Source: Bdellovibrio sp. (GTDB lineage Bacteria > Bdellovibrionota > Bdellovibrionia > Bdellovibrionales > Bdellovibrionaceae). From it: 64,000 nt of DNA. This document shows positions 1 through 64,000 of this stretch, one piece after another; within the stretch, counting starts at the first letter, position 1, and each line of letters starts with the position of its first letter. A program made the translations under genes and the position numbers. Below the pieces are notes generated by a model that had not been told where the DNA came from, ran no database searches, and worked only from the letters and a program-made list of their open reading frames with translations. The stretch spans positions 1 through 64,000 of the forward strand of contig JACMRL010000010.1 of assembly GCA_014376435.1 (NCBI GenBank), given 5' to 3'.

Positions 1-1
1 A

Positions 2-2593
2 AGTACACAAAATCCAATGACGTTCAGTGCGAATGCCTTAACGACGGGAAGTTTATTAAATATTAATACTTCAAGTGCATCACTGAATTCGACGAATGGT
101 TTATTGAGCGTTGCAAATACGGGTGCTTCGACAACGGGAATGCTCGCCCGATTTCAGTCAAATTCCAATGCGGGATCTGGTATGGCGATTTTAGCTAACG
201 GAAACGTCGGCATCGGAACGGCGGCGCCGGCTTCTTCATCTTTGTTAGATGTATCATCAACCACAAAAGGCTTTCTGCCGCCTCGAATGACGCGTGCACA
301 AAGAAACGCTGTAGTTTCTCCGGCGCAGGCACTTATGATTTATAATACTGATGACAACACGATTGATTATTATAATGGTGCAGCTTGGTTTAGTTTAAAT
401 GGTTCGCCCAAGTATATTAAATTAGGAATGAGTTCGGGAGCTCAAGCAGTAGATAACGGAAGTGTGATCGGATTTGATACAGTCAGAGCAAGCAGCGGAA
501 TGACTAGATCGGGTAATGGAATTAATTTAAAAGCGGGCGTCACTTACCGCATTGAAGCCTCGGTCAATATTAATTTTTCCGATGGAAACAACTACTTAGG
601 TTATTATTTGCACAACGGAACCACTGGGATTAGTCAAACCGCTTACACCAGTGAAGGTGACTCTACGATTTATGGTTTTAAAGCGAATATATTAGAGATT
701 TACGTACCAACTGTTGATGAAACAATCACTGTTCGAGTAGGTGACGACGGTATTGGTACAGGAGTTGTTAACGGTAGCTGGAATACTAATTTTACAGTCA
801 CTGAGCTAGTGCCATCTGGTCCCGCTGGCGGCGGAGCGGATAATCTAGGAAATCACGTTGCAACTCAGAATATTACGTTAGGATCTAACTGGCTATCGGG
901 TGACGGAAACAACGAAGGTATTTGGATCGATGGTGCGGGAAAAGTTGGTATCGGAACTACGACTCCTGGATATGCACTTTCGGTATCCGGCGATGTAAAC
1001 GTTACGGGCAATTTCAAAATTAACGGAGTCAATATCGGCGGCGGCGCGGTGACAAGTGTGTCTGCGGATGCAACGGCCGGTAATCCAATTACGATCGCCG
1101 GAACCTCGACAGCACCGACAGTTGGTATTTCAAAATCGTCAGCTTCGGTAAACGGATATTTAGCGTCTTCAGACTTCACTGCTTTTAATACTAAACTAAC
1201 TTCAACCTTAAATTCAGCCAGAATTTTTGTTGGTAATTCATCTAACTTAGCCGAGGCTTTCACGATTTCAGGTGATGCGACGATTAGTAATTTAGGTATC
1301 TTAACTTTTAATAACTCAAGCACAGCGCGAACAAACTTAGGATTAGGCACTGCGGCCGCGCTTAACGTACCTGCCGCTGGCGATGCCGGCGTATCGGAAG
1401 TTGTTAAAGGAACAGATTCAAGATTAACAAATTCTCGCGCGCCAGCGGGTACAGCCAGCGGCGATTTAACGGGTACATACCCATCGCCCGTACTGGCAAA
1501 TATTGTGACTGCGGGCACGGGAACTAAGATTACTTTCGATGCTAAGGGTCGCGTTATAGCTAGTGCAAATATTAATTCCGCAGATGTTACGACAGCGCTT
1601 GGTTATACACCGACGAGTGGTATCGGATGGAGCGATGCGGGTGCTGGTAAAATCAATTACAGCGGTGGAAATGTTGGTATAGGCACGACTACGCCGCAAA
1701 GTGCGCTTCAAGTTGTTGGTTATACCCAATTAGATACGGTTGCGGGGTCTCCGCCGGCTGGCGACTGCGACTCTGCGGCCAAGCGGGGCCGAATGAAAGT
1801 AGATCCGGCGGCAAATGCTGTTTGGGTTTGTATGAATTCTGGATGGGTGAATACATCGGCAGCAGTAAGCCTTACACCGGTCAATTTAACGATTGCTGCA
1901 AATACAAATAATTATAATATTTTTACCGCGGCTGGTTCACCCGTTGCCGCGGTCGCGGTGACAGTTACGATCAATAGCGGAGTGGTCGTTGGGTCAAGTA
2001 GCACGGGATCAACTTCGATGGTGACCGGAACATTTCCTAGCGGTTCAACAATTACAATTATAAATAACGGAAGTATTCTTGGCGCCGGTGGAAGTGGATC
2101 GAACGGCGGCGGTGGTGGTGGAAATGGTGGAACTGGTTCAGCCGGTGGCCCCGCATTCTTAGCGCAGTTTGCAGTAACCATTACAAATAACGGAACCATC
2201 GGTGGTGGTGGTGGCGGCGGTGGTGGCGGCGGAAGTGCGTACGACGGAGTTCACTGGTGGGGCGGCGGCGGCGGTGGCGGCGGACGAGGTTCTGCCGGCG
2301 GCGGTGCAGGAGCAGCAGGTTGGAGTAATGACTGTTGGGGTGGATGCGCCAGTGCGGGTGGTGCTGGAACTGCAGCGACAGTTGGCGGCGGTGGCGGCGG
2401 GGCTGGCGGCGGTTGGGGCGGTAACGGTGGTCTTGGCGGAACTTTAGGAAATGCAGGAGCCGGTGGTGCAAATGGCCCGAATGGATCCAACGCCGACGCG
2501 CCGGGCGGTGGTGGAGCCGCGGGTGCGGCAGTCAACGGAAACGCATTTATTACCTGGAATGTGAATGGAACACGTCTGGGTGCGATCAATTAA
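2..2593 (+). CDS. Mosaic tail-fibre-like surface adhesin, 5'-truncated by window edge; glycine-rich C-terminal tip
   Basis: Frame is open from base 2 (STQNPMTFSANALTTGSLLNI...), matching an internal segment of the next gene (TTQNPMTMSANALTTGSLLNL). Repeated GNVGIGTxxP / KVGIGTTTPG shaft motifs and a poly-Gly C-terminus. Confidence 0.85.
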   Translation, partial: STQNPMTFSANALTTGSLLNINTSSASLNSTNGLLSVANTGASTTGMLARFQSNSNAGSGMAILANGNVGIGTAAPASSSLLDVSSTTKGFLPPRMTRAQRNAVVSPAQALMIYNTDDNTIDYYNGAAWFSLNGSPKYIKLGMSSGAQAVDNGSVIGFDTVRASSGMTRSGNGINLKAGVTYRIEASVNINFSDGNNYLGYYLHNGTTGISQTAYTSEGDSTIYGFKANILEIYVPTVDETITVRVGDDGIGTGVVNGSWNTNFTVTELVPSGPAGGGADNLGNHVATQNITLGSNWLSGDGNNEGIWIDGAGKVGIGTTTPGYALSVSGDVNVTGNFKINGVNIGGGAVTSVSADATAGNPITIAGTSTAPTVGISKSSASVNGYLASSDFTAFNTKLTSTLNSARIFVGNSSNLAEAFTISGDATISNLGILTFNNSSTARTNLGLGTAAALNVPAAGDAGVSEVVKGTDSRLTNSRAPAGTASGDLTGTYPSPVLANIVTAGTGTKITFDAKGRVIASANINSADVTTALGYTPTSGIGWSDAGAGKINYSGGNVGIGTTTPQSALQVVGYTQLDTVAGSPPAGDCDSAAKRGRMKVDPAANAVWVCMNSGWVNTSAAVSLTPVNLTIAANTNNYNIFTAAGSPVAAVAVTVTINSGVVVGSSSTGSTSMVTGTFPSGSTITIINNGSILGAGGSGSNGGGGGGNGGTGSAGGPAFLAQFAVTITNNGTIGGGGGGGGGGGSAYDGVHWWGGGGGGGGRGSAGGGAGAAGWSNDCWGGCASAGGAGTAATVGGGGGGAGGGWGGNGGLGGTLGNAGAGGANGPNGSNADAPGGGGAAGAAVNGNAFITWNVNGTRLGAIN

Positions 2594-2654
2594 TCTCGAA
2601 GGTGTAACGCTCGACTTTTATCGATAAAACCCGACTAAAAGACCATCAGTTTTT

Positions 2655-5600
2655 TTGTGTTTTTGCCGATACATACTTGTGTTAATTAGCGAAAGACTAA
2701 AAAACTTTTTTAAGAAAATTTTCTTTTTTAGTATACTTATTTTTTTAATTATACTTTTCGTTTCTATTTCTGAAGCCACACCAAAAAAGATTTCGTTTCA
2801 ATCCAAGATATATAAACCAGACGGAACTCCGTTAGAAGTTTCAGGTGTGGAATTTAAATTCTCGTTGATGAATCCACTTTCAACATGCGTGATCTATTCT
2901 GAAACTTTTTCAAACGCCGATTTATCGGGTAGTGGCGGCAGCGTTGTTTTAGCATTAGGTAACGGAGTCCGTTCATACCCAGCGGCAGGCGGCATGGAGT
3001 GGTACGATGCTTTTAACAATGCGACGATATCTTACACATGTCAGGCGGCGCCGGGACCGCCGCCAACATTTTTTTCTCCGACGTTAACTTCAAATCGCAG
3101 ATTAGTGATGCAGTTCAATGATGGTAGCCCGAACGGCTGGCAAACTTTGCCGCCGATGGATATCAACAGCGTTCCCTACGCGATGTTCGCGGAAACTTCT
3201 GAAAAGCTGGGAACAAATACGGCGGCTGATTTTATTTTAGGAACAAATGTTCCATCGTGCACGGGTTCAGATGTTTTAACTCGAACTGCGGGTACTTTTA
3301 CGTGCGTGACGGCCGCCGCTGCCACTTCAATGAATCCATCTGGTTTAACTGCAGGCGGAGCAAGCACGGGACAAGTTTTAAAATTTGACGGAGCGAACTG
3401 GGTTCCTTCTTCTGATAATACAGGAGTGGTTGGAACTTTAAGCGGTGATGTAACGGGTTCTATCGGAAGTAATGCTTTAGCAACAGTGGTCCTTGCGGGT
3501 ACGGGATCAAAAATTACTTACGATGCAAAAGGTCGCGTTACGGCTTCAGTGAATTTAAATTCTGCTGATATTACAACAGCTCTTGGCTACACGCCTGGCT
3601 CCGGCGGCGGAACAGTTGGTTCAGTTACATCAGCTGCGACAACAGGAAATCCAATCACGGTGAGTGCGTCGAGCACTTCACCATCGATTGACATTACAAG
3701 AGCGACAGGTTCAGTAAACGGTTATTTAGCGTCTTCAGATTTTACAGCGTTTAACAGTAAGTTAGCTCCGGCATTAACATCAGCAAGTATTTTTGTTGGT
3801 AACGGATCAAACTTAGCACAGGCACAAGTATTATCAGGCGATGCGACGATCGATAATGCAGGAGTCATGACTTTAAAGTCGACCGGCGTAAGTGCCGGTA
3901 CTTACGCGAAAGTGCAAGTTGATGTAAAAGGTCGCGTGGTCGCGTCTGCTTCATTAATTTCTTCAGATATTACTACGGCATTAGGATATACGCCGGGCAC
4001 GGGATCAGGATCAGTTGCCAGCGTATCAGCAGATGCGACAGCGGGAAATCCAATCACAATTACTGGCACGGCTACTAATCCAACAGTGAACTTAGTTAAA
4101 GCAACAGCATCGGTGAATGGATACTTATCATCAGGCGATTGGTCTATTTTCAATTCGAAGCTTTCAAATTTTACTACTTTAACCTCAGCGGATGTAACCG
4201 CGGCTTTAACGTTTACGCCTTTTTCAAATTTACTTTCATCTGGAAATATTTTTGTTGGTAATGGTTCTGGGTTAGCACAGGCACGCGCAATGTCGGGTGA
4301 TGCAACGATTGATAGTTTAGGTATTTTAACCTTGACGGCAGACTCAGTGACTTCGGCAGACATTACGAACGGATCAGTCGGTAACGCAAAAATCAGTGAC
4401 GTCGCATTCAGTAAGTTAACCGGTAAGCCAACAACGCTGGCTGGTTATACAATCACGATGACGTCTTCAGACGTAACAACCGCATTAGGTTACACGCCAG
4501 GATCTGGTAGTGGAACCGTCGGTTCCGTAACTTCAGCCGCAACTTCGGGTAATCCAATCACGGTCAGTGGATCAAGCACTTCACCATCGATTGATATCTC
4601 GCGCGCGACGGCGTCAGTGAATGGATACTTAGCATCTTCAGATTTTTCAATCTTCTTAGCTAAAGGTTCTGGATCAGTAACAAGTGCAACGGCAGCGGCT
4701 ACTTCAGGAAATCCAATCACGGTCAGTGCATCGAGTACTTCGCCATCGATTGATATCTCGCGTGCGACGGCATCAGTGAATGGATACTTAGCGTCTTCTG
4801 ACTTTTCAATCTTCGCAGCTAAAGGTTCTGGATCAGTAACAAGTGCAACGGCAGCATCTACTTCGGGAAATCCGATCACGGTGAGTGCGTCGAGTACTTC
4901 ACCATCGATTGATATCTCGCGTGCGACGGCTTTAGTGAATGGATACTTAGCATCTTCAGATTTCTCTGCGTTTAATAACAAGGTGTCTTCGCAGTGGGTA
5001 ACAAATGGAAGTAGTGATATTTCACGTGTCAGCGGTAACGTCGGTATCGGTACGACAACGCCAGGCCAGAAATTAAGCGTAGCCGGAACGATCGAATCAA
5101 CCACGGGTGGAATTAAATTTCCGGATGGAACTGTGCAAACCACCTCTGCAGCAAGTGGCGCAAATAATTCAATGGTTACTGGGTACCCAGATTTTATAAC
5201 ATGTGTCGATGGCGGAACTACGATTTCTCTCCAATTGCAGTACAAGGATACGACTAATGTTTATTACGTTTATTCATCAACTATGGATATTAGAATAATT
5301 TACACTTTGGCTGGGACTTATGCCAGCAATATTAACTTGCCGAGTTACGACTGTGTTGTTTCAGCTTTTAGTATTTCAACTTTATATACAATGGGAAAAG
5401 CTTTTAACGTAGCCAAAGGCCCTGCTGGTCAGTGGCTTGAGGCTTCTGGCAATGCTTATCGCAACACTGGCAACGTCGGTATCGGTACGACAACGCCAGG
5501 TTTTGCACTTTCTGTTTCAGGAGATGTAAACGTAACCGGTAATTTTAAAATCAACGGTACAAATATCGGTGGTGGTTCAGGTACTGTAACGAGCGCAACC

Positions 5601-7370
5601 GCTGCGGTAACTTCTGGAAATCCAATCACGGTAAGTGCGTCGAGTACGTCACCATCAATTGATATTTCACGCTCGACAGCGTTGGTGAATGGTTATTTAG
5701 CCTCAAGTGATTTTACAACTTTCAACGGAAAACAAGCCGGTTCAACGGAGTTAACTGGTTTGGCGGCATTATCGACTAACGGATTTGTTCGCAGAACTGC
5801 AGCAGGAACGTATACTTCGATTGCAAGTGTTGATTTAACGAATTCAGTCGTAGGATTATTACCTTCAGCAAATATCGCAAGCAATGCGATTACGTCTGCA
5901 CAGATCGTTAACGGAACAATTACATCTTCAGATTTATCTTCGGCCGCGGTTGAGGCTGTAAACTTAGCCCAAATGGGTGCCAGCACCGGCCAAGTAATGA
6001 AATGGAATGGCTCAAACTGGGTAGCAAGCGCAGATAACACGGGCGGTAGTGGAAGTTTATCAAGCTTAACGGCGGCAACATCAGCGAACGCGATCAGCAA
6101 TTTAAACTTTACCCAGTCATGGGATTGGTCAACGGCGACGACACAAAATCCAATGACGATGAGTGCGAACGCATTAACCACAGGAAGCTTATTAAATCTT
6201 ACAAGTTCAAGTGGTTCGTTGAATTCAACGAATGGAATTTTAAACGTAGCTAATACGAGCACTTCGATAACGGGAACCGTGGCTCGAATGCAGTCGAATT
6301 CGACTGCAGGTTCAGGGATGACTGTTCTAGCTAATGGAAACGTGGGTATCGGAACGACGACGCCGGGTCAAAACTTAACAGTGACAGGGACTATTGAATC
6401 GACCACGGGCGGTATAAAATTTCCGGATGGGACGATCCAGACCACGTCTGCACTGGGTGGCGTAAATAATTCGATGAACAGTAATTTGCCCGATGCAATT
6501 CGTTGTCAGCGAAATGATGGGATGGGTGAGAATACATTGTACATAGGAAATCCATCCGCCCCGGGTGCTGCTGTCTACGTAGATCCAATAACAAATACCG
6601 TTGTCAATTTCAATACGACAACGAAAAATTTTGATTCATGTAGCGGAAGCATGTGTTCTCTTTTAAGTACCGGTGACTGTTTGAATACTTCACAAGGATT
6701 GACCCGCCTATCAAATCTTGGACGTGCATTTAGTTTTGCAAAAGGCCCAGCGGCCCAGTGGCTTGAGGCCTCTGGCAATGCGTATCGTAATACCGGAAAC
6801 GTTGGTATCGGAACGACAGCGCCTAATGCACTTCTGCAAGTCAACGGGACTACTTTTATAAATGCGACGGCTCAAGATGCTTCTGTGACTTCAGCTAAAT
6901 TAGTTGTCATGCAAACTCCTGCTACGGCTGATTGGACACAAACAGTTAAAGGTGGTACCACCACCGGCAGCAGTTATGGCATAAGATTAAATGCTGGAAC
7001 AAACTCTTCCGATGCCGCCCTTGTTGTTAGAGACGTAACAAATACCAATGACTTTTTTAAAATTCGAGGAGATGGTAACGTTGGTATCGGAACGGCAGCG
7101 CCTTCAGAAAGATTAGATCTTGGAACTGGAAACATCAAAATAGGTCACGAGGTTATAGTTCGGACTGTTGCCGGAGGCTCTTGGACAAGTGGATGGTTTT
7201 ATGCCGCTTGTACAGCAGGAAAGTATGCCACGGGGGGATCTTGTACATCTAGTTCAGGTACGGCACCTACAAACACTGATACGACTGGATCTGCATTCGG
7301 ATGCTACTTGCCTATCGGATATGAGGCACAAACGTACACGATAAAAGCTATTTGCATGCAAGTCAGATAG
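2655..7370 (+). CDS. Mosaic tail-fibre-like surface adhesin (1571 aa), N-terminal hydrophobic segment, repeated shaft, Cys-containing C-terminal tip
   Basis: Long ORF; several GNVGIGTTTPG motifs; SVTSAATSGNPITVSASSTSPSIDISRA repeats; tip CTAGKYATGGSC...GCYLP...AICMQVR. The exact start codon is uncertain. Confidence 0.9.
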   Translation: MCFCRYILVLISERLKNFFKKIFFFSILIFLIILFVSISEATPKKISFQSKIYKPDGTPLEVSGVEFKFSLMNPLSTCVIYSETFSNADLSGSGGSVVLALGNGVRSYPAAGGMEWYDAFNNATISYTCQAAPGPPPTFFSPTLTSNRRLVMQFNDGSPNGWQTLPPMDINSVPYAMFAETSEKLGTNTAADFILGTNVPSCTGSDVLTRTAGTFTCVTAAAATSMNPSGLTAGGASTGQVLKFDGANWVPSSDNTGVVGTLSGDVTGSIGSNALATVVLAGTGSKITYDAKGRVTASVNLNSADITTALGYTPGSGGGTVGSVTSAATTGNPITVSASSTSPSIDITRATGSVNGYLASSDFTAFNSKLAPALTSASIFVGNGSNLAQAQVLSGDATIDNAGVMTLKSTGVSAGTYAKVQVDVKGRVVASASLISSDITTALGYTPGTGSGSVASVSADATAGNPITITGTATNPTVNLVKATASVNGYLSSGDWSIFNSKLSNFTTLTSADVTAALTFTPFSNLLSSGNIFVGNGSGLAQARAMSGDATIDSLGILTLTADSVTSADITNGSVGNAKISDVAFSKLTGKPTTLAGYTITMTSSDVTTALGYTPGSGSGTVGSVTSAATSGNPITVSGSSTSPSIDISRATASVNGYLASSDFSIFLAKGSGSVTSATAAATSGNPITVSASSTSPSIDISRATASVNGYLASSDFSIFAAKGSGSVTSATAASTSGNPITVSASSTSPSIDISRATALVNGYLASSDFSAFNNKVSSQWVTNGSSDISRVSGNVGIGTTTPGQKLSVAGTIESTTGGIKFPDGTVQTTSAASGANNSMVTGYPDFITCVDGGTTISLQLQYKDTTNVYYVYSSTMDIRIIYTLAGTYASNINLPSYDCVVSAFSISTLYTMGKAFNVAKGPAGQWLEASGNAYRNTGNVGIGTTTPGFALSVSGDVNVTGNFKINGTNIGGGSGTVTSATAAVTSGNPITVSASSTSPSIDISRSTALVNGYLASSDFTTFNGKQAGSTELTGLAALSTNGFVRRTAAGTYTSIASVDLTNSVVGLLPSANIASNAITSAQIVNGTITSSDLSSAAVEAVNLAQMGASTGQVMKWNGSNWVASADNTGGSGSLSSLTAATSANAISNLNFTQSWDWSTATTQNPMTMSANALTTGSLLNLTSSSGSLNSTNGILNVANTSTSITGTVARMQSNSTAGSGMTVLANGNVGIGTTTPGQNLTVTGTIESTTGGIKFPDGTIQTTSALGGVNNSMNSNLPDAIRCQRNDGMGENTLYIGNPSAPGAAVYVDPITNTVVNFNTTTKNFDSCSGSMCSLLSTGDCLNTSQGLTRLSNLGRAFSFAKGPAAQWLEASGNAYRNTGNVGIGTTAPNALLQVNGTTFINATAQDASVTSAKLVVMQTPATADWTQTVKGGTTTGSSYGIRLNAGTNSSDAALVVRDVTNTNDFFKIRGDGNVGIGTAAPSERLDLGTGNIKIGHEVIVRTVAGGSWTSGWFYAACTAGKYATGGSCTSSSGTAPTNTDTTGSAFGCYLPIGYEAQTYTIKAICMQVR
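4500..4983 (+). repeat. In-frame tandem repeat within fibre gene, 159-bp (53 aa) period, about 3 copies
   Basis: GGTTCTGGATCAGTAACAAGTGCAACGGCAGC occurs at 4665 and 4824, exactly 159 bp apart; a more diverged copy precedes it. Confidence 0.85.
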
Positions 7371-7399
7371 ATATTTTATAAGTTATACGAATACCAAAC

Positions 7400-7786
7400 A
7401 ATAGAAACATAGGTATCGAAACGACTGCGACAAATTTAAAATTACAAGTTGTAAATTCTTGCGCTAGCTTTGAAACTACAGGAAAATGTTTTCGCAATCG
7501 GCACTAGTTTTTTTACCAAATTTCGTGTTTTTCGTTTGCAATCCTGGGTCATGGAAAAACGAGCCCGTCTTATCCGCTCGATGTGACAGGCACATTGCAA
7601 GTCACCGGCGAAGCTTACATAACAGGAAACAGAAACATCACAACTCTTTCGGACGCTTGTTACAAAAATGTTCACGGCTCATTTGATTGCGGTAATGAAG
7701 ACATTTTGAACGTAAAAACAATTCTATCAAAGCTTAGCTTTTTTCAAAAACCCGAGCGTTCCCATCGGCAAATATTTGATTATTGA
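7400..7786 (+). pseudogene. Decayed fibre (shaft) gene fragment
   Basis: A single frame reads NRNIGIETTATNLKLQVVNS...(in-frame TAG 7505-7507)...GHGKTSPSYPLDVTGTLQVTGEAYITGNRNITTL, a degenerate copy of the GNVGIGTTAPNALLQVNG-type shaft. Confidence 0.7.
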
Positions 7787-8107
7787 AATAAAGAACCTAA
7801 AAAAAATATGAATAGAAATTAAAAATACTGATCAAGCTGATTCTGTTGAGCTGAATAAATACAAAACAATTTCAGTTGATTCAAAATCAACTGATTTTTG
7901 GGTTCTAAGGCATGAACTTTACCCAAGGCAGCATGACCGACTCAAAATATTTCTCAGCAAGAAGGGTTCACGAAAACGATTTGAGTTGTAAATTGTAACA
8001 CCGCCCTTGATCAAATACCTGAACAATATCAATTACGTATCATAAAAAATCAAACGATTGATTAAAATATAATGACAGTAAACTTTCTTTAGCTTAAGTT
8101 TGGCCAC

Positions 8108-8746
8108 ATGTCTGCATCCAGCGATTCTAAATTAGGTTCACGTAAAAGCATCATTGATGTAGCGACCAAGCTTTTTGCGAAGCTGGGTATTGATAAATGC
8201 AGTACACGTGAAATTGCTAAAGAATCGGATTCAAATATTTCGCTTATTTCGTATTACTTCGGCGGTAAAGAAGGTCTTTATAAAGAAGTCATGCGAAAGC
8301 ATGCGCTGGATATTAAAGAAGGTACTAAAGCCATTTTTGACGATGCAACAAAAGGTGAATTGACCAAAGAGTTATTCACGCAAGAGATTAAACAGATGAT
8401 CGACATGATGATCCGTCTGCGTGTAAAAAATCCGGAGATGGCGCAGATCTTTGCGCGCGAGAAGTTGTGCGGGATGCCGCACTCGCGACAGGTGCATGAA
8501 GAAATTTTTTACCCCATGATTACTAGATTTTTCACTTTATTCAAACAAGCTCAGCAGAAAAAAATCGTTCAACCGGACATCAATGCAGCTTTATTCTTTG
8601 TTTCTTTATCAGAAGGCATCTGGGGATTTTTCGAAATGTTTGCCTGTAATACCCAGCTAAACAAAGACTTTGAAAATCTGGCGGATGACCATTTAGAATT
8701 ACGAAATCAATTTTTAAAAATATATTTAACGGGAGTACTCGTATGA
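8108..8746 (+). CDS. TetR/AcrR-family transcriptional regulator
   Basis: N-terminal HTH: IIDVATKLFAKLGIDKCSTREIAKESDSNISLISYYFGGKEGLYKEV. Confidence 0.9.
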   Translation: MSASSDSKLGSRKSIIDVATKLFAKLGIDKCSTREIAKESDSNISLISYYFGGKEGLYKEVMRKHALDIKEGTKAIFDDATKGELTKELFTQEIKQMIDMMIRLRVKNPEMAQIFAREKLCGMPHSRQVHEEIFYPMITRFFTLFKQAQQKKIVQPDINAALFFVSLSEGIWGFFEMFACNTQLNKDFENLADDHLELRNQFLKIYLTGVLV

Positions 8747-10155
8747 ACTTGGATCTGAATCTAAAAGTCACCTTCGTCATCGTCGCGCTATTAAGTTTTT
8801 CGAGTGCTCAAGCAATTACGTTGGATGAATACTTAAGCCTAGCGAAGCAAAAGAACCGTTTGTTCAGCTCTTACGATCTTGAGCAAGGGGCTTCAAATGA
8901 CAAACGTGAAGCGGGAGATTTGATTTTAACTCCAATTCTAACGGCGGGTTATTCAGTTACTTCCGATAAATCACTTCCTTCGACTTTGGGTTCAAAGCGC
9001 GTTGTGAATGATTATAATTTAGGAGTTTCGAAAAACTTTTCAACGGGTACAACATTAGGTTTATCAGCTAGGACCGATCAATTTCAAAATACCGGAATTA
9101 CTCCGCCTTTAGATCAATACGCGACGGGTTCATTAGGCGTTAGCTTCAGACAATCTTTGTGGAAAGATTTTTTTGGCGCAGGTACTCGATTAAGACACGA
9201 ACGTGAATCCGTCGTTAACAAATACGAAACCTTAAGCGTCGAGCTAAAAAAGCGTAATTTATTAATTGAAGCGGAATCAAGTTTTTGGGATTATGCCGTT
9301 TCATTAGAAAATTTAAATTTAAAAAAATCTAATTTTGAAAGGTCAAAAAAACTTTCAACTTGGACCAGTAACCGCGTTAGTAACGGTATTAGTGACCGCT
9401 CTGATTTGATGAGCATCCGTGCTTTGAACTCTACACGTGAATTGGAACTTTCGACCGCGGTTGATGATTTAAAAGTACAAGAACTGCGTATTCGTCAAAA
9501 TTTAGATTTAGCGGAAAATGAGCCGACTCCACCGATGACCACGGAACAGGTCGCGCAGCGCCCCTACTTTGCAGAGCTTTCGAACAAAAAAAATATTATT
9601 CGTATTGATTCGTACTTATCTAATTTAGATGCGGAAGCAAAAAAGTTTGTGGCTAAAGAAATCAGAGATGGGCTGCGTCCGGATTTAGCCTTCGTGGGAT
9701 CTTATAATACCTCATCCTATGACCGTGAATACGATGAGATGCAAAATAATCTGGCTAAACAAGATTACCCAAAAACTTTTATTGGTGTGAATTTTTCTTG
9801 GCAATTCGGAACGGATGCGAAGGCTTCTCAAATTGCGGCCGCAGATAAAACGGCCTTAGCTGCGCAGTTAAGTGCGGACCGTAATAAAATGATTGGTCGC
9901 GATGCTTGGCTTGAACACGTACGTCGCTTCGAAGTGGCACGCCAAAACGTAATGACCTTAGAAAAAATTGCGGAATTCCAGCGCGAGCGCGCGAAAGCAG
10001 AACAATATAAATTTTCTAAAGGCCGTACCGTTACTTTAAGTGTTGTAACGGCAGAGACCGATGCCGCGGTTGCGGAAGTGGTTTACATGAATGCGAAATC
10101 AAATTTAAGAAAATTAGAAGCTTCAACCCAGTTATTTATCTCAATCGAGGAATAG
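8743..10155 (+). CDS. TolC-family outer membrane efflux protein
   Basis: Signal peptide, OEP-like helical sequence; 4-bp overlap with TetR and 4 bp upstream of the RND gene. Confidence 0.85.
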   Translation: MNLDLNLKVTFVIVALLSFSSAQAITLDEYLSLAKQKNRLFSSYDLEQGASNDKREAGDLILTPILTAGYSVTSDKSLPSTLGSKRVVNDYNLGVSKNFSTGTTLGLSARTDQFQNTGITPPLDQYATGSLGVSFRQSLWKDFFGAGTRLRHERESVVNKYETLSVELKKRNLLIEAESSFWDYAVSLENLNLKKSNFERSKKLSTWTSNRVSNGISDRSDLMSIRALNSTRELELSTAVDDLKVQELRIRQNLDLAENEPTPPMTTEQVAQRPYFAELSNKKNIIRIDSYLSNLDAEAKKFVAKEIRDGLRPDLAFVGSYNTSSYDREYDEMQNNLAKQDYPKTFIGVNFSWQFGTDAKASQIAAADKTALAAQLSADRNKMIGRDAWLEHVRRFEVARQNVMTLEKIAEFQRERAKAEQYKFSKGRTVTLSVVTAETDAAVAEVVYMNAKSNLRKLEASTQLFISIEE

Positions 10156-10159
10156 ATTT

Positions 10160-13100
10160 ATGAATTTAGCTGAATTGGCCATTAAGCGCCCCATTTTTAT
10201 TACTTGTATTGTCTCGTTGATGATCATTTTAGGTATTGTTGCTTTAAAAAAAATGCCGGTGGATCAATTTCCGGATGTAACATTTCCGATTGTTTTTGTG
10301 GAAGTACTTTATCCGGGGGCTTCGCCCGTGGATATGGAGCGCCAAGTTTCTAAAGTGATCGAAGACGAATTATCAAGCCTGCCCGGTTTAGACACCTTAT
10401 CTTCAAATAATTTTGATTCGGTGGCTGCGATCATTGTGAGATTCAGATTAGGAACTGATATAAAAGAAGCCGAACAACAAGTTCGTAATCGCGTACAAAA
10501 TATTCGCAATAAATTACCTTTAGATATTAAACAGCCAACCACGCGTCGCTTTGATCCGGCCGATCAACCGATTGTCAGCATCGCCGTTAATTCTAAAATG
10601 AGTCCCGGAAAACTTTATGATGTGGTGAATGAAAGTGTGAAGCCTTTGTTTGAACGGATTCAAGATGTGGGGTTAATACGTATTATCGGCGGTCGTAAAA
10701 AAGAAATTCACGTTTTGGTTGATAAAAATAAACTACAAGATCGTCAAATTTCGATGTTGCAAGTTGCAAAAAAAATTGAAGATACGTCGAAAGATATTCC
10801 GTTAGGAAAAGTCGAAAACTCGAAAAATGAAGTTATTCTGCGCACGGTGGGAGAGTTCAGTAGTTTAGATCAATTACGCAACGTTGGGGTTAACTTCGTG
10901 GGCTCCGATCGTATCGTGAAGCTTTCCGAGATTGCGACCGTGACCGAAGGTTTGGCCGTGGCGCAACGTTACTCCACTATTAATGGCGAGAATGCTTTAT
11001 TCTTAGAAGTTTATAAGCAGTCCGGCGCGAACACTGTGTCCGTTGCCGATAATGTTAAAAAACAAGTAGCGTCAGTTAATGAAATTTTAAAAGCTAAAAA
11101 TATTGATGCGAACGTCTCGATGGTGCGAGACGGGTCGATACCAATTAGAATGAATGTCGATGACGTTAAAGAAAGTATTTTGATCGGTATATTGCTATGT
11201 ATCATCGTCGTTTTCTTTTTCTTAGGTTCGGTCCGCTCGACACTGATCACTGGTTTAGCTTTACCGAATTCATTATTAGGTGGATTTGTGATTATGTACG
11301 CGATGGGTTTTTCGATTAACATTATGACTTTATTAGCTTTATCTTTGGCGGTAGGTCTTCTGATCGATGATGCGATCGTGGTGCGAGAAAATATTTTCCG
11401 TCACCTAGAGATGGGTAAAGATCCAAAAACGGCGGCCCTTGACGGCACCAAAGAAGTGGCTTTAGCCGTGGTGGCAACAACATTAGTAGTCATTGCCGTA
11501 TTCGGTCCGATCGCTTTTGTACCGGGTATTGTGGGACAGTTTTTTCGCCAATTTGGTTTAACGGTTGTATTTACGATGCTTATTTCAATGTTTGATGCTT
11601 TCACGATGGCACCCATGATGTCAGCCTATTTAGCAACGAGCTCTGAGCACGTTAAAGGTACCGGTCCGATCGGCCGGATGCTTGCCGCATTCGATCGTTT
11701 TCAAACAAAATTGGAAGATACTTACGAGCGCGCATTACATTGGACGGTGGGTCGCCGTAAAACGGTTCTGGGCGCGGCTCTCGCTATTTTTATCGGTTCA
11801 TTATATTTAGGTAAATTTATTCCGAAAACATTTCTACCGGCGAATGACATCGGTGAGTTCGCGGTGGGCATTGAAATGCCCGTGGGAACTTCGCTAGAAG
11901 GAACATTTAATTTTTCAAAAGAAGTTGAGAAATCCATTCACGAAGTAAAAGAAGTGGGTTTTGTTTCCCTTACCGTAGGTTCGAATCAGTATGAATCGAA
12001 TAAATCAACGTTCTACATCAAACTCGTTCCAAGCAAAGATCGTAAAAAAAATACGACGCAGATGAAAGCCATCGTACGTGAAAAGTTAAGTAACTTTAAT
12101 AAAGATGCATTGATTGCCGTCGGCGATATTGACATTTCGGGTGGTGGGCAAAAGCCACTGAATCTTTACTTAGTGGGTGATAACCTAGATGAACTTGCAA
12201 CTTTTGTATTAAAACTACAAGAGCGAATCAAAAAAGTGAAAGGCTTAACGGACGTGGATACAAATTTTCGCGCGGGTAAACCTGAATACCAAGTCATCTT
12301 TGACCGTGCAAAGTCGGAAGCTTTGGGTATTTCGACGACATTAGCCGGAACTGAATTACGTTACCGCAATGAAGGAGCCACGCCCGCCGTTTACCGAGAG
12401 AATGGAATTGAATATGACGTGCGGGTGAAGTTTCCGGATGATAAAAAAGATTTACGCGAAAACTTTAATACAACTTTTATACCGAATCAGAATTATAACA
12501 TGATTCCTTTAAGTCGCGTAGCGACAGCGCAAGAGACGAAGGGTTACTCGCAAATTAATCGTCAAAATAAAGGGCGCTTTATTGCGATCACGGCCAATTT
12601 AGGACCCAATGGGCAATTAGGCGATGCTTCAGCGGAAATCGAACAAATCTTAGCGGCCGAATTAAAACCACCCCTGGGAATCACGTATAAATTCGAAGGA
12701 CAGGCGCAAGATTTTAAAGATCTCATTACAAATATGTCGATTGCTTTGGGTTTAGGAATTTTATTTATTTACTTGGTATTAGCATCATTGTACGAAAGTT
12801 TTGTAACTCCGTTTACGATCTTACTTGCGTTACCATTAGCAATTTCGGGTGCGTTCATTGGTTTATTTGTTTTTAATAAATCGATCGATATCTTCTCGAT
12901 CATTGGCTTGATTTTACTAATGGGAGTGGTCGCAAAAAATTCGATCTTACTGGTAGATTATACGACTCATCTGCTGAAAGAAGGCTTAGGTGTCAATGAG
13001 GCTTTAATTAAAGCTTGTCGTACGCGTTTACGTCCGATTTTGATGACCTCGTTAGCCTTGATCGCCGGCACACTACCCATCGCGATTGGTTTAACGGAGC

Positions 13101-13282
13101 TCGGCGCCCAGCGGCAGTCAATGGGGGTCGCAATCATCGGAGGAGTTACAAGTTCTACTTTTTTAACATTATTAGTGGTGCCGGCTGCCTTCGGTTACGT
13201 AGAATCGTTTCGTGTTTGGTCAGGCAATAAGCTTTCGAAACTGCGCGGTGAAAATGCCTCAGCCGTAAAGGCCGCGCATTAA
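10160..13282 (+). CDS. RND-family efflux transporter, inner-membrane subunit (AcrB-like)
   Basis: MNLAELAIKRPIFITCIVSLMIILGIVALKKMPVDQFPDVTFP; LAVGLLIDDAIVVRENIFRH; 1040 aa. Confidence 0.95.
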   Translation: MNLAELAIKRPIFITCIVSLMIILGIVALKKMPVDQFPDVTFPIVFVEVLYPGASPVDMERQVSKVIEDELSSLPGLDTLSSNNFDSVAAIIVRFRLGTDIKEAEQQVRNRVQNIRNKLPLDIKQPTTRRFDPADQPIVSIAVNSKMSPGKLYDVVNESVKPLFERIQDVGLIRIIGGRKKEIHVLVDKNKLQDRQISMLQVAKKIEDTSKDIPLGKVENSKNEVILRTVGEFSSLDQLRNVGVNFVGSDRIVKLSEIATVTEGLAVAQRYSTINGENALFLEVYKQSGANTVSVADNVKKQVASVNEILKAKNIDANVSMVRDGSIPIRMNVDDVKESILIGILLCIIVVFFFLGSVRSTLITGLALPNSLLGGFVIMYAMGFSINIMTLLALSLAVGLLIDDAIVVRENIFRHLEMGKDPKTAALDGTKEVALAVVATTLVVIAVFGPIAFVPGIVGQFFRQFGLTVVFTMLISMFDAFTMAPMMSAYLATSSEHVKGTGPIGRMLAAFDRFQTKLEDTYERALHWTVGRRKTVLGAALAIFIGSLYLGKFIPKTFLPANDIGEFAVGIEMPVGTSLEGTFNFSKEVEKSIHEVKEVGFVSLTVGSNQYESNKSTFYIKLVPSKDRKKNTTQMKAIVREKLSNFNKDALIAVGDIDISGGGQKPLNLYLVGDNLDELATFVLKLQERIKKVKGLTDVDTNFRAGKPEYQVIFDRAKSEALGISTTLAGTELRYRNEGATPAVYRENGIEYDVRVKFPDDKKDLRENFNTTFIPNQNYNMIPLSRVATAQETKGYSQINRQNKGRFIAITANLGPNGQLGDASAEIEQILAAELKPPLGITYKFEGQAQDFKDLITNMSIALGLGILFIYLVLASLYESFVTPFTILLALPLAISGAFIGLFVFNKSIDIFSIIGLILLMGVVAKNSILLVDYTTHLLKEGLGVNEALIKACRTRLRPILMTSLALIAGTLPIAIGLTELGAQRQSMGVAIIGGVTSSTFLTLLVVPAAFGYVESFRVWSGNKLSKLRGENASAVKAAH

Positions 13283-14644
13283 TCGGATCGATTGGAGTTT
13301 ATGATTAAATAAACTCCAATCATCGTTTTCAGCAATCGATTTCCAGATCGTTTCAATTTCGTCGATCAGCAAAGTCGTGGGTGCAGGTTGTTTAAAATAC
13401 GCATGATCCGCGATTTTTTTGTCGGCCACTTCGAACTCGTGCAATTTTTCCACTAAGTTTTTAAAAACATCGCCGTAAACTTCATAGTTTTTTCTTAAAT
13501 CAGCCTGATCTAAAACTTTGAGTGAATTGAAATCAAAGAATGTTTTTTCGAAGGGAAGTTTTTTTTCTTCCATCAATTTAAAAAATAAACTGATTAATTC
13601 TGAAGTTTTTTCTTGGTTATTTTTTTTTAAGTTCAAACGTTTAATAAAATAGGAATGTACGCTTTCATTAAAAGTATCGGGAAAGCTCGCTAAAATTTCT
13701 TCTGTAGGTAGTTCGGGGTGGGCGACTTTCAATGCATCAGCCAACTGATGCAAGTTCCATAAAAAAGCCGCAGGCTGGCGGCCGAAAGAATATAAACCTT
13801 GTTCATCAAAGTAGGCGGCGGTGAATAGGGGATCGTAGTTTGGAATAAAGCGGTACGGGCCATAGTCGAAAAGCTCTCCTGAGATATTGATATTGTCGGT
13901 ATTTAATACTCCATGAACAAAGCCGCCCATCATCACTTGCGCCACTAACTTTGCATTGGCATGAACGACGAGTTGTAGAAAGCGCGACGCGACTAAAAGT
14001 TCATTCTTCGTATCGATTTTTTTTTCTTCATCAGAATAATAGTAGCGCATGCAGTACAAGGTTAACTTTTTAATATTTTCGATTTGTTTAAAATAAGCTA
14101 ACCGCTGAAAAGTGCCGATGCGAATATGGCCCAAAGTAAAGCGCGTTAGTACCGCCGAGCGGGTGGGGCTGGGCTCATCTCCGCGAATTAATTTTTCGCC
14201 CGTTTCGTAGAAACAGACGGTCTTCGAAGTTTTTACTCCCAGTGATTCTAGCATTTCAGTAGCCAAAGCTTCGCGCATCGCGCCTTTTAACGTTAAGCGT
14301 CCATCACCACGGCGTGAGTAAGGGGTGGTACCCGAACCTTTGGTTCCTAAATCATGCCACTGATTTTGCATTTTAATTTGTGCGTATAAAAATCCACGGC
14401 CATCGCCTAATTCTGGATTGTAGTGTTGAAATTGATGGCCGTGATAGCGAAGTGCTAAAGGGCTCGGCAGATTATTAGCCAAAGGCTCAAAATCCCAAAG
14501 GCGATCTTTATCTATTTCTAAATTGAGCGAATCATTCCAATAGCGAAGCTGCTTTTTTGGAAAACTTGCGGGCTGAACCGGATCGTAGAACTCGGGGCCT
14601 AGCTGTAAAATAGGAGGATCGTCTTGTTGCCGCATCTTTAACAA
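13259..14644 (-). CDS. selO: Protein adenylyltransferase SelO (YdiU/UPF0061)
   Basis: LALRYHGHQFQHYNPELGDGRG, LGTKGSGTTPYSRRGDGRLTLKGAMREALATE, NTDNINISGELFDYGPYRFI motifs. Confidence 0.93.
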   Translation of the reverse strand: MLKMRQQDDPPILQLGPEFYDPVQPASFPKKQLRYWNDSLNLEIDKDRLWDFEPLANNLPSPLALRYHGHQFQHYNPELGDGRGFLYAQIKMQNQWHDLGTKGSGTTPYSRRGDGRLTLKGAMREALATEMLESLGVKTSKTVCFYETGEKLIRGDEPSPTRSAVLTRFTLGHIRIGTFQRLAYFKQIENIKKLTLYCMRYYYSDEEKKIDTKNELLVASRFLQLVVHANAKLVAQVMMGGFVHGVLNTDNINISGELFDYGPYRFIPNYDPLFTAAYFDEQGLYSFGRQPAAFLWNLHQLADALKVAHPELPTEEILASFPDTFNESVHSYFIKRLNLKKNNQEKTSELISLFFKLMEEKKLPFEKTFFDFNSLKVLDQADLRKNYEVYGDVFKNLVEKLHEFEVADKKIADHAYFKQPAPTTLLIDEIETIWKSIAENDDWSLFNHKLQSIRLMRGLYG

Positions 14645-14687
14645 GATCTCTAATTCTACGACTTAATGCAAAGTTAATAAAAGCTTA

Positions 14688-14715
14688 TTGAAAACTAAAT
14701 GAAAACCTCTATACT
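14688..14715 (+). promoter_or_regulatory. Sigma70-like promoter for HiPIP gene
   Basis: TTGAAA (14688-14693), 16-bp spacer, TATACT (14710-14715). Confidence 0.55.
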
Positions 14716-14743
14716 GTAGTCCATTAATTAAAAGGAGTTTACC

Positions 14744-15127
14744 ATGAATCGTCGTACATTTTTCCAAAGTTTAATTTTAGGCGTTGGCGCCTTGACCGTA
14801 ATTCCATCTTTAGTAAAGGCCGAAGAGCGCCGACGTGGCGGCGGAGCAAGCGCAGCCGCTTCGCCTAAATTAGTCGATCCAAAAGATGCTCAGGCAAAAG
14901 CCGTTAACTACGTTCACGACAAAAAAGACATCAAAGATAAGGCGCTTCAGACGGAACGCGGTGGCGTGAAGTATAATGATCAGCATTGCAAAAACTGTGC
15001 GTTCTACACGTCCGCAAAAGAAGCGAACGTGGAAGGTAAAAAAGCGGCTCCATGTCAAATGCCGTTTGCAGCCGGTAGAGTGGTCGCGGCTGAAGGCTGG
15101 TGTACAACTTGGGCTAAAAAAGCATAA
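14744..15127 (+). CDS. High-potential iron-sulfur protein (HiPIP), Tat-exported
   Basis: MNRRTFFQSL Tat-like signal; CKNCAFYT...PCQMPF...GWCTTW four-Cys HiPIP pattern. Confidence 0.88.
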   Translation: MNRRTFFQSLILGVGALTVIPSLVKAEERRRGGGASAAASPKLVDPKDAQAKAVNYVHDKKDIKDKALQTERGGVKYNDQHCKNCAFYTSAKEANVEGKKAAPCQMPFAAGRVVAAEGWCTTWAKKA

Positions 15128-15148
15128 GCAGTTTTATTTTGAAAACTT

Positions 15149-15182
15149 AAAAGGAGATTGCCAAAGGCTATCTCCTTTTTTT
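15149..15182 (+). terminator. Rho-independent terminator after HiPIP
   Basis: AAAGGAGAT-tgccaaaggct-ATCTCCTTTTTTT. Confidence 0.8.
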
Positions 15183-15205
15183 ATGCGCTTAACTTAAAAT
15201 TTAAA

Positions 15206-16879
15206 CTAGTTCGCGACCGGTGCATCACGAAGTGCGCGGCGCAGAACCTTTCCCACATTCGTTTTTGGTATTTCAGTTCTAAATTCAACGTGCTTCGGTA
15301 CTTTGTAATTTGTTAAAGATTGCTTCGCGAAATCAATCAGTTCTTTTTCCGTTAAGCTTTGATCTTTTTTAACCACGACAATCTTAACTACTTCACCCGA
15401 ATGCGCATCAGCTACTCCGATGGCGGCGACCTCTAAAACTTTTGGATGTTTCGCGATGACATCTTCAATTTCGTTCGGGTAGACGTTAAACCCAGAAACT
15501 AAGATCATATCTTTTTTACGATCAACAATTTTAGCAAAACCATCTTGATCAAAAACACCGATATCACCGGTTAGTAACCAGCCATCTTTCATGACTTTAG
15601 CCGTTTCATCAGGGCGGTTGTAATAACCTTGCATGACTTGGGGTCCCTTCACACAAATCTCGCCTGGTTTTCCGGTCCAAGTGACGTCGTTTCCGTCGTC
15701 ATCGATTAATTTAACTTCCGTATCTGGCAAGGGAAGACCGATGCTTCCGACGCGGTCGGTGCCGTCGACTGGATTACAACACGCCACGGGTGAAGTTTCC
15801 GTTAAGCCGTATCCTTCAATCACGTTCGTTCCGGTCGCTTTTAACCAGTTATCTTTCACGGCCTTTTGTAAAGCCATCGCGCCCGCTACGCAAATTTTCG
15901 TGTGCGAGAAATCAACGGTTTTAATATCGGGATGATTTGCTAGAGCATTAAACAAAGTATTTACGCCCGTCACAATCGTAAATTTGTATTTTTTCATCGT
16001 TTTGATAAATGCAGAAATATCACGAGGATTTGTAATCAATACGTTCTGTGTTCCGTAGCGCATCAAAGCCAAGCTGCAAACCGTTAATGAGAAAATATGA
16101 TACATCGGTAATGGAGTGATCGCTAATTCTTGTCCGGCCACAAGCTTTGGTTTCATCCAAGCACAAATCTGTAACATATTAGCGATAATATTATGGTGCG
16201 TAAGCACCGCGCCTTTTGAAACACCGGTCGTGCCGCCCGTATACTGCAAAAACGCGATATCATCGCGAACGATCTTTGGTTGAACATAAGTTTTAGTAGA
16301 ACCCATTTTTAAAGCGTCAGCCCAAGGGGTGTATTTTAAATGATCATAGGCTGGAACCATTTTTTTAATTTTCTTTAAAACGAAATTAATTAAATGTTTT
16401 TTGACGAATGGTAATTGATCGCCAACTTCAGTGACAATGACGTGTTTAATTTCAGTTTCGCCGATCACTTGTTCCAGTAAATGGGCAAATTGCGCTAAAA
16501 TCACGATTGCCTTCACGCCTGAATCTTTGAACTGATGTTTCATTTCAGGAGCGGTATACAGTGGATTCGTATTAACGATAATCAGGCCCGCGCGGAATGC
16601 GCCAAATAAAACGATCGGAAATTGTAAAATATTTGGTAATTGAATTGCGATGCGGTCGCCTTTTTTGAGGCCCAAAGTATTTTGAAAGTAAGAAGCCATT
16701 TGGCCCGATAAAATATCTAGTTCGTGATAACTTAAATCAGTATCAAAATTACTGAAGGCGGTGTGATTACGATACTTACGGATCGCCTCATCGCTAACCT
16801 CGAGAATATTTGCATATTCGTTATAATCGATCGTTTGTGGGACAGCTTTCGGATAGTGTTTTTTCCATTTATTTTCCAT
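15206..16879 (-). CDS. fadD: Long-chain fatty acid--CoA ligase
   Basis: YTGGTTGVSKGAVLTHHN AMP-binding motif; VIEGYGLTETSPV; DRKKDMILVSGFNVYPNEIE. Confidence 0.93.
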   Translation of the reverse strand: MENKWKKHYPKAVPQTIDYNEYANILEVSDEAIRKYRNHTAFSNFDTDLSYHELDILSGQMASYFQNTLGLKKGDRIAIQLPNILQFPIVLFGAFRAGLIIVNTNPLYTAPEMKHQFKDSGVKAIVILAQFAHLLEQVIGETEIKHVIVTEVGDQLPFVKKHLINFVLKKIKKMVPAYDHLKYTPWADALKMGSTKTYVQPKIVRDDIAFLQYTGGTTGVSKGAVLTHHNIIANMLQICAWMKPKLVAGQELAITPLPMYHIFSLTVCSLALMRYGTQNVLITNPRDISAFIKTMKKYKFTIVTGVNTLFNALANHPDIKTVDFSHTKICVAGAMALQKAVKDNWLKATGTNVIEGYGLTETSPVACCNPVDGTDRVGSIGLPLPDTEVKLIDDDGNDVTWTGKPGEICVKGPQVMQGYYNRPDETAKVMKDGWLLTGDIGVFDQDGFAKIVDRKKDMILVSGFNVYPNEIEDVIAKHPKVLEVAAIGVADAHSGEVVKIVVVKKDQSLTEKELIDFAKQSLTNYKVPKHVEFRTEIPKTNVGKVLRRALRDAPVAN

Positions 16880-16938
16880 ATGAATAGCGTGAACTATTTC
16901 TTGCTAAATGAGAAGCAGAAATACCATACTAAGAAAGT

Positions 16939-18060
16939 ATGAAATTGTGTACCCAACTCTATTCAGCCGCTTTTGTTCTTTTTTTGACAAGTTGTTTCCC
17001 AAAAGAGAACAAAGTTGTGCAAGAAATCAAGCCAAACACTGTAATTGAAAACGTAATGATCGGTAAACCTGCTTCGGAAACTTCAAAAGTAGTTGCGTAT
17101 CTGACAAAAGAACAGCGCGAAGCTATTTATTTTGCCGCAAGCTTAGAGCGTGAAGCCTTAAAGTTAATTACTAAAAATAATTTCTACGATAAAGGAACAT
17201 TGTTTTCTGTGCTGAGTTATATTGTAGAAAGCGATGCAGGAAATAAAAAAATGTTTCCCGCAAATATGGATTGTTCACGTTTTCGAATCGAAAAAAAGAA
17301 TGCAGAATTATTTATTTATAAAACTTGTCAAAAGCCAGAAACTTTAGTTTTGAAAATTAAACAACAACTTGACGGCGCCGAACTGCAAGTTGAATTTATC
17401 GCCAGCGAATGGCCTTCCGTTTTAGGAACTTCGGTGGCTTTAACTAATTCAGACATCACTTGCCAATTACTGATTCGTGAAAAGCGTTTGCAATCCATGA
17501 ATTGTCAAAGTTGGTCGTATCTGGTTTCAGAAAATAATTTATCAGCCACGGAAATTAAGTTAAAAATATTTGCGTTTGAACGAAAAAATTCACTGCAGTT
17601 TCAGCTGAAAGGTGGTTTTTTTAAAGATCTAGTTGAAAATAAAAAAATTGCGATCATGATACCGATCGAAGGCCAAATTAAAGTCATCGGAAAAGAAATC
17701 GAAGTGATCGACGATTTTGCCGAAAAACCAAAAGTAGAATTAAAAGACGAACCCAAGAAATTAAAACCCTTCATCATAGGAGGCCCCGATGGCCAAAAAG
17801 AAAACAGTCAAGAAATCCGTAACCGCGAAGAAGCCAGCAAAGAAAGCGCTAAAGAAAAGCGCGAAAAAAACGACGAAGAAGGCCGCGCGCATTACCAAAA
17901 CGAAAGTCGCGAAGAAATCGAACGTAAACAAAACGAACAAAAAGCCGCCGAGCAAAAAATCCACGACGAAGAAATCCGTCAAAGTATCCAAAGCGACGAA
18001 ACAAACGGCGGTGTCCCCAAAAGCGACGGCGTTCCTGAAACCAAGAATCGAAGTCGGTAA
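16939..18060 (+). CDS. Putative lipoprotein, unknown function; C-terminal ~90 codons overlap the next CDS
   Basis: Lipobox LTSC; continuous ORF. The C-terminal charged low-complexity part lies in the overlap. Confidence 0.7.
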   Translation: MKLCTQLYSAAFVLFLTSCFPKENKVVQEIKPNTVIENVMIGKPASETSKVVAYLTKEQREAIYFAASLEREALKLITKNNFYDKGTLFSVLSYIVESDAGNKKMFPANMDCSRFRIEKKNAELFIYKTCQKPETLVLKIKQQLDGAELQVEFIASEWPSVLGTSVALTNSDITCQLLIREKRLQSMNCQSWSYLVSENNLSATEIKLKIFAFERKNSLQFQLKGGFFKDLVENKKIAIMIPIEGQIKVIGKEIEVIDDFAEKPKVELKDEPKKLKPFIIGGPDGQKENSQEIRNREEASKESAKEKREKNDEEGRAHYQNESREEIERKQNEQKAAEQKIHDEEIRQSIQSDETNGGVPKSDGVPETKNRSR

Positions 18061-18505
18061 CCTAGTTCCCGATTTTACGCTTAAAAGCTCATCGGGTAAA
18101 GATGTCACTTTATCAGAGTTAGAAGGGCAAAAAGTGATTCTTTATTTTTACCCTAAGGATGATACTCCGGGATGTACGCTTGAAGGCCAAGAATTTAACA
18201 AACACTTAAAAGAGTTTGCCGCGGCAAATACGAAAGTCTTCGGTGTTTCACGTGATTCAGTTGCTTCGCACTGTAAATTTATTGATAAGTATGGATACCA
18301 ATTCGAATTATTGAGTGATTCAGAAGAAATGCTTTGCCAATTATTCGACGTGATTAAAGAAAAAAATATGTACGGAAAAACAGTGATGGGCCTCGAGCGT
18401 AGTACATTTGTGATCAATGAAAATGGTAGCCTGATTGGTGAATTCAGAAAAATCAAAGCTGAAGGTCATGCTGAACAAATGTTGCAATTCGTAAAAAGTA
18501 ATTAA
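17789..18505 (+). CDS. Peroxiredoxin (Bcp/PrxQ family) with Lys-rich histone-H1-like N-terminal extension
   Basis: Core: GNLVPDFTLKSSSGKDVTLSELEGQKVILYFYPKDDTPGCTLEGQEF. AGGAGG SD at 17778-17783 precedes the ATG at 17789. Tail MAKKKTVKKSVTAKKPAKKALKKSAKK... Confidence 0.9.
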   Translation: MAKKKTVKKSVTAKKPAKKALKKSAKKTTKKAARITKTKVAKKSNVNKTNKKPPSKKSTTKKSVKVSKATKQTAVSPKATAFLKPRIEVGNLVPDFTLKSSSGKDVTLSELEGQKVILYFYPKDDTPGCTLEGQEFNKHLKEFAAANTKVFGVSRDSVASHCKFIDKYGYQFELLSDSEEMLCQLFDVIKEKNMYGKTVMGLERSTFVINENGSLIGEFRKIKAEGHAEQMLQFVKSN

Positions 18506-18506
18506 T

Positions 18507-19973
18507 TCAAGGTAATTTAAATACTTCAGAATTAAGCATGTACCTATTCATGATTTGAATAAGTACATGTGTAGATATTCCTTCGCTTTGAAGTTTTTTA
18601 ACCAAAGCCGCAAATGGCTTAGCATAGTTATTATCAAATATATTTTTTTCTTTTGTAGTCATATAAAGTTCATAGTCTGCTGCCGTCATATTTATTTCGC
18701 CATATAGGCCATTGACCTTCATAGGATCTTTCGGGCTAATGGTTTTCCCAAATTCAAACTGTGTGGCATAGGCTCTTTGCTCACTGACAATTTGGTAGGC
18801 AATCAGAATATCCGAGCTTGTGCACTTTGGACAGCTTGTATCAAAATAAGCATTTAATTCATCAATAAGATTGTCACTGAGCCCTGACACATGATCATCG
18901 CGATGTTTAAGTTCGTGCGCAAGGATAGCTCTTTCAGCTTTGTTTGTAATGGCAACAAATGGAATTGAACTTTTTAAACCGATTTCTTCAAAATACTTTG
19001 GTGGGATAACCACAGCTTTGTATTCCGAAGCATTAAGATCAAATAATATAGGTTCATCGCGATTTATGAAACTTAAAATCATTTTCACGAATTGATTATC
19101 TGAAAAAGGGGCTCCATATTTTTTAGCCAATAAATGATTTACTGCAGTTATTTTTAATAATTCTCGACCAGGTACCCGCATTATTTCGCCAAATTTTGAG
19201 GTTGATTTGTATATGGTTCCTTCAATGCCAGATTGAAATAATTTTTTAAGGGTATCAGTTCCTTTTTGGCTAAATGTTAAAAGTGCATAGGCAGCTTCTT
19301 CATAGGTGAGGTGTTTTTTAATTTGATTGAGCTCGATAAAGATACCATTTTTATTAGCGGATATATATTTTGCTAGTGCATAACCGCTATCGGTTTTAAC
19401 TACGAGAACGTCACTACCTTGTGGTATGCCTGTTTGTGCCGGGTATGTTTCATATGATCTCTTCATGCTTTTTGATAAATAAAAAATAAGATCATCGAAT
19501 TTTACTTGATCAAGTATTGAGTCGGCTTTTGTTTTTCTTTGCGCAAGCTTTAGATTACTCGACTTATCAGTAATCCTTACATCCATATACCATTCAGCAT
19601 TAACTTTATAGGCTTCGCCATAAGTTATCAGTTCTACAAACGTATTTTCTGATAATTCTATGCTAAGGTAGCTTTGGCGTATCTTTACGATACCTTGGTA
19701 GCCAATAGCATTGTCTTCGCCAACAAAATTTTTTCTATTATGAATATTTTTGATCACTTTTAAGTCTTCACCTACAAAAGGCCTTATAAAATTTTCTGGC
19801 GTACGCTCTACAGATAAAAAAAGATTTTCACAAAGGTTTGCAGTATGCGCAGTGCAACCCATCGAAAGTACAAACAGAATAATCAATAATTTGCTGTACA
19901 ACTGACTAACTCGTTTACAGAACTTAAAAGTCTGTAGAGTCAGTAAATGCCTGTAGCAATGGAGATTAAACAT
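18507..19973 (-). CDS. Putative secreted/lipoprotein zinc metalloprotease-like protein
   Basis: LSMGCTAH lipobox-like signal; ILAHELKHRDDH (HExxH). Overall family not recognised; start uncertain. Confidence 0.6.
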   Translation of the reverse strand: MFNLHCYRHLLTLQTFKFCKRVSQLYSKLLIILFVLSMGCTAHTANLCENLFLSVERTPENFIRPFVGEDLKVIKNIHNRKNFVGEDNAIGYQGIVKIRQSYLSIELSENTFVELITYGEAYKVNAEWYMDVRITDKSSNLKLAQRKTKADSILDQVKFDDLIFYLSKSMKRSYETYPAQTGIPQGSDVLVVKTDSGYALAKYISANKNGIFIELNQIKKHLTYEEAAYALLTFSQKGTDTLKKLFQSGIEGTIYKSTSKFGEIMRVPGRELLKITAVNHLLAKKYGAPFSDNQFVKMILSFINRDEPILFDLNASEYKAVVIPPKYFEEIGLKSSIPFVAITNKAERAILAHELKHRDDHVSGLSDNLIDELNAYFDTSCPKCTSSDILIAYQIVSEQRAYATQFEFGKTISPKDPMKVNGLYGEINMTAADYELYMTTKEKNIFDNNYAKPFAALVKKLQSEGISTHVLIQIMNRYMLNSEVFKLP

Positions 19974-20039
19974 AATAAAATGTATTGCGAGAGTTATGCC
20001 TTGATGTGTGTCTCAAGATGATATTTGTGGAAGCTTTGC

Positions 20040-21071
20040 CTAGCGAGCCAACTGCTGAACTCGGTGAATAAATTCATCCACTTCAGCAGTTGTCGTATCC
20101 CAACTGGTCATAAGCCGACATTCAAAAGTTTTCTCATCCCAAACATAAAAAAAGTATTTTTCACGCAGTGGTTTAACCCAAGCTTGCGGAATCATCGCGA
20201 ACACGGCGTTACTTTGACGCTCGCAGGTGATGCGTACTTGCGGAATTTGTTTCAGGCCCTGTAAAAGACGCTCGGCCATTTCGCAAGCGTGATGCGAGAT
20301 CTGTAAATAAAGTTGGTGATCCAAGTACGACGAAAACTGAGCCGCGATAAATCTTGTTTTTGAGGGTAGCTGCGCAGATTGTTTACGAATATATTTTAAT
20401 TGTTGGTGCGCGCCCTTGGCTAGTTCAGTATTTAAAACTAAAATGGCTTCGCCCATCATCAGACCATTTTTAGTTCCACCAAAAGAAACGACATCCACGC
20501 CTAAGTCGGTCGTCATCTCCTTATAAGTACAGTCTAAAAATTGTAGTGCATTCGCTAAGCGGGCGCCGTCGATATGAACGTACAAATGATTGGAGTGTGC
20601 CCAAGTGGTAATTTCTTTAATTTCATTGAGTGAATAACAAGTGCCGTATTCAGTCGGTTGCGTCAGGCTAACGACGCGTGCCTGACTAAAATGTTGGTCA
20701 CCTTGACGAATCAAAGCTTCTTTTAGAATAGATAAAGTTAATTTTCCTTGGTCGTGCGGCAGAGGAATCAGTTTTCCGGCGAAAAATTCAGGGGCTCCGC
20801 ATTCATCAACATTTAAATGACTTACGTTCGAACAAAGCACGGCTTCGTGGCGTTTCATTAAAAATCTTAAAGCTAAAACATTAGCGGCGGTGCCGTTGAA
20901 CACAAAATAGGTTTCAGTCTGTGGGCCAAATTCTTTTTTAAACAAAGCACTGGCTTTTTCGCTATAAACATCCGTTCCGTAGCTAGGGGCGTGATCCGTA
21001 TTACTTTCAATCAACGCGCGCAGCAGTTCGGGATGAATCCCCGAGTGATTGTCGCTTCCGAAACCCTTCAC
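20040..21071 (-). CDS. Low-specificity L-threonine aldolase family
   Basis: NGTAANVLALR, HIDGARLANAL, VSFGGTKNGLMMGEAI (PLP-Lys region). Confidence 0.9.
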   Translation of the reverse strand: MKGFGSDNHSGIHPELLRALIESNTDHAPSYGTDVYSEKASALFKKEFGPQTETYFVFNGTAANVLALRFLMKRHEAVLCSNVSHLNVDECGAPEFFAGKLIPLPHDQGKLTLSILKEALIRQGDQHFSQARVVSLTQPTEYGTCYSLNEIKEITTWAHSNHLYVHIDGARLANALQFLDCTYKEMTTDLGVDVVSFGGTKNGLMMGEAILVLNTELAKGAHQQLKYIRKQSAQLPSKTRFIAAQFSSYLDHQLYLQISHHACEMAERLLQGLKQIPQVRITCERQSNAVFAMIPQAWVKPLREKYFFYVWDEKTFECRLMTSWDTTTAEVDEFIHRVQQLAR

Positions 21072-22066
21072 GTAAGACCCTGAAATAAAAAGTGATAAGT
21101 AAGCAGCGCCGCTGTTTTAGAAGTTTTAAAATCGTGATCGAGTGGCGGCGAAACTTCGTAGACGCCAAGTCCGCGCACGTTTGATAATTTGTAAAGCTCA
21201 GTTAAAAAATCTAAACATTCTTGCACGGTTAAACCCGTGGCCCACGATTGGCTGCAACCGCCGGCTTCGCTAGAACTTAAACAATCAATATCAAAGCTTA
21301 CAAAAACCGGAGTTGTCTTCGTTAGTTTTTTAAAAAATGGATGAGAAAATAAATTTTGAATTTTCCCTGCGTGAATATCTTTAAAATCAAAAAGAGTAGC
21401 CCCCATTTTTTCAGCCCATTCGCGGTGGTAGACCGAATTACATTGGGGCTGTAAACCAATTTCGGCGAAATCAATTCGGTTCGAATATTCTGATAATAAG
21501 CGGTAAAACGAAGTACCACTGTTAAAACCTTGCTTGGTCGGACGAACATCAAGATGCGCATCAAAATTAATGACCATCGGCTTTTCATGCGGAGCTAATT
21601 CTAGAGCGGCTTTAACAAAACCACTGGCATCAGAAAAACCGTAATCGTGGCCGCCACCAAGGCTAACGGTGCGCGTTTTTTTTAATTGTAGCTGGTGAAT
21701 TAAGTTTTGCGCTTGCTCGTGTCGTTGCGGAAGATCTGTTTTGACTTCTAAATCTCCTAAATCATAAAAATTATTTTTATTTTTAGTCGGCGGAGTCATT
21801 TTATAAAGAAATTGTCTAATCAGGCGAGGGGCTTCCGCGGCTCCGGGGCGGCCTCCATTTAAACGGATTCCATCATCATCTGGATATCCTACTACAACCG
21901 TATCATCTGGCTTCAGCGCTTGCTGCGTCGTTTGCTCAGTAAGCGGTAGATGTTTAAAAATATCTCCAAGCCGTGGATCTTCGGCATCGTTTTTACTGAA
22001 AAATAAATTTGGATTCGAAGGAATGAGCGTAATATTTTCTAGGGCGGATAAATTTTGATCAGGCAC
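21068..22066 (-). CDS. Arginase/agmatinase-family ureohydrolase (formimidoylglutamase-like)
   Basis: GGGHDYGFSDA, INFDAHLDVRP, VSFDIDCLSSSEAGGCS metal-binding motifs; 4-bp overlap with the aldolase. Confidence 0.88.
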   Translation of the reverse strand: MPDQNLSALENITLIPSNPNLFFSKNDAEDPRLGDIFKHLPLTEQTTQQALKPDDTVVVGYPDDDGIRLNGGRPGAAEAPRLIRQFLYKMTPPTKNKNNFYDLGDLEVKTDLPQRHEQAQNLIHQLQLKKTRTVSLGGGHDYGFSDASGFVKAALELAPHEKPMVINFDAHLDVRPTKQGFNSGTSFYRLLSEYSNRIDFAEIGLQPQCNSVYHREWAEKMGATLFDFKDIHAGKIQNLFSHPFFKKLTKTTPVFVSFDIDCLSSSEAGGCSQSWATGLTVQECLDFLTELYKLSNVRGLGVYEVSPPLDHDFKTSKTAALLTYHFLFQGLT

Positions 22067-22088
22067 GTTGCCTCTTTATGCTTAAAAG

Positions 22089-22703
22089 TTATTTTTTTAA
22101 AATAATCGTTTTAAGAATATCGCCAGAATCAGAATCATACAAACTTAAAGAGGCCGTAACCGGAGATTTAAGCAATATTTCTCCGGCGTAGCTGGCAGTA
22201 TCATCCGAAATTAAGGCTAACCAACCTGAAGTTGTCGGATTAATTGTATAAGTTAGGTAGCGCGCATTCAGCTCGGCTCTTTTTGCAAAATCACATTTCG
22301 TTTTACCTTGAATGAAAACATACATTTCATTAAAGTTCGCGAATTCGTAACAAAAGCCATCATTGCCAGTCCATTTTCCAACAATCGATTTAAGTCCGAC
22401 GAAGTTTAACGATTCAATGCGGATCGTTTGATCGATCGAGCTGCGTACGCCTTCGAAGGAAATATAATCGCCCGGTGCTAGTTTGCGAACCTGGCTTTCA
22501 ATTTCGATATTTTTAAAGATGATCGTCATCTTTTTTTGGGATTTGCTTTCAAGTAAGGCTAATTTTGATTTGTACTTAGTAACAATGCCTTCGTAATCAG
22601 CCGCTAAAGCTGCGGTCGGTATCAATAGAAAAGGTATCAAGAAGTGGTAAAGGCTTTTCATTACTTCACAAAAACCATGATCTAAGATTGAGGTCAAACC
22701 CAA
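22089..22703 (-). CDS. Hypothetical secreted protein
   Basis: Signal peptide FLIPFLLIPTAALAADYEG; start may be internal (MKSLYHFLIPF). Confidence 0.6.
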   Translation of the reverse strand: MGLTSILDHGFCEVMKSLYHFLIPFLLIPTAALAADYEGIVTKYKSKLALLESKSQKKMTIIFKNIEIESQVRKLAPGDYISFEGVRSSIDQTIRIESLNFVGLKSIVGKWTGNDGFCYEFANFNEMYVFIQGKTKCDFAKRAELNARYLTYTINPTTSGWLALISDDTASYAGEILLKSPVTASLSLYDSDSGDILKTIILKK

Positions 22704-22820
22704 ACAGAGTCTCGTTAAATGCTTTAAAAATTATACAGCGTGAGTGACATGTTTGGGTTAGAGTCGTGTACGTATGCGTTAAGCATATGAAATCTAACTT
22801 AATTAATATGAAATAAAACG

Positions 22821-23444
22821 ATGAAGCTTAAATATATTTACGCGTTTGTCTGCTTTTTAATCTTTTCTATTCTGGTGATCGGCGAAGCCAGGGCGCAACA
22901 GCCCCGTGGTTCAGGTCGTCCCGCAAAGGCCATGTCTTATGGCTCAGGTCATTCGGGGACATTATTTGACGTCGGTATCTACTACGGGCAAAGCCAAGCA
23001 ACGGCGGATCCTTCGGTTGGCAACGAATGGAAAAGTAGCACGTCCATTTACGACATTAAGCTAGGTTATATTTCAAACGAAGGTTATTACGGTGGAGTAG
23101 AGTATTCGACTTATACTCAATCAACGGCCGCAACTCTATCAACGACGGCCGTTGATTCGCAAACGGGCGGCGGCGCGGGAGTGGGCTTAGGTTACTTTGC
23201 ATCAAATGGTTTTCAATTACGCGGATTTTATCGTTTTAATGAATCTTTTGGCGATTATAAAAATGGAACGGGTTATCAAGTCGACGGCGGGTTTTCAGTG
23301 AATATGACATCGAACTTTTATCTGGGTTTATCGCTTTCACATCGTCAGATTAGTTTTAAAGATAATAAATTTATAACGAATTTTAATTATTGGACTAAAA
23401 AAGAAACTTATCCATTTGTTACTTTAGGTTTTATCATTAACTAA
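22821..23444 (+). CDS. Outer-membrane beta-barrel-like protein
   Basis: Signal peptide; alternating aromatic/Gly beta-barrel pattern ending in FVTLGFIIN. Confidence 0.65.
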   Translation: MKLKYIYAFVCFLIFSILVIGEARAQQPRGSGRPAKAMSYGSGHSGTLFDVGIYYGQSQATADPSVGNEWKSSTSIYDIKLGYISNEGYYGGVEYSTYTQSTAATLSTTAVDSQTGGGAGVGLGYFASNGFQLRGFYRFNESFGDYKNGTGYQVDGGFSVNMTSNFYLGLSLSHRQISFKDNKFITNFNYWTKKETYPFVTLGFIIN

Positions 23445-24506
23445 TTGGGCAAGCGTCCACGATTTTAATTCGGCTAATTCCTTAAGTTCTAAATTTTCAA
23501 CTTCATTTTTAAGCTCAGTTAAATTGCGGTTTGCAATCACGATTAAAGCATTTCGCTTCAGACCCTTCGCCCCTGCGCGACCTAGCGCAGTTCCTAAAAA
23601 CTTTTTCTGAATTTGTTTGTGTGAAGAAGTGAGCAGCCATTTAAAAAAAATTACGAGCTCCGCTTTTTCTTCGGACGGAAGATTTAGGATGAAGTCAGTT
23701 GAAGTGTCGGATGATTTATTAATATTTTTTTGTCGGAAAACTTTTTCGTTCCACGGGCAGACCGTTTGGCATAAATCACAGCCGTAAAACCAGTCTCCCA
23801 TTTTTTTTCTAAGTTCGATGGGGGGGGAAGTTTTGGCTTCGATGGTTAAATAGGAAATACATAGATCCGCTTTCATTTCGCGTGGACTAACCAGCGCTTG
23901 AGTTGGACAGATCTCAATGCATTTTTGGCATTTACCGCAGAAGTCGGGTAAAGCTTCGATCGGGCTATTATTTTGAGCATCTATGCTCGTTAAAATTTCG
24001 GCAATGAAAAACAAACTTCCGTGTTCAGGGTGAATCAAACAAGTATTTTTTCCGAACCAGCCTAAAGCATTTTGGTAAGCCCAATTTCTTTCGAGCACGG
24101 GGCCTGAATCTACGAAGGGTAAAAACACTTCATTTGGATAAGTTTTTTTTAACTCATCAATCACGCGGATTAGTTTTTCTTTGAGCCAATAATGATAATC
24201 TTCATTTTGTGCGTAAAGGGCGGTGCGGCCCGCAATTTTCTCGGTGTGGGGTTTGGTAACCGGAAAATAAGATTGAGATATGGAAATCACGGATTTTAAT
24301 TCAGAAGCCAACTGGAGCGGATTCTTTTTAACTTCGAAGTGCTCTTTTAAATAATTCATCGAGCCGTAATGGTTTGCCGAAAGCCATTTTTGGTAAAAAT
24401 CGATGGTTAATGGCGTACCGAGGGGTCCTATTTCAATTTGATTAAAGCAAAGTGTTTGCCTTAATCCAGAAAGAGTTTCGTTGAGAGTTGTTTTAATATC
24501 CGTCAT
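23424..24506 (-). CDS. queG: Epoxyqueuosine reductase
   Basis: CGKCQKCIEICPTQAL and CDLCQTVCPWN 4Fe-4S motifs; LGWFGKNTCLI; DSGPVLER. Confidence 0.93.
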   Translation of the reverse strand: MTDIKTTLNETLSGLRQTLCFNQIEIGPLGTPLTIDFYQKWLSANHYGSMNYLKEHFEVKKNPLQLASELKSVISISQSYFPVTKPHTEKIAGRTALYAQNEDYHYWLKEKLIRVIDELKKTYPNEVFLPFVDSGPVLERNWAYQNALGWFGKNTCLIHPEHGSLFFIAEILTSIDAQNNSPIEALPDFCGKCQKCIEICPTQALVSPREMKADLCISYLTIEAKTSPPIELRKKMGDWFYGCDLCQTVCPWNEKVFRQKNINKSSDTSTDFILNLPSEEKAELVIFFKWLLTSSHKQIQKKFLGTALGRAGAKGLKRNALIVIANRNLTELKNEVENLELKELAELKSWTLAQLVNDKT

Positions 24507-24515
24507 AGTTAAGGC

Positions 24516-25715
24516 ATGCGAAATCTGGGTTCATCCTTTAAAAATCATCGTCTGTATTCAGATTTTATTCAAGTGAAGTCAAGGTTGGCAGCCCACCAAT
24601 TTGTTTGCTGGGTTGCGGGAGGCGCCGTGCGTGACCTGTATCTGGGGCGTAAAGTCTATGACTTTGATTTAGTGACCGATGCTAGTACTGAAGCTTTAAA
24701 GCAGATATTTCCCGAAGCGGTTTTGGTTGGGGAAAGCTTTGGAGTTTTAAAAATTCCCGTTTCAAACGGCGAGCTTTTCGACTTAGCTACCTTTCGCCAA
24801 GAATCTGATTATAGCGATGGACGCAGACCCTCGACCGTTAATAGCTCGACTCCATTCGAAGATGCTCAGCGCCGTGATTTTACGATCAATGCTTTGTTCT
24901 GGGATGATGAGTCTGGGCGGCTGATTGATTTTATCGGTGGAGTAAAAGACTTAAATTTACAAACATTAAGGTGTGTGGGCGATGCCGTCGTGCGATTTAC
25001 CGAAGACCATTTGCGCATCGTGCGGCTGATTCGTTTTACCGCGCAACTGCACTTTAAGATCGAAGAAGCGACGGAACTGGCCGCTTTTAAATTTATTCCT
25101 AAAATTCAAAGTGTCAGTGGCGAAAGAATTTGGGCTGAGCTCAAGAAGATCGCGGAGGCCCGAAGTTGGGACTTTACTTTGAATTCAAAACTCTTTAGTC
25201 AATTCTTGCTAGAGATTTTTAAAGCGCCACTGAAGCTAGATTTTTTAAAGAAACATAATATTTCAACGATTGAATCTTTTGAATTAGAAGCTCTGTTTTT
25301 TATTTTGATCAATCTTGATGCAGATGCAAATGAAACTAAAAAGATTTTGGCCAGTCGGCTCAAGCTGTCAAAGGCTGAACTTAGCATATATGAACTCATT
25401 CAATTTGCGCTGACTCAGCTGATCGGAAAATCTGTTTACGAAATCTGTTTACAGTTTGAAAAGAAAGAGGGGCTAAAAAAAGTTTTACAATTTTTAGTTC
25501 AATTAGGAATTTCTCAAAAAGAATTAGTTAATGAGTGTGAAAATTTACTAGATAAATACCCAGTCGCAGTCTTGAGTGGGCACGACTTAATGTCGATGCT
25601 CAAAGGGCCAGAGATTGGGTCGGCATTAGATGAAATACGGCTTTTACAATTTCAAGGTAAAATAGCTAGTAAAGATGATGCGATGAAGCTGATTGTCATG
25701 AAAAAGTCGCCGTAA
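24516..25715 (+). CDS. CCA tRNA nucleotidyltransferase / poly(A) polymerase family
   Basis: WVAGGAVRDLYLGRKVYDFDLVTDA; RRDFTINALFWD; EDHLRIVRLIRFTAQL. Confidence 0.92.
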   Translation: MRNLGSSFKNHRLYSDFIQVKSRLAAHQFVCWVAGGAVRDLYLGRKVYDFDLVTDASTEALKQIFPEAVLVGESFGVLKIPVSNGELFDLATFRQESDYSDGRRPSTVNSSTPFEDAQRRDFTINALFWDDESGRLIDFIGGVKDLNLQTLRCVGDAVVRFTEDHLRIVRLIRFTAQLHFKIEEATELAAFKFIPKIQSVSGERIWAELKKIAEARSWDFTLNSKLFSQFLLEIFKAPLKLDFLKKHNISTIESFELEALFFILINLDADANETKKILASRLKLSKAELSIYELIQFALTQLIGKSVYEICLQFEKKEGLKKVLQFLVQLGISQKELVNECENLLDKYPVAVLSGHDLMSMLKGPEIGSALDEIRLLQFQGKIASKDDAMKLIVMKKSP

Positions 25716-25982
25716 CCAATGTGATGTAGATTGAAGACCAATGGTCCGGTTAAACTGGTTAAATTTTTCTTTAGCGTGTAGAAAATTCGGTCTAGTTTTA
25801 AAAAAAAATAAGGTCAAAGGTATTGCGTTCTTCTAAAAGTCTTGTCAGACTTAGAGTCAGGTTGTTGTTGTTGGATTCGAAACATTCATTAAGACTAAGG
25901 ATTGTCTGGGATGGTTTGAAGAAGGCTGCAAAAGTTAAAAATAGTTTAGACGCTAAACAAACAAATAGCAGGAGGAGCAAGG

Positions 25983-26354
25983 ATGCTCAGAGACGTATTA
26001 ATCCAAAAAGGCCTTTCGAATCGTGAATCTGAAGTTGCTGAATTGGTTTCAAAGGGACTTTCTAATAAAGAAGTCGCTAACCAATTATTCGTAACGGAAA
26101 AAACTGTAAAATTCCATTTAACTAACATCTATAAAAAGATGAATGTTAAATCGCGTGCACAGCTTATCGTATGGTGCCTTCCTCATCTTGGTTTTGTTGA
26201 AAGTGAAATGCGCGCTGAAGTTGCTCAACCTGTTGGAGCCTCTGCGTACAACACGCAAGCAACTCCAACAATTCCTGCTGGAAACGTGACAATTACTCTT
26301 CCAGGTACTGGCACTTTCGGTGGCCGTAACGGAAACTCTGACGCTGGCGTTTAG
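25983..26354 (+). CDS. Single-domain LuxR/GerE-type HTH regulator
   Basis: LSNRESEVAELVSKGLSNKEVANQLFVTEKTVKFHLTNIYKKMNVKSRAQLI; GGAGGAG SD upstream. Confidence 0.9.
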   Translation: MLRDVLIQKGLSNRESEVAELVSKGLSNKEVANQLFVTEKTVKFHLTNIYKKMNVKSRAQLIVWCLPHLGFVESEMRAEVAQPVGASAYNTQATPTIPAGNVTITLPGTGTFGGRNGNSDAGV

Positions 26355-26379
26355 ATCTTAAGATAATAGCTTTGTTTTA

Positions 26380-26415
26380 AAAGCCTGCCCTTTACGGGGT
26401 AGGCTTTTTTTTTGT
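26380..26415 (+). terminator. Rho-independent terminator after LuxR-type gene
   Basis: AAGCCTGCCC-ttta-CGGGGTAGGCTTTTTTTTT. Confidence 0.85.
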
Positions 26416-26437
26416 AATTTTCTTAACGGAGATTTCT

Positions 26438-26914
26438 ATGAATAAAGGTAAATCAGTTCGTACATCGCAAGTTATTATGACTCAATTAGTTTTACCTCAG
26501 CATACCAATGCTCTTGGTACGATGTTTGGTGGCGTTCTGATGTCGTGGATCGACATTGCCGGTGCCATTGCTTCGCAAAGACACTGCGCGGCTGAAGTCG
26601 TCACCGCAAGTATCGATCAATTAAATTTTGTGGCGCCGGTGAAAATAGGTTGGGTTGTTAATATGAAGGCATCCGTTAACTTTACGGCCAAGACTTCAAT
26701 GGAAGTAGGCGTTCGTATTGAAGCCGAAAATCCAAAGACGGGTGAAGTATTTCACACGGCTTCAGCATATTTGACGTTTGTTTCTTTGGGGTCAGATGGG
26801 CGCCCAAGACCGGTACCACCCTTACACGTAGAAACTGATATTGAAAAACGTCGTTTCGCGGAAGCACAGCGCCGTCGTGAGCAACGTTTAGCAAATCGTA
26901 AACACGAGACTTAG
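26438..26914 (+). CDS. Acyl-CoA thioesterase (hotdog, YciA/BACH-like)
   Basis: LPQHTNALGTMFGGVLMSWIDIAGAIASQRH...VVTASIDQLNFVAPVKIG. Confidence 0.9.
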   Translation: MNKGKSVRTSQVIMTQLVLPQHTNALGTMFGGVLMSWIDIAGAIASQRHCAAEVVTASIDQLNFVAPVKIGWVVNMKASVNFTAKTSMEVGVRIEAENPKTGEVFHTASAYLTFVSLGSDGRPRPVPPLHVETDIEKRRFAEAQRRREQRLANRKHET

Positions 26915-26927
26915 TTAAAAGCGGCGA

Positions 26928-27350
26928 TTATTCGCCGCAGATTTTTTTAATTAAGGCCGTCACTTCCGTGGCGTCGCCTTCATCAGACTGATTAACTTTA
27001 TTATTGTGAGTTGCGTGGCGGCAAGCATCGGTATCCAAAGAGCTTTTTGCTAAGCTTTCTAACGGGGATAACATTTCTAAGTCATAGGCCATTTGATTGC
27101 CTTCTTGGCTTAACATGACTTCCGAGCTTTGGGCTTCAATCCTTTTTACTTTTTCATATCCGGCATTTAATTTTTTAACAAAATCATTCAGTTTAGGTTT
27201 TAAATTCTTTTTATTTACGTCGGCTGCAAAAAAAGTGTCTTCGATTTGACGAAAAATTTTATACTCGGCCGCGATATCATTTTTCTGGTCAGCAAAACTT
27301 AAAGTAGAGAAAATGCTGATCGCTAAAATTATAATGGACTGTTGATACAT
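26928..27350 (-). CDS. Hypothetical secreted protein
   Basis: Signal peptide MYQQSIIILAISIFSTLSFADQ; 22-bp overlap with the upstream CDS. Confidence 0.6.
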   Translation of the reverse strand: MYQQSIIILAISIFSTLSFADQKNDIAAEYKIFRQIEDTFFAADVNKKNLKPKLNDFVKKLNAGYEKVKRIEAQSSEVMLSQEGNQMAYDLEMLSPLESLAKSSLDTDACRHATHNNKVNQSDEGDATEVTALIKKICGE

Positions 27351-28459
27351 GCATTCGCTCCTGTTTTATTGAATTCACTTTTAATTGGCTCGGGAAGAGC
27401 GGCGGCAATATTTTTTTGCCGGTTCGCTAAATTTGTTGTATAGACGGTTAAGCTTTTACCACCCTCGCGGAAAAGAGGTTTCTTCATGGCTTTCACAAAT
27501 TGATCTGGCTTTAAAGCACTTAATCTAGAAATCGCGGCGCGGGCCGCGCCACGGCCGCCGGGGCCGTAGGCATTTAATAAGGCTAAATGTTTTACGTCAT
27601 CAATTTGTGGATCATCACTGTATTTATCTAGATAATTTTTTAAAACCGGTCGGATATCTTTTTGCCATGAATTTGCCATACCTACTAACGTGTAAAGAAT
27701 ATTTCTTTCCATGCCTTCACCCGTAGAAATAAAACTGCAGCGATCACTCAGACTAGGTTTGGTATGAAGATCTTTTGCCGCAATCAGTTTAGCCGCCATG
27801 CAATCTGGATTTTTACTATCGGCGATCGTTTTCAAAAGTCTATGACCGCGATGTTTTTGGTGAATATCTTCGACGAAAATATTTGTTAACTGACCAATAC
27901 CCACGCCGCCTGTGTAAGCGTAGTTCGGACGAAATCCTGATTCTTTCGAGAACATTTCAAATAAGGCTTTTCCATCAACACCTTGAATTCCCTCTTGTTG
28001 CGTACACGCGCTGAAATTTGAAATCACTGCGTTTTGGTAGGTAAGTTGTTCTTCGTTAATACAAGATAGCTCAGACGATTTAGAATTTCCTGGACAATCA
28101 ATTTGCGCCGTCGCGGCTCTAAAAGTATTGCTGACCATCAAACAATCTTTTTTAAATAATAGTCCTGACGCAGCTTCGATGGGTAAAACCATTTTTTGTA
28201 AATTTTTAATTTGTACGGAAGCGTGCGGGGCCGCTATTTTTGTTTCACACAAACCGGAAAGACAAGCCTCTGTTTTTTGTGAATTTAAATTATATTTCGC
28301 AGAAATAATTTTAGTGATGGAGCTACTTTTTTTAGCTTCCTCAAGTTGATTAATTAAATTCATACCGGTCGCAGAGCCGCTGATACAGGTCTGTTGGGCG
28401 TGTGAAATTTGTGCGCTAAATAAAATAAATCCTGCTAGAAAAATGACTTTTTGTTTCAT
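27329..28459 (-). CDS. Secreted protein, possible lytic-transglycosylase-like domain
   Basis: Signal peptide; FSKESGFRPNYAYTGGVGIGQLT resembles the SLT ESxFNP...GLMQ pattern. Confidence 0.55.
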   Translation of the reverse strand: MKQKVIFLAGFILFSAQISHAQQTCISGSATGMNLINQLEEAKKSSSITKIISAKYNLNSQKTEACLSGLCETKIAAPHASVQIKNLQKMVLPIEAASGLLFKKDCLMVSNTFRAATAQIDCPGNSKSSELSCINEEQLTYQNAVISNFSACTQQEGIQGVDGKALFEMFSKESGFRPNYAYTGGVGIGQLTNIFVEDIHQKHRGHRLLKTIADSKNPDCMAAKLIAAKDLHTKPSLSDRCSFISTGEGMERNILYTLVGMANSWQKDIRPVLKNYLDKYSDDPQIDDVKHLALLNAYGPGGRGAARAAISRLSALKPDQFVKAMKKPLFREGGKSLTVYTTNLANRQKNIAAALPEPIKSEFNKTGANACINSPL

Positions 28460-28484
28460 CCACTTAGTTTAGCAATACTCAAAG

Positions 28485-29786
28485 CTATTTGACTAAAAAA
28501 TCTTTCCATTTATTCATTAAAGTCGGGGTCATCATGGCGATACAAATGGTGCCTTCGGTGGCCGCTTCTTTCCGAATGATTTTAGCTTCTCTACCAAGGT
28601 CGTAAAGCCGGTACTCATTGACTCGATCAAAGTACAGCTGAACCTCGGTTTGCATCTCGTTGATTGAATCCGCCATGATTTTTTTCAAGTTTTCAAAGCC
28701 GTGGCCGGTAAGCGCGCTCACAAAAACGCGAGGGTAGTGTTTGACTCTAAATTGGCGGTCGACCGGAGCAATATCAAACTTATTAAAAATATGAATGATT
28801 TTTTTACCTTCCCAGCCAAATTCTTTTATCAAACCATCCACCACTTCTAATTGGCGCTCCATATTGGGCGAAGATAAATCAACCACGTGCAATAAAATAT
28901 CTGCTTCCGCAGATTCTTCCAGCGTAGCTTTGAAGGCTTCAATTAATTGAGTCGGAAGTTTACGAATAAATCCTACGGTATCGGTTACGACCGCGGGCGG
29001 GCCTTCATCTAGAAATACTTTTCTGGTTGTAGGATCTAGGGTTGCAAACACCATGTCTTTTGCTACAACTTGTGCGCCCGTTAAGCGATTAAGAAGTGAA
29101 CTTTTTCCTGAATTCGTGTAACCGATTAAAGCAAAACTTGGAATTTCATTACGTCTGCGAGATTGGCGATGCTGCGAACGTTGTTGAGAAACTTCTTCTA
29201 ATTTTTTTTTGATGAAAGTGATTTTTTCTCGGGCTCTGCGGCGGTCATTCTCTAACGCGGACTCGCCGGGGCCACGGGTTCCAATGCCGCCACCAAGGCG
29301 CGAAAGGGACTCATTCCACTGGCCAACCATGCGGGGCATTTGATCTAGTAATTGCGCAAGCTCAACCTGAAGTTTTCCTTCGTAGGTGCGGGCGCGTTGC
29401 GCGAAAATATCTAAAATTAATTGTGAACGATCTAAAATTTTACAGCCAATTTGTTCAAATAAATTTCGCGATTGAATTCCCGAAAGTTGATGATCAATTA
29501 CGACGATATGGGCTTTACTTTCGGCCACCATCTCTTTGATCTCTTGCACTTTTCCAGAACCAATCAGCGTACTGGGATTCCACGAAGGTAAAACTTGCAC
29601 GGTGGCGCCGATGATTTCGCCGCCGGCCGCAACGACGAGCTCTTCAAGCTCTAATAAGTTTTCTTTGATTTCCATCACGGGCTCAGATTTTAATCCGACG
29701 CCCACCACGATCACTTTATCTTTTTCGTTAATTCTAACTTGGCTCAATTTTTTTATTTCTCCAGTCATGGATAAATTGCGCTTCAA
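28485..29786 (-). CDS. hflX: GTPase HflX
   Basis: GGGIGTRGPGESALENDRR, GYTNSGKSSLLNRLTG, DTVGFIRKLPTQLIEAF. Start may be the Met at 29768; overlaps the maeB 3' end. Confidence 0.93.
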   Translation of the reverse strand: MKRNLSMTGEIKKLSQVRINEKDKVIVVGVGLKSEPVMEIKENLLELEELVVAAGGEIIGATVQVLPSWNPSTLIGSGKVQEIKEMVAESKAHIVVIDHQLSGIQSRNLFEQIGCKILDRSQLILDIFAQRARTYEGKLQVELAQLLDQMPRMVGQWNESLSRLGGGIGTRGPGESALENDRRRAREKITFIKKKLEEVSQQRSQHRQSRRRNEIPSFALIGYTNSGKSSLLNRLTGAQVVAKDMVFATLDPTTRKVFLDEGPPAVVTDTVGFIRKLPTQLIEAFKATLEESAEADILLHVVDLSSPNMERQLEVVDGLIKEFGWEGKKIIHIFNKFDIAPVDRQFRVKHYPRVFVSALTGHGFENLKKIMADSINEMQTEVQLYFDRVNEYRLYDLGREAKIIRKEAATEGTICIAMMTPTLMNKWKDFLVK

Positions 29787-32088
29787 GGGCCGTTAACACC
29801 ACTGAACTGAAAATTGTATCGACCGTGGTTGTGCGTTGTAAAACGTTAGCGGCACGTCGTACACCAAGTAAAAAGGGCCCTAGCACTTCGACTTTACCAA
29901 CTTGTTGTAAAAGCTTGTAAGAAATATTTGCGCTTTCTAGATTTGGAAATAATAAAATATTGGCTTCGCCGCCCAAACTAGTAAACGGGAAAATACGACT
30001 TTGAATTTCGCTTGATACGGCCGTATCGGCTTGCATATCTCCATCAACATTTAAATCAGGACGCAATTTTTTTGCGAGCTCGGCCGCTTTTTTCATTTTG
30101 TTTGGCGTACCAGGGGCTCCGCTAAAGTTTGAAAAGCTGAGCATCGCCACGCGCGGTTTTTGTCCGAAGTATTCGGCCACTTGCGCCGTCTGCAGGGCAA
30201 TTTGAGCTAATTGCTCAGCAGTTGGATCGAAGTTAACGGTGGTATCAGCAAAGAATAAAATTTTATCGTCGGCTAGAATAATGTTTAAACCCGCGGGCAC
30301 GGCTCCCTTAGCTAAACCAATCGTGTGTAAGATCGGTTTAACCGCTTCCGAATAATTAGTGGTCGCACCGTTAATCATACCGTCGGCGTCACCTTGATCG
30401 ATCATCATCGATGCAAAATAACTTGGATCATTCATTAAACGTTCGGCTTCTTTGATATTGATACCTTTGCGTTGACGACGGTTACAAAGTTCTTGTGCAT
30501 ACGCTGCAAATTTTTCGTGGTAAGCCGGAGTGATAATCTTAATGCCAGCCATATCGATCTCATGAAGTTTCGCTTTTTCTAAAATACGCTCTGGGTAGCC
30601 TAATACGATTGGTTCACAAAGATTTTCATCCACGCACTGACGGATGGCTTTCAGTATTTTTGAACTGGCGCCTTCGGCGAAAACAATTTTTGGTAAATGA
30701 CCAATTCGTTCTGCATTTTGATGAACGCGGTTGACGGCAGAGCGGATAAATACTTTACGCGGGCCCTGAATTGCCTCTAACTGATCGTGATATTTATTCC
30801 AATCAGTGATGGGCTTGGTGGCTACTTTTGAATCCATCGCGGCTTTTGCAACCGCGGGAGCAACCCAAAGTAAAACGCGCGTATCAAAAGGTTTTGGAAT
30901 TAAATAATCGCGGCCAAATTTAAATTTTTGACCGCCGTAAGAAGCCGACACATCGTCGGTTACATTTTTACGAGCTAAATTAGCTAAGGCATGAACCGCC
31001 GCTAATTTCATTTCTTCATTGATCTGCGTTGAGCGCGTATCTAAAGCTCCTCTAAAAATTGAGGGAAAACCTAAAACGTTATTTACTTGATTTGGATAAT
31101 CTGAACGGCCGGTGGCAATAATTGCATCGGGGCGGGCGGCGCGGGCCGCGGCCGGAGTAATTTCTGGATCGGGATTAGCCATCGCGAAAATGATTGGGTC
31201 TTTCGCCATCAGTTTTAACATCTCGCCGGTGACGGCGCCCGCAACGGAGAGGCCGATGAATACATCGGCGCCGTTAAGGGCTTCAGTTAAAGTTCTTTTC
31301 TCGGTGCTATTGGCAAATAATTCTTTATATTTATTCATGCCGTTTTTGCGACCTTTATAAATAACTCCATTACTATCACACATTAAAACATTTTCTACGC
31401 GCACGCCAAGGCTAATAAAAATTTTCGCACAAGAAATGGAAGCGGCGCCGGCGCCATTAATCACTAACTTGATGTCAGATAATTTTTTACCGATAATGTG
31501 ACAAGCATTCAATAATGCCGCTCCGCTGACGATCGCCGTTCCGTGCTGGTCATCGTGAAATACCGGAATATTCATTTCTTTTTTTAAAGTCTCTTCAATT
31601 TCAAAACATTCCGGAGCTTTAATGTCTTCTAAATTAATTCCGCCGAAAGTGGGTTCAAGTGTACGAACCGCCGCAATAAATTCTGCGGGTGATGAAGACT
31701 TTACTTCGATATCAAAAACATCGATGCCGGCAAAAGTCTTAAACAAAATTCCTTTGCCTTCCATCACAGGTTTTGAAGCCAGTGGACCAATATTCCCTAG
31801 ACCAAGGACAGCCGTACCATCTGAAATCACCGCAACTAAATTTCCCTTTGAAGTATAGTCGTAAACTTTTTCAGGATTTTTTGCGATCTCTTTGCACGGT
31901 GCGGCTACGCCTGGAGAGTAGGCCAGTGATAAAGCTTTTTCCGTATTACATTCTTTAGTGGAGACAACTTCGATTTTTCCTGGACGCCCTTTTTGATGAT
32001 ACTCTAAAGCTTCTTTATCAAAGAGCTCTCGGTCGAGCGCGATTTTGTCTGCTGTTTTCTCTGTTGTTTTTTCCAAATTCAACCCCAT
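29734..32088 (-). CDS. maeB: NADP-dependent malic enzyme with C-terminal phosphotransacetylase-like domain
   Basis: LALAYSPGVAAPC, FHDDQHGTAIVSGAALLNA plus a C-terminal PTA-like region (784 aa). Confidence 0.92.
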   Translation of the reverse strand: MGLNLEKTTEKTADKIALDRELFDKEALEYHQKGRPGKIEVVSTKECNTEKALSLAYSPGVAAPCKEIAKNPEKVYDYTSKGNLVAVISDGTAVLGLGNIGPLASKPVMEGKGILFKTFAGIDVFDIEVKSSSPAEFIAAVRTLEPTFGGINLEDIKAPECFEIEETLKKEMNIPVFHDDQHGTAIVSGAALLNACHIIGKKLSDIKLVINGAGAASISCAKIFISLGVRVENVLMCDSNGVIYKGRKNGMNKYKELFANSTEKRTLTEALNGADVFIGLSVAGAVTGEMLKLMAKDPIIFAMANPDPEITPAAARAARPDAIIATGRSDYPNQVNNVLGFPSIFRGALDTRSTQINEEMKLAAVHALANLARKNVTDDVSASYGGQKFKFGRDYLIPKPFDTRVLLWVAPAVAKAAMDSKVATKPITDWNKYHDQLEAIQGPRKVFIRSAVNRVHQNAERIGHLPKIVFAEGASSKILKAIRQCVDENLCEPIVLGYPERILEKAKLHEIDMAGIKIITPAYHEKFAAYAQELCNRRQRKGINIKEAERLMNDPSYFASMMIDQGDADGMINGATTNYSEAVKPILHTIGLAKGAVPAGLNIILADDKILFFADTTVNFDPTAEQLAQIALQTAQVAEYFGQKPRVAMLSFSNFSGAPGTPNKMKKAAELAKKLRPDLNVDGDMQADTAVSSEIQSRIFPFTSLGGEANILLFPNLESANISYKLLQQVGKVEVLGPFLLGVRRAANVLQRTTTVDTIFSSVVLTALEAQFIHDWRNKKIEPS

Positions 32089-32271
32089 TACATCTACGAC
32101 TTTCGCCTAACTAGGCTAAGCGGTTTCAATTTTAAATTAGAGTGATTAGTCTATTGCCGCCAGCCGAAAAGCACAATTTTCTAGAGAGGATTGCTAGACG
32201 GCGTCAATTGCAAGTATAGATTTTCAGGGGTAATATAGAGCGTTCTTTATTCATTTACACAGGAGTTTAAC

Positions 32272-33624
32272 ATGAGCACGCAGCAAAAGCTTCCGACCGA
32301 TGTAGTTATTGTCGAAGGAGTGCGCACTCCTTTCGCTAAGTCAGGCACAAAATTAAAAACTGTGCACGCGGCCCAGCTAGGTCAAGCGGCATTAAAAGAG
32401 TTAATCGCACGAACAAATTTAAATGTGGATTTAGTCGATGAAGTGATTATCGGTAACACGGGTTCGCCATCCGATGCGGTTAATATTGCGCGCGTCGTAG
32501 CATTAAATTCTGGTATTCCACAAAAAACTTCTGCCGTTACTGTTCACAGAAATTGTGCATCGGCTTTAGAAAGTATTACTTCAGGTTACGAAAGAATTAA
32601 ATCGGGAACGATGGAAATGGTGATCGCGGGCGGCACTGAAAATATGTCGCAGATGCCACTGTTAATGCCACCCGCAATTACCAGTATCATTGAAAGATTA
32701 GGATCGGCTAAAACGGGCGGAGCAAAAATTTCTGCATTATGGGATTGGTTTAAAGCGGATCTTTCGCAAATCAAAGAAATGGCGACCACCGCTCCGTTGC
32801 AAAAAACAAAATATAAACCCATCATTACTTTAGCCGAAGGTTTAACCGATCCTTTTGTTGGCATGAATATGGGAATGACGGCGGAAGTAATCGCGAAAGA
32901 ATTTAATATTTCTCGTCGCGAACAAGATGAGTACGCTTTAAAATCTCATCAAAAAGCAATCGCGGCGAAGGCGAAATTGGCGGAAGAGTTAACACCGTTT
33001 TATTTGCCCCCGAATTACACGGAAACAATCACGGAAGATAGCGGTCCACGCGAGGGACAAACGATTGAGGCTTTGACAAAATTAAAACCTTTCTTTGATA
33101 AAAATACGGGTTCAATTACCGCAGGTAATTCATGTCCGATCACCGATGGCGCGGCAATGGTTTTATTAATGTCGCGCGCGAAAGCCGATGCGTTGGGATA
33201 CAAACCAATCGCTCGAATTCGCGGTTACGCATTTGCGGGGCTAGAGCCGGAGCGTATGGGAATGGGTCCGGCGTATTCGACACCGATCGCATTAAAACGT
33301 GCGGGTATTACCATGAAAGATGTTGGCTTAGTTGAATTAAATGAAGCTTTTGCCGCGCAAGTCATGGCAAATCAAAAAGCTTTTGATTCAGATGCTTTTG
33401 GACAAAAAATTGGTTTACCAGGAAAAATCGGCGAACTACGCACAGATATTTTAAACGTTAACGGCGGCGCGATTGCATTAGGCCATCCAGTGGGCGCAAC
33501 GGGTACGCGCTTAGTATTAACTTTGATGAAAGAAATGCGTCGTCGAAATATAGAATTTGGATTAGCTACTTTATGTATCGGTGGCGGCCAAGGTGGATCA
33601 ATCATTATCGAGAACGAAGGGTAG
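32272..33624 (+). CDS. Acetyl-CoA acyltransferase (thiolase, FadI/FadA-like)
   Basis: VHRNCASALESI; NVNGGAIALGHPVGATG; CIGGGQGGS. Confidence 0.92.
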   Translation: MSTQQKLPTDVVIVEGVRTPFAKSGTKLKTVHAAQLGQAALKELIARTNLNVDLVDEVIIGNTGSPSDAVNIARVVALNSGIPQKTSAVTVHRNCASALESITSGYERIKSGTMEMVIAGGTENMSQMPLLMPPAITSIIERLGSAKTGGAKISALWDWFKADLSQIKEMATTAPLQKTKYKPIITLAEGLTDPFVGMNMGMTAEVIAKEFNISRREQDEYALKSHQKAIAAKAKLAEELTPFYLPPNYTETITEDSGPREGQTIEALTKLKPFFDKNTGSITAGNSCPITDGAAMVLLMSRAKADALGYKPIARIRGYAFAGLEPERMGMGPAYSTPIALKRAGITMKDVGLVELNEAFAAQVMANQKAFDSDAFGQKIGLPGKIGELRTDILNVNGGAIALGHPVGATGTRLVLTLMKEMRRRNIEFGLATLCIGGGQGGSIIIENEG

Positions 33625-33629
33625 TTCAA

Positions 33630-35783
33630 ATGTCAGCAATTTTAGTTTCAAACCAGAAAATTGGCGCCTCAGAGATTACGGTTTTAACTTTTGATCTACC
33701 GGGAGAAAAAGTAAATAAACTTTCAACTCCGGTGATGACTGAACTTAAAGACCATTTAGAAAAAATCAAAACCTCGGGCACAGCCTTTGTCATTTTTAAA
33801 TCGGCCAAGCCAAAAATCTTTATCGCCGGAGCGGACATTGAAGAAATTCAAAAGCTTACGACGAAAGAACAAGTGGAAACCGCAGTTAAGCAAGGCCAAG
33901 ACATTTTTAATATGATCGAAGATCTACCGATGCCAACGATGGCATTGATCAACGGCGCGTGTGCGGGCGGCGGTTGTGAATTAATATTATCTTGCGACTA
34001 CCGAATTGCGACCGAAGATTCTTCGACGCGCATTGGGTTACCGGAAACCCAATTAGGAATTTTACCGGGTTTTGGCGGAAGTATCCGTTTACCGCGCGTG
34101 GTGGGTTTACAAGCTTCTTTAGACGTAATTTTAGCAGGTAAATTATTGAACGCTAAGAAAGCGCAAAAAATTGGCTTAGTCGATTACGTGGTTCACTCGA
34201 ATTTAATCGAAAGCTTTGCCGCTAGCCAAATCGAAAAAATGATTAAAGACGGTAGCAAAAAACGCCGCAAAAAATTTCAACCTAAAGGTTTAGTTAATAA
34301 ACTTTTAGAAGGAATATTCAAGGGCGTCGTTTTCAGCAAGGCCAAAGAAGGCGTGATGAAAGCAACGAAAGGTCATTACCCCGCGCCTTTAGCGGCTTTA
34401 GAAGTAGTTAAAAAAACTTATGGCATGAGCGACCGCACAAAAGCTTTAGAGATCGAGCGCGAACATTTTAAAGTTTTAGCGCTGACCGATGTCTCTAAAA
34501 ATTTAATTCACGTTTTCTACTTAACTGAAATGGTTAAAAAGCAATCGGGCGTGGCAAACGCGCTGGTTAAAGGAAAACCAGTTAAGCACTTAGGCGTTTT
34601 AGGCGCGGGTACCATGGGCGGCGGCATTGCCTATGTGGCTGCTGATAAAGGCATTGATGTACGCGTAAAAGATATTTCCTATGAAGCAAATGCTAAAGCA
34701 TTGAAACACGCGCGTGATTTATGGGCGAAATTAGCGAAGAAAAAAGTAATTGATAATTACCAATTCACGCAAAAGATGTCTTTAGTTTCAACCACCGTTG
34801 ATTTTTCTGGTTTTAAAAATATCGATGTGACGGTGGAAGCCATCGTGGAAATGATGGATGTAAAACAAAAAGTAATCGCGCAGACGGCTGCAGAGATGCG
34901 CAATGACGCGATTATCGTAACGAACACCTCGTCATTAAGTGTAACGGAAATGTCGAAAGGTCATCCTCGTCCAGAGTTTTTTGCGGGAATGCATTTCTTC
35001 TCTCCGGTTCATAAAATGCCGCTCGTGGAAGTTATTCGCGGATCTGCTTCATCAGATGAAACGATCGCAACGGTTTTTGAATTAGCGAAAAAAATGGGTA
35101 AAATGCCAGTGGTTGTAAAAGATGGGCCCGGTTTTTTAGTAAATCGTTTATTATTACCGTACATGGCCGAAGCCGCATTTTTATTAGCGGAAGGCATGAG
35201 CGTTGAAACGGTTGATAAAGCTTTCGTTTACAAATTCGGTATGCCAATGGGACCATTTGAATTAATGGATTCTGTGGGAATTGACGTGTGTGTGAAAGTA
35301 TTAAATATTTTCAAAAAAGCATTCTCTGACCGTGTGGAAATGCCACCGTTGATGGAAAAATTAGAGAAAAATAAAACTCGTTTAGGTCAAAAAACGAACT
35401 TGGGCTTTTACAAATACGAAAACGGTCGTAAAACGGAAGTCGACCAATCAATCTATGCCGAGCTTGGTTTATCATCTCCAACAAATCCACTCAGCGAAGA
35501 AGAATGCCGCGAGCGCTGTGTATTTGCGATGGTGAATGAAGCCGCTTTAGCATTAGATCAAGATAAAATCGTTGAAACTCCCAATGAGGTAGATTTAGCG
35601 ATGATCATGGGTACGGGCTTTCCACCGTTCCGTGGTGGATTACTTAAATACGCCGATAGCGTGGGTGCAGATTATATCGTGCAACGACTAGAAAAATATT
35701 CAACCGAGCGTAAAGCAAATCGTTTGAAGCCAACTTCAAAAATGAAAGAGCGCGCTCAAGCTAAAGCAAAGTTTTACAACTAA
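33630..35783 (+). CDS. fadJ: Bifunctional enoyl-CoA hydratase / 3-hydroxyacyl-CoA dehydrogenase (FadJ-like)
   Basis: IAGADIEEIQ crotonase domain; LGAGTMGGGIAYVAADKG NAD-binding. Start placed at ATG 33630 rather than the ORF-track start. Confidence 0.9.
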   Translation: MSAILVSNQKIGASEITVLTFDLPGEKVNKLSTPVMTELKDHLEKIKTSGTAFVIFKSAKPKIFIAGADIEEIQKLTTKEQVETAVKQGQDIFNMIEDLPMPTMALINGACAGGGCELILSCDYRIATEDSSTRIGLPETQLGILPGFGGSIRLPRVVGLQASLDVILAGKLLNAKKAQKIGLVDYVVHSNLIESFAASQIEKMIKDGSKKRRKKFQPKGLVNKLLEGIFKGVVFSKAKEGVMKATKGHYPAPLAALEVVKKTYGMSDRTKALEIEREHFKVLALTDVSKNLIHVFYLTEMVKKQSGVANALVKGKPVKHLGVLGAGTMGGGIAYVAADKGIDVRVKDISYEANAKALKHARDLWAKLAKKKVIDNYQFTQKMSLVSTTVDFSGFKNIDVTVEAIVEMMDVKQKVIAQTAAEMRNDAIIVTNTSSLSVTEMSKGHPRPEFFAGMHFFSPVHKMPLVEVIRGSASSDETIATVFELAKKMGKMPVVVKDGPGFLVNRLLLPYMAEAAFLLAEGMSVETVDKAFVYKFGMPMGPFELMDSVGIDVCVKVLNIFKKAFSDRVEMPPLMEKLEKNKTRLGQKTNLGFYKYENGRKTEVDQSIYAELGLSSPTNPLSEEECRERCVFAMVNEAALALDQDKIVETPNEVDLAMIMGTGFPPFRGGLLKYADSVGADYIVQRLEKYSTERKANRLKPTSKMKERAQAKAKFYN

Positions 35784-35787
35784 GTAG

Positions 35788-36201
35788 ATGCCTGAATTAG
35801 CCGCCGGTTATTTACTCGGTTTTATCTGTACTTTATTGTTAGTGGGTTTGCATATTGTTTTGCAAACTCGCAAACAAAAATCGAAAGCCATGCGGCAACT
35901 GCAATCCAATCTAAAAAAAATAAATCTTTTCTGGAGCGACAGCGAAGCCGATCTGAAGCCCTATTCCGCTGGGGCAGAAAAGTTAGATGCGGAAAAATCT
36001 TTGAAATCGATTCTTATTTCCGGAGCAGGTTTTATTTTTCTATCGTGGTTTGGTTTTTTATTTCAATTTATATTAATGTTGTCAGTTCGGTTCTTAGCCG
36101 TAAAACGTTTAGAAAGAAATTTATTTAATAGCGAATTGGCAGAAATAGAATTAAGTACCGAAATGATTCAACAAAAAGTTCAAAGCATAATTCGCATATA
36201 A
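35788..36201 (+). CDS. Hypothetical small membrane protein
   Basis: ORF 5 bp after fadJ with two hydrophobic segments. Confidence 0.55.
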   Translation: MPELAAGYLLGFICTLLLVGLHIVLQTRKQKSKAMRQLQSNLKKINLFWSDSEADLKPYSAGAEKLDAEKSLKSILISGAGFIFLSWFGFLFQFILMLSVRFLAVKRLERNLFNSELAEIELSTEMIQQKVQSIIRI

Positions 36202-37109
36202 AGTAATAGTTTCTGCGATGCCGGTTTAATAAAAGCACTTCCGGGCGTACGAAGGGTCGTGATATCGGCCACCGCACTTAAACCAAATTTATATGTTTGC
36301 CCGGCATAACCCAATCCTAATTTAATATCGGGGCTTAATGTTGCGTAACTACTTTCTTCTTTAACTTGGCTATCATTTTCATAGGTATAAAGCCCAAGCG
36401 TACCCATCACATCCAGCATGGCGCCAATAAAAAAGTGATTGTCATTCACCCAGTAGCGCCCGGCACCTAAACCCAAGTTTAAAGAAGAAACTTTTAATTT
36501 TCTTAGTTTTTCTAAGTCAGAATTGATTCCCGCATTTTCTTGAATCAATAGCGATGTGGGGCTATCCATTTCGTGTTGCTGTAAGCCGCCAATTAAATAA
36601 ATTTTACCCGCACTGTTTTTAACTTCATCTGATTGATCCATTAAGGCCCCTACGGAAAAATCGCTATCGGTTAAAGCGTAACGACCCATTAATCCGTAAT
36701 GGCGAAATTTTAAATCGGGGAATAGTTGGATTAAATTAGTGTTAGCAGTGTAAAAGCCCTGGTAAGTTTGATAGTAAGTATCTAATCCCCATTTTCGGTT
36801 GTGATACCCTAACTGCACATCAAAATAATTTGTTGTGCCTTTTTGCGGATCTAAATCTTTCGATGAACTTCTAAACGATGCACCAATCGAAAAATCACCG
36901 TAGCCTAATCCGAAGCGGCTGACTCCAGCCATATTCGGTTCGTATTTAATTGGAGCACGGCCGCCGCCAATTTCTTCAATATTAAAGCTGAAATTTTCTT
37001 GTCCAAAACCTAAGATGGTCGATATTTCAGTTGCGCACGCAGGGCTAATCTTACAAAATAGTAGAATGAAGCCAATGACCCTAAAATATAAGTTAAGCGT
37101 TGTAATCAC
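36180..37109 (-). CDS. Outer-membrane beta-barrel-like protein
   Basis: Signal peptide MITTLNLYFRVIGFILLFCKISPACA; beta-strand-rich Gly/Tyr pattern ending in LLLYMRIML. Confidence 0.6.
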   Translation of the reverse strand: MITTLNLYFRVIGFILLFCKISPACATEISTILGFGQENFSFNIEEIGGGRAPIKYEPNMAGVSRFGLGYGDFSIGASFRSSSKDLDPQKGTTNYFDVQLGYHNRKWGLDTYYQTYQGFYTANTNLIQLFPDLKFRHYGLMGRYALTDSDFSVGALMDQSDEVKNSAGKIYLIGGLQQHEMDSPTSLLIQENAGINSDLEKLRKLKVSSLNLGLGAGRYWVNDNHFFIGAMLDVMGTLGLYTYENDSQVKEESSYATLSPDIKLGLGYAGQTYKFGLSAVADITTLRTPGSAFIKPASQKLLLYMRIML

Positions 37110-37590
37110 ATTATTAGTTTTGATACTAACTTTTGATCAGGCAACTAAAAAATGGGCGGTCCAGACGCTGATGGGGCAAAGCCCGCATTATTTTTTAAAT
37201 GGCTTATTCCAATTTGTTTACGCCGAAAATCCCGGAGCTTTTTTGGGGATAGGTGGCGGATTATCGCGGGAAGTACGTTTTGTCGTTTTTGCGTTAATTG
37301 TATTTTTTGGTTTAGGCGGCATGCTTTGGTATTTATTTAAAGGAGAAAAATCTCGTTTAAATCTTTTTGCATATAGTTTTATTTTGTCGGGCGGCTTTGG
37401 AAATTTATGGGACCGAGTGATTCACGAAAGTGGTCACGTGATTGATTTTATGTTGATTGATATTTGGGGTCCCATCCGTACGGGTGTTTTCAATGTGGCC
37501 GATATGGCAATCGTCGCGGGGGTACTTCTAGCAATTTACGGAGAAATTCGTTACAAAAAGTCGAAAGCTGAATTTGAAAGTGTGAAGTAA
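37066..37590 (+). CDS. lspA: Lipoprotein signal peptidase (signal peptidase II)
   Basis: FDQATKKWAV; NPGAFLGIGG; GNLWDRV...VIDFM...FNVADMAI catalytic-Asp motifs. Start placed at ATG 37066. Confidence 0.92.
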   Translation: MKPMTLKYKLSVVITLLVLILTFDQATKKWAVQTLMGQSPHYFLNGLFQFVYAENPGAFLGIGGGLSREVRFVVFALIVFFGLGGMLWYLFKGEKSRLNLFAYSFILSGGFGNLWDRVIHESGHVIDFMLIDIWGPIRTGVFNVADMAIVAGVLLAIYGEIRYKKSKAEFESVK

Positions 37591-37595
37591 TCCTT

Positions 37596-38495
37596 TCAGT
37601 TACCAAATATTTTTTTTGCAACTCGGTACGTATTTGCATAGGCTTCAACACTTAGCTCGATCGGGTTTGCGTAACCACCGCCAAGCGCCAAGGAAATCGG
37701 AATTTGATTTTCTTTGGCGTAAGTTAAAACTAATTCATCACGTTTGATTAAACCTTCAAAAGTCAGATTGAGCAGTCCTAGTTTATCTTCCTTCAATGCA
37801 TCAACCCCCATTTGATAAAAAATAAAAGTGGGATTAAATTTTTTTACTTCCTCTAAACCAATTTTAAGATTTTCCAGAAACAAATGATCATCAGCTCCCG
37901 AAGGTAAGGCGATATCTAGGTGCGAGGCTACTTTGACAAATGGATAATTTTTTTCTCCGTGCATGCTGAAAATAAATATTTCCGGATCATTTTTTAAAAT
38001 GCTCGAGTTGCCATTCCCCTGATGAACATCTAAATCAATAATCGCAATTTTTTTAGTAAGATTTTTTTTAATTAAATATCGAGAGGCAACCGCGATATCG
38101 TTAAAAACACAGTAACCTTCGCCGCGATCGGCATGGGCGTGGTGGGTTCCGCCGGCCAGGTTTCCGGCAATTCGATTTTGCAAAGCTGATTTTGCGGACT
38201 CGAGCGCCCCGCCAACCGTGGCACAGCTTCTCTGGTAAAGCTCGAAGCTCCAGGGAAAGCCAATTCGCTTGATTATTTGTAAATTAACTTTACCGGTTTT
38301 GATGGATTCAATATAATCAGGCGTGTGGGCTAAACTTAGTAATTCCTCAGATATCATGGGACTTTTCTGCAGTTCATCTTCAGTGATAATATGATTAATG
38401 ATTAAGTAGTCACGAAGCATTCGATATTTTGACATGGGAAATCGGTGATCTTCAGGAAGTGGTAGAGTATAATGATCAGAATAATAAACGTGCAT
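37596..38495 (-). CDS. Histone-deacetylase-superfamily deacetylase
   Basis: GGTHHAHADRGEGYCVFNDIA; IIDLDVHQGNGNS; GVDALKEDKLG. Start reassigned to ATG at 38495. Confidence 0.9.
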   Translation of the reverse strand: MHVYYSDHYTLPLPEDHRFPMSKYRMLRDYLIINHIITEDELQKSPMISEELLSLAHTPDYIESIKTGKVNLQIIKRIGFPWSFELYQRSCATVGGALESAKSALQNRIAGNLAGGTHHAHADRGEGYCVFNDIAVASRYLIKKNLTKKIAIIDLDVHQGNGNSSILKNDPEIFIFSMHGEKNYPFVKVASHLDIALPSGADDHLFLENLKIGLEEVKKFNPTFIFYQMGVDALKEDKLGLLNLTFEGLIKRDELVLTYAKENQIPISLALGGGYANPIELSVEAYANTYRVAKKIFGN

Positions 38496-38542
38496 CGAAA
38501 AACCTCTTGTTTTTTTATATATAGGTTTGGGATGATAAGCAA

Positions 38543-38992
38543 ATGAATCAAATTCGAAAATTAACTCCACGTTTGTTAATCGCGGCCGCTTGTTTTTCAA
38601 CTCCGCATAAGGGGACTTCTGTGAAAGATAAAAATATTTTAAATGTCTTTGGTAAACCCTTAATCAGCTGCGGTGAAAATCCCAAAACTGGGTACTACCG
38701 TGACGGTTTCTGTTCAACCGGAGCTGAAGATTCTGGGATACATGTTGTGTGTGCGGTCGTCACCACTGAATTTTTAGAGTTTTCAAAAAGAAAAGGCAAT
38801 GACCTGATCACCCCAAGACCCGAGTACGACTTCAAAGGGTTAAAGCAAGGAGACCGTTGGTGTTTATGTGCTTCCCGTTGGAAAGAAGCTTTCGATGCGA
38901 ACGTCGCACCACCCGTTATTTTAGAGAGTACTCACCAAAAAGCTTTAGATATTATTTCGATGAAAAATCTAGAAACTAAATGTCAAAAATAG
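38543..38992 (+). CDS. DUF2237-like conserved protein
   Basis: KTGYYRDGFCSTGAEDSGIHVVCAVVTTEFLEFSKRKGND...PRPEYDFKGLKQGDRWCLCASRW matches my memory of the DUF2237 (COG3651) pattern. The N-terminus may start downstream. Confidence 0.8.
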   Translation: MNQIRKLTPRLLIAAACFSTPHKGTSVKDKNILNVFGKPLISCGENPKTGYYRDGFCSTGAEDSGIHVVCAVVTTEFLEFSKRKGNDLITPRPEYDFKGLKQGDRWCLCASRWKEAFDANVAPPVILESTHQKALDIISMKNLETKCQK

Positions 38993-39184
38993 AAATCAAT
39001 AAACACTAGAATGAGCCGCTTGACTGTCAAAACTCTAGTCAGCTCAGTGACCTCACGCGCACCTATTTTTAAATCGTACTGTTTCATCGCTATTGTCTCA
39101 TTTGCAGACGTAATTTATTAAAGTGTTTCATCATGAAATAGAAGTTTGGCACCGTGATTGCCTAATAGCTAAGTAGGAGACTTT

Positions 39185-39859
39185 ATGAAAAAAATCTTAC
39201 TTGGCTTAGTTCTTTTAGGATTCACCGCTTGCGAAGCACCAAAAAAAACGGTTAGCGCAGGTACAGTTGGCAGCGTCGAAGGCGTCGTGGGTGGAATTTT
39301 AAGTGGAATTCAGTGTGCGCAAAGCACTTCATCAACCCAAGGGATTATTTATGAAGCTACGCAAGTGCAATATGCCGCGGGCGATGCGCAGGGAAGTTTC
39401 GAAGATCGTGCTAAAGCTTTATTAAGTTCAGCCATCATGCCGCAAGAAATTGGTTCAATCAGTCCAAATGCCAACGCTTCAACGGGAGTTCGTTTTGTTG
39501 GTTCATTGAGACTTGATCAATCAGGAAATGTATTAGGTGCGCAGTCAAAAATGACAATCAGTTTTTACGATAGCATTTGGCTTTCTGAATACTCTTATAA
39601 TTCGAGTGCACGTGGAATTGACTTAGCTTTTGACCCCACTCGCTCGGGGCAAAGCATTAGCGGTAATTTCAATCTTCAGACTGGTGTAGGAACTTTAATT
39701 CTAAAAGATGCTTACGGTGAAATTCGCTTTGAAGGTACGATTGGTGCCCAGAATTTCAGCGGCTTAGTGAAGTTTCAAAATTCTCAAAGCGTAGTTGGCA
39801 CGATTGCAAAAGGAACTTTAGGTAATTTCTCGATCGCCCGCTGTGCAATCGTTCAGTAA
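39185..39859 (+). CDS. Putative lipoprotein, unknown function
   Basis: Lipobox LGFTAC; signal peptide; SD AGGAG upstream. Confidence 0.65.
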   Translation: MKKILLGLVLLGFTACEAPKKTVSAGTVGSVEGVVGGILSGIQCAQSTSSTQGIIYEATQVQYAAGDAQGSFEDRAKALLSSAIMPQEIGSISPNANASTGVRFVGSLRLDQSGNVLGAQSKMTISFYDSIWLSEYSYNSSARGIDLAFDPTRSGQSISGNFNLQTGVGTLILKDAYGEIRFEGTIGAQNFSGLVKFQNSQSVVGTIAKGTLGNFSIARCAIVQ

Positions 39860-39908
39860 TCGCTTCGCGTAATAATAGTTGAAAATACCCTATAAAACCG
39901 ATTGAATC

Positions 39909-39947
39909 AGAGGAGTGATCGCAAATCATTCCTCTTTTTATTTTTTT
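39909..39947 (+). terminator. Rho-independent terminator-like hairpin, overlapping start of next CDS
   Basis: AGAGGAGTGA (39909-39918), 7-nt loop, TCATTCCTCT (39926-39935), then TTTTATTTTTTT; 10-bp stem with one G:T. Confidence 0.75.
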
Positions 39948-41021
39948 GATGAATCTTCTCTAAGTGTTGTGGCTGGTGGCGCATCCGCGATTGATCGGCC
40001 AAATCTGCATGTTCATAGTTTAGATGAAGCTGAATCTTTCCTGCGAAGCTACGGTTATAAAATTTCAAATCCCGAACATTTAGAAAGACTATGGTATTTT
40101 CACCGCCGCGCTTTAGTTTTGATGACAGAACGATTGAAAATTAATTTTGAAGAGATTCCGCAGCAGGTAAAAAATAAAGAAGAGCTTAAAGACATACGTT
40201 TTTTACTCATTTATGCTTCACAGTCCGAAGATAGAAATTTACAGAAGTGGTCGTGCGCTTTACTTCGTTGTATGCACGTCTTTGTTCACGCTGAGACTGA
40301 TTTATTCAGTTCATTCTCGGACGAGATCCAAAAACAAATTCTAGCACCTTTTCAACAAGCCGTCGTCCAAGAAGATACGTTATATCTTAAGTCGTTTCAA
40401 AAAGAAGGTCATCACCGGGTTCAGCTTTTAGATTTTCAGACGAAGCCATTTAAGACTTCGACCAGTACCGTTATTAAGTTACTCGCGCGTCCAGAAGCAC
40501 TGGCGATGAAGATCTTTGATAAAATCGGAGTGCGCTTTGTAACGCGTTCGGTGTTCGATTCTTTTCAAGTCATTCGTTTTTTAGTCGAAGAAAATATTAT
40601 TAGTTTTCCGCAAATTATGCCTGACCAATCATCAAACAATATGTATCCGGTCGAAGAATTTTTAGACGTCTGTAATAAGCTCATGAAAAAACATGGCGAT
40701 GATCAAAAATTATCTTCTGAAAAAATTGATCGTTTACTGGCGCAAAGATTAAAATCTAGCCAGTCGGCTTTTTTAGGTTTGTTCCGTAAAGATAATCCAT
40801 TTTCATCGCAGGATTTTAAATACATTAAATTTATTTCGCGCCAGTTGATTCAGGTCAATTCAAGCATTCAGGGTGGAAAAAGTTTTAGTTTCTTTTATCC
40901 ATTCGAAGTGCAGATCATGAACGAAAGTTCATTTAAGATGATGCAATCGGGTGATTCAGAGCATACGGCGTATAAAAATCGCCAAGTCGAGGCAGCTGTA
41001 AAACGCTTGTTTCCGGAATGA
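39915..41021 (+). CDS. Conserved hypothetical protein (368 aa)
   Basis: Long ORF with GTG start at 39915, overlapping plsC by 4 bp. Confidence 0.7.
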   Translation: MIANHSSFYFFDESSLSVVAGGASAIDRPNLHVHSLDEAESFLRSYGYKISNPEHLERLWYFHRRALVLMTERLKINFEEIPQQVKNKEELKDIRFLLIYASQSEDRNLQKWSCALLRCMHVFVHAETDLFSSFSDEIQKQILAPFQQAVVQEDTLYLKSFQKEGHHRVQLLDFQTKPFKTSTSTVIKLLARPEALAMKIFDKIGVRFVTRSVFDSFQVIRFLVEENIISFPQIMPDQSSNNMYPVEEFLDVCNKLMKKHGDDQKLSSEKIDRLLAQRLKSSQSAFLGLFRKDNPFSSQDFKYIKFISRQLIQVNSSIQGGKSFSFFYPFEVQIMNESSFKMMQSGDSEHTAYKNRQVEAAVKRLFPE

Positions 41022-41758
41022 AGATATTTTCATTGATCCGCGCGCTCATGGTTGCAATTCTTTTCCCATTGACCGTATTAATCATGGGACCAATCACGAT
41101 CGTATTACATGTTATTTTTCAAAACCGTAAATTAGACGACGCCATGATTATGGCATGGGGACGCATCTGTTGCCGGATGTCAGGTGTACGTGTGCACGTG
41201 ATTGGTTTAGATTATATTCCAAAGCAGGCATGTTTATTTTTATTTAATCATTCTAGTTTTTTTGATGTATTTGCGTTGGCGGGCTACATTCCCGGAATTC
41301 GTTTTGGTGCGAAGGCTGAGCTTTTTAAAATTCCGGTATTTGGCCATACAATGAAGGCTTTGGGCACTTTACCGATTGCCCGGGCCAACAGAGAAGAAGT
41401 TTATAAAATATACGACGAAGCTAAATCACGTTTTGTAAAAGGTGAAATGTTTGCACTATCGCCCGAGGGTGGGCGTTTCTATGGACCGCAGCTGGCACCA
41501 TTTAAAGCGGGGCCTTTCGTATTCGCGATGTCTGCGCAAGTGCCGATTGTGCCCGTGGTGATCGTTGGCGCCACAGACGTTTTGCCTAAAGGACAATTTC
41601 TATTTAATAAAGATCACTGGTCGGCAAAAATTGAATTACATATTTTAAATCCAATCGAAACTAAAAATCATTCAAGCGAAACACGTTCGCTATTGCAAAA
41701 AGAAGTTTATCAAAAGATGAATAATGTTTGGGTAGCGAATTTTAGTAAAACGAATTAA
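41018..41758 (+). CDS. 1-acyl-sn-glycerol-3-phosphate acyltransferase (PlsC-like)
   Basis: FNHSSFFDVF (HX4D); ALSPEGGRFYGP. Confidence 0.9.
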   Translation: MKIFSLIRALMVAILFPLTVLIMGPITIVLHVIFQNRKLDDAMIMAWGRICCRMSGVRVHVIGLDYIPKQACLFLFNHSSFFDVFALAGYIPGIRFGAKAELFKIPVFGHTMKALGTLPIARANREEVYKIYDEAKSRFVKGEMFALSPEGGRFYGPQLAPFKAGPFVFAMSAQVPIVPVVIVGATDVLPKGQFLFNKDHWSAKIELHILNPIETKNHSSETRSLLQKEVYQKMNNVWVANFSKTN

Positions 41759-43044
41759 TTTCTTACGACTTTCCAGTCTTGGGCAAATAGCGGGCTTTCC
41801 ATTTTAATTCGTTTATTACCCGTATCAATTTCAATTTTTAAACGAAAAGGCGAGCGAGTTTCAATGCGCTTTACTTGTAGTTTTTTTGGAAAAAAACCTA
41901 AAGAGTACTCAATCGCCGAGGCCATTTTATCAATCTGAATATAATTATCAAAACTGCGTCCGCCGTCGATGCTGCGAAATTGGCCAACGAATAACATCAC
42001 ATCATTAAAGTAATAAACCGGTCCGTTAAAATCTGTGAACTGAGAAATCTTTGTCCAATGATATCCATCTTCCGTCATAAAAACACCATGCGCCGATAAA
42101 ATTCCCTTTAACGGATCTTTGGGATGAAACGAAACACTCGAGATTTCTTTTTTTAAAAGCTGATCAATCGTGTAAACTTCTTCCCTCAATACCGAAGGCT
42201 TCCACCAAACGGAGCCGTGTCCTTTCAGCGTGCTTTCAATCCAAGAAGGCTTTTGGTCAGTGATGATTTCAACCAGACTCCACAGCGGAATTTTTTGGTT
42301 GCTGGAGGCAATCAGGCCGCGCAAGTCGGGGGTCACTAAACCGCGAATTTGGCTTAGGTGAATTTTTTTATCGTCGACCGTAATCATCGAATCAAATTCG
42401 CGGCGCTTAACGAATTGCCATTTCTCTTCTGCGTAAATAACCGTCGCTAAATCAAATTTAGTAACGGCTTCTGATAGGCGTACATAGCCAGAATAATTTT
42501 TGTAATTAACTTTGGCGAAACCGTTTTCATAACTAATCGCCGTTAAAGAAATCCCTTGTGGAATGGTCGTTAAAACTTTTCCATCATCGCTAGGTATTTT
42601 TTTTAAGTAAGTGTCGGTTAAAGTAATTGCGATTCCGGTGTCGTAGGGGTCCGACGCTAAGTGATCCAGCGGGTATTCAACCTCGCGTTTTTTAATATCG
42701 TCGCGAACTTTAACAAAGTCTACATTGGCTTCTAAAACTTTAAACCTTTGCTTCGTAACCGGATCGATGACCGTGCGTGAAAGATGAACGGGACGAATTG
42801 GTTTTAATTCATGGGCCCGAAAGAATTGATTTTTCCATTTATAAAGCTTTTCTTTTGTAAGGCGGGCATTGGTTTGCTGCTTCTGAAGGGCTTTAATGCT
42901 GACCGAGCCCGAAGGGAAAAGGCTTTCTGGAGACTTAAAAAAAGGCACTTGAAGGGTGGACATGGCTTCTTTTCCACCCATTTTTTGAGGGGGTATTGCC
43001 GTAAAACCGATTTGTGCAATTAAAGAGATTATGACGAATAGCAT
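41755..43044 (-). CDS. Hypothetical secreted protein with bacterial SH3-like domain
   Basis: N-terminal signal; LTDTYLKKIPSDDGKVLTTIPQGISLTAISYENGFAKVNYKNYSGYVRLS resembles bacterial SH3. Confidence 0.6.
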   Translation of the reverse strand: MLFVIISLIAQIGFTAIPPQKMGGKEAMSTLQVPFFKSPESLFPSGSVSIKALQKQQTNARLTKEKLYKWKNQFFRAHELKPIRPVHLSRTVIDPVTKQRFKVLEANVDFVKVRDDIKKREVEYPLDHLASDPYDTGIAITLTDTYLKKIPSDDGKVLTTIPQGISLTAISYENGFAKVNYKNYSGYVRLSEAVTKFDLATVIYAEEKWQFVKRREFDSMITVDDKKIHLSQIRGLVTPDLRGLIASSNQKIPLWSLVEIITDQKPSWIESTLKGHGSVWWKPSVLREEVYTIDQLLKKEISSVSFHPKDPLKGILSAHGVFMTEDGYHWTKISQFTDFNGPVYYFNDVMLFVGQFRSIDGGRSFDNYIQIDKMASAIEYSLGFFPKKLQVKRIETRSPFRLKIEIDTGNKRIKMESPLFAQDWKVVRN

Positions 43045-43125
43045 CTAATCTAGTTTCAGAGGAGAAAACCATGCAATCAAGGCTAGATTTGGTATATTGC
43101 GCACAAAGGCTAAAGGAGCATTGTT

Positions 43126-43992
43126 ATGGAAATTTCTTCAATTAAAAAAATTGGTGTTATTGGCGCTGGTCAAATGGGTAACGGTATCGCGCAAGTGGCC
43201 GCCGCACAAAATTTAGATGTAGTTATGTTTGATATCGCGTCGGGTTCTTTAGATAAAGGTCTAGGAACCATTGCGGCAAGCTGTGATCGTTTAATTAAAA
43301 AAGCGACGATGACGGAAGATCAGAAAAAAACTTTATTAGCAAAAATTAAGACAACCACTTCGATGAATGACTTAGCCACTTGTGATTTCGTCGTTGAAGC
43401 TGCTACAGAAAATATCGAGCTTAAATTAAACATCTTTCGCCAGCTGGATGAAATTGTTCAGAAAGATGCCATTCTTACTTCAAATACTTCTTCGATTTCG
43501 ATTACTAAGATTGCCGGCGTAACAAAGCGGCCTGAGCAAGTTGCCGGAATGCACTTTATGAATCCAGTTCCATTAATGCAATTAGTAGAAGGTATCCGCG
43601 GTTTACAAACTTCGGATGAAACTTTTAAAACCACGCGCGCTTTAGCAGAAAAATTAGGAAAAGTTTTTGTTGAATCAACTAAAGATATGCCGGGCTTTAT
43701 TGTCAACCGTATCTTGATGCCGATGATTAACGAAGCCGTCTACACCCTGCACGAGGGAATCGCATCGGTTGAATCAATCGATCAAGCCATGAAATTAGGA
43801 ACGAATCAGCCAATGGGTCCATTCACTTTAGCGGATTTTATTGGTCTAGATACTTGTTTAGCAATCATGAATGTTCTGCACGACGGGATGGCTGATTCAA
43901 AATATCGCCCTTGTCCGTTGTTAGTAAAATATGTTGAAGCCGGATGGTTAGGTCGTAAATCAGGCCGCGGCTTTTATAAGTATGCCAAATAA
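43126..43992 (+). CDS. hbd: 3-hydroxybutyryl-CoA dehydrogenase
   Basis: IGVIGAGQMGNGIAQVAA; SNTSSISIT; HFMNPVPLMQLVE; GFIVNRILMPMINEA. Confidence 0.92.
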   Translation: MEISSIKKIGVIGAGQMGNGIAQVAAAQNLDVVMFDIASGSLDKGLGTIAASCDRLIKKATMTEDQKKTLLAKIKTTTSMNDLATCDFVVEAATENIELKLNIFRQLDEIVQKDAILTSNTSSISITKIAGVTKRPEQVAGMHFMNPVPLMQLVEGIRGLQTSDETFKTTRALAEKLGKVFVESTKDMPGFIVNRILMPMINEAVYTLHEGIASVESIDQAMKLGTNQPMGPFTLADFIGLDTCLAIMNVLHDGMADSKYRPCPLLVKYVEAGWLGRKSGRGFYKYAK

Positions 43993-44050
43993 CTAACTAC
44001 GCTCAATAACTAACGTCTAAAAAGTAAGCTCTAAAAAAGGATTCAAGAAA

Positions 44051-44848
44051 ATGTCTTTTCAGTATCAAAACATAAAATTAGAAAATAAACAGCCGGGTGT
44101 CTGGGTAATGACCATTCATCGTCCGGAAGCTTTAAATGCATTGAACGCGCAAATCTTAAATGAGATGGGCGATGCCGTTCGGCAAATTTCGGAAATGAGT
44201 TTCGAAGATGCGAGGGCTTTAATTATTACCGGTAGCGGTGAAAAAGCTTTTGTGGCCGGTGCAGACATTAAAGAGATGATGGATTTAAACCAAGATCAAG
44301 CCGTGCAATTTGCGAAGCGCGGGCAAAGTGTTTTTTACGAAATGAATTTATTAAAAATTCCGGTCATCGCAGCGGTCAATGGTTTCGCATTAGGCGGGGG
44401 CCTTGAATTAGCGCTGGCGTGTGATTTTATAATCGCCAGCGAAAATGCAAAATTTGGTTTACCTGAAGTAAGCTTAGGGTTAATTCCGGGCTTTGGCGGC
44501 ACGGTTCGTTTAACTCGGGCGGTAGGAATTCGTCGCGCGCGGGAACTCACCATGTCGGGCGAGATGATCAACGCCACGCAAGCTTTGCAAATGGGATTAG
44601 TTAATTATGTCGTGCCTTTAGCTGAATTACTTCCGGCGGCACTTCAGAAGTTAGAATTAATTTTAAGCCGTTCTCCGCTTGCGGTGGCTGAATCTAAAAA
44701 ATCAATCAACCAGGCCTTTGATCTGGCAACGGAAGAAGCTTTGCAAAACGAAGCGCAAATTTTTGGAATGTTATTTACTTCAAGCGATACGCGCGAAGGT
44801 ACAAAAGCTTTCGTTGAAAAAAGAAAACCGCTTTTTACAGGCGAATAA
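44051..44848 (+). CDS. Enoyl-CoA hydratase (crotonase)
   Basis: VAGADIKEMM; GGGLELALACDFIIAS; GLPEVSLGLIPGFGG. Confidence 0.92.
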   Translation: MSFQYQNIKLENKQPGVWVMTIHRPEALNALNAQILNEMGDAVRQISEMSFEDARALIITGSGEKAFVAGADIKEMMDLNQDQAVQFAKRGQSVFYEMNLLKIPVIAAVNGFALGGGLELALACDFIIASENAKFGLPEVSLGLIPGFGGTVRLTRAVGIRRARELTMSGEMINATQALQMGLVNYVVPLAELLPAALQKLELILSRSPLAVAESKKSINQAFDLATEEALQNEAQIFGMLFTSSDTREGTKAFVEKRKPLFTGE

Positions 44849-44869
44849 ACCACCGGAGAGTAATTCCTT

Positions 44870-47800
44870 ATGTATGAGCCCCAAGTTAGTAAGCCAATTA
44901 ATAAGTCAGTTATGACGCCAAAAAATCCGGTGCGAGTTGTCACGGCCGCCGCCTTATTCGACGGTCACGATGCAACGATCAATATCATTCGTCGTATCTT
45001 ACAAGATATGGGCGCCGAAGTTATTCACTTAGGTCACAACCGTTCGGTTCAGGATGTTGTAAAAGCTGTTTTACAAGAAGGTGCACAGGGCGTTTGTGTT
45101 TCGTCGTATCAGGGCGGACACATGGAATACTTCAAATACTTACGCGAATTATTAAACGCCGCGGGTGCTGATTACGCAAAAATTTACGGTGGCGGCGGCG
45201 GCGTGATCGTGCACGAAGAAAAACGTGAACTAGAAGCCAATGGCATCGCTCAGATTTTTCACCCGGATGACGGCAGAAAATTAGGCCTTGAAGGCATGAT
45301 CCGCATGATCATCGATGGTTGTGATTTTGATATTATCGAGGCGGCGGCCGGCTTAGGCCAGAAAAAGTTCCCGAAGAAGCAAATTTTTGCGGACGACAAA
45401 GTGCCCTCGGTAGAATTAGGTCTAGCCTTAACGGCGATTGAAAATGGTCATACCGATATTAAATTAGATCAATTCTCGTTAACAAATTTCGCGGCTAAAA
45501 ATAAAGCTCCGTTAATTCTGGGTATTACCGGAACGGGCGGCGCGGGTAAATCGTCATTGATTGATGAGTTATCACAAAGATTTTTAAATTCTTACCCCGG
45601 TAAAAAACTAGGCGTGGTTTGCGTGGATCCATCAAAACGTAAAACCGGCGGATCGCTTTTGGGCGATCGTATCCGTATGAACTCATTATCGCGCCCGAAT
45701 ATCTATATGCGTTCAGTCGCGTCGCGTGGTTCAGGAAAAGAGATCGCAAATACTCTTCCCGATATTTTAAAATTTATGAAGCAGTTAGATTTCGATTTTA
45801 TCATCGCCGAAACTTCGGGTATCGGCCAGGGTAATATGGCAATCACCGAGGTCAGTGATTTATCGATGTACGTGATGACTTCAGACTTCGGCGCACAGTC
45901 GCAGCTAGAGAAAATCGATATGATCGACTTCGCGGATTTCGTCGCGGTCAACAAGGCGGATCGTCGTGGGGCACAAGATGCTCTGCGTGATGTAACAAAA
46001 CAGTATAAACGCTCACGTAAAATTTTCGATATCGAAACCAAAGTTCCGGTATTCTTAACCCAAGCTAGTCAATTCAATGATGGCGGGGTCAACCAGTTGT
46101 TTTTCTCGGTTGCGGACACGCTTGTAAAAAAAGGCGCACTTCCGCCCGTTGATGAAAATTTTAGAAAAAATATTCTATCCGCCGACGAACACGTGATCAT
46201 CCCGGCTGAAAGACAAAATTACTTAGCCGAGATCGTAGCAACCCATCGTAAATATAAATCTCGAGTGAAAGATTTGTCGGATAAAGCATCGAAGTTAGGT
46301 GCGTTACATAACATTTCTAAAGATCTAAATTTAGATGCGGCTACCTTAGAAAAAAAATCTCTCGAATACAAAAAAGATTTCGAGGCCCAAGAAATTCAAG
46401 CTTTAGAAAATTGGGATCAATTACAAAAAACTTACGCAGCCGATGAATTGGTTTTCAAAGTGCGTGATAAAGAAATCAGACAAAATTTAGTTTCAAAAAC
46501 CTTAAGCGGCACAAAGATCCGTAAAGTGGTTTTACCCAAATTTAAAGACTGGGGCGACCGCTTCCAATTCTTAAAAATGGAAAATATTCCCGGAGAATTT
46601 CCCTACACCGGCGGCGTATTTCAATTAAAACGCGCCGATGAAGATCCAAAGCGTATGTTCGCCGGCGAAGGCACGCCAGATCGTACGAACCGCCGTTTTC
46701 ATTATTTATGTAAGGGTGAAAAAGCAAACCGCTTATCAACCGCATTTGATTCCGTGACTTTGTACGGACAAGATCCAAACCCACGCCCCGATATTTTTGG
46801 TAAAGTCGGCGAATCAGGCGTAAGCATCTGTACCTTAGAAGACATGAAAAAACTGTACGCCGGTTTTGATCTATGTGATCCAAACACTTCGGTCAGTATG
46901 ACGATCAATGGCCCCGCGCCGATGATCTTAGCTTTTTATTTTAATACGGCGATTGATCAGCAGGTACAGAAAAAAGAAAAAGAGCTAGGCCGTAAGCTAA
47001 GTGAAGCAGAACACGCACAAGTTTCAAAAGCGACGCTGCAGCAAGTTCGCGGTACGGTTCAAGCTGATATCTTAAAAGAAGATCAAGGTCAGAATACGTG
47101 TATTTTCTCGATTAACTTTGCACTGAAGATGATGGGCGATATTCAGGCTTACTTTACTGAAAACCAAATCAAAAATTTCTACTCCGTCAGTATCTCGGGT
47201 TACCATATTGCGGAAGCGGGTGCTAATCCGATTAGTCAGTTAGCATTCACGCTTTCAAATGGTTTTACATTTGTAGAGTACTACTTAGCACGTGGTTTAA
47301 AAATCGACGACTTCGCGCCGAACTTATCTTTTTTCTTTAGTAATGGTTTAGATGCCGAGTACGCCGTGTTGGGGCGTGTGGCTCGTAGAATCTGGGCGAT
47401 TGCGATGAAAGATCTTTATCAGGGTAATGAGCGCTCACAAAAGCTCAAATACCACATTCAAACTTCAGGTCGCTCATTACACGCGCAAGAAATCGATTTT
47501 AACGATATCCGCACGACCTTACAGGCTTTAATTGCGATTTACGATAACTGTAATTCATTACACACCAATGCTTACGATGAAGCGATTACGACGCCAACGG
47601 AAGAATCAGTTCGCCGTGCGATGGCCATCCAAATGATTATAAACCGTGAATTCGGGATGACGAAAAATGAAAACCCAACTCAAGGCAGTTACTTCATCGA
47701 TGAATTAACAGAATTAGTTGAAGAAGCAGTACTTGAAGAATTCAAACGCATCAACGAGCGTGGCGGTGTTTTAGGCGCAATGGAAACTCAGTACCAGCGT

Positions 47801-48157
47801 TCTAAAATTCAGGAAGAGTCTTTATACTACGAACAGTTAAAGCACGAAGGCACTTTACCAATCATCGGCGTAAATACTTTTATTAATCCAAAAACATTGG
47901 CGGCAGATTACACTCCACCAAAAATCGAAATGGCCAGAGCTTCGCAAGAAGAAAAAAATTACCAATTAACCGAAGTGACGCAGTTTCAAAAAACTCATCA
48001 GTCACAGGCCGATATTGAAATTGCGAATTTACAAAAAGTCGCACTCGGCGGAGAAAATGTTTTCGAGGCGTTGTTAAAAGCTTCAAGACATTGTTCGTTA
48101 TTCCAAATGTCGCAAGCCCTTTATGAAGTAGGCGGTCAGTACCGTCGTAATTTGTAA
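44870..48157 (+). CDS. icmF: Fused acyl-CoA mutase IcmF (B12-binding, G-protein chaperone, mutase)
   Basis: B12 domain DGHDATINIIRRIL; P-loop ITGTGGAGKSSLIDEL; mutase GEFPYTGGVFQLKR...RRFHYLCKG. Confidence 0.92.
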   Translation: MYEPQVSKPINKSVMTPKNPVRVVTAAALFDGHDATINIIRRILQDMGAEVIHLGHNRSVQDVVKAVLQEGAQGVCVSSYQGGHMEYFKYLRELLNAAGADYAKIYGGGGGVIVHEEKRELEANGIAQIFHPDDGRKLGLEGMIRMIIDGCDFDIIEAAAGLGQKKFPKKQIFADDKVPSVELGLALTAIENGHTDIKLDQFSLTNFAAKNKAPLILGITGTGGAGKSSLIDELSQRFLNSYPGKKLGVVCVDPSKRKTGGSLLGDRIRMNSLSRPNIYMRSVASRGSGKEIANTLPDILKFMKQLDFDFIIAETSGIGQGNMAITEVSDLSMYVMTSDFGAQSQLEKIDMIDFADFVAVNKADRRGAQDALRDVTKQYKRSRKIFDIETKVPVFLTQASQFNDGGVNQLFFSVADTLVKKGALPPVDENFRKNILSADEHVIIPAERQNYLAEIVATHRKYKSRVKDLSDKASKLGALHNISKDLNLDAATLEKKSLEYKKDFEAQEIQALENWDQLQKTYAADELVFKVRDKEIRQNLVSKTLSGTKIRKVVLPKFKDWGDRFQFLKMENIPGEFPYTGGVFQLKRADEDPKRMFAGEGTPDRTNRRFHYLCKGEKANRLSTAFDSVTLYGQDPNPRPDIFGKVGESGVSICTLEDMKKLYAGFDLCDPNTSVSMTINGPAPMILAFYFNTAIDQQVQKKEKELGRKLSEAEHAQVSKATLQQVRGTVQADILKEDQGQNTCIFSINFALKMMGDIQAYFTENQIKNFYSVSISGYHIAEAGANPISQLAFTLSNGFTFVEYYLARGLKIDDFAPNLSFFFSNGLDAEYAVLGRVARRIWAIAMKDLYQGNERSQKLKYHIQTSGRSLHAQEIDFNDIRTTLQALIAIYDNCNSLHTNAYDEAITTPTEESVRRAMAIQMIINREFGMTKNENPTQGSYFIDELTELVEEAVLEEFKRINERGGVLGAMETQYQRSKIQEESLYYEQLKHEGTLPIIGVNTFINPKTLAADYTPPKIEMARASQEEKNYQLTEVTQFQKTHQSQADIEIANLQKVALGGENVFEALLKASRHCSLFQMSQALYEVGGQYRRNL

Positions 48158-48158
48158 T

Positions 48159-48192
48159 TAAAAAAAAGGCCGGGCAAATACCCGGCTTTTTC
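48159..48192 (+). terminator. Rho-independent terminator after icmF
   Basis: AAAAAGGCCGGG-caaata-CCCGGCTTTTT. Confidence 0.85.
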
Positions 48193-48518
48193 GAACAACA
48201 ATAAGTCTAGAAAATTACATAGCATGGAGTCAAAAAGACTCGAAACTTTCTCATTCTGAATTCAGCGATTCGGCAGCGTAGTCTTTGAAAACTTGATTGA
48301 TAAATTTAGACGAGTACCTGTTTGCTGAAATTGTTTTAGTCCCACAATGGATCCAGTTTTAGCTCTATGAATGATGTCGCTCGAGGTATTTTGTTCACGA
48401 TCCTTACCAATTTCCTTGGAACACAGACCCATTTAATTGAAATGTAACAAAGTGCTACCCAGTTGCGTAAAACTTAGGTAAATCCTTCTAACGGTAAAAG
48501 TGCACTCACGGCTAACTA

Positions 48519-48560
48519 TGTTATGTGGATATAGATTGGGCTCAGGTGCCACACATAACA
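48519..48560 (+). promoter_or_regulatory. Stem-loop in leader immediately 5' of helicase SD
   Basis: TGTTATGTG (48519-48527) pairs perfectly with CACATAACA (48552-48560), 12 nt before the ATG. Confidence 0.5.
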
Positions 48561-48572
48561 AAGGAATAGTCC

Positions 48573-50771
48573 ATGACAGTAGATAACACGAACAGTGTGA
48601 TCGAAGACGCTACGTCTTCGAACCACGAAATCAGCGCTTCAGTAGAAGCAACAGTTGAACCCCGCCAACAAGCAACGTCAGCCATTGAAAGTAACGAAGA
48701 TGAAGACGAAGAATTCGAAGGCGAAGAGTCTGACGAAATACCAGTTAATATTTTCGAATCTTGGGGCTTATCAAAAGAAGTTTTAAAATCCTTAGCAGAG
48801 ATGAAGTTTACAAACCCAACTTCAATCCAAACTCAAGCCATTCCAATGCTTTTAACTCGCGAAAAAGATTTCGTTGGTTTAGCGGCAACCGGAACTGGTA
48901 AAACGGGCGCATTCGGTATTCCATTAGTTGAATCAATCGATGCAAAATCGAAATCAGTACAAGCTTTAATCATGTGTCCAACACGTGAATTAGCAACGCA
49001 AGTTGAAGCGCAAATTCAAAAAATTGCTAAATGGAAGGGTTTAAGTACCCTGACCGTTTTCGGCGGATCTTCTTACGATCGCCAAGTGACGGCATTAAAA
49101 CGCGGTGTTCATATCGTGGTTGGTACTCCGGGTCGCTTATGTGATTTAGTTGATCGTAAGGTATTAAAATTACAAGACGTGCAAACTTTAATCTTAGATG
49201 AAGCTGATGAAATGATTTCAATGGGTTTTCAAGATGACCTTGAGAAAATCTTAAACGCCATCGGTACGGATGAGACAAAACGCAAATGGTTATTTTCGGC
49301 GACAATGTCTCCAGAAATTCGCCGTGTAGTTTCTAAGTATTTACCTGATTATGATAAAGTAGAAATTAACAAACAAGACTCTGAAAAACCAAATATCGAA
49401 CAAATCTACTATACAATCTATCCAGATCGTAAATTACAGATGTTATCTTCGGTTCTTTACATGAATCCAGAATTCTACGGTTTGATTTTCTGTCAAACAA
49501 AACGTGAAGTGGGCGAGATCACTGAATGGTTAAAACGTAAATCATTTAAAGTCGATTGCATCCACGGAGATCGTCCTCAGCGTGAACGTGATTTCATCTT
49601 ACAAGATTTCCGCAAAGGCCGTATCAAAATTCTAGTCGCAACTGACGTGGCCGCCCGTGGTTTAGATATTAATGATTTAACTCACGTTATTAATTTCTCA
49701 TTACCGCGTGAAGTTGAAAGTTACACTCACCGTATCGGTCGTACCGGCCGTGCGGGTAAAAAAGGTTTAGCTTTATCAATCATTGCTCCGCATGAAGTAC
49801 GTACTTTAAAACGTATTCAGCAAGTAACAAAAGCCGTGATGACTAAAGGTCTTGCGCCTTCGAATGACGAATTAAACTTATTCCGTGTTAAAGATGCAAT
49901 CGCTTCTTTAAATGCGGTGGGTAATGACGAAATTTCAATTCGTGCCGGTAAGTTTTTAGATCGTAAAATGTCTGAGCTTAAAGAGATGTTTACTTTTGAT
50001 TGCACAGTCGAAGAATTCTTAAAACGTTATTTAGTTTCTGATCACGCAGATATTTTTGAAAACCGCGAGACTTCAATGGATTTCGTTGGTGACGGTGTAG
50101 TACCTCGCGAAATGCAAGACTACGGTTCGCGAGATCGCGGTCCGGTAGGGCGAGATTCTTCAGGCCCTCGCGATGGATATCGCGGTGGCAATGGCGGCGG
50201 CGGATACCGTGGTAACGATCGCGGTGGATTTTCTGGTGGCGGCGGCGGCGGGTATTCTCGTGGCCCTCGTGATGGTGGCAACGGATTTCGCGGCGGCGGT
50301 GACAACCGTGATGGTGGTTTCCGTGGCGGCGATCGCAATAATTCCGACAACTACCGTGGACCTCGTAATGAGGGACCCGCTAAACCTTTCGTACGCCCGG
50401 CGTTCGTAGGTGAAGAGCGTAATGATTCGCGTGATTCAGCTCCAATGCGTGAGTCGGCTCCGCGCGAATTCGCTCCGCGTGAATTCGCTCCGCGTGAATT
50501 CGCTCCGCGCAGTGAACCACGTGGACCGGTTTCTCGTGATAAGTACAGCGACAAGGCTCCCGCAGCGGGTGCAAACGATCGTCGTCCGTTCGCGGCACGT
50601 AGCGATTCAGCTCCACGCACTGAACGCCCTGAATTTCGCGGCGGCGAAGCTCCGCGCAGTGAAGGCTTCCGTTCATGGAATGCTGACGATGCTGGATCTG
50701 AGCGCCCACGTCCACGTCGTTTCGCTGGGCCGATGAAACCCTCGGCGAGTCGTCCAACGACACGTAAGTAG
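48573..50771 (+). CDS. DEAD-box RNA helicase (DeaD/CsdA-like) with RG/G-rich C-terminal tail
   Basis: AATGTGKTGAFGIPL; ILDEADEMISMGF; FSATMS; HRIGRTGRAG; tail GGNGGGGYRGNDRGG and REFAPREFAPREFAPR. Confidence 0.95.
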   Translation: MTVDNTNSVIEDATSSNHEISASVEATVEPRQQATSAIESNEDEDEEFEGEESDEIPVNIFESWGLSKEVLKSLAEMKFTNPTSIQTQAIPMLLTREKDFVGLAATGTGKTGAFGIPLVESIDAKSKSVQALIMCPTRELATQVEAQIQKIAKWKGLSTLTVFGGSSYDRQVTALKRGVHIVVGTPGRLCDLVDRKVLKLQDVQTLILDEADEMISMGFQDDLEKILNAIGTDETKRKWLFSATMSPEIRRVVSKYLPDYDKVEINKQDSEKPNIEQIYYTIYPDRKLQMLSSVLYMNPEFYGLIFCQTKREVGEITEWLKRKSFKVDCIHGDRPQRERDFILQDFRKGRIKILVATDVAARGLDINDLTHVINFSLPREVESYTHRIGRTGRAGKKGLALSIIAPHEVRTLKRIQQVTKAVMTKGLAPSNDELNLFRVKDAIASLNAVGNDEISIRAGKFLDRKMSELKEMFTFDCTVEEFLKRYLVSDHADIFENRETSMDFVGDGVVPREMQDYGSRDRGPVGRDSSGPRDGYRGGNGGGGYRGNDRGGFSGGGGGGYSRGPRDGGNGFRGGGDNRDGGFRGGDRNNSDNYRGPRNEGPAKPFVRPAFVGEERNDSRDSAPMRESAPREFAPREFAPREFAPRSEPRGPVSRDKYSDKAPAAGANDRRPFAARSDSAPRTERPEFRGGEAPRSEGFRSWNADDAGSERPRPRRFAGPMKPSASRPTTRK
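50464..50511 (+). repeat. 15-bp in-frame tandem repeat (x3) encoding REFAP
   Basis: GCGYGAATTCGCTCC repeated consecutively three times. Confidence 0.9.
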
Positions 50772-50823
50772 TTATTTTAGTTTCAGTTATTAGTTTTAAA
50801 AACCACCAATTTTTAAAATGACG

Positions 50824-50858
50824 AAAGGCTCTGAAGAAATTCAGGGCCTTTTTTTTGG
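50824..50858 (+). terminator. Rho-independent terminator after helicase
   Basis: AAGGCTCTGAA-gaaa-TTCAGGGCCTTTTTTTT. Confidence 0.85.
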
Positions 50859-51077
50859 TTTATTTTTAAAATATATTTATTTTAGCCTGAAAAATGCAAA
50901 AGCGAGTTTAACTTAGCGCTAAGCCCTTTTTTGCTGTCAAAACATTCGACAATCTTGCATTTAATTTCTGATTTTACTAATTTGTCTCATTAAAAAATTG
51001 GATCATTAGGTCGGAGGCAATACCTATGTTAACTTCCCTTCGTCGTCATGGGGTCTTTTCTAGTTTCGGGGGAAACA

Positions 51078-51470
51078 ATGAAATCAATCGCACTTATTTT
51101 AATGTTGCTTACTTTTCCAAAAGCCAAGGCTAATGAAATACGAAAAGCTGATTGCGCAAATCAAGCCGTCAAAGCCGCAGTAGAAGCTAATTATCGTGCT
51201 TTTGATGCCAGTACAAGCTCGTGCGGAGTTAAAGCCATTCAAGTAACTCAAGATTATGAGACACTTCTGGTTTGTACCTCGGACGAGACTGAAGTTATGG
51301 AGTACACGATTGTCTTAGGCAAACGTGCAGGTGAAGCATGCACAATAAGTAAGGTTACAATGACGAGCGATTCAAGCGCGCCGCATTTTGATTCTAGCGT
51401 TGGTCTTTTGACGGCAGTCGAGTGTTCGATTAGTTACGGTGATCGTAAGACCGCAGTTAAGTGTGAGTAA
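51078..51470 (+). CDS. Small secreted hypothetical protein
   Basis: Signal peptide MKSIALILMLLTFPKAKANE; SD-like GGGGGAA upstream of ATG 51078. Confidence 0.6.
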   Translation: MKSIALILMLLTFPKAKANEIRKADCANQAVKAAVEANYRAFDASTSSCGVKAIQVTQDYETLLVCTSDETEVMEYTIVLGKRAGEACTISKVTMTSDSSAPHFDSSVGLLTAVECSISYGDRKTAVKCE

Positions 51471-51473
51471 TTT

Positions 51474-53033
51474 TTAAATTAAGCTATCAAAAATTTTATC
51501 GGCGCAGTTGATACCATCACAAGCCGCCGAAGTAATTCCACCCGCATAGCCGGCGCCTTCACCGCAAGGAAATAAACCTTGATGCGATACACTTTGCAAG
51601 GTTTCACTGTCGCGGGTTACGCGAAGCGGGCATGAGGTTCGGGATTCAACTCCGTAAAGCTGAGATTTGTCGGTGATAAATCCGCGCATGTTTTGATTGA
51701 ACTTCTCTAAGCCCTCTTTAATTTTACCGTACATCAAATTCGGTAGTAACTGATCAAGGCGAATCGCCTTTACGCCCGATGGAGAAGATGTAGAGTTCAA
51801 AACATTCTTATCGGACTGATTTAAAAACGATAATAAATTTTGCGCGGGTAGTTCTTTTGTTCCGCCGGCCGATTGAATGGATTGAAAGGCCCGGGTTTCA
51901 ATGTCACGACGTAATTTCATTCCGCCCATACGGTCATTACCGAATAGCTCATCGTGATTAATACTAACGACGATGGCCGCATTCGCGAAAGGTGAGTTAC
52001 GGTTAAAGTTACTCATTCCATTTACCACAATACCGTCTTTTTCGGTGCCGCTGGACAGAACATAACCGCCTGGACACATACAAAAACTATAAACGCCAAT
52101 ACCCGTTTTATCATCGTGGTGAGCTAATTTATAATTTGCTGAGCCTAATTTAGGATGATCAGCAAAAGCGCGGTACTGAATTTGATTAATTTCTTTTTGC
52201 GGGTGTTCAATACGTAAACCCATCGCAAAAGATTTTCCTTCGACCAAAACATCTGAATCGATTAAGTGGTTCAACATATCTTCGGCCGAATGGCCCGTGG
52301 CTAATACGACGTGGTCAGAGCGATATTCATCGCCTTGTTCCGTGATAATTCCTACGACGGAATTTTTTCCGTAGATTAATTTTTTAACTTGAGAATTATA
52401 ATGGATTTCGCAGCCGTGCTGTTTTAAAAATTCACGCATCAGTGGAATCACGCGACGAATTTTATCTGAACCGACGTGCGGATTTGATAACCATTGAATT
52501 TCGGCGGGCGCGCCGAATTGTACCAAACGATTCAATACGTAAGGAATATGGTCAGACTTAATTCGCGTGATTAATTTTCCATCCGAATATAACCCAGCGC
52601 CGCCTTCGCCGTAGCAAACATTATTGCGCGGGTCTAATTCTCCGTAGCGCCAGTATTTATTAATTCCCTTGATGCGATCGGCTGATTCGCTGCCGCGTTC
52701 GAATAAGCGACAGGGAATTCCGCGCTCGACTAAGCGAAGGGCTGCGAATAATCCCGCAGGGCCTGAACCCACGATAATTGGTTTTTGAAAATTTGCGGGC
52801 AATTTTGCTAAACGCGGAAGTTCGAATTTTTCTAAGCTAAGCTCTTCGTTTTCACCAGCTACTTCAACCGTGTAAACAAAATGGGGAGAGTGTTTTTTGC
52901 GGGCATCAACGGATTGACGAAGAATGCGGTACGGGCCATGTTTAGCCATGCCGTGCTGAGGTAACAGCCAAGCTAAGTGCTCGGTTAATTCCTGATTAAT
53001 ATCTACTTTAAGGTCTTTAAAAATCTTCGACAT
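51474..53033 (-). CDS. FAD-dependent dehydrogenase (COG2509-like)
   Basis: PIIVGSGPAGLFAALRLVERG; HVVLATGHSAEDM; LFPCGEGAGYAGGITSAACDG. Start reassigned to 53033. Confidence 0.88.
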   Translation of the reverse strand: MSKIFKDLKVDINQELTEHLAWLLPQHGMAKHGPYRILRQSVDARKKHSPHFVYTVEVAGENEELSLEKFELPRLAKLPANFQKPIIVGSGPAGLFAALRLVERGIPCRLFERGSESADRIKGINKYWRYGELDPRNNVCYGEGGAGLYSDGKLITRIKSDHIPYVLNRLVQFGAPAEIQWLSNPHVGSDKIRRVIPLMREFLKQHGCEIHYNSQVKKLIYGKNSVVGIITEQGDEYRSDHVVLATGHSAEDMLNHLIDSDVLVEGKSFAMGLRIEHPQKEINQIQYRAFADHPKLGSANYKLAHHDDKTGIGVYSFCMCPGGYVLSSGTEKDGIVVNGMSNFNRNSPFANAAIVVSINHDELFGNDRMGGMKLRRDIETRAFQSIQSAGGTKELPAQNLLSFLNQSDKNVLNSTSSPSGVKAIRLDQLLPNLMYGKIKEGLEKFNQNMRGFITDKSQLYGVESRTSCPLRVTRDSETLQSVSHQGLFPCGEGAGYAGGITSAACDGINCADKIFDSLI

Positions 53034-53061
53034 GAGAGAAAGTTTATAGCAAGATAGTGCC

Positions 53062-53892
53062 ATGTCAGCAATCACTCGATTTTTACCAAAGAACCATCTT
53101 AGTTATTTTGCGGGAAAACTTGTTCATCTCAAATTTCCGCCCTTTCTGTCGTGGCTTAAGAACTTAATCATTGAAAACTTTGCACAGGCTTACAAGATTG
53201 ACCTAAATGAAGTCGAGTTTCCAATCGAAAAATACGATTCTTTGGGTGAATTTTTTATTCGTCGGTTAAAGCCGGGTCTTCGCCCGCTTGGTCAAACTTG
53301 GGCTTTAAATCCAGCTGATGCAGTGATCACGCAGGCCGCCGTGATGACCGATGGAAAATTGATTCAGGCGAAAGGTAAAACTTATTCACTACAAAACTTT
53401 ACACAAGATCCCGAAGCGACTAAAAAGTGGATGGACGGAATTTTCCTAACTTACTATTTATGTCCGACCGATTATCACCGCGTGCATTCGCCGGTGACGG
53501 GTTACATTAAAAAAATCACGCATATTCCGGGAGCTTTGTGGCCGGTAAATGCATGGTCGACCGAAAATATTCACGAGCTTTTTTCAATCAACGAAAGAAT
53601 TTTAGTAGAAATTGAAACCGATCGTGGACCCGTGGGCGTAATGTTTGTGGGTGCGACCAACGTTGGGCAAATTATTTTAACGTTTGATACATCAATCGTG
53701 GGTAATCAATTATTGTCGTCACTAAAATTCGAGAAAATTTATGATTTACCAGTGCAAAAAGGGGATGAGCTAGGTGCTTTCCGTATGGGAAGTACGGTCG
53801 TCATGCTTTACGCAAAAGGTCAGTTGCCAGAAGGTTTTGACCCAGGCACGCAGCTAAGCAAAGCAGTTAAAGTGAATAGTCCGCTAGCCTAA
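53062..53892 (+). CDS. psd: Phosphatidylserine decarboxylase
   Basis: YHRVHSPVTGYI; FRMGSTVVMLYA (GST self-cleavage motif). Confidence 0.92.
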   Translation: MSAITRFLPKNHLSYFAGKLVHLKFPPFLSWLKNLIIENFAQAYKIDLNEVEFPIEKYDSLGEFFIRRLKPGLRPLGQTWALNPADAVITQAAVMTDGKLIQAKGKTYSLQNFTQDPEATKKWMDGIFLTYYLCPTDYHRVHSPVTGYIKKITHIPGALWPVNAWSTENIHELFSINERILVEIETDRGPVGVMFVGATNVGQIILTFDTSIVGNQLLSSLKFEKIYDLPVQKGDELGAFRMGSTVVMLYAKGQLPEGFDPGTQLSKAVKVNSPLA

Positions 53893-54248
53893 GCAGGGTA
53901 GCGGCATTCCGTTGCCGAAGTTTCCGCAATGGTCACATTTTTTAAAATAGGAATTTTTTTAATCATCCGATCATATATCCACTTCGCTAAAAGCTCTGAA
54001 GTTGGATTTTCTAAACCCGGCACTTCATTTAAAACTCGGTGGTCAATTTCGATTAATAAAGCCTTCATGGCAAAGCTGATTTCGTTATAATCCATTACCC
54101 AGCCTACTTTTGTATCTAGATCGCCCAACAAAGTTAGAACAATTTTAAAGCTGTGTCCGTGCATGCGCGCGCACGGGTGCGTGGATGGTAAATTTGGTAA
54201 AAAACGGGCTGACTCTATTTGAAAATGCTGCTTCAATTCATACTTCAT
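53889..54248 (-). CDS. queD: 6-carboxy-5,6,7,8-tetrahydropterin synthase (QueD)
   Basis: HPCARMHGHSFKIVL (CxxxHGH); DHRVLNEVPGLENPTSELLAKWI. Confidence 0.9.
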   Translation of the reverse strand: MKYELKQHFQIESARFLPNLPSTHPCARMHGHSFKIVLTLLGDLDTKVGWVMDYNEISFAMKALLIEIDHRVLNEVPGLENPTSELLAKWIYDRMIKKIPILKNVTIAETSATECRYPA

Positions 54249-54274
54249 AGTAGCTTTAACTTAAAGGATTTCCC

Positions 54275-54769
54275 ATGGAATTGACAACACTTCATTTAGC
54301 GAAACAAAACTTTAAATTCTCGTCGGCGCATTTTTTGATTTTTGATGATCATAAGGCCGAAATGCTGCACGGGCATAACTACCAAGTTAAGGTCGATATT
54401 GTTTGCCCACCGGCAGAAGATTTTCCGCAAGACGGGTATTTTATCGATTTTAATGTTTTAAAAAAGCAAATTAAATCGCGCCTTGATCAATGGGACGAAC
54501 ATATTTTATTACCTAGTCAGCATAAAGATATGAAATATAAAATCAGCCTAGACGGAAAAAACTATGAAGTGCATTTCCGTGATCGTTTTTATTCTTTGCC
54601 TTTAAGCGAAGTGATTTGGTTAGAACTGACGAACACCAGCGTTGAACAACTTTCAAGTTTACTGGCCCATGATTTTTTTCACAGCTTTAAAAAAATCGGA
54701 GTCAGGAAAGTGCGCGTGACGGTCGAAGAGACACGTGGGCAAAGTGCCTCCACGCTGGTGAAAGATTAA
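54275..54769 (+). CDS. COG0720 (PTPS/QueD superfamily) paralogue lacking the catalytic Cys
   Basis: KFSSAHFLIFDDHKAEMLHGHNYQVKVDI; DEHILLPS; VRVTVEETRGQSAS. Confidence 0.82.
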   Translation: MELTTLHLAKQNFKFSSAHFLIFDDHKAEMLHGHNYQVKVDIVCPPAEDFPQDGYFIDFNVLKKQIKSRLDQWDEHILLPSQHKDMKYKISLDGKNYEVHFRDRFYSLPLSEVIWLELTNTSVEQLSSLLAHDFFHSFKKIGVRKVRVTVEETRGQSASTLVKD

Positions 54770-55789
54770 TTACTGTATTTTCATGCCGCTGGCGACTTCG
54801 TCGGCGGTCAATTCTTCTTTGATTCGGTAACTCCAAAAACAAATTTGCCCGGGCTGTTTAACCCAGCTGTCAACACGGTCTTCAAGGGATTGCGGAATTC
54901 CGTTACAGGAAGTGCTGCCAATGTCGGCGAAGTTTGTAACCTCACTGACTGACCAGGACCAAAAACTTTTTTCCCTTTTTGACCAATTACGGTTGAAGCC
55001 ACTGGCTCCTTTTTGAACTTTTGCAAAAACAATTTGTTCTAAATTAGGGTGCGCTACTTGTTCGCGAGCTCGTAAAATCATGTCCGAATTAGTGATTTTT
55101 ACGATGTAAGAATCACCACCTACTTGATTGGGGGCTACTACAAAATAAGCGGCCTTTACATCTGTCTTAGAAGCTTGCGGGTTAATGAGGAAGGGGCCTT
55201 CCGCGCCGGCACTATTTAAATTAAAACCAGCGTAACGTTGGCTTGCACTGACGCGAAGGTAAGCCCACGCAGTCATTCGCACGGGCGCTTTATAAATATA
55301 TTTAGCCATTGGTTTAAGTGTAACGTTAACGGTACGAATCGTTTCAAATTTTCTATTCAGAAATTCGAAAGTAAATTGATTTGTGCCTGAGTAAAGATTT
55401 TCAACCCACATTTGGGCCTCCGCTAAATCGGACTTACGATAAGTCAAAATTCCACCTTCAAAGTGGTGAGCTGGGTAAATTTTCTTACTACAAATTAATT
55501 GGACTTCGACCAGGCCAGGCGCATTTAAATTCAGAATGCTATAACGCTCATCTGGACTTGTGGTCTTTAAATTAATTTTCATTAGACCTAGAGGCTTAAT
55601 ATTAATTTCACTTTCAGAAACAAATGAACTACGAAATTTTTGTAACCACACACGAAGGTCTGTATTCTGCAAATTTTTAATTTCTAGCTGCCCAGTATCG
55701 CAAGCTTGCGGCCAACGTAGTACTTCCGCTTCGGTAAAAATTGAAACGAATAAGAGACCTAAAATAAAGACCGCTTTTAATTTATTCAT
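54770..55789 (-). CDS. Hypothetical secreted protein
   Basis: Signal peptide MNKLKAVFILGLLFVSIFTEAEV. Confidence 0.6.
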   Translation of the reverse strand: MNKLKAVFILGLLFVSIFTEAEVLRWPQACDTGQLEIKNLQNTDLRVWLQKFRSSFVSESEINIKPLGLMKINLKTTSPDERYSILNLNAPGLVEVQLICSKKIYPAHHFEGGILTYRKSDLAEAQMWVENLYSGTNQFTFEFLNRKFETIRTVNVTLKPMAKYIYKAPVRMTAWAYLRVSASQRYAGFNLNSAGAEGPFLINPQASKTDVKAAYFVVAPNQVGGDSYIVKITNSDMILRAREQVAHPNLEQIVFAKVQKGASGFNRNWSKREKSFWSWSVSEVTNFADIGSTSCNGIPQSLEDRVDSWVKQPGQICFWSYRIKEELTADEVASGMKIQ

Positions 55790-55926
55790 GCCTCTCAAAT
55801 CGGGGTAAAAGTGAAGTTACTTAAACCCTAAACAAACAGAATGCATAAACCAGTCCATTCCTGGTCCCCAGTGGGTCGTTTGGCCTAGACTTTTCTCAGT
55901 GTATTTTCATTTAGAAGCCCCTTATT

Positions 55927-55945
55927 GAAAATGATTGTCAATTAC
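55927..55945 (+). promoter_or_regulatory. Fur-box-like site upstream of feoAB
   Basis: GAAAATGATTGTCAATTAC resembles GATAATGATAATCATTATC; it lies directly upstream of feoA. Confidence 0.55.
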
Positions 55946-55997
55946 GAGGAGTGGGCTGAAATAAGAAGTTCCTAACCCAGTCTTCTCTAGGAAATGT

Positions 55998-56210
55998 ATG
56001 AAAACGATCATGATCGATAAAATTGAATCGCTAAAGAAAACCCCGTCTTCTGATGCGATCGTGCAAAGATTGTATGAATTAGGTTTACGTCCGGGAGTTG
56101 AAATTAAAATCATCCGCCGAATTTCTTTTGGAACTGTCACCGTGATTGAATATGGTCAAACACGCTTAGCATTAAATGAACAGGAGATGGCATGTCTACA
56201 TGGGCATTAG
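55998..56210 (+). CDS. feoA: Ferrous iron transport protein A
   Basis: YELGLRPGVEIKIIRRISFGTVTVIEYGQTRLALNEQEM FeoA SH3-like pattern. Confidence 0.88.
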   Translation: MKTIMIDKIESLKKTPSSDAIVQRLYELGLRPGVEIKIIRRISFGTVTVIEYGQTRLALNEQEMACLHGH

Positions 56211-58081
56211 TCGGTTCTCCGAATGCGGGTAAAACAACTTTATATAATTGGTTAACGGGTGCGCGCGCGAAGACGGTCAATTATCCAGGGGCCACCGTTG
56301 AATATAGTATGGGTCCGCTACGTTCGCAGCTCAGTCAAAAATTTGAAAACTTTCAAGCTACCATCATCGATACACCGGGGATCTATTCTTTAAATCCGCA
56401 ATCGGAAGATGAAAAGGTCACTTACAATACTTTGTTCGATCAAAAAAACTTTCCGCACCAAATTGATGGCGTACTGATTGTGGCAGATGGCACGCAGTTA
56501 AACCGTCATTTAGTTTTAGCCGAGCAATTAAAATCGTCTGGCTATCCAGTGATCTTAATTGTGACCATGATGGATTTACTTGAACAAGAAGGTGCGGTTT
56601 TTAATCAAGAATTACTTAGAAAAAAATTAGATACACCCGTGGTTTTATTCGACGGAATTTTAGGCCGTGGTTTAGATCATATTATTTTACTGATGAAACA
56701 ACCACAGCCCGCAAAATTAGAAATTAAAGCTCCCGTCTGGAGCATTCAAAAACAAGAGCAAATGTTGGAGTGGGCACAGCTTGCGGTGGATGCGGTCATT
56801 GTTAAAAAGAATAAAAGTCATAACAGTGCCTTGAAATTAACTGCAAAGTTAGATCATTTATTTTTACATCCGGTTATTGGGTTAATTATTTTTTTCTTAT
56901 TGATGACTATTTTATTTTCTTCGATTTATTGGCTAGCTGCCCCCGTGATGGAGTTAATCGACGGATTTTTTGGTGCAGCCACCGAAAAAATTACGACGGC
57001 TATGCCGGGGCTGGTGGGTAACTTCTTAGGTGCGGGATTAATGGCGGCGATTGGCGGCGTCGTTATTTTTGTACCGCAAATTTTTATTTTATTTTTAGGA
57101 ATCGGAATTTTAGAAGCAACGGGTTACCTAGCGCGCGTCGGAGCCTTGATTGACCGACCTTTGTCTGCTTTAGGTTTAGGTGGCAGGTCATTTGTTCCAT
57201 TGCTGTCGGGCTTTGCTTGTTCGATCCCGGCGATTATGGCAACCAGAAATATTTCTTCTAAAAAAGAGAAACTAATCGCGCAAAGTATCATACCCTTTAT
57301 GACTTGTTCGGCGCGTTTACCAGTTTACGGCCTGATGATTGGTTTTTTACTAGGAGATAGCCAGCCATTAAAAGCGGGTTTTATCATGGCGCTATTATAT
57401 TTTGGTGCGATTTTAATTGGTGCCCTGGCTTCGAAGATACTTTCAAAAATTATTAAAGGTGAACTTCATTCTCGTTTAATGATGGAGCTTCCATTGTATC
57501 GTCGTCCGAGATTTAGAATTTTACTTTTACAATCTTTGTCCAAATCAAAAACATTTGTTTTCAGAGCAGGTCCAATTATTTTGACTCTAGCTTTGGTGCT
57601 TTGGTTTGGAACAACTTTTCCCCGTCCTCCGGTGGGGGTAGAAATGTCGGCCGCGCAAATTGCATCGCATAGTTACGCGGCGCAATTCGGGCAGGCGATT
57701 GAGCCCGTATTTAAGCCCTTGGGTGTGGATTGGCGCGTAGGCTTTGGATTAATTTCGGCCTTTGCCGCGCGCGAAGTATTTGTTTCATCATTAGCCTTGG
57801 TTTTTAATATTGAAGCTAAAGACGAGGCGCAGACCAAAGGTTTATTAAATGCCATGCGCGAAGCCACTTTTGCTGATGGTTCAAAAGTATTTACTGTGGC
57901 CAGCGTAACGGGAATTCTAATTTTCTTTATGATTGCGCTTCAATGTATATCGACCGTTAGTATTTTAAAGCGCGAAACTGGTTCGTGGAGGCCCGCCATT
58001 TTACAGTTAGTTATTAGTAATTTAGTTGCTTATAGCTTGGCGGCGCTAGTAGTGAACGCGCTAAAAGCCTTCGGTCTTTAG
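56192..58081 (+). CDS. feoB: Ferrous iron transport protein B
   Basis: VGSPNAGKTTLYNWLTG; TVNYPGATVEY; DTPGIYSL; SGFACSIPAIMATRNI. Confidence 0.95.
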   Translation: MSTWALVGSPNAGKTTLYNWLTGARAKTVNYPGATVEYSMGPLRSQLSQKFENFQATIIDTPGIYSLNPQSEDEKVTYNTLFDQKNFPHQIDGVLIVADGTQLNRHLVLAEQLKSSGYPVILIVTMMDLLEQEGAVFNQELLRKKLDTPVVLFDGILGRGLDHIILLMKQPQPAKLEIKAPVWSIQKQEQMLEWAQLAVDAVIVKKNKSHNSALKLTAKLDHLFLHPVIGLIIFFLLMTILFSSIYWLAAPVMELIDGFFGAATEKITTAMPGLVGNFLGAGLMAAIGGVVIFVPQIFILFLGIGILEATGYLARVGALIDRPLSALGLGGRSFVPLLSGFACSIPAIMATRNISSKKEKLIAQSIIPFMTCSARLPVYGLMIGFLLGDSQPLKAGFIMALLYFGAILIGALASKILSKIIKGELHSRLMMELPLYRRPRFRILLLQSLSKSKTFVFRAGPIILTLALVLWFGTTFPRPPVGVEMSAAQIASHSYAAQFGQAIEPVFKPLGVDWRVGFGLISAFAAREVFVSSLALVFNIEAKDEAQTKGLLNAMREATFADGSKVFTVASVTGILIFFMIALQCISTVSILKRETGSWRPAILQLVISNLVAYSLAALVVNALKAFGL

Positions 58082-59872
58082 TTATTTATTTCTTTTATTA
58101 AAATAATACTTACGATACCAAGTAGAAGTTTTTTTCCAAAGAGAAAATAAACTCTCTTCCGGGAACATATTCACGCGAAAGATTTGGTAAGGAGCTTCTT
58201 CTAACTTCAATCCGCCGGTGTCCGTGTTGACGGCATAATCGTAGCCAGCATCAAAGGCGAATGCGGAAGCTTTAGGGCTGGTGATCCCGTAGGTAAATGC
58301 ATAAGTATTAATCGTAATAGCGAATTCTTTTTCTAAGCTATCTTTAGAAGCTTTTAGCTCGTGAAAGGCCTCATCATCCGTCATTTCCGTGATTTTTTTA
58401 TGCGAAAAACCATGCGAGCCAATTTCGAACGCGCTGGTCAGCCACTGCTGCCTTTCGGTTGCACTTATAATTTCGTGAGCCGGTTCATCGCTATTGATAT
58501 CCCATTGATTATCTTTGATTGCCGAATTGGCTAATAAAAATAATTGTGAGCGAAAACCGTATTTTTTTAAAAGTGGAGACGCGTTTTCTAAGTTATCGCG
58601 GTACCCATCATCAAACGTTAAGATCAAAGGTTTTTTCGGAAATAAGCTAAAATCTTTTTCGCCGCGGCGAAATTTCGCTAATTCTGAAAATGTTAAACTC
58701 GTAAATCCGCGTATTTTAAAAAACTTAAGGTGTTTTTCAAAATTTTCTTTCGTTACAAAAATACGATGTTGTGACTCAATTTCAACACTTGGAATTTTGT
58801 GATACATTAATGTCGGGATCCAAGCCGGGTGGTTTCTTAAGAAAAAGGCTGATTCATACAGGCGCATAATTTTTTTACTTAAGTTAGCTAGCGAGAATTC
58901 TTTACTAGCTAAAACCGAAAGAATTTGGGTTTCTTCCCATCTAACCATGACGGCTAAGTCATTAGTAAAAGCTTCCGCGTTTAAAACGGGACCTGTTGAT
59001 TTTAAATTGATGTCACCAAAATTTGATTTAATAGCTTGCGAAAAATTAGCCGGGCGAATTAAGCCGATGTATTCCGCTTCACCGAAAGCGATGGTCGGTA
59101 CTCCGGCAATTAAAGCCTCCATGCAGACGCGGCCGGCGCCGATCACTAAATCATATTGTGCGTAAGTCAGACTGGTTAGTGAAGGAACATGAATTTCGTG
59201 AACTGACTTTAATAAATCAGCCGCTAATTGAAGGTCAGATTTTTTACCGCCGACTAAAGTGATTTCACATTCGCCCGGAACTTGTGACAAAGCCTGGATC
59301 ACTTGTTCCGTACGTTGCTGTTTTGGGCCGGTGGTGCGCCCGATAATCGCAATTTTTTTTACAGCGCCAGCATTTTTCTTCATTTGTAAAAAAAACTGCT
59401 GATCGCTAATGCCATTTGGTAAAACTTTAATTCGCGTTTGCTCATAACCAAAATCTTTAATTAAATGCGAGCTTAAGTTTTCACAGACGGGAATAATAAA
59501 ATCTCCGTACTGATTAAATAATTTTTTTGATACAGACGAATGTTGCTGGCCGTGCACCGTTGAAACTAATCCAACATTCAAACCCACACGCGCCCAGTAA
59601 GCTAATTTAGCCGCCGCCCTCGAGTGCGTATGAATAATTTGAATTTCATTCTTTTTTAAAAAATTTCGAAACCACAGAACGTTTTTATAAAAAACAATTT
59701 TAGATTTCGTTTCAACTTCTAAGCTATGACAAATGGCCGGGGTCGGAAAAAAGAAGCCATTTGAGACTTGAAAAACTTGGTGTTTCGCATTTAATTGCGA
59801 ATTGGCTAAAGTTACGGCGTAAACTTCGGCTCCGGTTAAATGATTTTGCGACAGCAGATGAACAATTTTCAC
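58082..59872 (-). CDS. Glycosyltransferase (GT4-like) fused to NodB-type polysaccharide deacetylase
   Basis: N-term SQNHLTGAEVYAVTLAN...IIHTHSRAAAKLAYWARVGL; C-term LILTFDDGYRDNLENASPLLKKYG...EIGSHGFSHKKITEM. Confidence 0.88.
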   Translation of the reverse strand: MKIVHLLSQNHLTGAEVYAVTLANSQLNAKHQVFQVSNGFFFPTPAICHSLEVETKSKIVFYKNVLWFRNFLKKNEIQIIHTHSRAAAKLAYWARVGLNVGLVSTVHGQQHSSVSKKLFNQYGDFIIPVCENLSSHLIKDFGYEQTRIKVLPNGISDQQFFLQMKKNAGAVKKIAIIGRTTGPKQQRTEQVIQALSQVPGECEITLVGGKKSDLQLAADLLKSVHEIHVPSLTSLTYAQYDLVIGAGRVCMEALIAGVPTIAFGEAEYIGLIRPANFSQAIKSNFGDINLKSTGPVLNAEAFTNDLAVMVRWEETQILSVLASKEFSLANLSKKIMRLYESAFFLRNHPAWIPTLMYHKIPSVEIESQHRIFVTKENFEKHLKFFKIRGFTSLTFSELAKFRRGEKDFSLFPKKPLILTFDDGYRDNLENASPLLKKYGFRSQLFLLANSAIKDNQWDINSDEPAHEIISATERQQWLTSAFEIGSHGFSHKKITEMTDDEAFHELKASKDSLEKEFAITINTYAFTYGITSPKASAFAFDAGYDYAVNTDTGGLKLEEAPYQIFRVNMFPEESLFSLWKKTSTWYRKYYFNKRNK

Positions 59873-59886
59873 CTGTTCAGCTTAAA

Positions 59887-61014
59887 TCAATTTAACGGAA
59901 TATCAATCTCTGCTAAAGGCGAACAAGTCGCTAATGGTACAGCCGGAAATAAAGTCGAAACTTTCCAGTCTTTTTCATAAAGTTCAGACATCTGAGCTTG
60001 AATCTGTGCGTTTTCAAAGATAATGCCTAGCTCACGCGCTTGATTGATCGAGTTCGACGAAAAGTTCTCTGAGCCTAAGAAAAGCGTCTGGTGATCAACG
60101 TTGATGGTTTTAGCGTGGATATAAGGTACATCAACCGTAGCCGGAAACGGCATTCCGCGTACTTCAACACCTAAATCCATTAGCTGTTTTAAATTAGCGA
60201 AAGCGGCGGCGGGTGGCTTACTCATGCCACATTGGGAAGTCAGTAAGCGCACTTTCACATTGCGACCAACGGCGGCCTGCAGCGCTTTTTGAATTGTGGG
60301 TTGCCCCATATTTTCGATCCAAATCTCGATGCTGGTTTTTGCAGAATCAATTAAAGCACTTAGTTTGGCTTCGGAATTAATCGGGCTCCAGACAAGGTTA
60401 GGTTGAGTCAATTCCGGAGTGAAGTTTCCGTGGTTAGCGGCATTATTTAAATCAGAATTAAACACCGCTAAAATTTCGGCCACAATCGTTGGGTTCGTTA
60501 CAAAAACTCCCATATCGCGCATTTCGCTAGAACGAGTGATAAAGTTCATCGTTGAAATAAAAGCGCGCTTCTCGTCGATCACAAACATTTTCCAATGCGA
60601 AATTGTAAAACCATCGCTGGCCGTGACGACTTTAATTTTTGCCGCATTCAACTGGGCAATAATCGCTGAACGTTTTGGATTACTCGTGCAGTATGAATCA
60701 CAAATAATATTAACTGTAACACCGCGGTTTTTTGCCGCAATTAATCCATCTGCGATTTGTTGGCTTGAAATTCCGAAGATACCAACGTGAATACTTTTTT
60801 TCGCGCTATTAAATGCATCGATTAAACTTTGGTGATCTTGATCGGGAGTGACGACGTACTGAACATTCTGTAAGGGCTCAAGGTGATTTAAAAAAGAAGT
60901 TTGGCTAGAGGTAGCAGAAACCGATGCGCAAGATAAACTTAAGACTAAAACAATCGCCGTCGTGGCATTTTTCAAATTCAGCGTTATCACATGATCTCCA
61001 TTGCAGGGGTTCAA
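59887..61014 (-). CDS. Phospholipase-D-superfamily protein, probable lipoprotein/secreted
   Basis: Two HxKxxxxD motifs: HWKMFVID and HAKTINVD; lipobox-like LSLSC. Confidence 0.88.
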   Translation of the reverse strand: MNPCNGDHVITLNLKNATTAIVLVLSLSCASVSATSSQTSFLNHLEPLQNVQYVVTPDQDHQSLIDAFNSAKKSIHVGIFGISSQQIADGLIAAKNRGVTVNIICDSYCTSNPKRSAIIAQLNAAKIKVVTASDGFTISHWKMFVIDEKRAFISTMNFITRSSEMRDMGVFVTNPTIVAEILAVFNSDLNNAANHGNFTPELTQPNLVWSPINSEAKLSALIDSAKTSIEIWIENMGQPTIQKALQAAVGRNVKVRLLTSQCGMSKPPAAAFANLKQLMDLGVEVRGMPFPATVDVPYIHAKTINVDHQTLFLGSENFSSNSINQARELGIIFENAQIQAQMSELYEKDWKVSTLFPAVPLATCSPLAEIDIPLN

Positions 61015-61161
61015 GAGTTCCGATGAAGACTAATGTCTCTACTCAGTAGGCGCTGTGGCAACTAAAACACAGCGAAAGCGCAAATTTTGCATATCGTGAT
61101 GCGCAAAATGCATAATAAAGTGTGGGGTAAACGGGCAGATCGAACTAGAAAGGGCCTTATG

Positions 61162-61190
61162 TTGACAGATGAAGTGAATTCTTTTAAATT
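61162..61190 (+). promoter_or_regulatory. Consensus sigma70 promoter for tRNA-Gly
   Basis: TTGACA (61162-61167), 17-bp spacer, TAAATT (61185-61190). Confidence 0.75.
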
Positions 61191-61218
61191 TTTCGTTCAC
61201 GTTTAAACGCACGTAAGT

Positions 61219-61294
61219 GCGGGAGTAGCTCAGTTGATAGAGCGATGCCTTGCCAAGGCATAGGTCGCGGGTTTGAGTCCCGTCTCCCGCTCCA
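61219..61294 (+). tRNA. tRNA-Gly(GCC)
   Basis: Acceptor GCGGGAG/CTCCCGC, anticodon loop TTGCCAA, T-arm GCGGGTTTGAGTCCCGT, 3' TCCA. Confidence 0.96.
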
Positions 61295-61390
61295 ATTCAT
61301 TAGTTACTGAATTGGAGCTGTGATCCGCATTAAAAAAAATCAAACAGCTCTCAATCGTTAATATCACACGAGATCATCACTCCGCACTAA

Positions 61391-61819
61391 ACATTACTAG
61401 CAAGGTTAAGTGTTCGACAAGCATCTAAAAAATTTAACAGAATCGTAGAGGTACTTAATGGCACCCAGCACAGAGCTCTGTTCAGGACATGGTTTGCTAA
61501 CTTTAAGAATAGAGCGCGGCAGGTTAAAATATTCGATGAAGCCGCTATAAAGTTTATTCGAATTAAAAAAAATCTAAATTTACGTAAATCCTCTGAACTA
61601 TCTTTTAGTCAGATTTCAAAGATTGAAAATGGGCTAAAACCTATAAATTTGGAATTAAGAAATCGAATTATGATCGCTTACGGTTATAGTCCAACAAGCT
61701 TTAAAAATTTGAGTACTGATCCAATAAGGTCAAAGGTTGTACCGATCAGTTACAAGTTAGCGATTCTATTAAATACATTAGAAGAAAGCCAAATCGAAAA
61801 AATATTTACCTATATTTAA
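61391..61819 (+). pseudogene. XRE-type HTH protein fragment with no usable start codon (absent from ORF track)
   Basis: 142 open codons: ...IKFIRIKKNLNLRKSSELSFSQISKIENGLKPINLELRNRIMIAYGYSPTSF...IEKIFTYI*. No ATG/GTG/TTG upstream of the HTH. Confidence 0.6.
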
Positions 61820-61876
61820 ATTTGTATCATTCAGGATCAAGAAATCAATAATAACAAACTAAATATTGGAGGTTCA

Positions 61877-62094
61877 AATGGACTCGATAAACTTATTCAG
61901 GCTGTAGCAGTGTTAGCAAAAGTTACCAAAGTCGTCGAGGTGATCTATACAGCGCCAAAAAGATTCTTATATTTCATAAATTCTTCTTCAAATGTCTTGG
62001 CAGGCTCTGTACCAGTTCAAATGAATTAAAAGGTCAGATAGGCTCCTCAACTCTCATCAAAGAACAAATTTCGGAATTTTTTGAAAAATCATAG
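61877..62094 (+). pseudogene. Frameshifted small ORF
   Basis: GGAGG SD plus ATG (61877) gives MDSINLFRL*. The +2 frame is open to 62094: NGLDKLIQAVAVLAKSYQ...GSSTLIKEQISEFFEKS*. Confidence 0.35.
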
Positions 62095-62334
62095 ACACTC
62101 ATCGTTGCGTCGTGGATGCCGTCTTACCATCGTAAGGCTATTTCACTTTGGACTAAGGTTTAGCAATCGCGAATGACTACATTAAGCCGCAAAGAATTTT
62201 GTAGCTAAAGTCATGCGCCCTTCCAGCCAGCAGCAAAATTAGCTCTTTAGACCAGTTTCAATCTAAAATTACAAAAAAAATATTTTAAAAAATAGTTTCA
62301 GCTAAACTAGAGGTATCAAAAAGGGGTAAGGGCA

Positions 62335-62889
62335 ATGAAATTAAAAGCAATTGTTGGGGCATTAAGTGTTTTACTTTTAACTCAGATAAGTCTTGGTCAA
62401 GAAGCTGTATTTGAATCTCACTCAAATAATTTTACGGATATTTCCTTACTGCAAATTCCTGAATTTCACCAAGTGAATAAGAATATCTATCGTGGTGGAT
62501 ATCCGCAAAACGGAGATTTAGCTGACTTGTCTAAGCAAGGTATTAAAACCATCATCGATATAGATAACGATTCAACTTTTGCGCAGGATGAACAACGAAT
62601 TGCTGAGAGTTTTGGAATGAAATATATATTTAGTCCCATGTCAGCCTTCAGCGCGCCAGGTAATCAGCAAGTTGATTCGCTCCTAAAGAATCTGCAGGAT
62701 GCTACTTTATTTCCAATATTTATTCATTGTAAACACGGGCAAGATCGCACTGGCGTTATTGTTGGACTTTATCGTTTTCAGGTTGACGGGTGGACGTCGC
62801 GGGTTGCCTATGACGAAATGCTCAAGTTTGGATTTCATCCAATTCTTAAATCACTTGATTCCTATTATAAAAAAAGAACAGCATACTAA
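62335..62889 (+). CDS. Secreted dual-specificity/tyrosine phosphatase
   Basis: Signal peptide; HCKHGQDRTGVIVGLYRF (HCx5RTG). Confidence 0.88.
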   Translation: MKLKAIVGALSVLLLTQISLGQEAVFESHSNNFTDISLLQIPEFHQVNKNIYRGGYPQNGDLADLSKQGIKTIIDIDNDSTFAQDEQRIAESFGMKYIFSPMSAFSAPGNQQVDSLLKNLQDATLFPIFIHCKHGQDRTGVIVGLYRFQVDGWTSRVAYDEMLKFGFHPILKSLDSYYKKRTAY

Positions 62890-63258
62890 TTCAGAGGCGA
62901 TAAGAACCGGAGAACCGAATTTATCTGAGGTTGAGGTTGGGTCAGCATTAGAAAGCGAGAAAGCAAAAAAGTTAAAACACCTACTCTGGGCCTTCCAGCG
63001 CGCGCCTTTTTTAACTAAAAAGCGTTACACGCGGTTATACGTTCGGTTCGAATTTACGTAGATGATTCTATCGATAAAGATATCCGGATTATAAATTTAA
63101 TATTAAAATTTGGCTTTGCAGATACAGCACTCGGAGCTTTTTTTTCGTGCTTAGTACGTTTGAGTGAACTTGATCGACATTTTGCGTAAAAATAGAATCA
63201 CGAAAAAACTTTCCTGAATATTTCTATCCAGGAAAGTGAATGAATTTTCTAAATCAGA

Positions 63259-63732
63259 TTAGTAACAAGTAATTTGATTAATAACAGTAACCCAACCTTG
63301 TCCACAAATTGGAAGTTCGTTTTGAGCAAAGTAACTTCCGTTCCATTGTCCCAAACCGTAGTTACGTCCGCATTGAATACCGTGTGAAGTAGTTGAAAAG
63401 GCAGCACGGCTGTACGGATTTCCTGTTACAACTTGGCAAGCTGCGTTTGCGTTCAGCTCAGCAATGTCGTACGAGCGGGCATCGATTTCGCGGCCGATAC
63501 CAACGCGAGCTCCGCAGGCAAATGCTTCACTACAAATAACAGAAGCTCCGCCGCCGTAACCTGGGCCTTGGCCATAGCCAGGTGGGTAACCGGGAGCACC
63601 GTAACCAGGTCCGCGGCCTGGAGGTCTGTGATATTCTACGTTCATCGATCGATCATGAGATTGTGCGTGTGCGGTGACTGCGCCCACTACAAGTGGCAAT
63701 GCAACTGCAAGTAAAGATAAAATGCGTTTCAT
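63259..63732 (-). CDS. Secreted Gly/Pro/Tyr-rich hypothetical protein
   Basis: Signal peptide ...VGAVTAHAQ; GPGYGAPGYPPGYGQGPGYGGG; Cys-containing C-terminal domain. Confidence 0.7.
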   Translation of the reverse strand: MKRILSLLAVALPLVVGAVTAHAQSHDRSMNVEYHRPPGRGPGYGAPGYPPGYGQGPGYGGGASVICSEAFACGARVGIGREIDARSYDIAELNANAACQVVTGNPYSRAAFSTTSHGIQCGRNYGLGQWNGSYFAQNELPICGQGWVTVINQITCY

Positions 63733-64000
63733 AAATTCTCCTTTTGGTTTTTTTTCTTCGCTAATAAAATATTAGCTTGATAAGTAATTGTTATCGCGTG
63801 CTTTAAAAAATGTCTAACGATAAAAAATTCAAATAAAAAATTAAAACCAAAAATTTTCGAGTCAATCAGTTTGAATTTTTTTTTGGAGTCATTGTGGGGT
63901 TATTTTTTGAAATCAACAGAAAATACTGGAGTCAATGTGAGACTTTTTAATTTTAATTTTTATTAAATATCGCTTATCAAGAAAATCAGAGTCACTAAGG

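Follow-up and report, generated by a model that had tools for sequence, protein, structure and literature searches.

A peroxiredoxin gene in the window (the 64,000-nt stretch of Bdellovibrio sp. contig JACMRL010000010.1 analysed here) has its ATG some 850 nt into the lipoprotein gene that precedes it and opens with a long lysine-rich extension. This raises the question of whether the extension is a real part of the enzyme and, if so, how one stretch of DNA could serve two proteins. The interval flagged in the first-pass annotation as the tail of a peroxiredoxin (17789-18060) is exactly the overlap with a second ORF on the same strand (16939-18060), which that annotation overlooked. Our reading, to which we assign a probability of roughly 0.7, is that a PrxQ peroxidase with a basic disordered tail is translated from its own Shine-Dalgarno (SD) sequence and ATG, and that the same 272 nt are read in another frame as the hydrophilic, disordered tail of the lipoprotein (Table 1).

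Table 1. Positions in the window of the features of the lipoprotein-PrxQ locus
Feature	Position	Strand	Evidence or remarks
Lipoprotein gene, 373 aa	16939..18060	+	Signal peptide (lipobox LTSC), a globular domain with Cys ending near residue 255, then the tail
SD sequence AGGAGG of PrxQ, within the lipoprotein gene	17778..17783	+	Sequence; 5 nt before the ATG
Putative dual-coded overlap, 272 nt	17789..18060	+	Read as the Lys-rich tail for Prx and as an E/Q/N/K/R-rich C-terminal tail for the lipoprotein
Lys-rich N-terminal tail of PrxQ, 86 aa	17789..18046	+	31 Lys, no Asp/Glu, predicted disordered
PrxQ/Bcp peroxidase core	18047..18505	+	Pfam match, alignments, fold match
Lipoprotein stop TAA	18058..18060	+	Made out of frame by Gly-Asn (GGT AAC) of Prx, at the start of the core
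Codon of peroxidatic Cys129	18173-18175	+	Core
Codon of candidate resolving Cys162	18272-18274	+	Core
Codon of conserved Cys183	18335-18337	+	Core

The peroxidase core

The ATG-initiated ORF at 17789-18505 (+) encodes a PrxQ/Bcp peroxiredoxin of 238 aa. Residues 89-215 match AhpC-TSA (Pfam PF00578; 126.8 bits, cut-off 26), and the TPGCT loop of the core contains Cys129, which is invariant across 24 aligned relatives. The core is thus intact, as first annotated. It is ordered in the AlphaFold model, and the top matches of a Foldseek search with the predicted model are all of the Bcp/PrxQ type, Burkholderia and other Bcp structures matching with a TM of 0.94. In NCBIfam the protein stays below the equivalog cut-offs (NF053650, 131.9 of 260 bits; NF006960, 125.9 of 140); the best families there are of the right subfamily, though under the curated naming thresholds. 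Judged by domain and fold, the predicted product is a genuine PrxQ-type thiol peroxidase. Bdellovibrio sp. LF-bin-127 (JACMNA010000006.1) is the nearest named relative.

Many Bcp proteins have their resolving Cys at Cp+5. The window PrxQ lacks a Cys at this position and has one at Cp+33 and another at Cp+54. A candidate resolving Cys lies at Cp+36 to +40 in many relatives, and at Cp+33 in the window PrxQ.

The lysine-rich tail and its start site

A recount of residues 1-86 gave 31 Lys, 2 Arg, no Asp and no Glu, identical to the Lys and Asp/Glu counts of the first-pass annotation. This tail is without structure in the AlphaFold model (pLDDT about 47-61). The AGGAGG had already been taken as support for the start, a claim strengthened by the relatives: L008 has the identical hexamer in the identical place, most of the other overlapping loci carry an SD-like site ahead of the ATG, and there is no SD-bearing start near the core, the sole other in-frame start before it being a GTG 11 aa upstream. 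The conserved SD and ATG, together with a core that has no usable start, support the view that the Lys tail is part of the PrxQ protein. Nor is the tail a chance feature, as the same genome has other Lys-rich tails and most relatives retain one.

A search of the window genome with the Prx tail protein as query returned only the self-match, while a DNA pattern search of that genome for KKxxKKxxKK recovered the other Lys-rich proteins. The genome has a second GroES/Cpn10 with a 97-aa N-terminal Lys-rich tail containing 38 Lys (L113 / L098, C36:21789-22358), alongside a normal GroES (C16:133506-133787). Similar Lys-tailed GroES proteins occur in most genomes of the order examined. Lys tails are not peculiar to peroxidases, being found on the second GroES and on other proteins too. 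Literature searches turned up no Lys-rich peroxiredoxin, and no such GroES, in Bdellovibrio.

Other lysine-rich ORFs differ in architecture. L088 (C10, about 98.9 kb, minus strand) encodes a protein of about 190 aa that is rich in Lys in its N-terminal half and in Asp/Glu in its C-terminal half. L090 (C13, about 45 kb) has a Lys-rich N-terminal tail, followed by an acidic stretch and then a Cys/His-containing domain (CRVRDCDQVSNVEGYCRYHY). L091 (C16:177594) is a tiny ORF, MAKKKAKKATKKAAKKTTKKATKKKKK, which may be a free peptide rich in Lys or else a frameshifted tail.

The lipoprotein gene and the overlap

Homologues of the lipoprotein lie directly upstream of PrxQ at about 28 other loci of the family, and the gene pair is kept across the family. 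The C-terminal tail of the window lipoprotein is 118 aa long, hydrophilic and of low complexity, and ends in RSR*. Nearly all homologues have a long low-complexity tail, and most of these tails finish in Arg (GR, SR, RR or TR), whether overlapping or not. Four Cys residues are conserved, C109, C172 and C186 being invariant and C127 almost so (numbering of the first row of alignment A1). The AlphaFold model of the lipoprotein has a pLDDT of 86.6; the protein has no Pfam match, and comparison of its domain with PDB folds gave nothing credible (best E 0.02, TM 0.09). We set aside as unlikely a contact between the two tails, acidic in the lipoprotein and basic in Prx, since the lipoprotein is exported and the peroxiredoxin has no signal peptide.

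The third codon position of Prx is the first of the lipoprotein. In 15 genomes from five genera a Lys tail lies over an E/Q/N-rich lipoprotein tail by 128-305 nt, always in this phase. The set comprises 11 of the 13 window-genus genomes in which the pair was found, plus L012, L017, L031 and L034. As expected of a genuine overlap, both genes are conserved, the overlap is kept in orthologues and the start signal lies inside the upstream gene. In L034 (1498-1620) a 15-nt tandem repeat reads KKAPA in the Prx frame and STSEE in the lipoprotein frame, and its expansion elongates both tails together.

Selection on the two frames

In a forward test the Prx tail protein was held fixed, synonymous codons were redrawn by the usage of the species and stops in the lipoprotein frame were counted; usage was drawn from about 400 codons per locus, and several of the genomes compared are drafts. 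Between 2.5 and 12.9 stops were expected, and in all overlaps none was observed ahead of the gene's own stop. The probability of finding none is <=0.001 in most overlaps and <=0.045 in all, values which apply genome by genome and are not to be multiplied, the species not being independent. T is the last base of only 1% of the codons in the window Prx tail, over which the lipoprotein frame contains 0 stops. The controls differ: in four other Lys-rich stretches of the window genome 19-33% of codons end in T and stops in this phase number 7-16, and the Lys tails of GroES in the genus have 19-30% and 5-15 stops, with 7 stops against 7.2 expected for a GroES Lys tail.

In the reverse test the lipoprotein tail protein was fixed, codons were redrawn and Lys residues in the Prx frame were counted. 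Lys exceeded expectation in 14 of the 15 overlaps (P 0.027 or less), L017 being the one without significance, and in 1 of 10 control lipoprotein tails without overlap. Given the lipoprotein tail, Asp and Glu in the Prx frame are mostly below expectation. The Prx frame is frequently open by chance (P 0.06-0.91), and therefore its openness alone is not evidence. On the basis of these two-way simulations and their negative controls, both frames look selected within the overlap.

Substitutions in the overlap are spread over the three codon positions (0.31/0.44/0.35 for L011-L013; 0.50/0.49/0.48 for L016-L033), at about the rate of third positions in the Prx core. In the flanking lipoprotein body and Prx core, unlike the overlap, third-position substitutions dominate. 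The even spread fits two weak constraints, but it also fits a weak constraint on either frame, and substitution rates by codon position did not separate the frames. Permutation of synonymous codons confined to the tail was uninformative where T-ending codons were already missing. Both tails appear to drift in sequence while retaining their composition.

Distribution and evolutionary history

PrxQ starts were picked by SD score, with correction by hand for L010, L029 and L036. The orthologue was read in 50 genomes of the order, and in 32 of them PrxQ has a tail with at least 8 Lys, which answers an objection anticipated in the first-pass annotation, namely that the tail might be missing from all orthologues. 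Tailless PrxQ proteins occur in several genera, L015 and L018 (genus g6), L019, L021, L025, L036 and L075 among them, and in 2 of the 13 from the genus to which the window belongs. Because tailless orthologues are common, the Lys tail is dispensable over evolution and not essential to the enzyme. In other genera PrxQ has Lys tails of 12-31 Lys without any lipoprotein overlap.

The core tree requires 11 or more changes in tail state and 7 or more in overlap state. The overlapping genes as one clade, that is, a single origin without loss, were rejected by an AU test on this tree (p 0.008), indicating that the overlap arrangement has been gained or lost repeatedly; the test does not separate repeated gain from repeated loss of an older overlap. 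The motif AEPE(Y/F)I is found in lipoprotein tails that are overlapped (L016, L033) and in others that are not (L020, L025). Its occurrence with and without overlap suggests that in this lineage the lipoprotein frame came first.

Alternative explanations

Perhaps only one frame is real: Prx might begin at the core, leaving the tail untranslated, or the lipoprotein might end earlier, its extension being accidental. This is the usual verdict on long co-directional overlaps, since in the 338-genome survey of Palleja et al. none of the 715 annotated examples >60 bp was accepted and the longest real overlap was 56 bp (PMC2478687). Here, however, the SD and ATG are conserved and no alternative SD-bearing Prx start lies near the core, which argues against a shorter peroxiredoxin, while the lack of lipoprotein-frame stops (0 against 2.5-13 expected), and the like length and Arg end of non-overlapping lipoprotein tails, argue against a shorter lipoprotein. 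We regard the one-frame explanation as very improbable. The overlap could also be real and the Lys functionless, if an upstream shift of the Prx start had carried it into an E/Q-rich lipoprotein tail whose other frame happens to read Lys-rich. Given the lipoprotein tail alone, that frame is in many cases open, as the P values above indicate, and already fairly rich in Lys, with 7-24 expected. Such a by-product accounts poorly for Lys above expectation in 14/15 overlaps versus 1/10 controls, for the mostly reduced Asp/Glu and for the PrxQ tails of other genera, with 12-31 Lys and no lipoprotein beneath them; lipoprotein tails without overlap give just 2-9 expected Lys. We therefore consider it unlikely.

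A different question is what the tail binds. It probably binds polyanions (DNA, RNA, polyphosphate), and the tethering of PrxQ to the nucleoid proposed in the first-pass annotation is plausible; the composition equally suits polyphosphate, RNA or another polyanion. AlgP is the closest example to have been studied: fragments of its Lys-rich disordered tail bind DNA in vitro, and this tail is required for polyphosphate granule spacing (PMC9239181). Polyphosphate granules, RNA/ribosomes or an anionic membrane, rather than DNA, may be where the Prx tail acts, as one case of a general Lys-tail device of the order. In favour of this are the second GroES with a Lys-rich N-terminal tail in the same genomes, the other Lys-rich proteins of the window genome and the localisation of AlgP, with its DNA-binding tail, to polyphosphate granules (PMC9239181), but the same facts are compatible with DNA binding; we consider a non-DNA target a serious possibility with rather less than an even chance. 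Since Lys-tailed GroES is found across the order, a general localisation device describes the tail better than a DNA shield specific to the peroxidase.

Under our preferred reading, in which both frames are translated, the overlap would be tolerated because the constraint on each tail lies chiefly in its composition, the one needing many Lys and the other having to stay open and hydrophilic, and because the code links the two compositions: with A/G-rich codons, Lys in one frame becomes Glu, Gln, Lys, Asn or Arg in the other. The Prx tail would attach the peroxidase by its charge to a cytoplasmic polyanion, be it nucleoid DNA, RNA or polyphosphate, and so put peroxide removal beside it, and the lipoprotein tail would be a flexible linker, periplasmic or at the surface. 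These roles are inferred, whereas the tail, the overlap, its recurrence in five genera and the selection on both frames are what sequence analysis, the source of all the evidence, shows. More tentatively, and at just short of even odds, we speculate that in relatives of Bdellovibrio both disordered tails have repeatedly been overprinted on the same strand through this purine-rich dual-composition code, and that the Lys tail is a general polyanion tether which GroES and other proteins of the order have as well.

Comparison with known systems

The closest comparison for the enzyme is PrxQ/Bcp of Xanthomonas campestris (PDB 3gkk, 5iiz), with a core about 50% identical and of the same fold (TM to target 0.81-0.89), a TPGCT active site, no Cys at Cp+5 and one Cys in the helix-3 segment. 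It differs in having no Lys tail and in the position of its Cys84, at Cp+36 rather than at Cp+33 as in the window candidate. Yeast Dot5 (PDB 2a4v) is also a Bcp-type thiol peroxidase and is nuclear (core match E 1.7e-11), but it is eukaryotic and the comparison is a lead only.

The tail was first described as histone H1/AlgP-like, and this stands for composition, not homology: like the tails of AlgP, PhaF and histone H1 (PMC9239181), it is Lys-rich and disordered, with close-set Lys among Ala, Thr, Ser and Pro and hardly any acidic residues. The likeness does not extend to the KPAA-type repeats, which are absent, the Lys spacing being KKxx(x)KK; the Prx tail also differs in sitting N-terminally on an enzyme and in being, on our reading, dual-coded.

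If true, our reading contradicts the opinion that genuine long co-directional overlaps are not retained in bacteria, through one gene pair in 15 genomes with two-way statistics and matched internal controls. The pair would offer a natural laboratory for dual coding, in species with and without the overlap and with repeated gains or losses, and would show how low-complexity tails can be overprinted. It also points to little-described Lys-tailed enzymes and chaperones among the relatives of predatory bacteria. Later work has accepted long overlapping genes in bacteria (PMC8665328), and the present case shares with known same-strand overlaps two conserved genes in different frames. It is unlike them in its 128-305 nt, its five genera, its two low-complexity tails and its repeated gain or loss. 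Long overlapping genes being already known, what sets this one apart as a distinct variant is its length, how many genomes have it, its two-tail logic and its recurrence.
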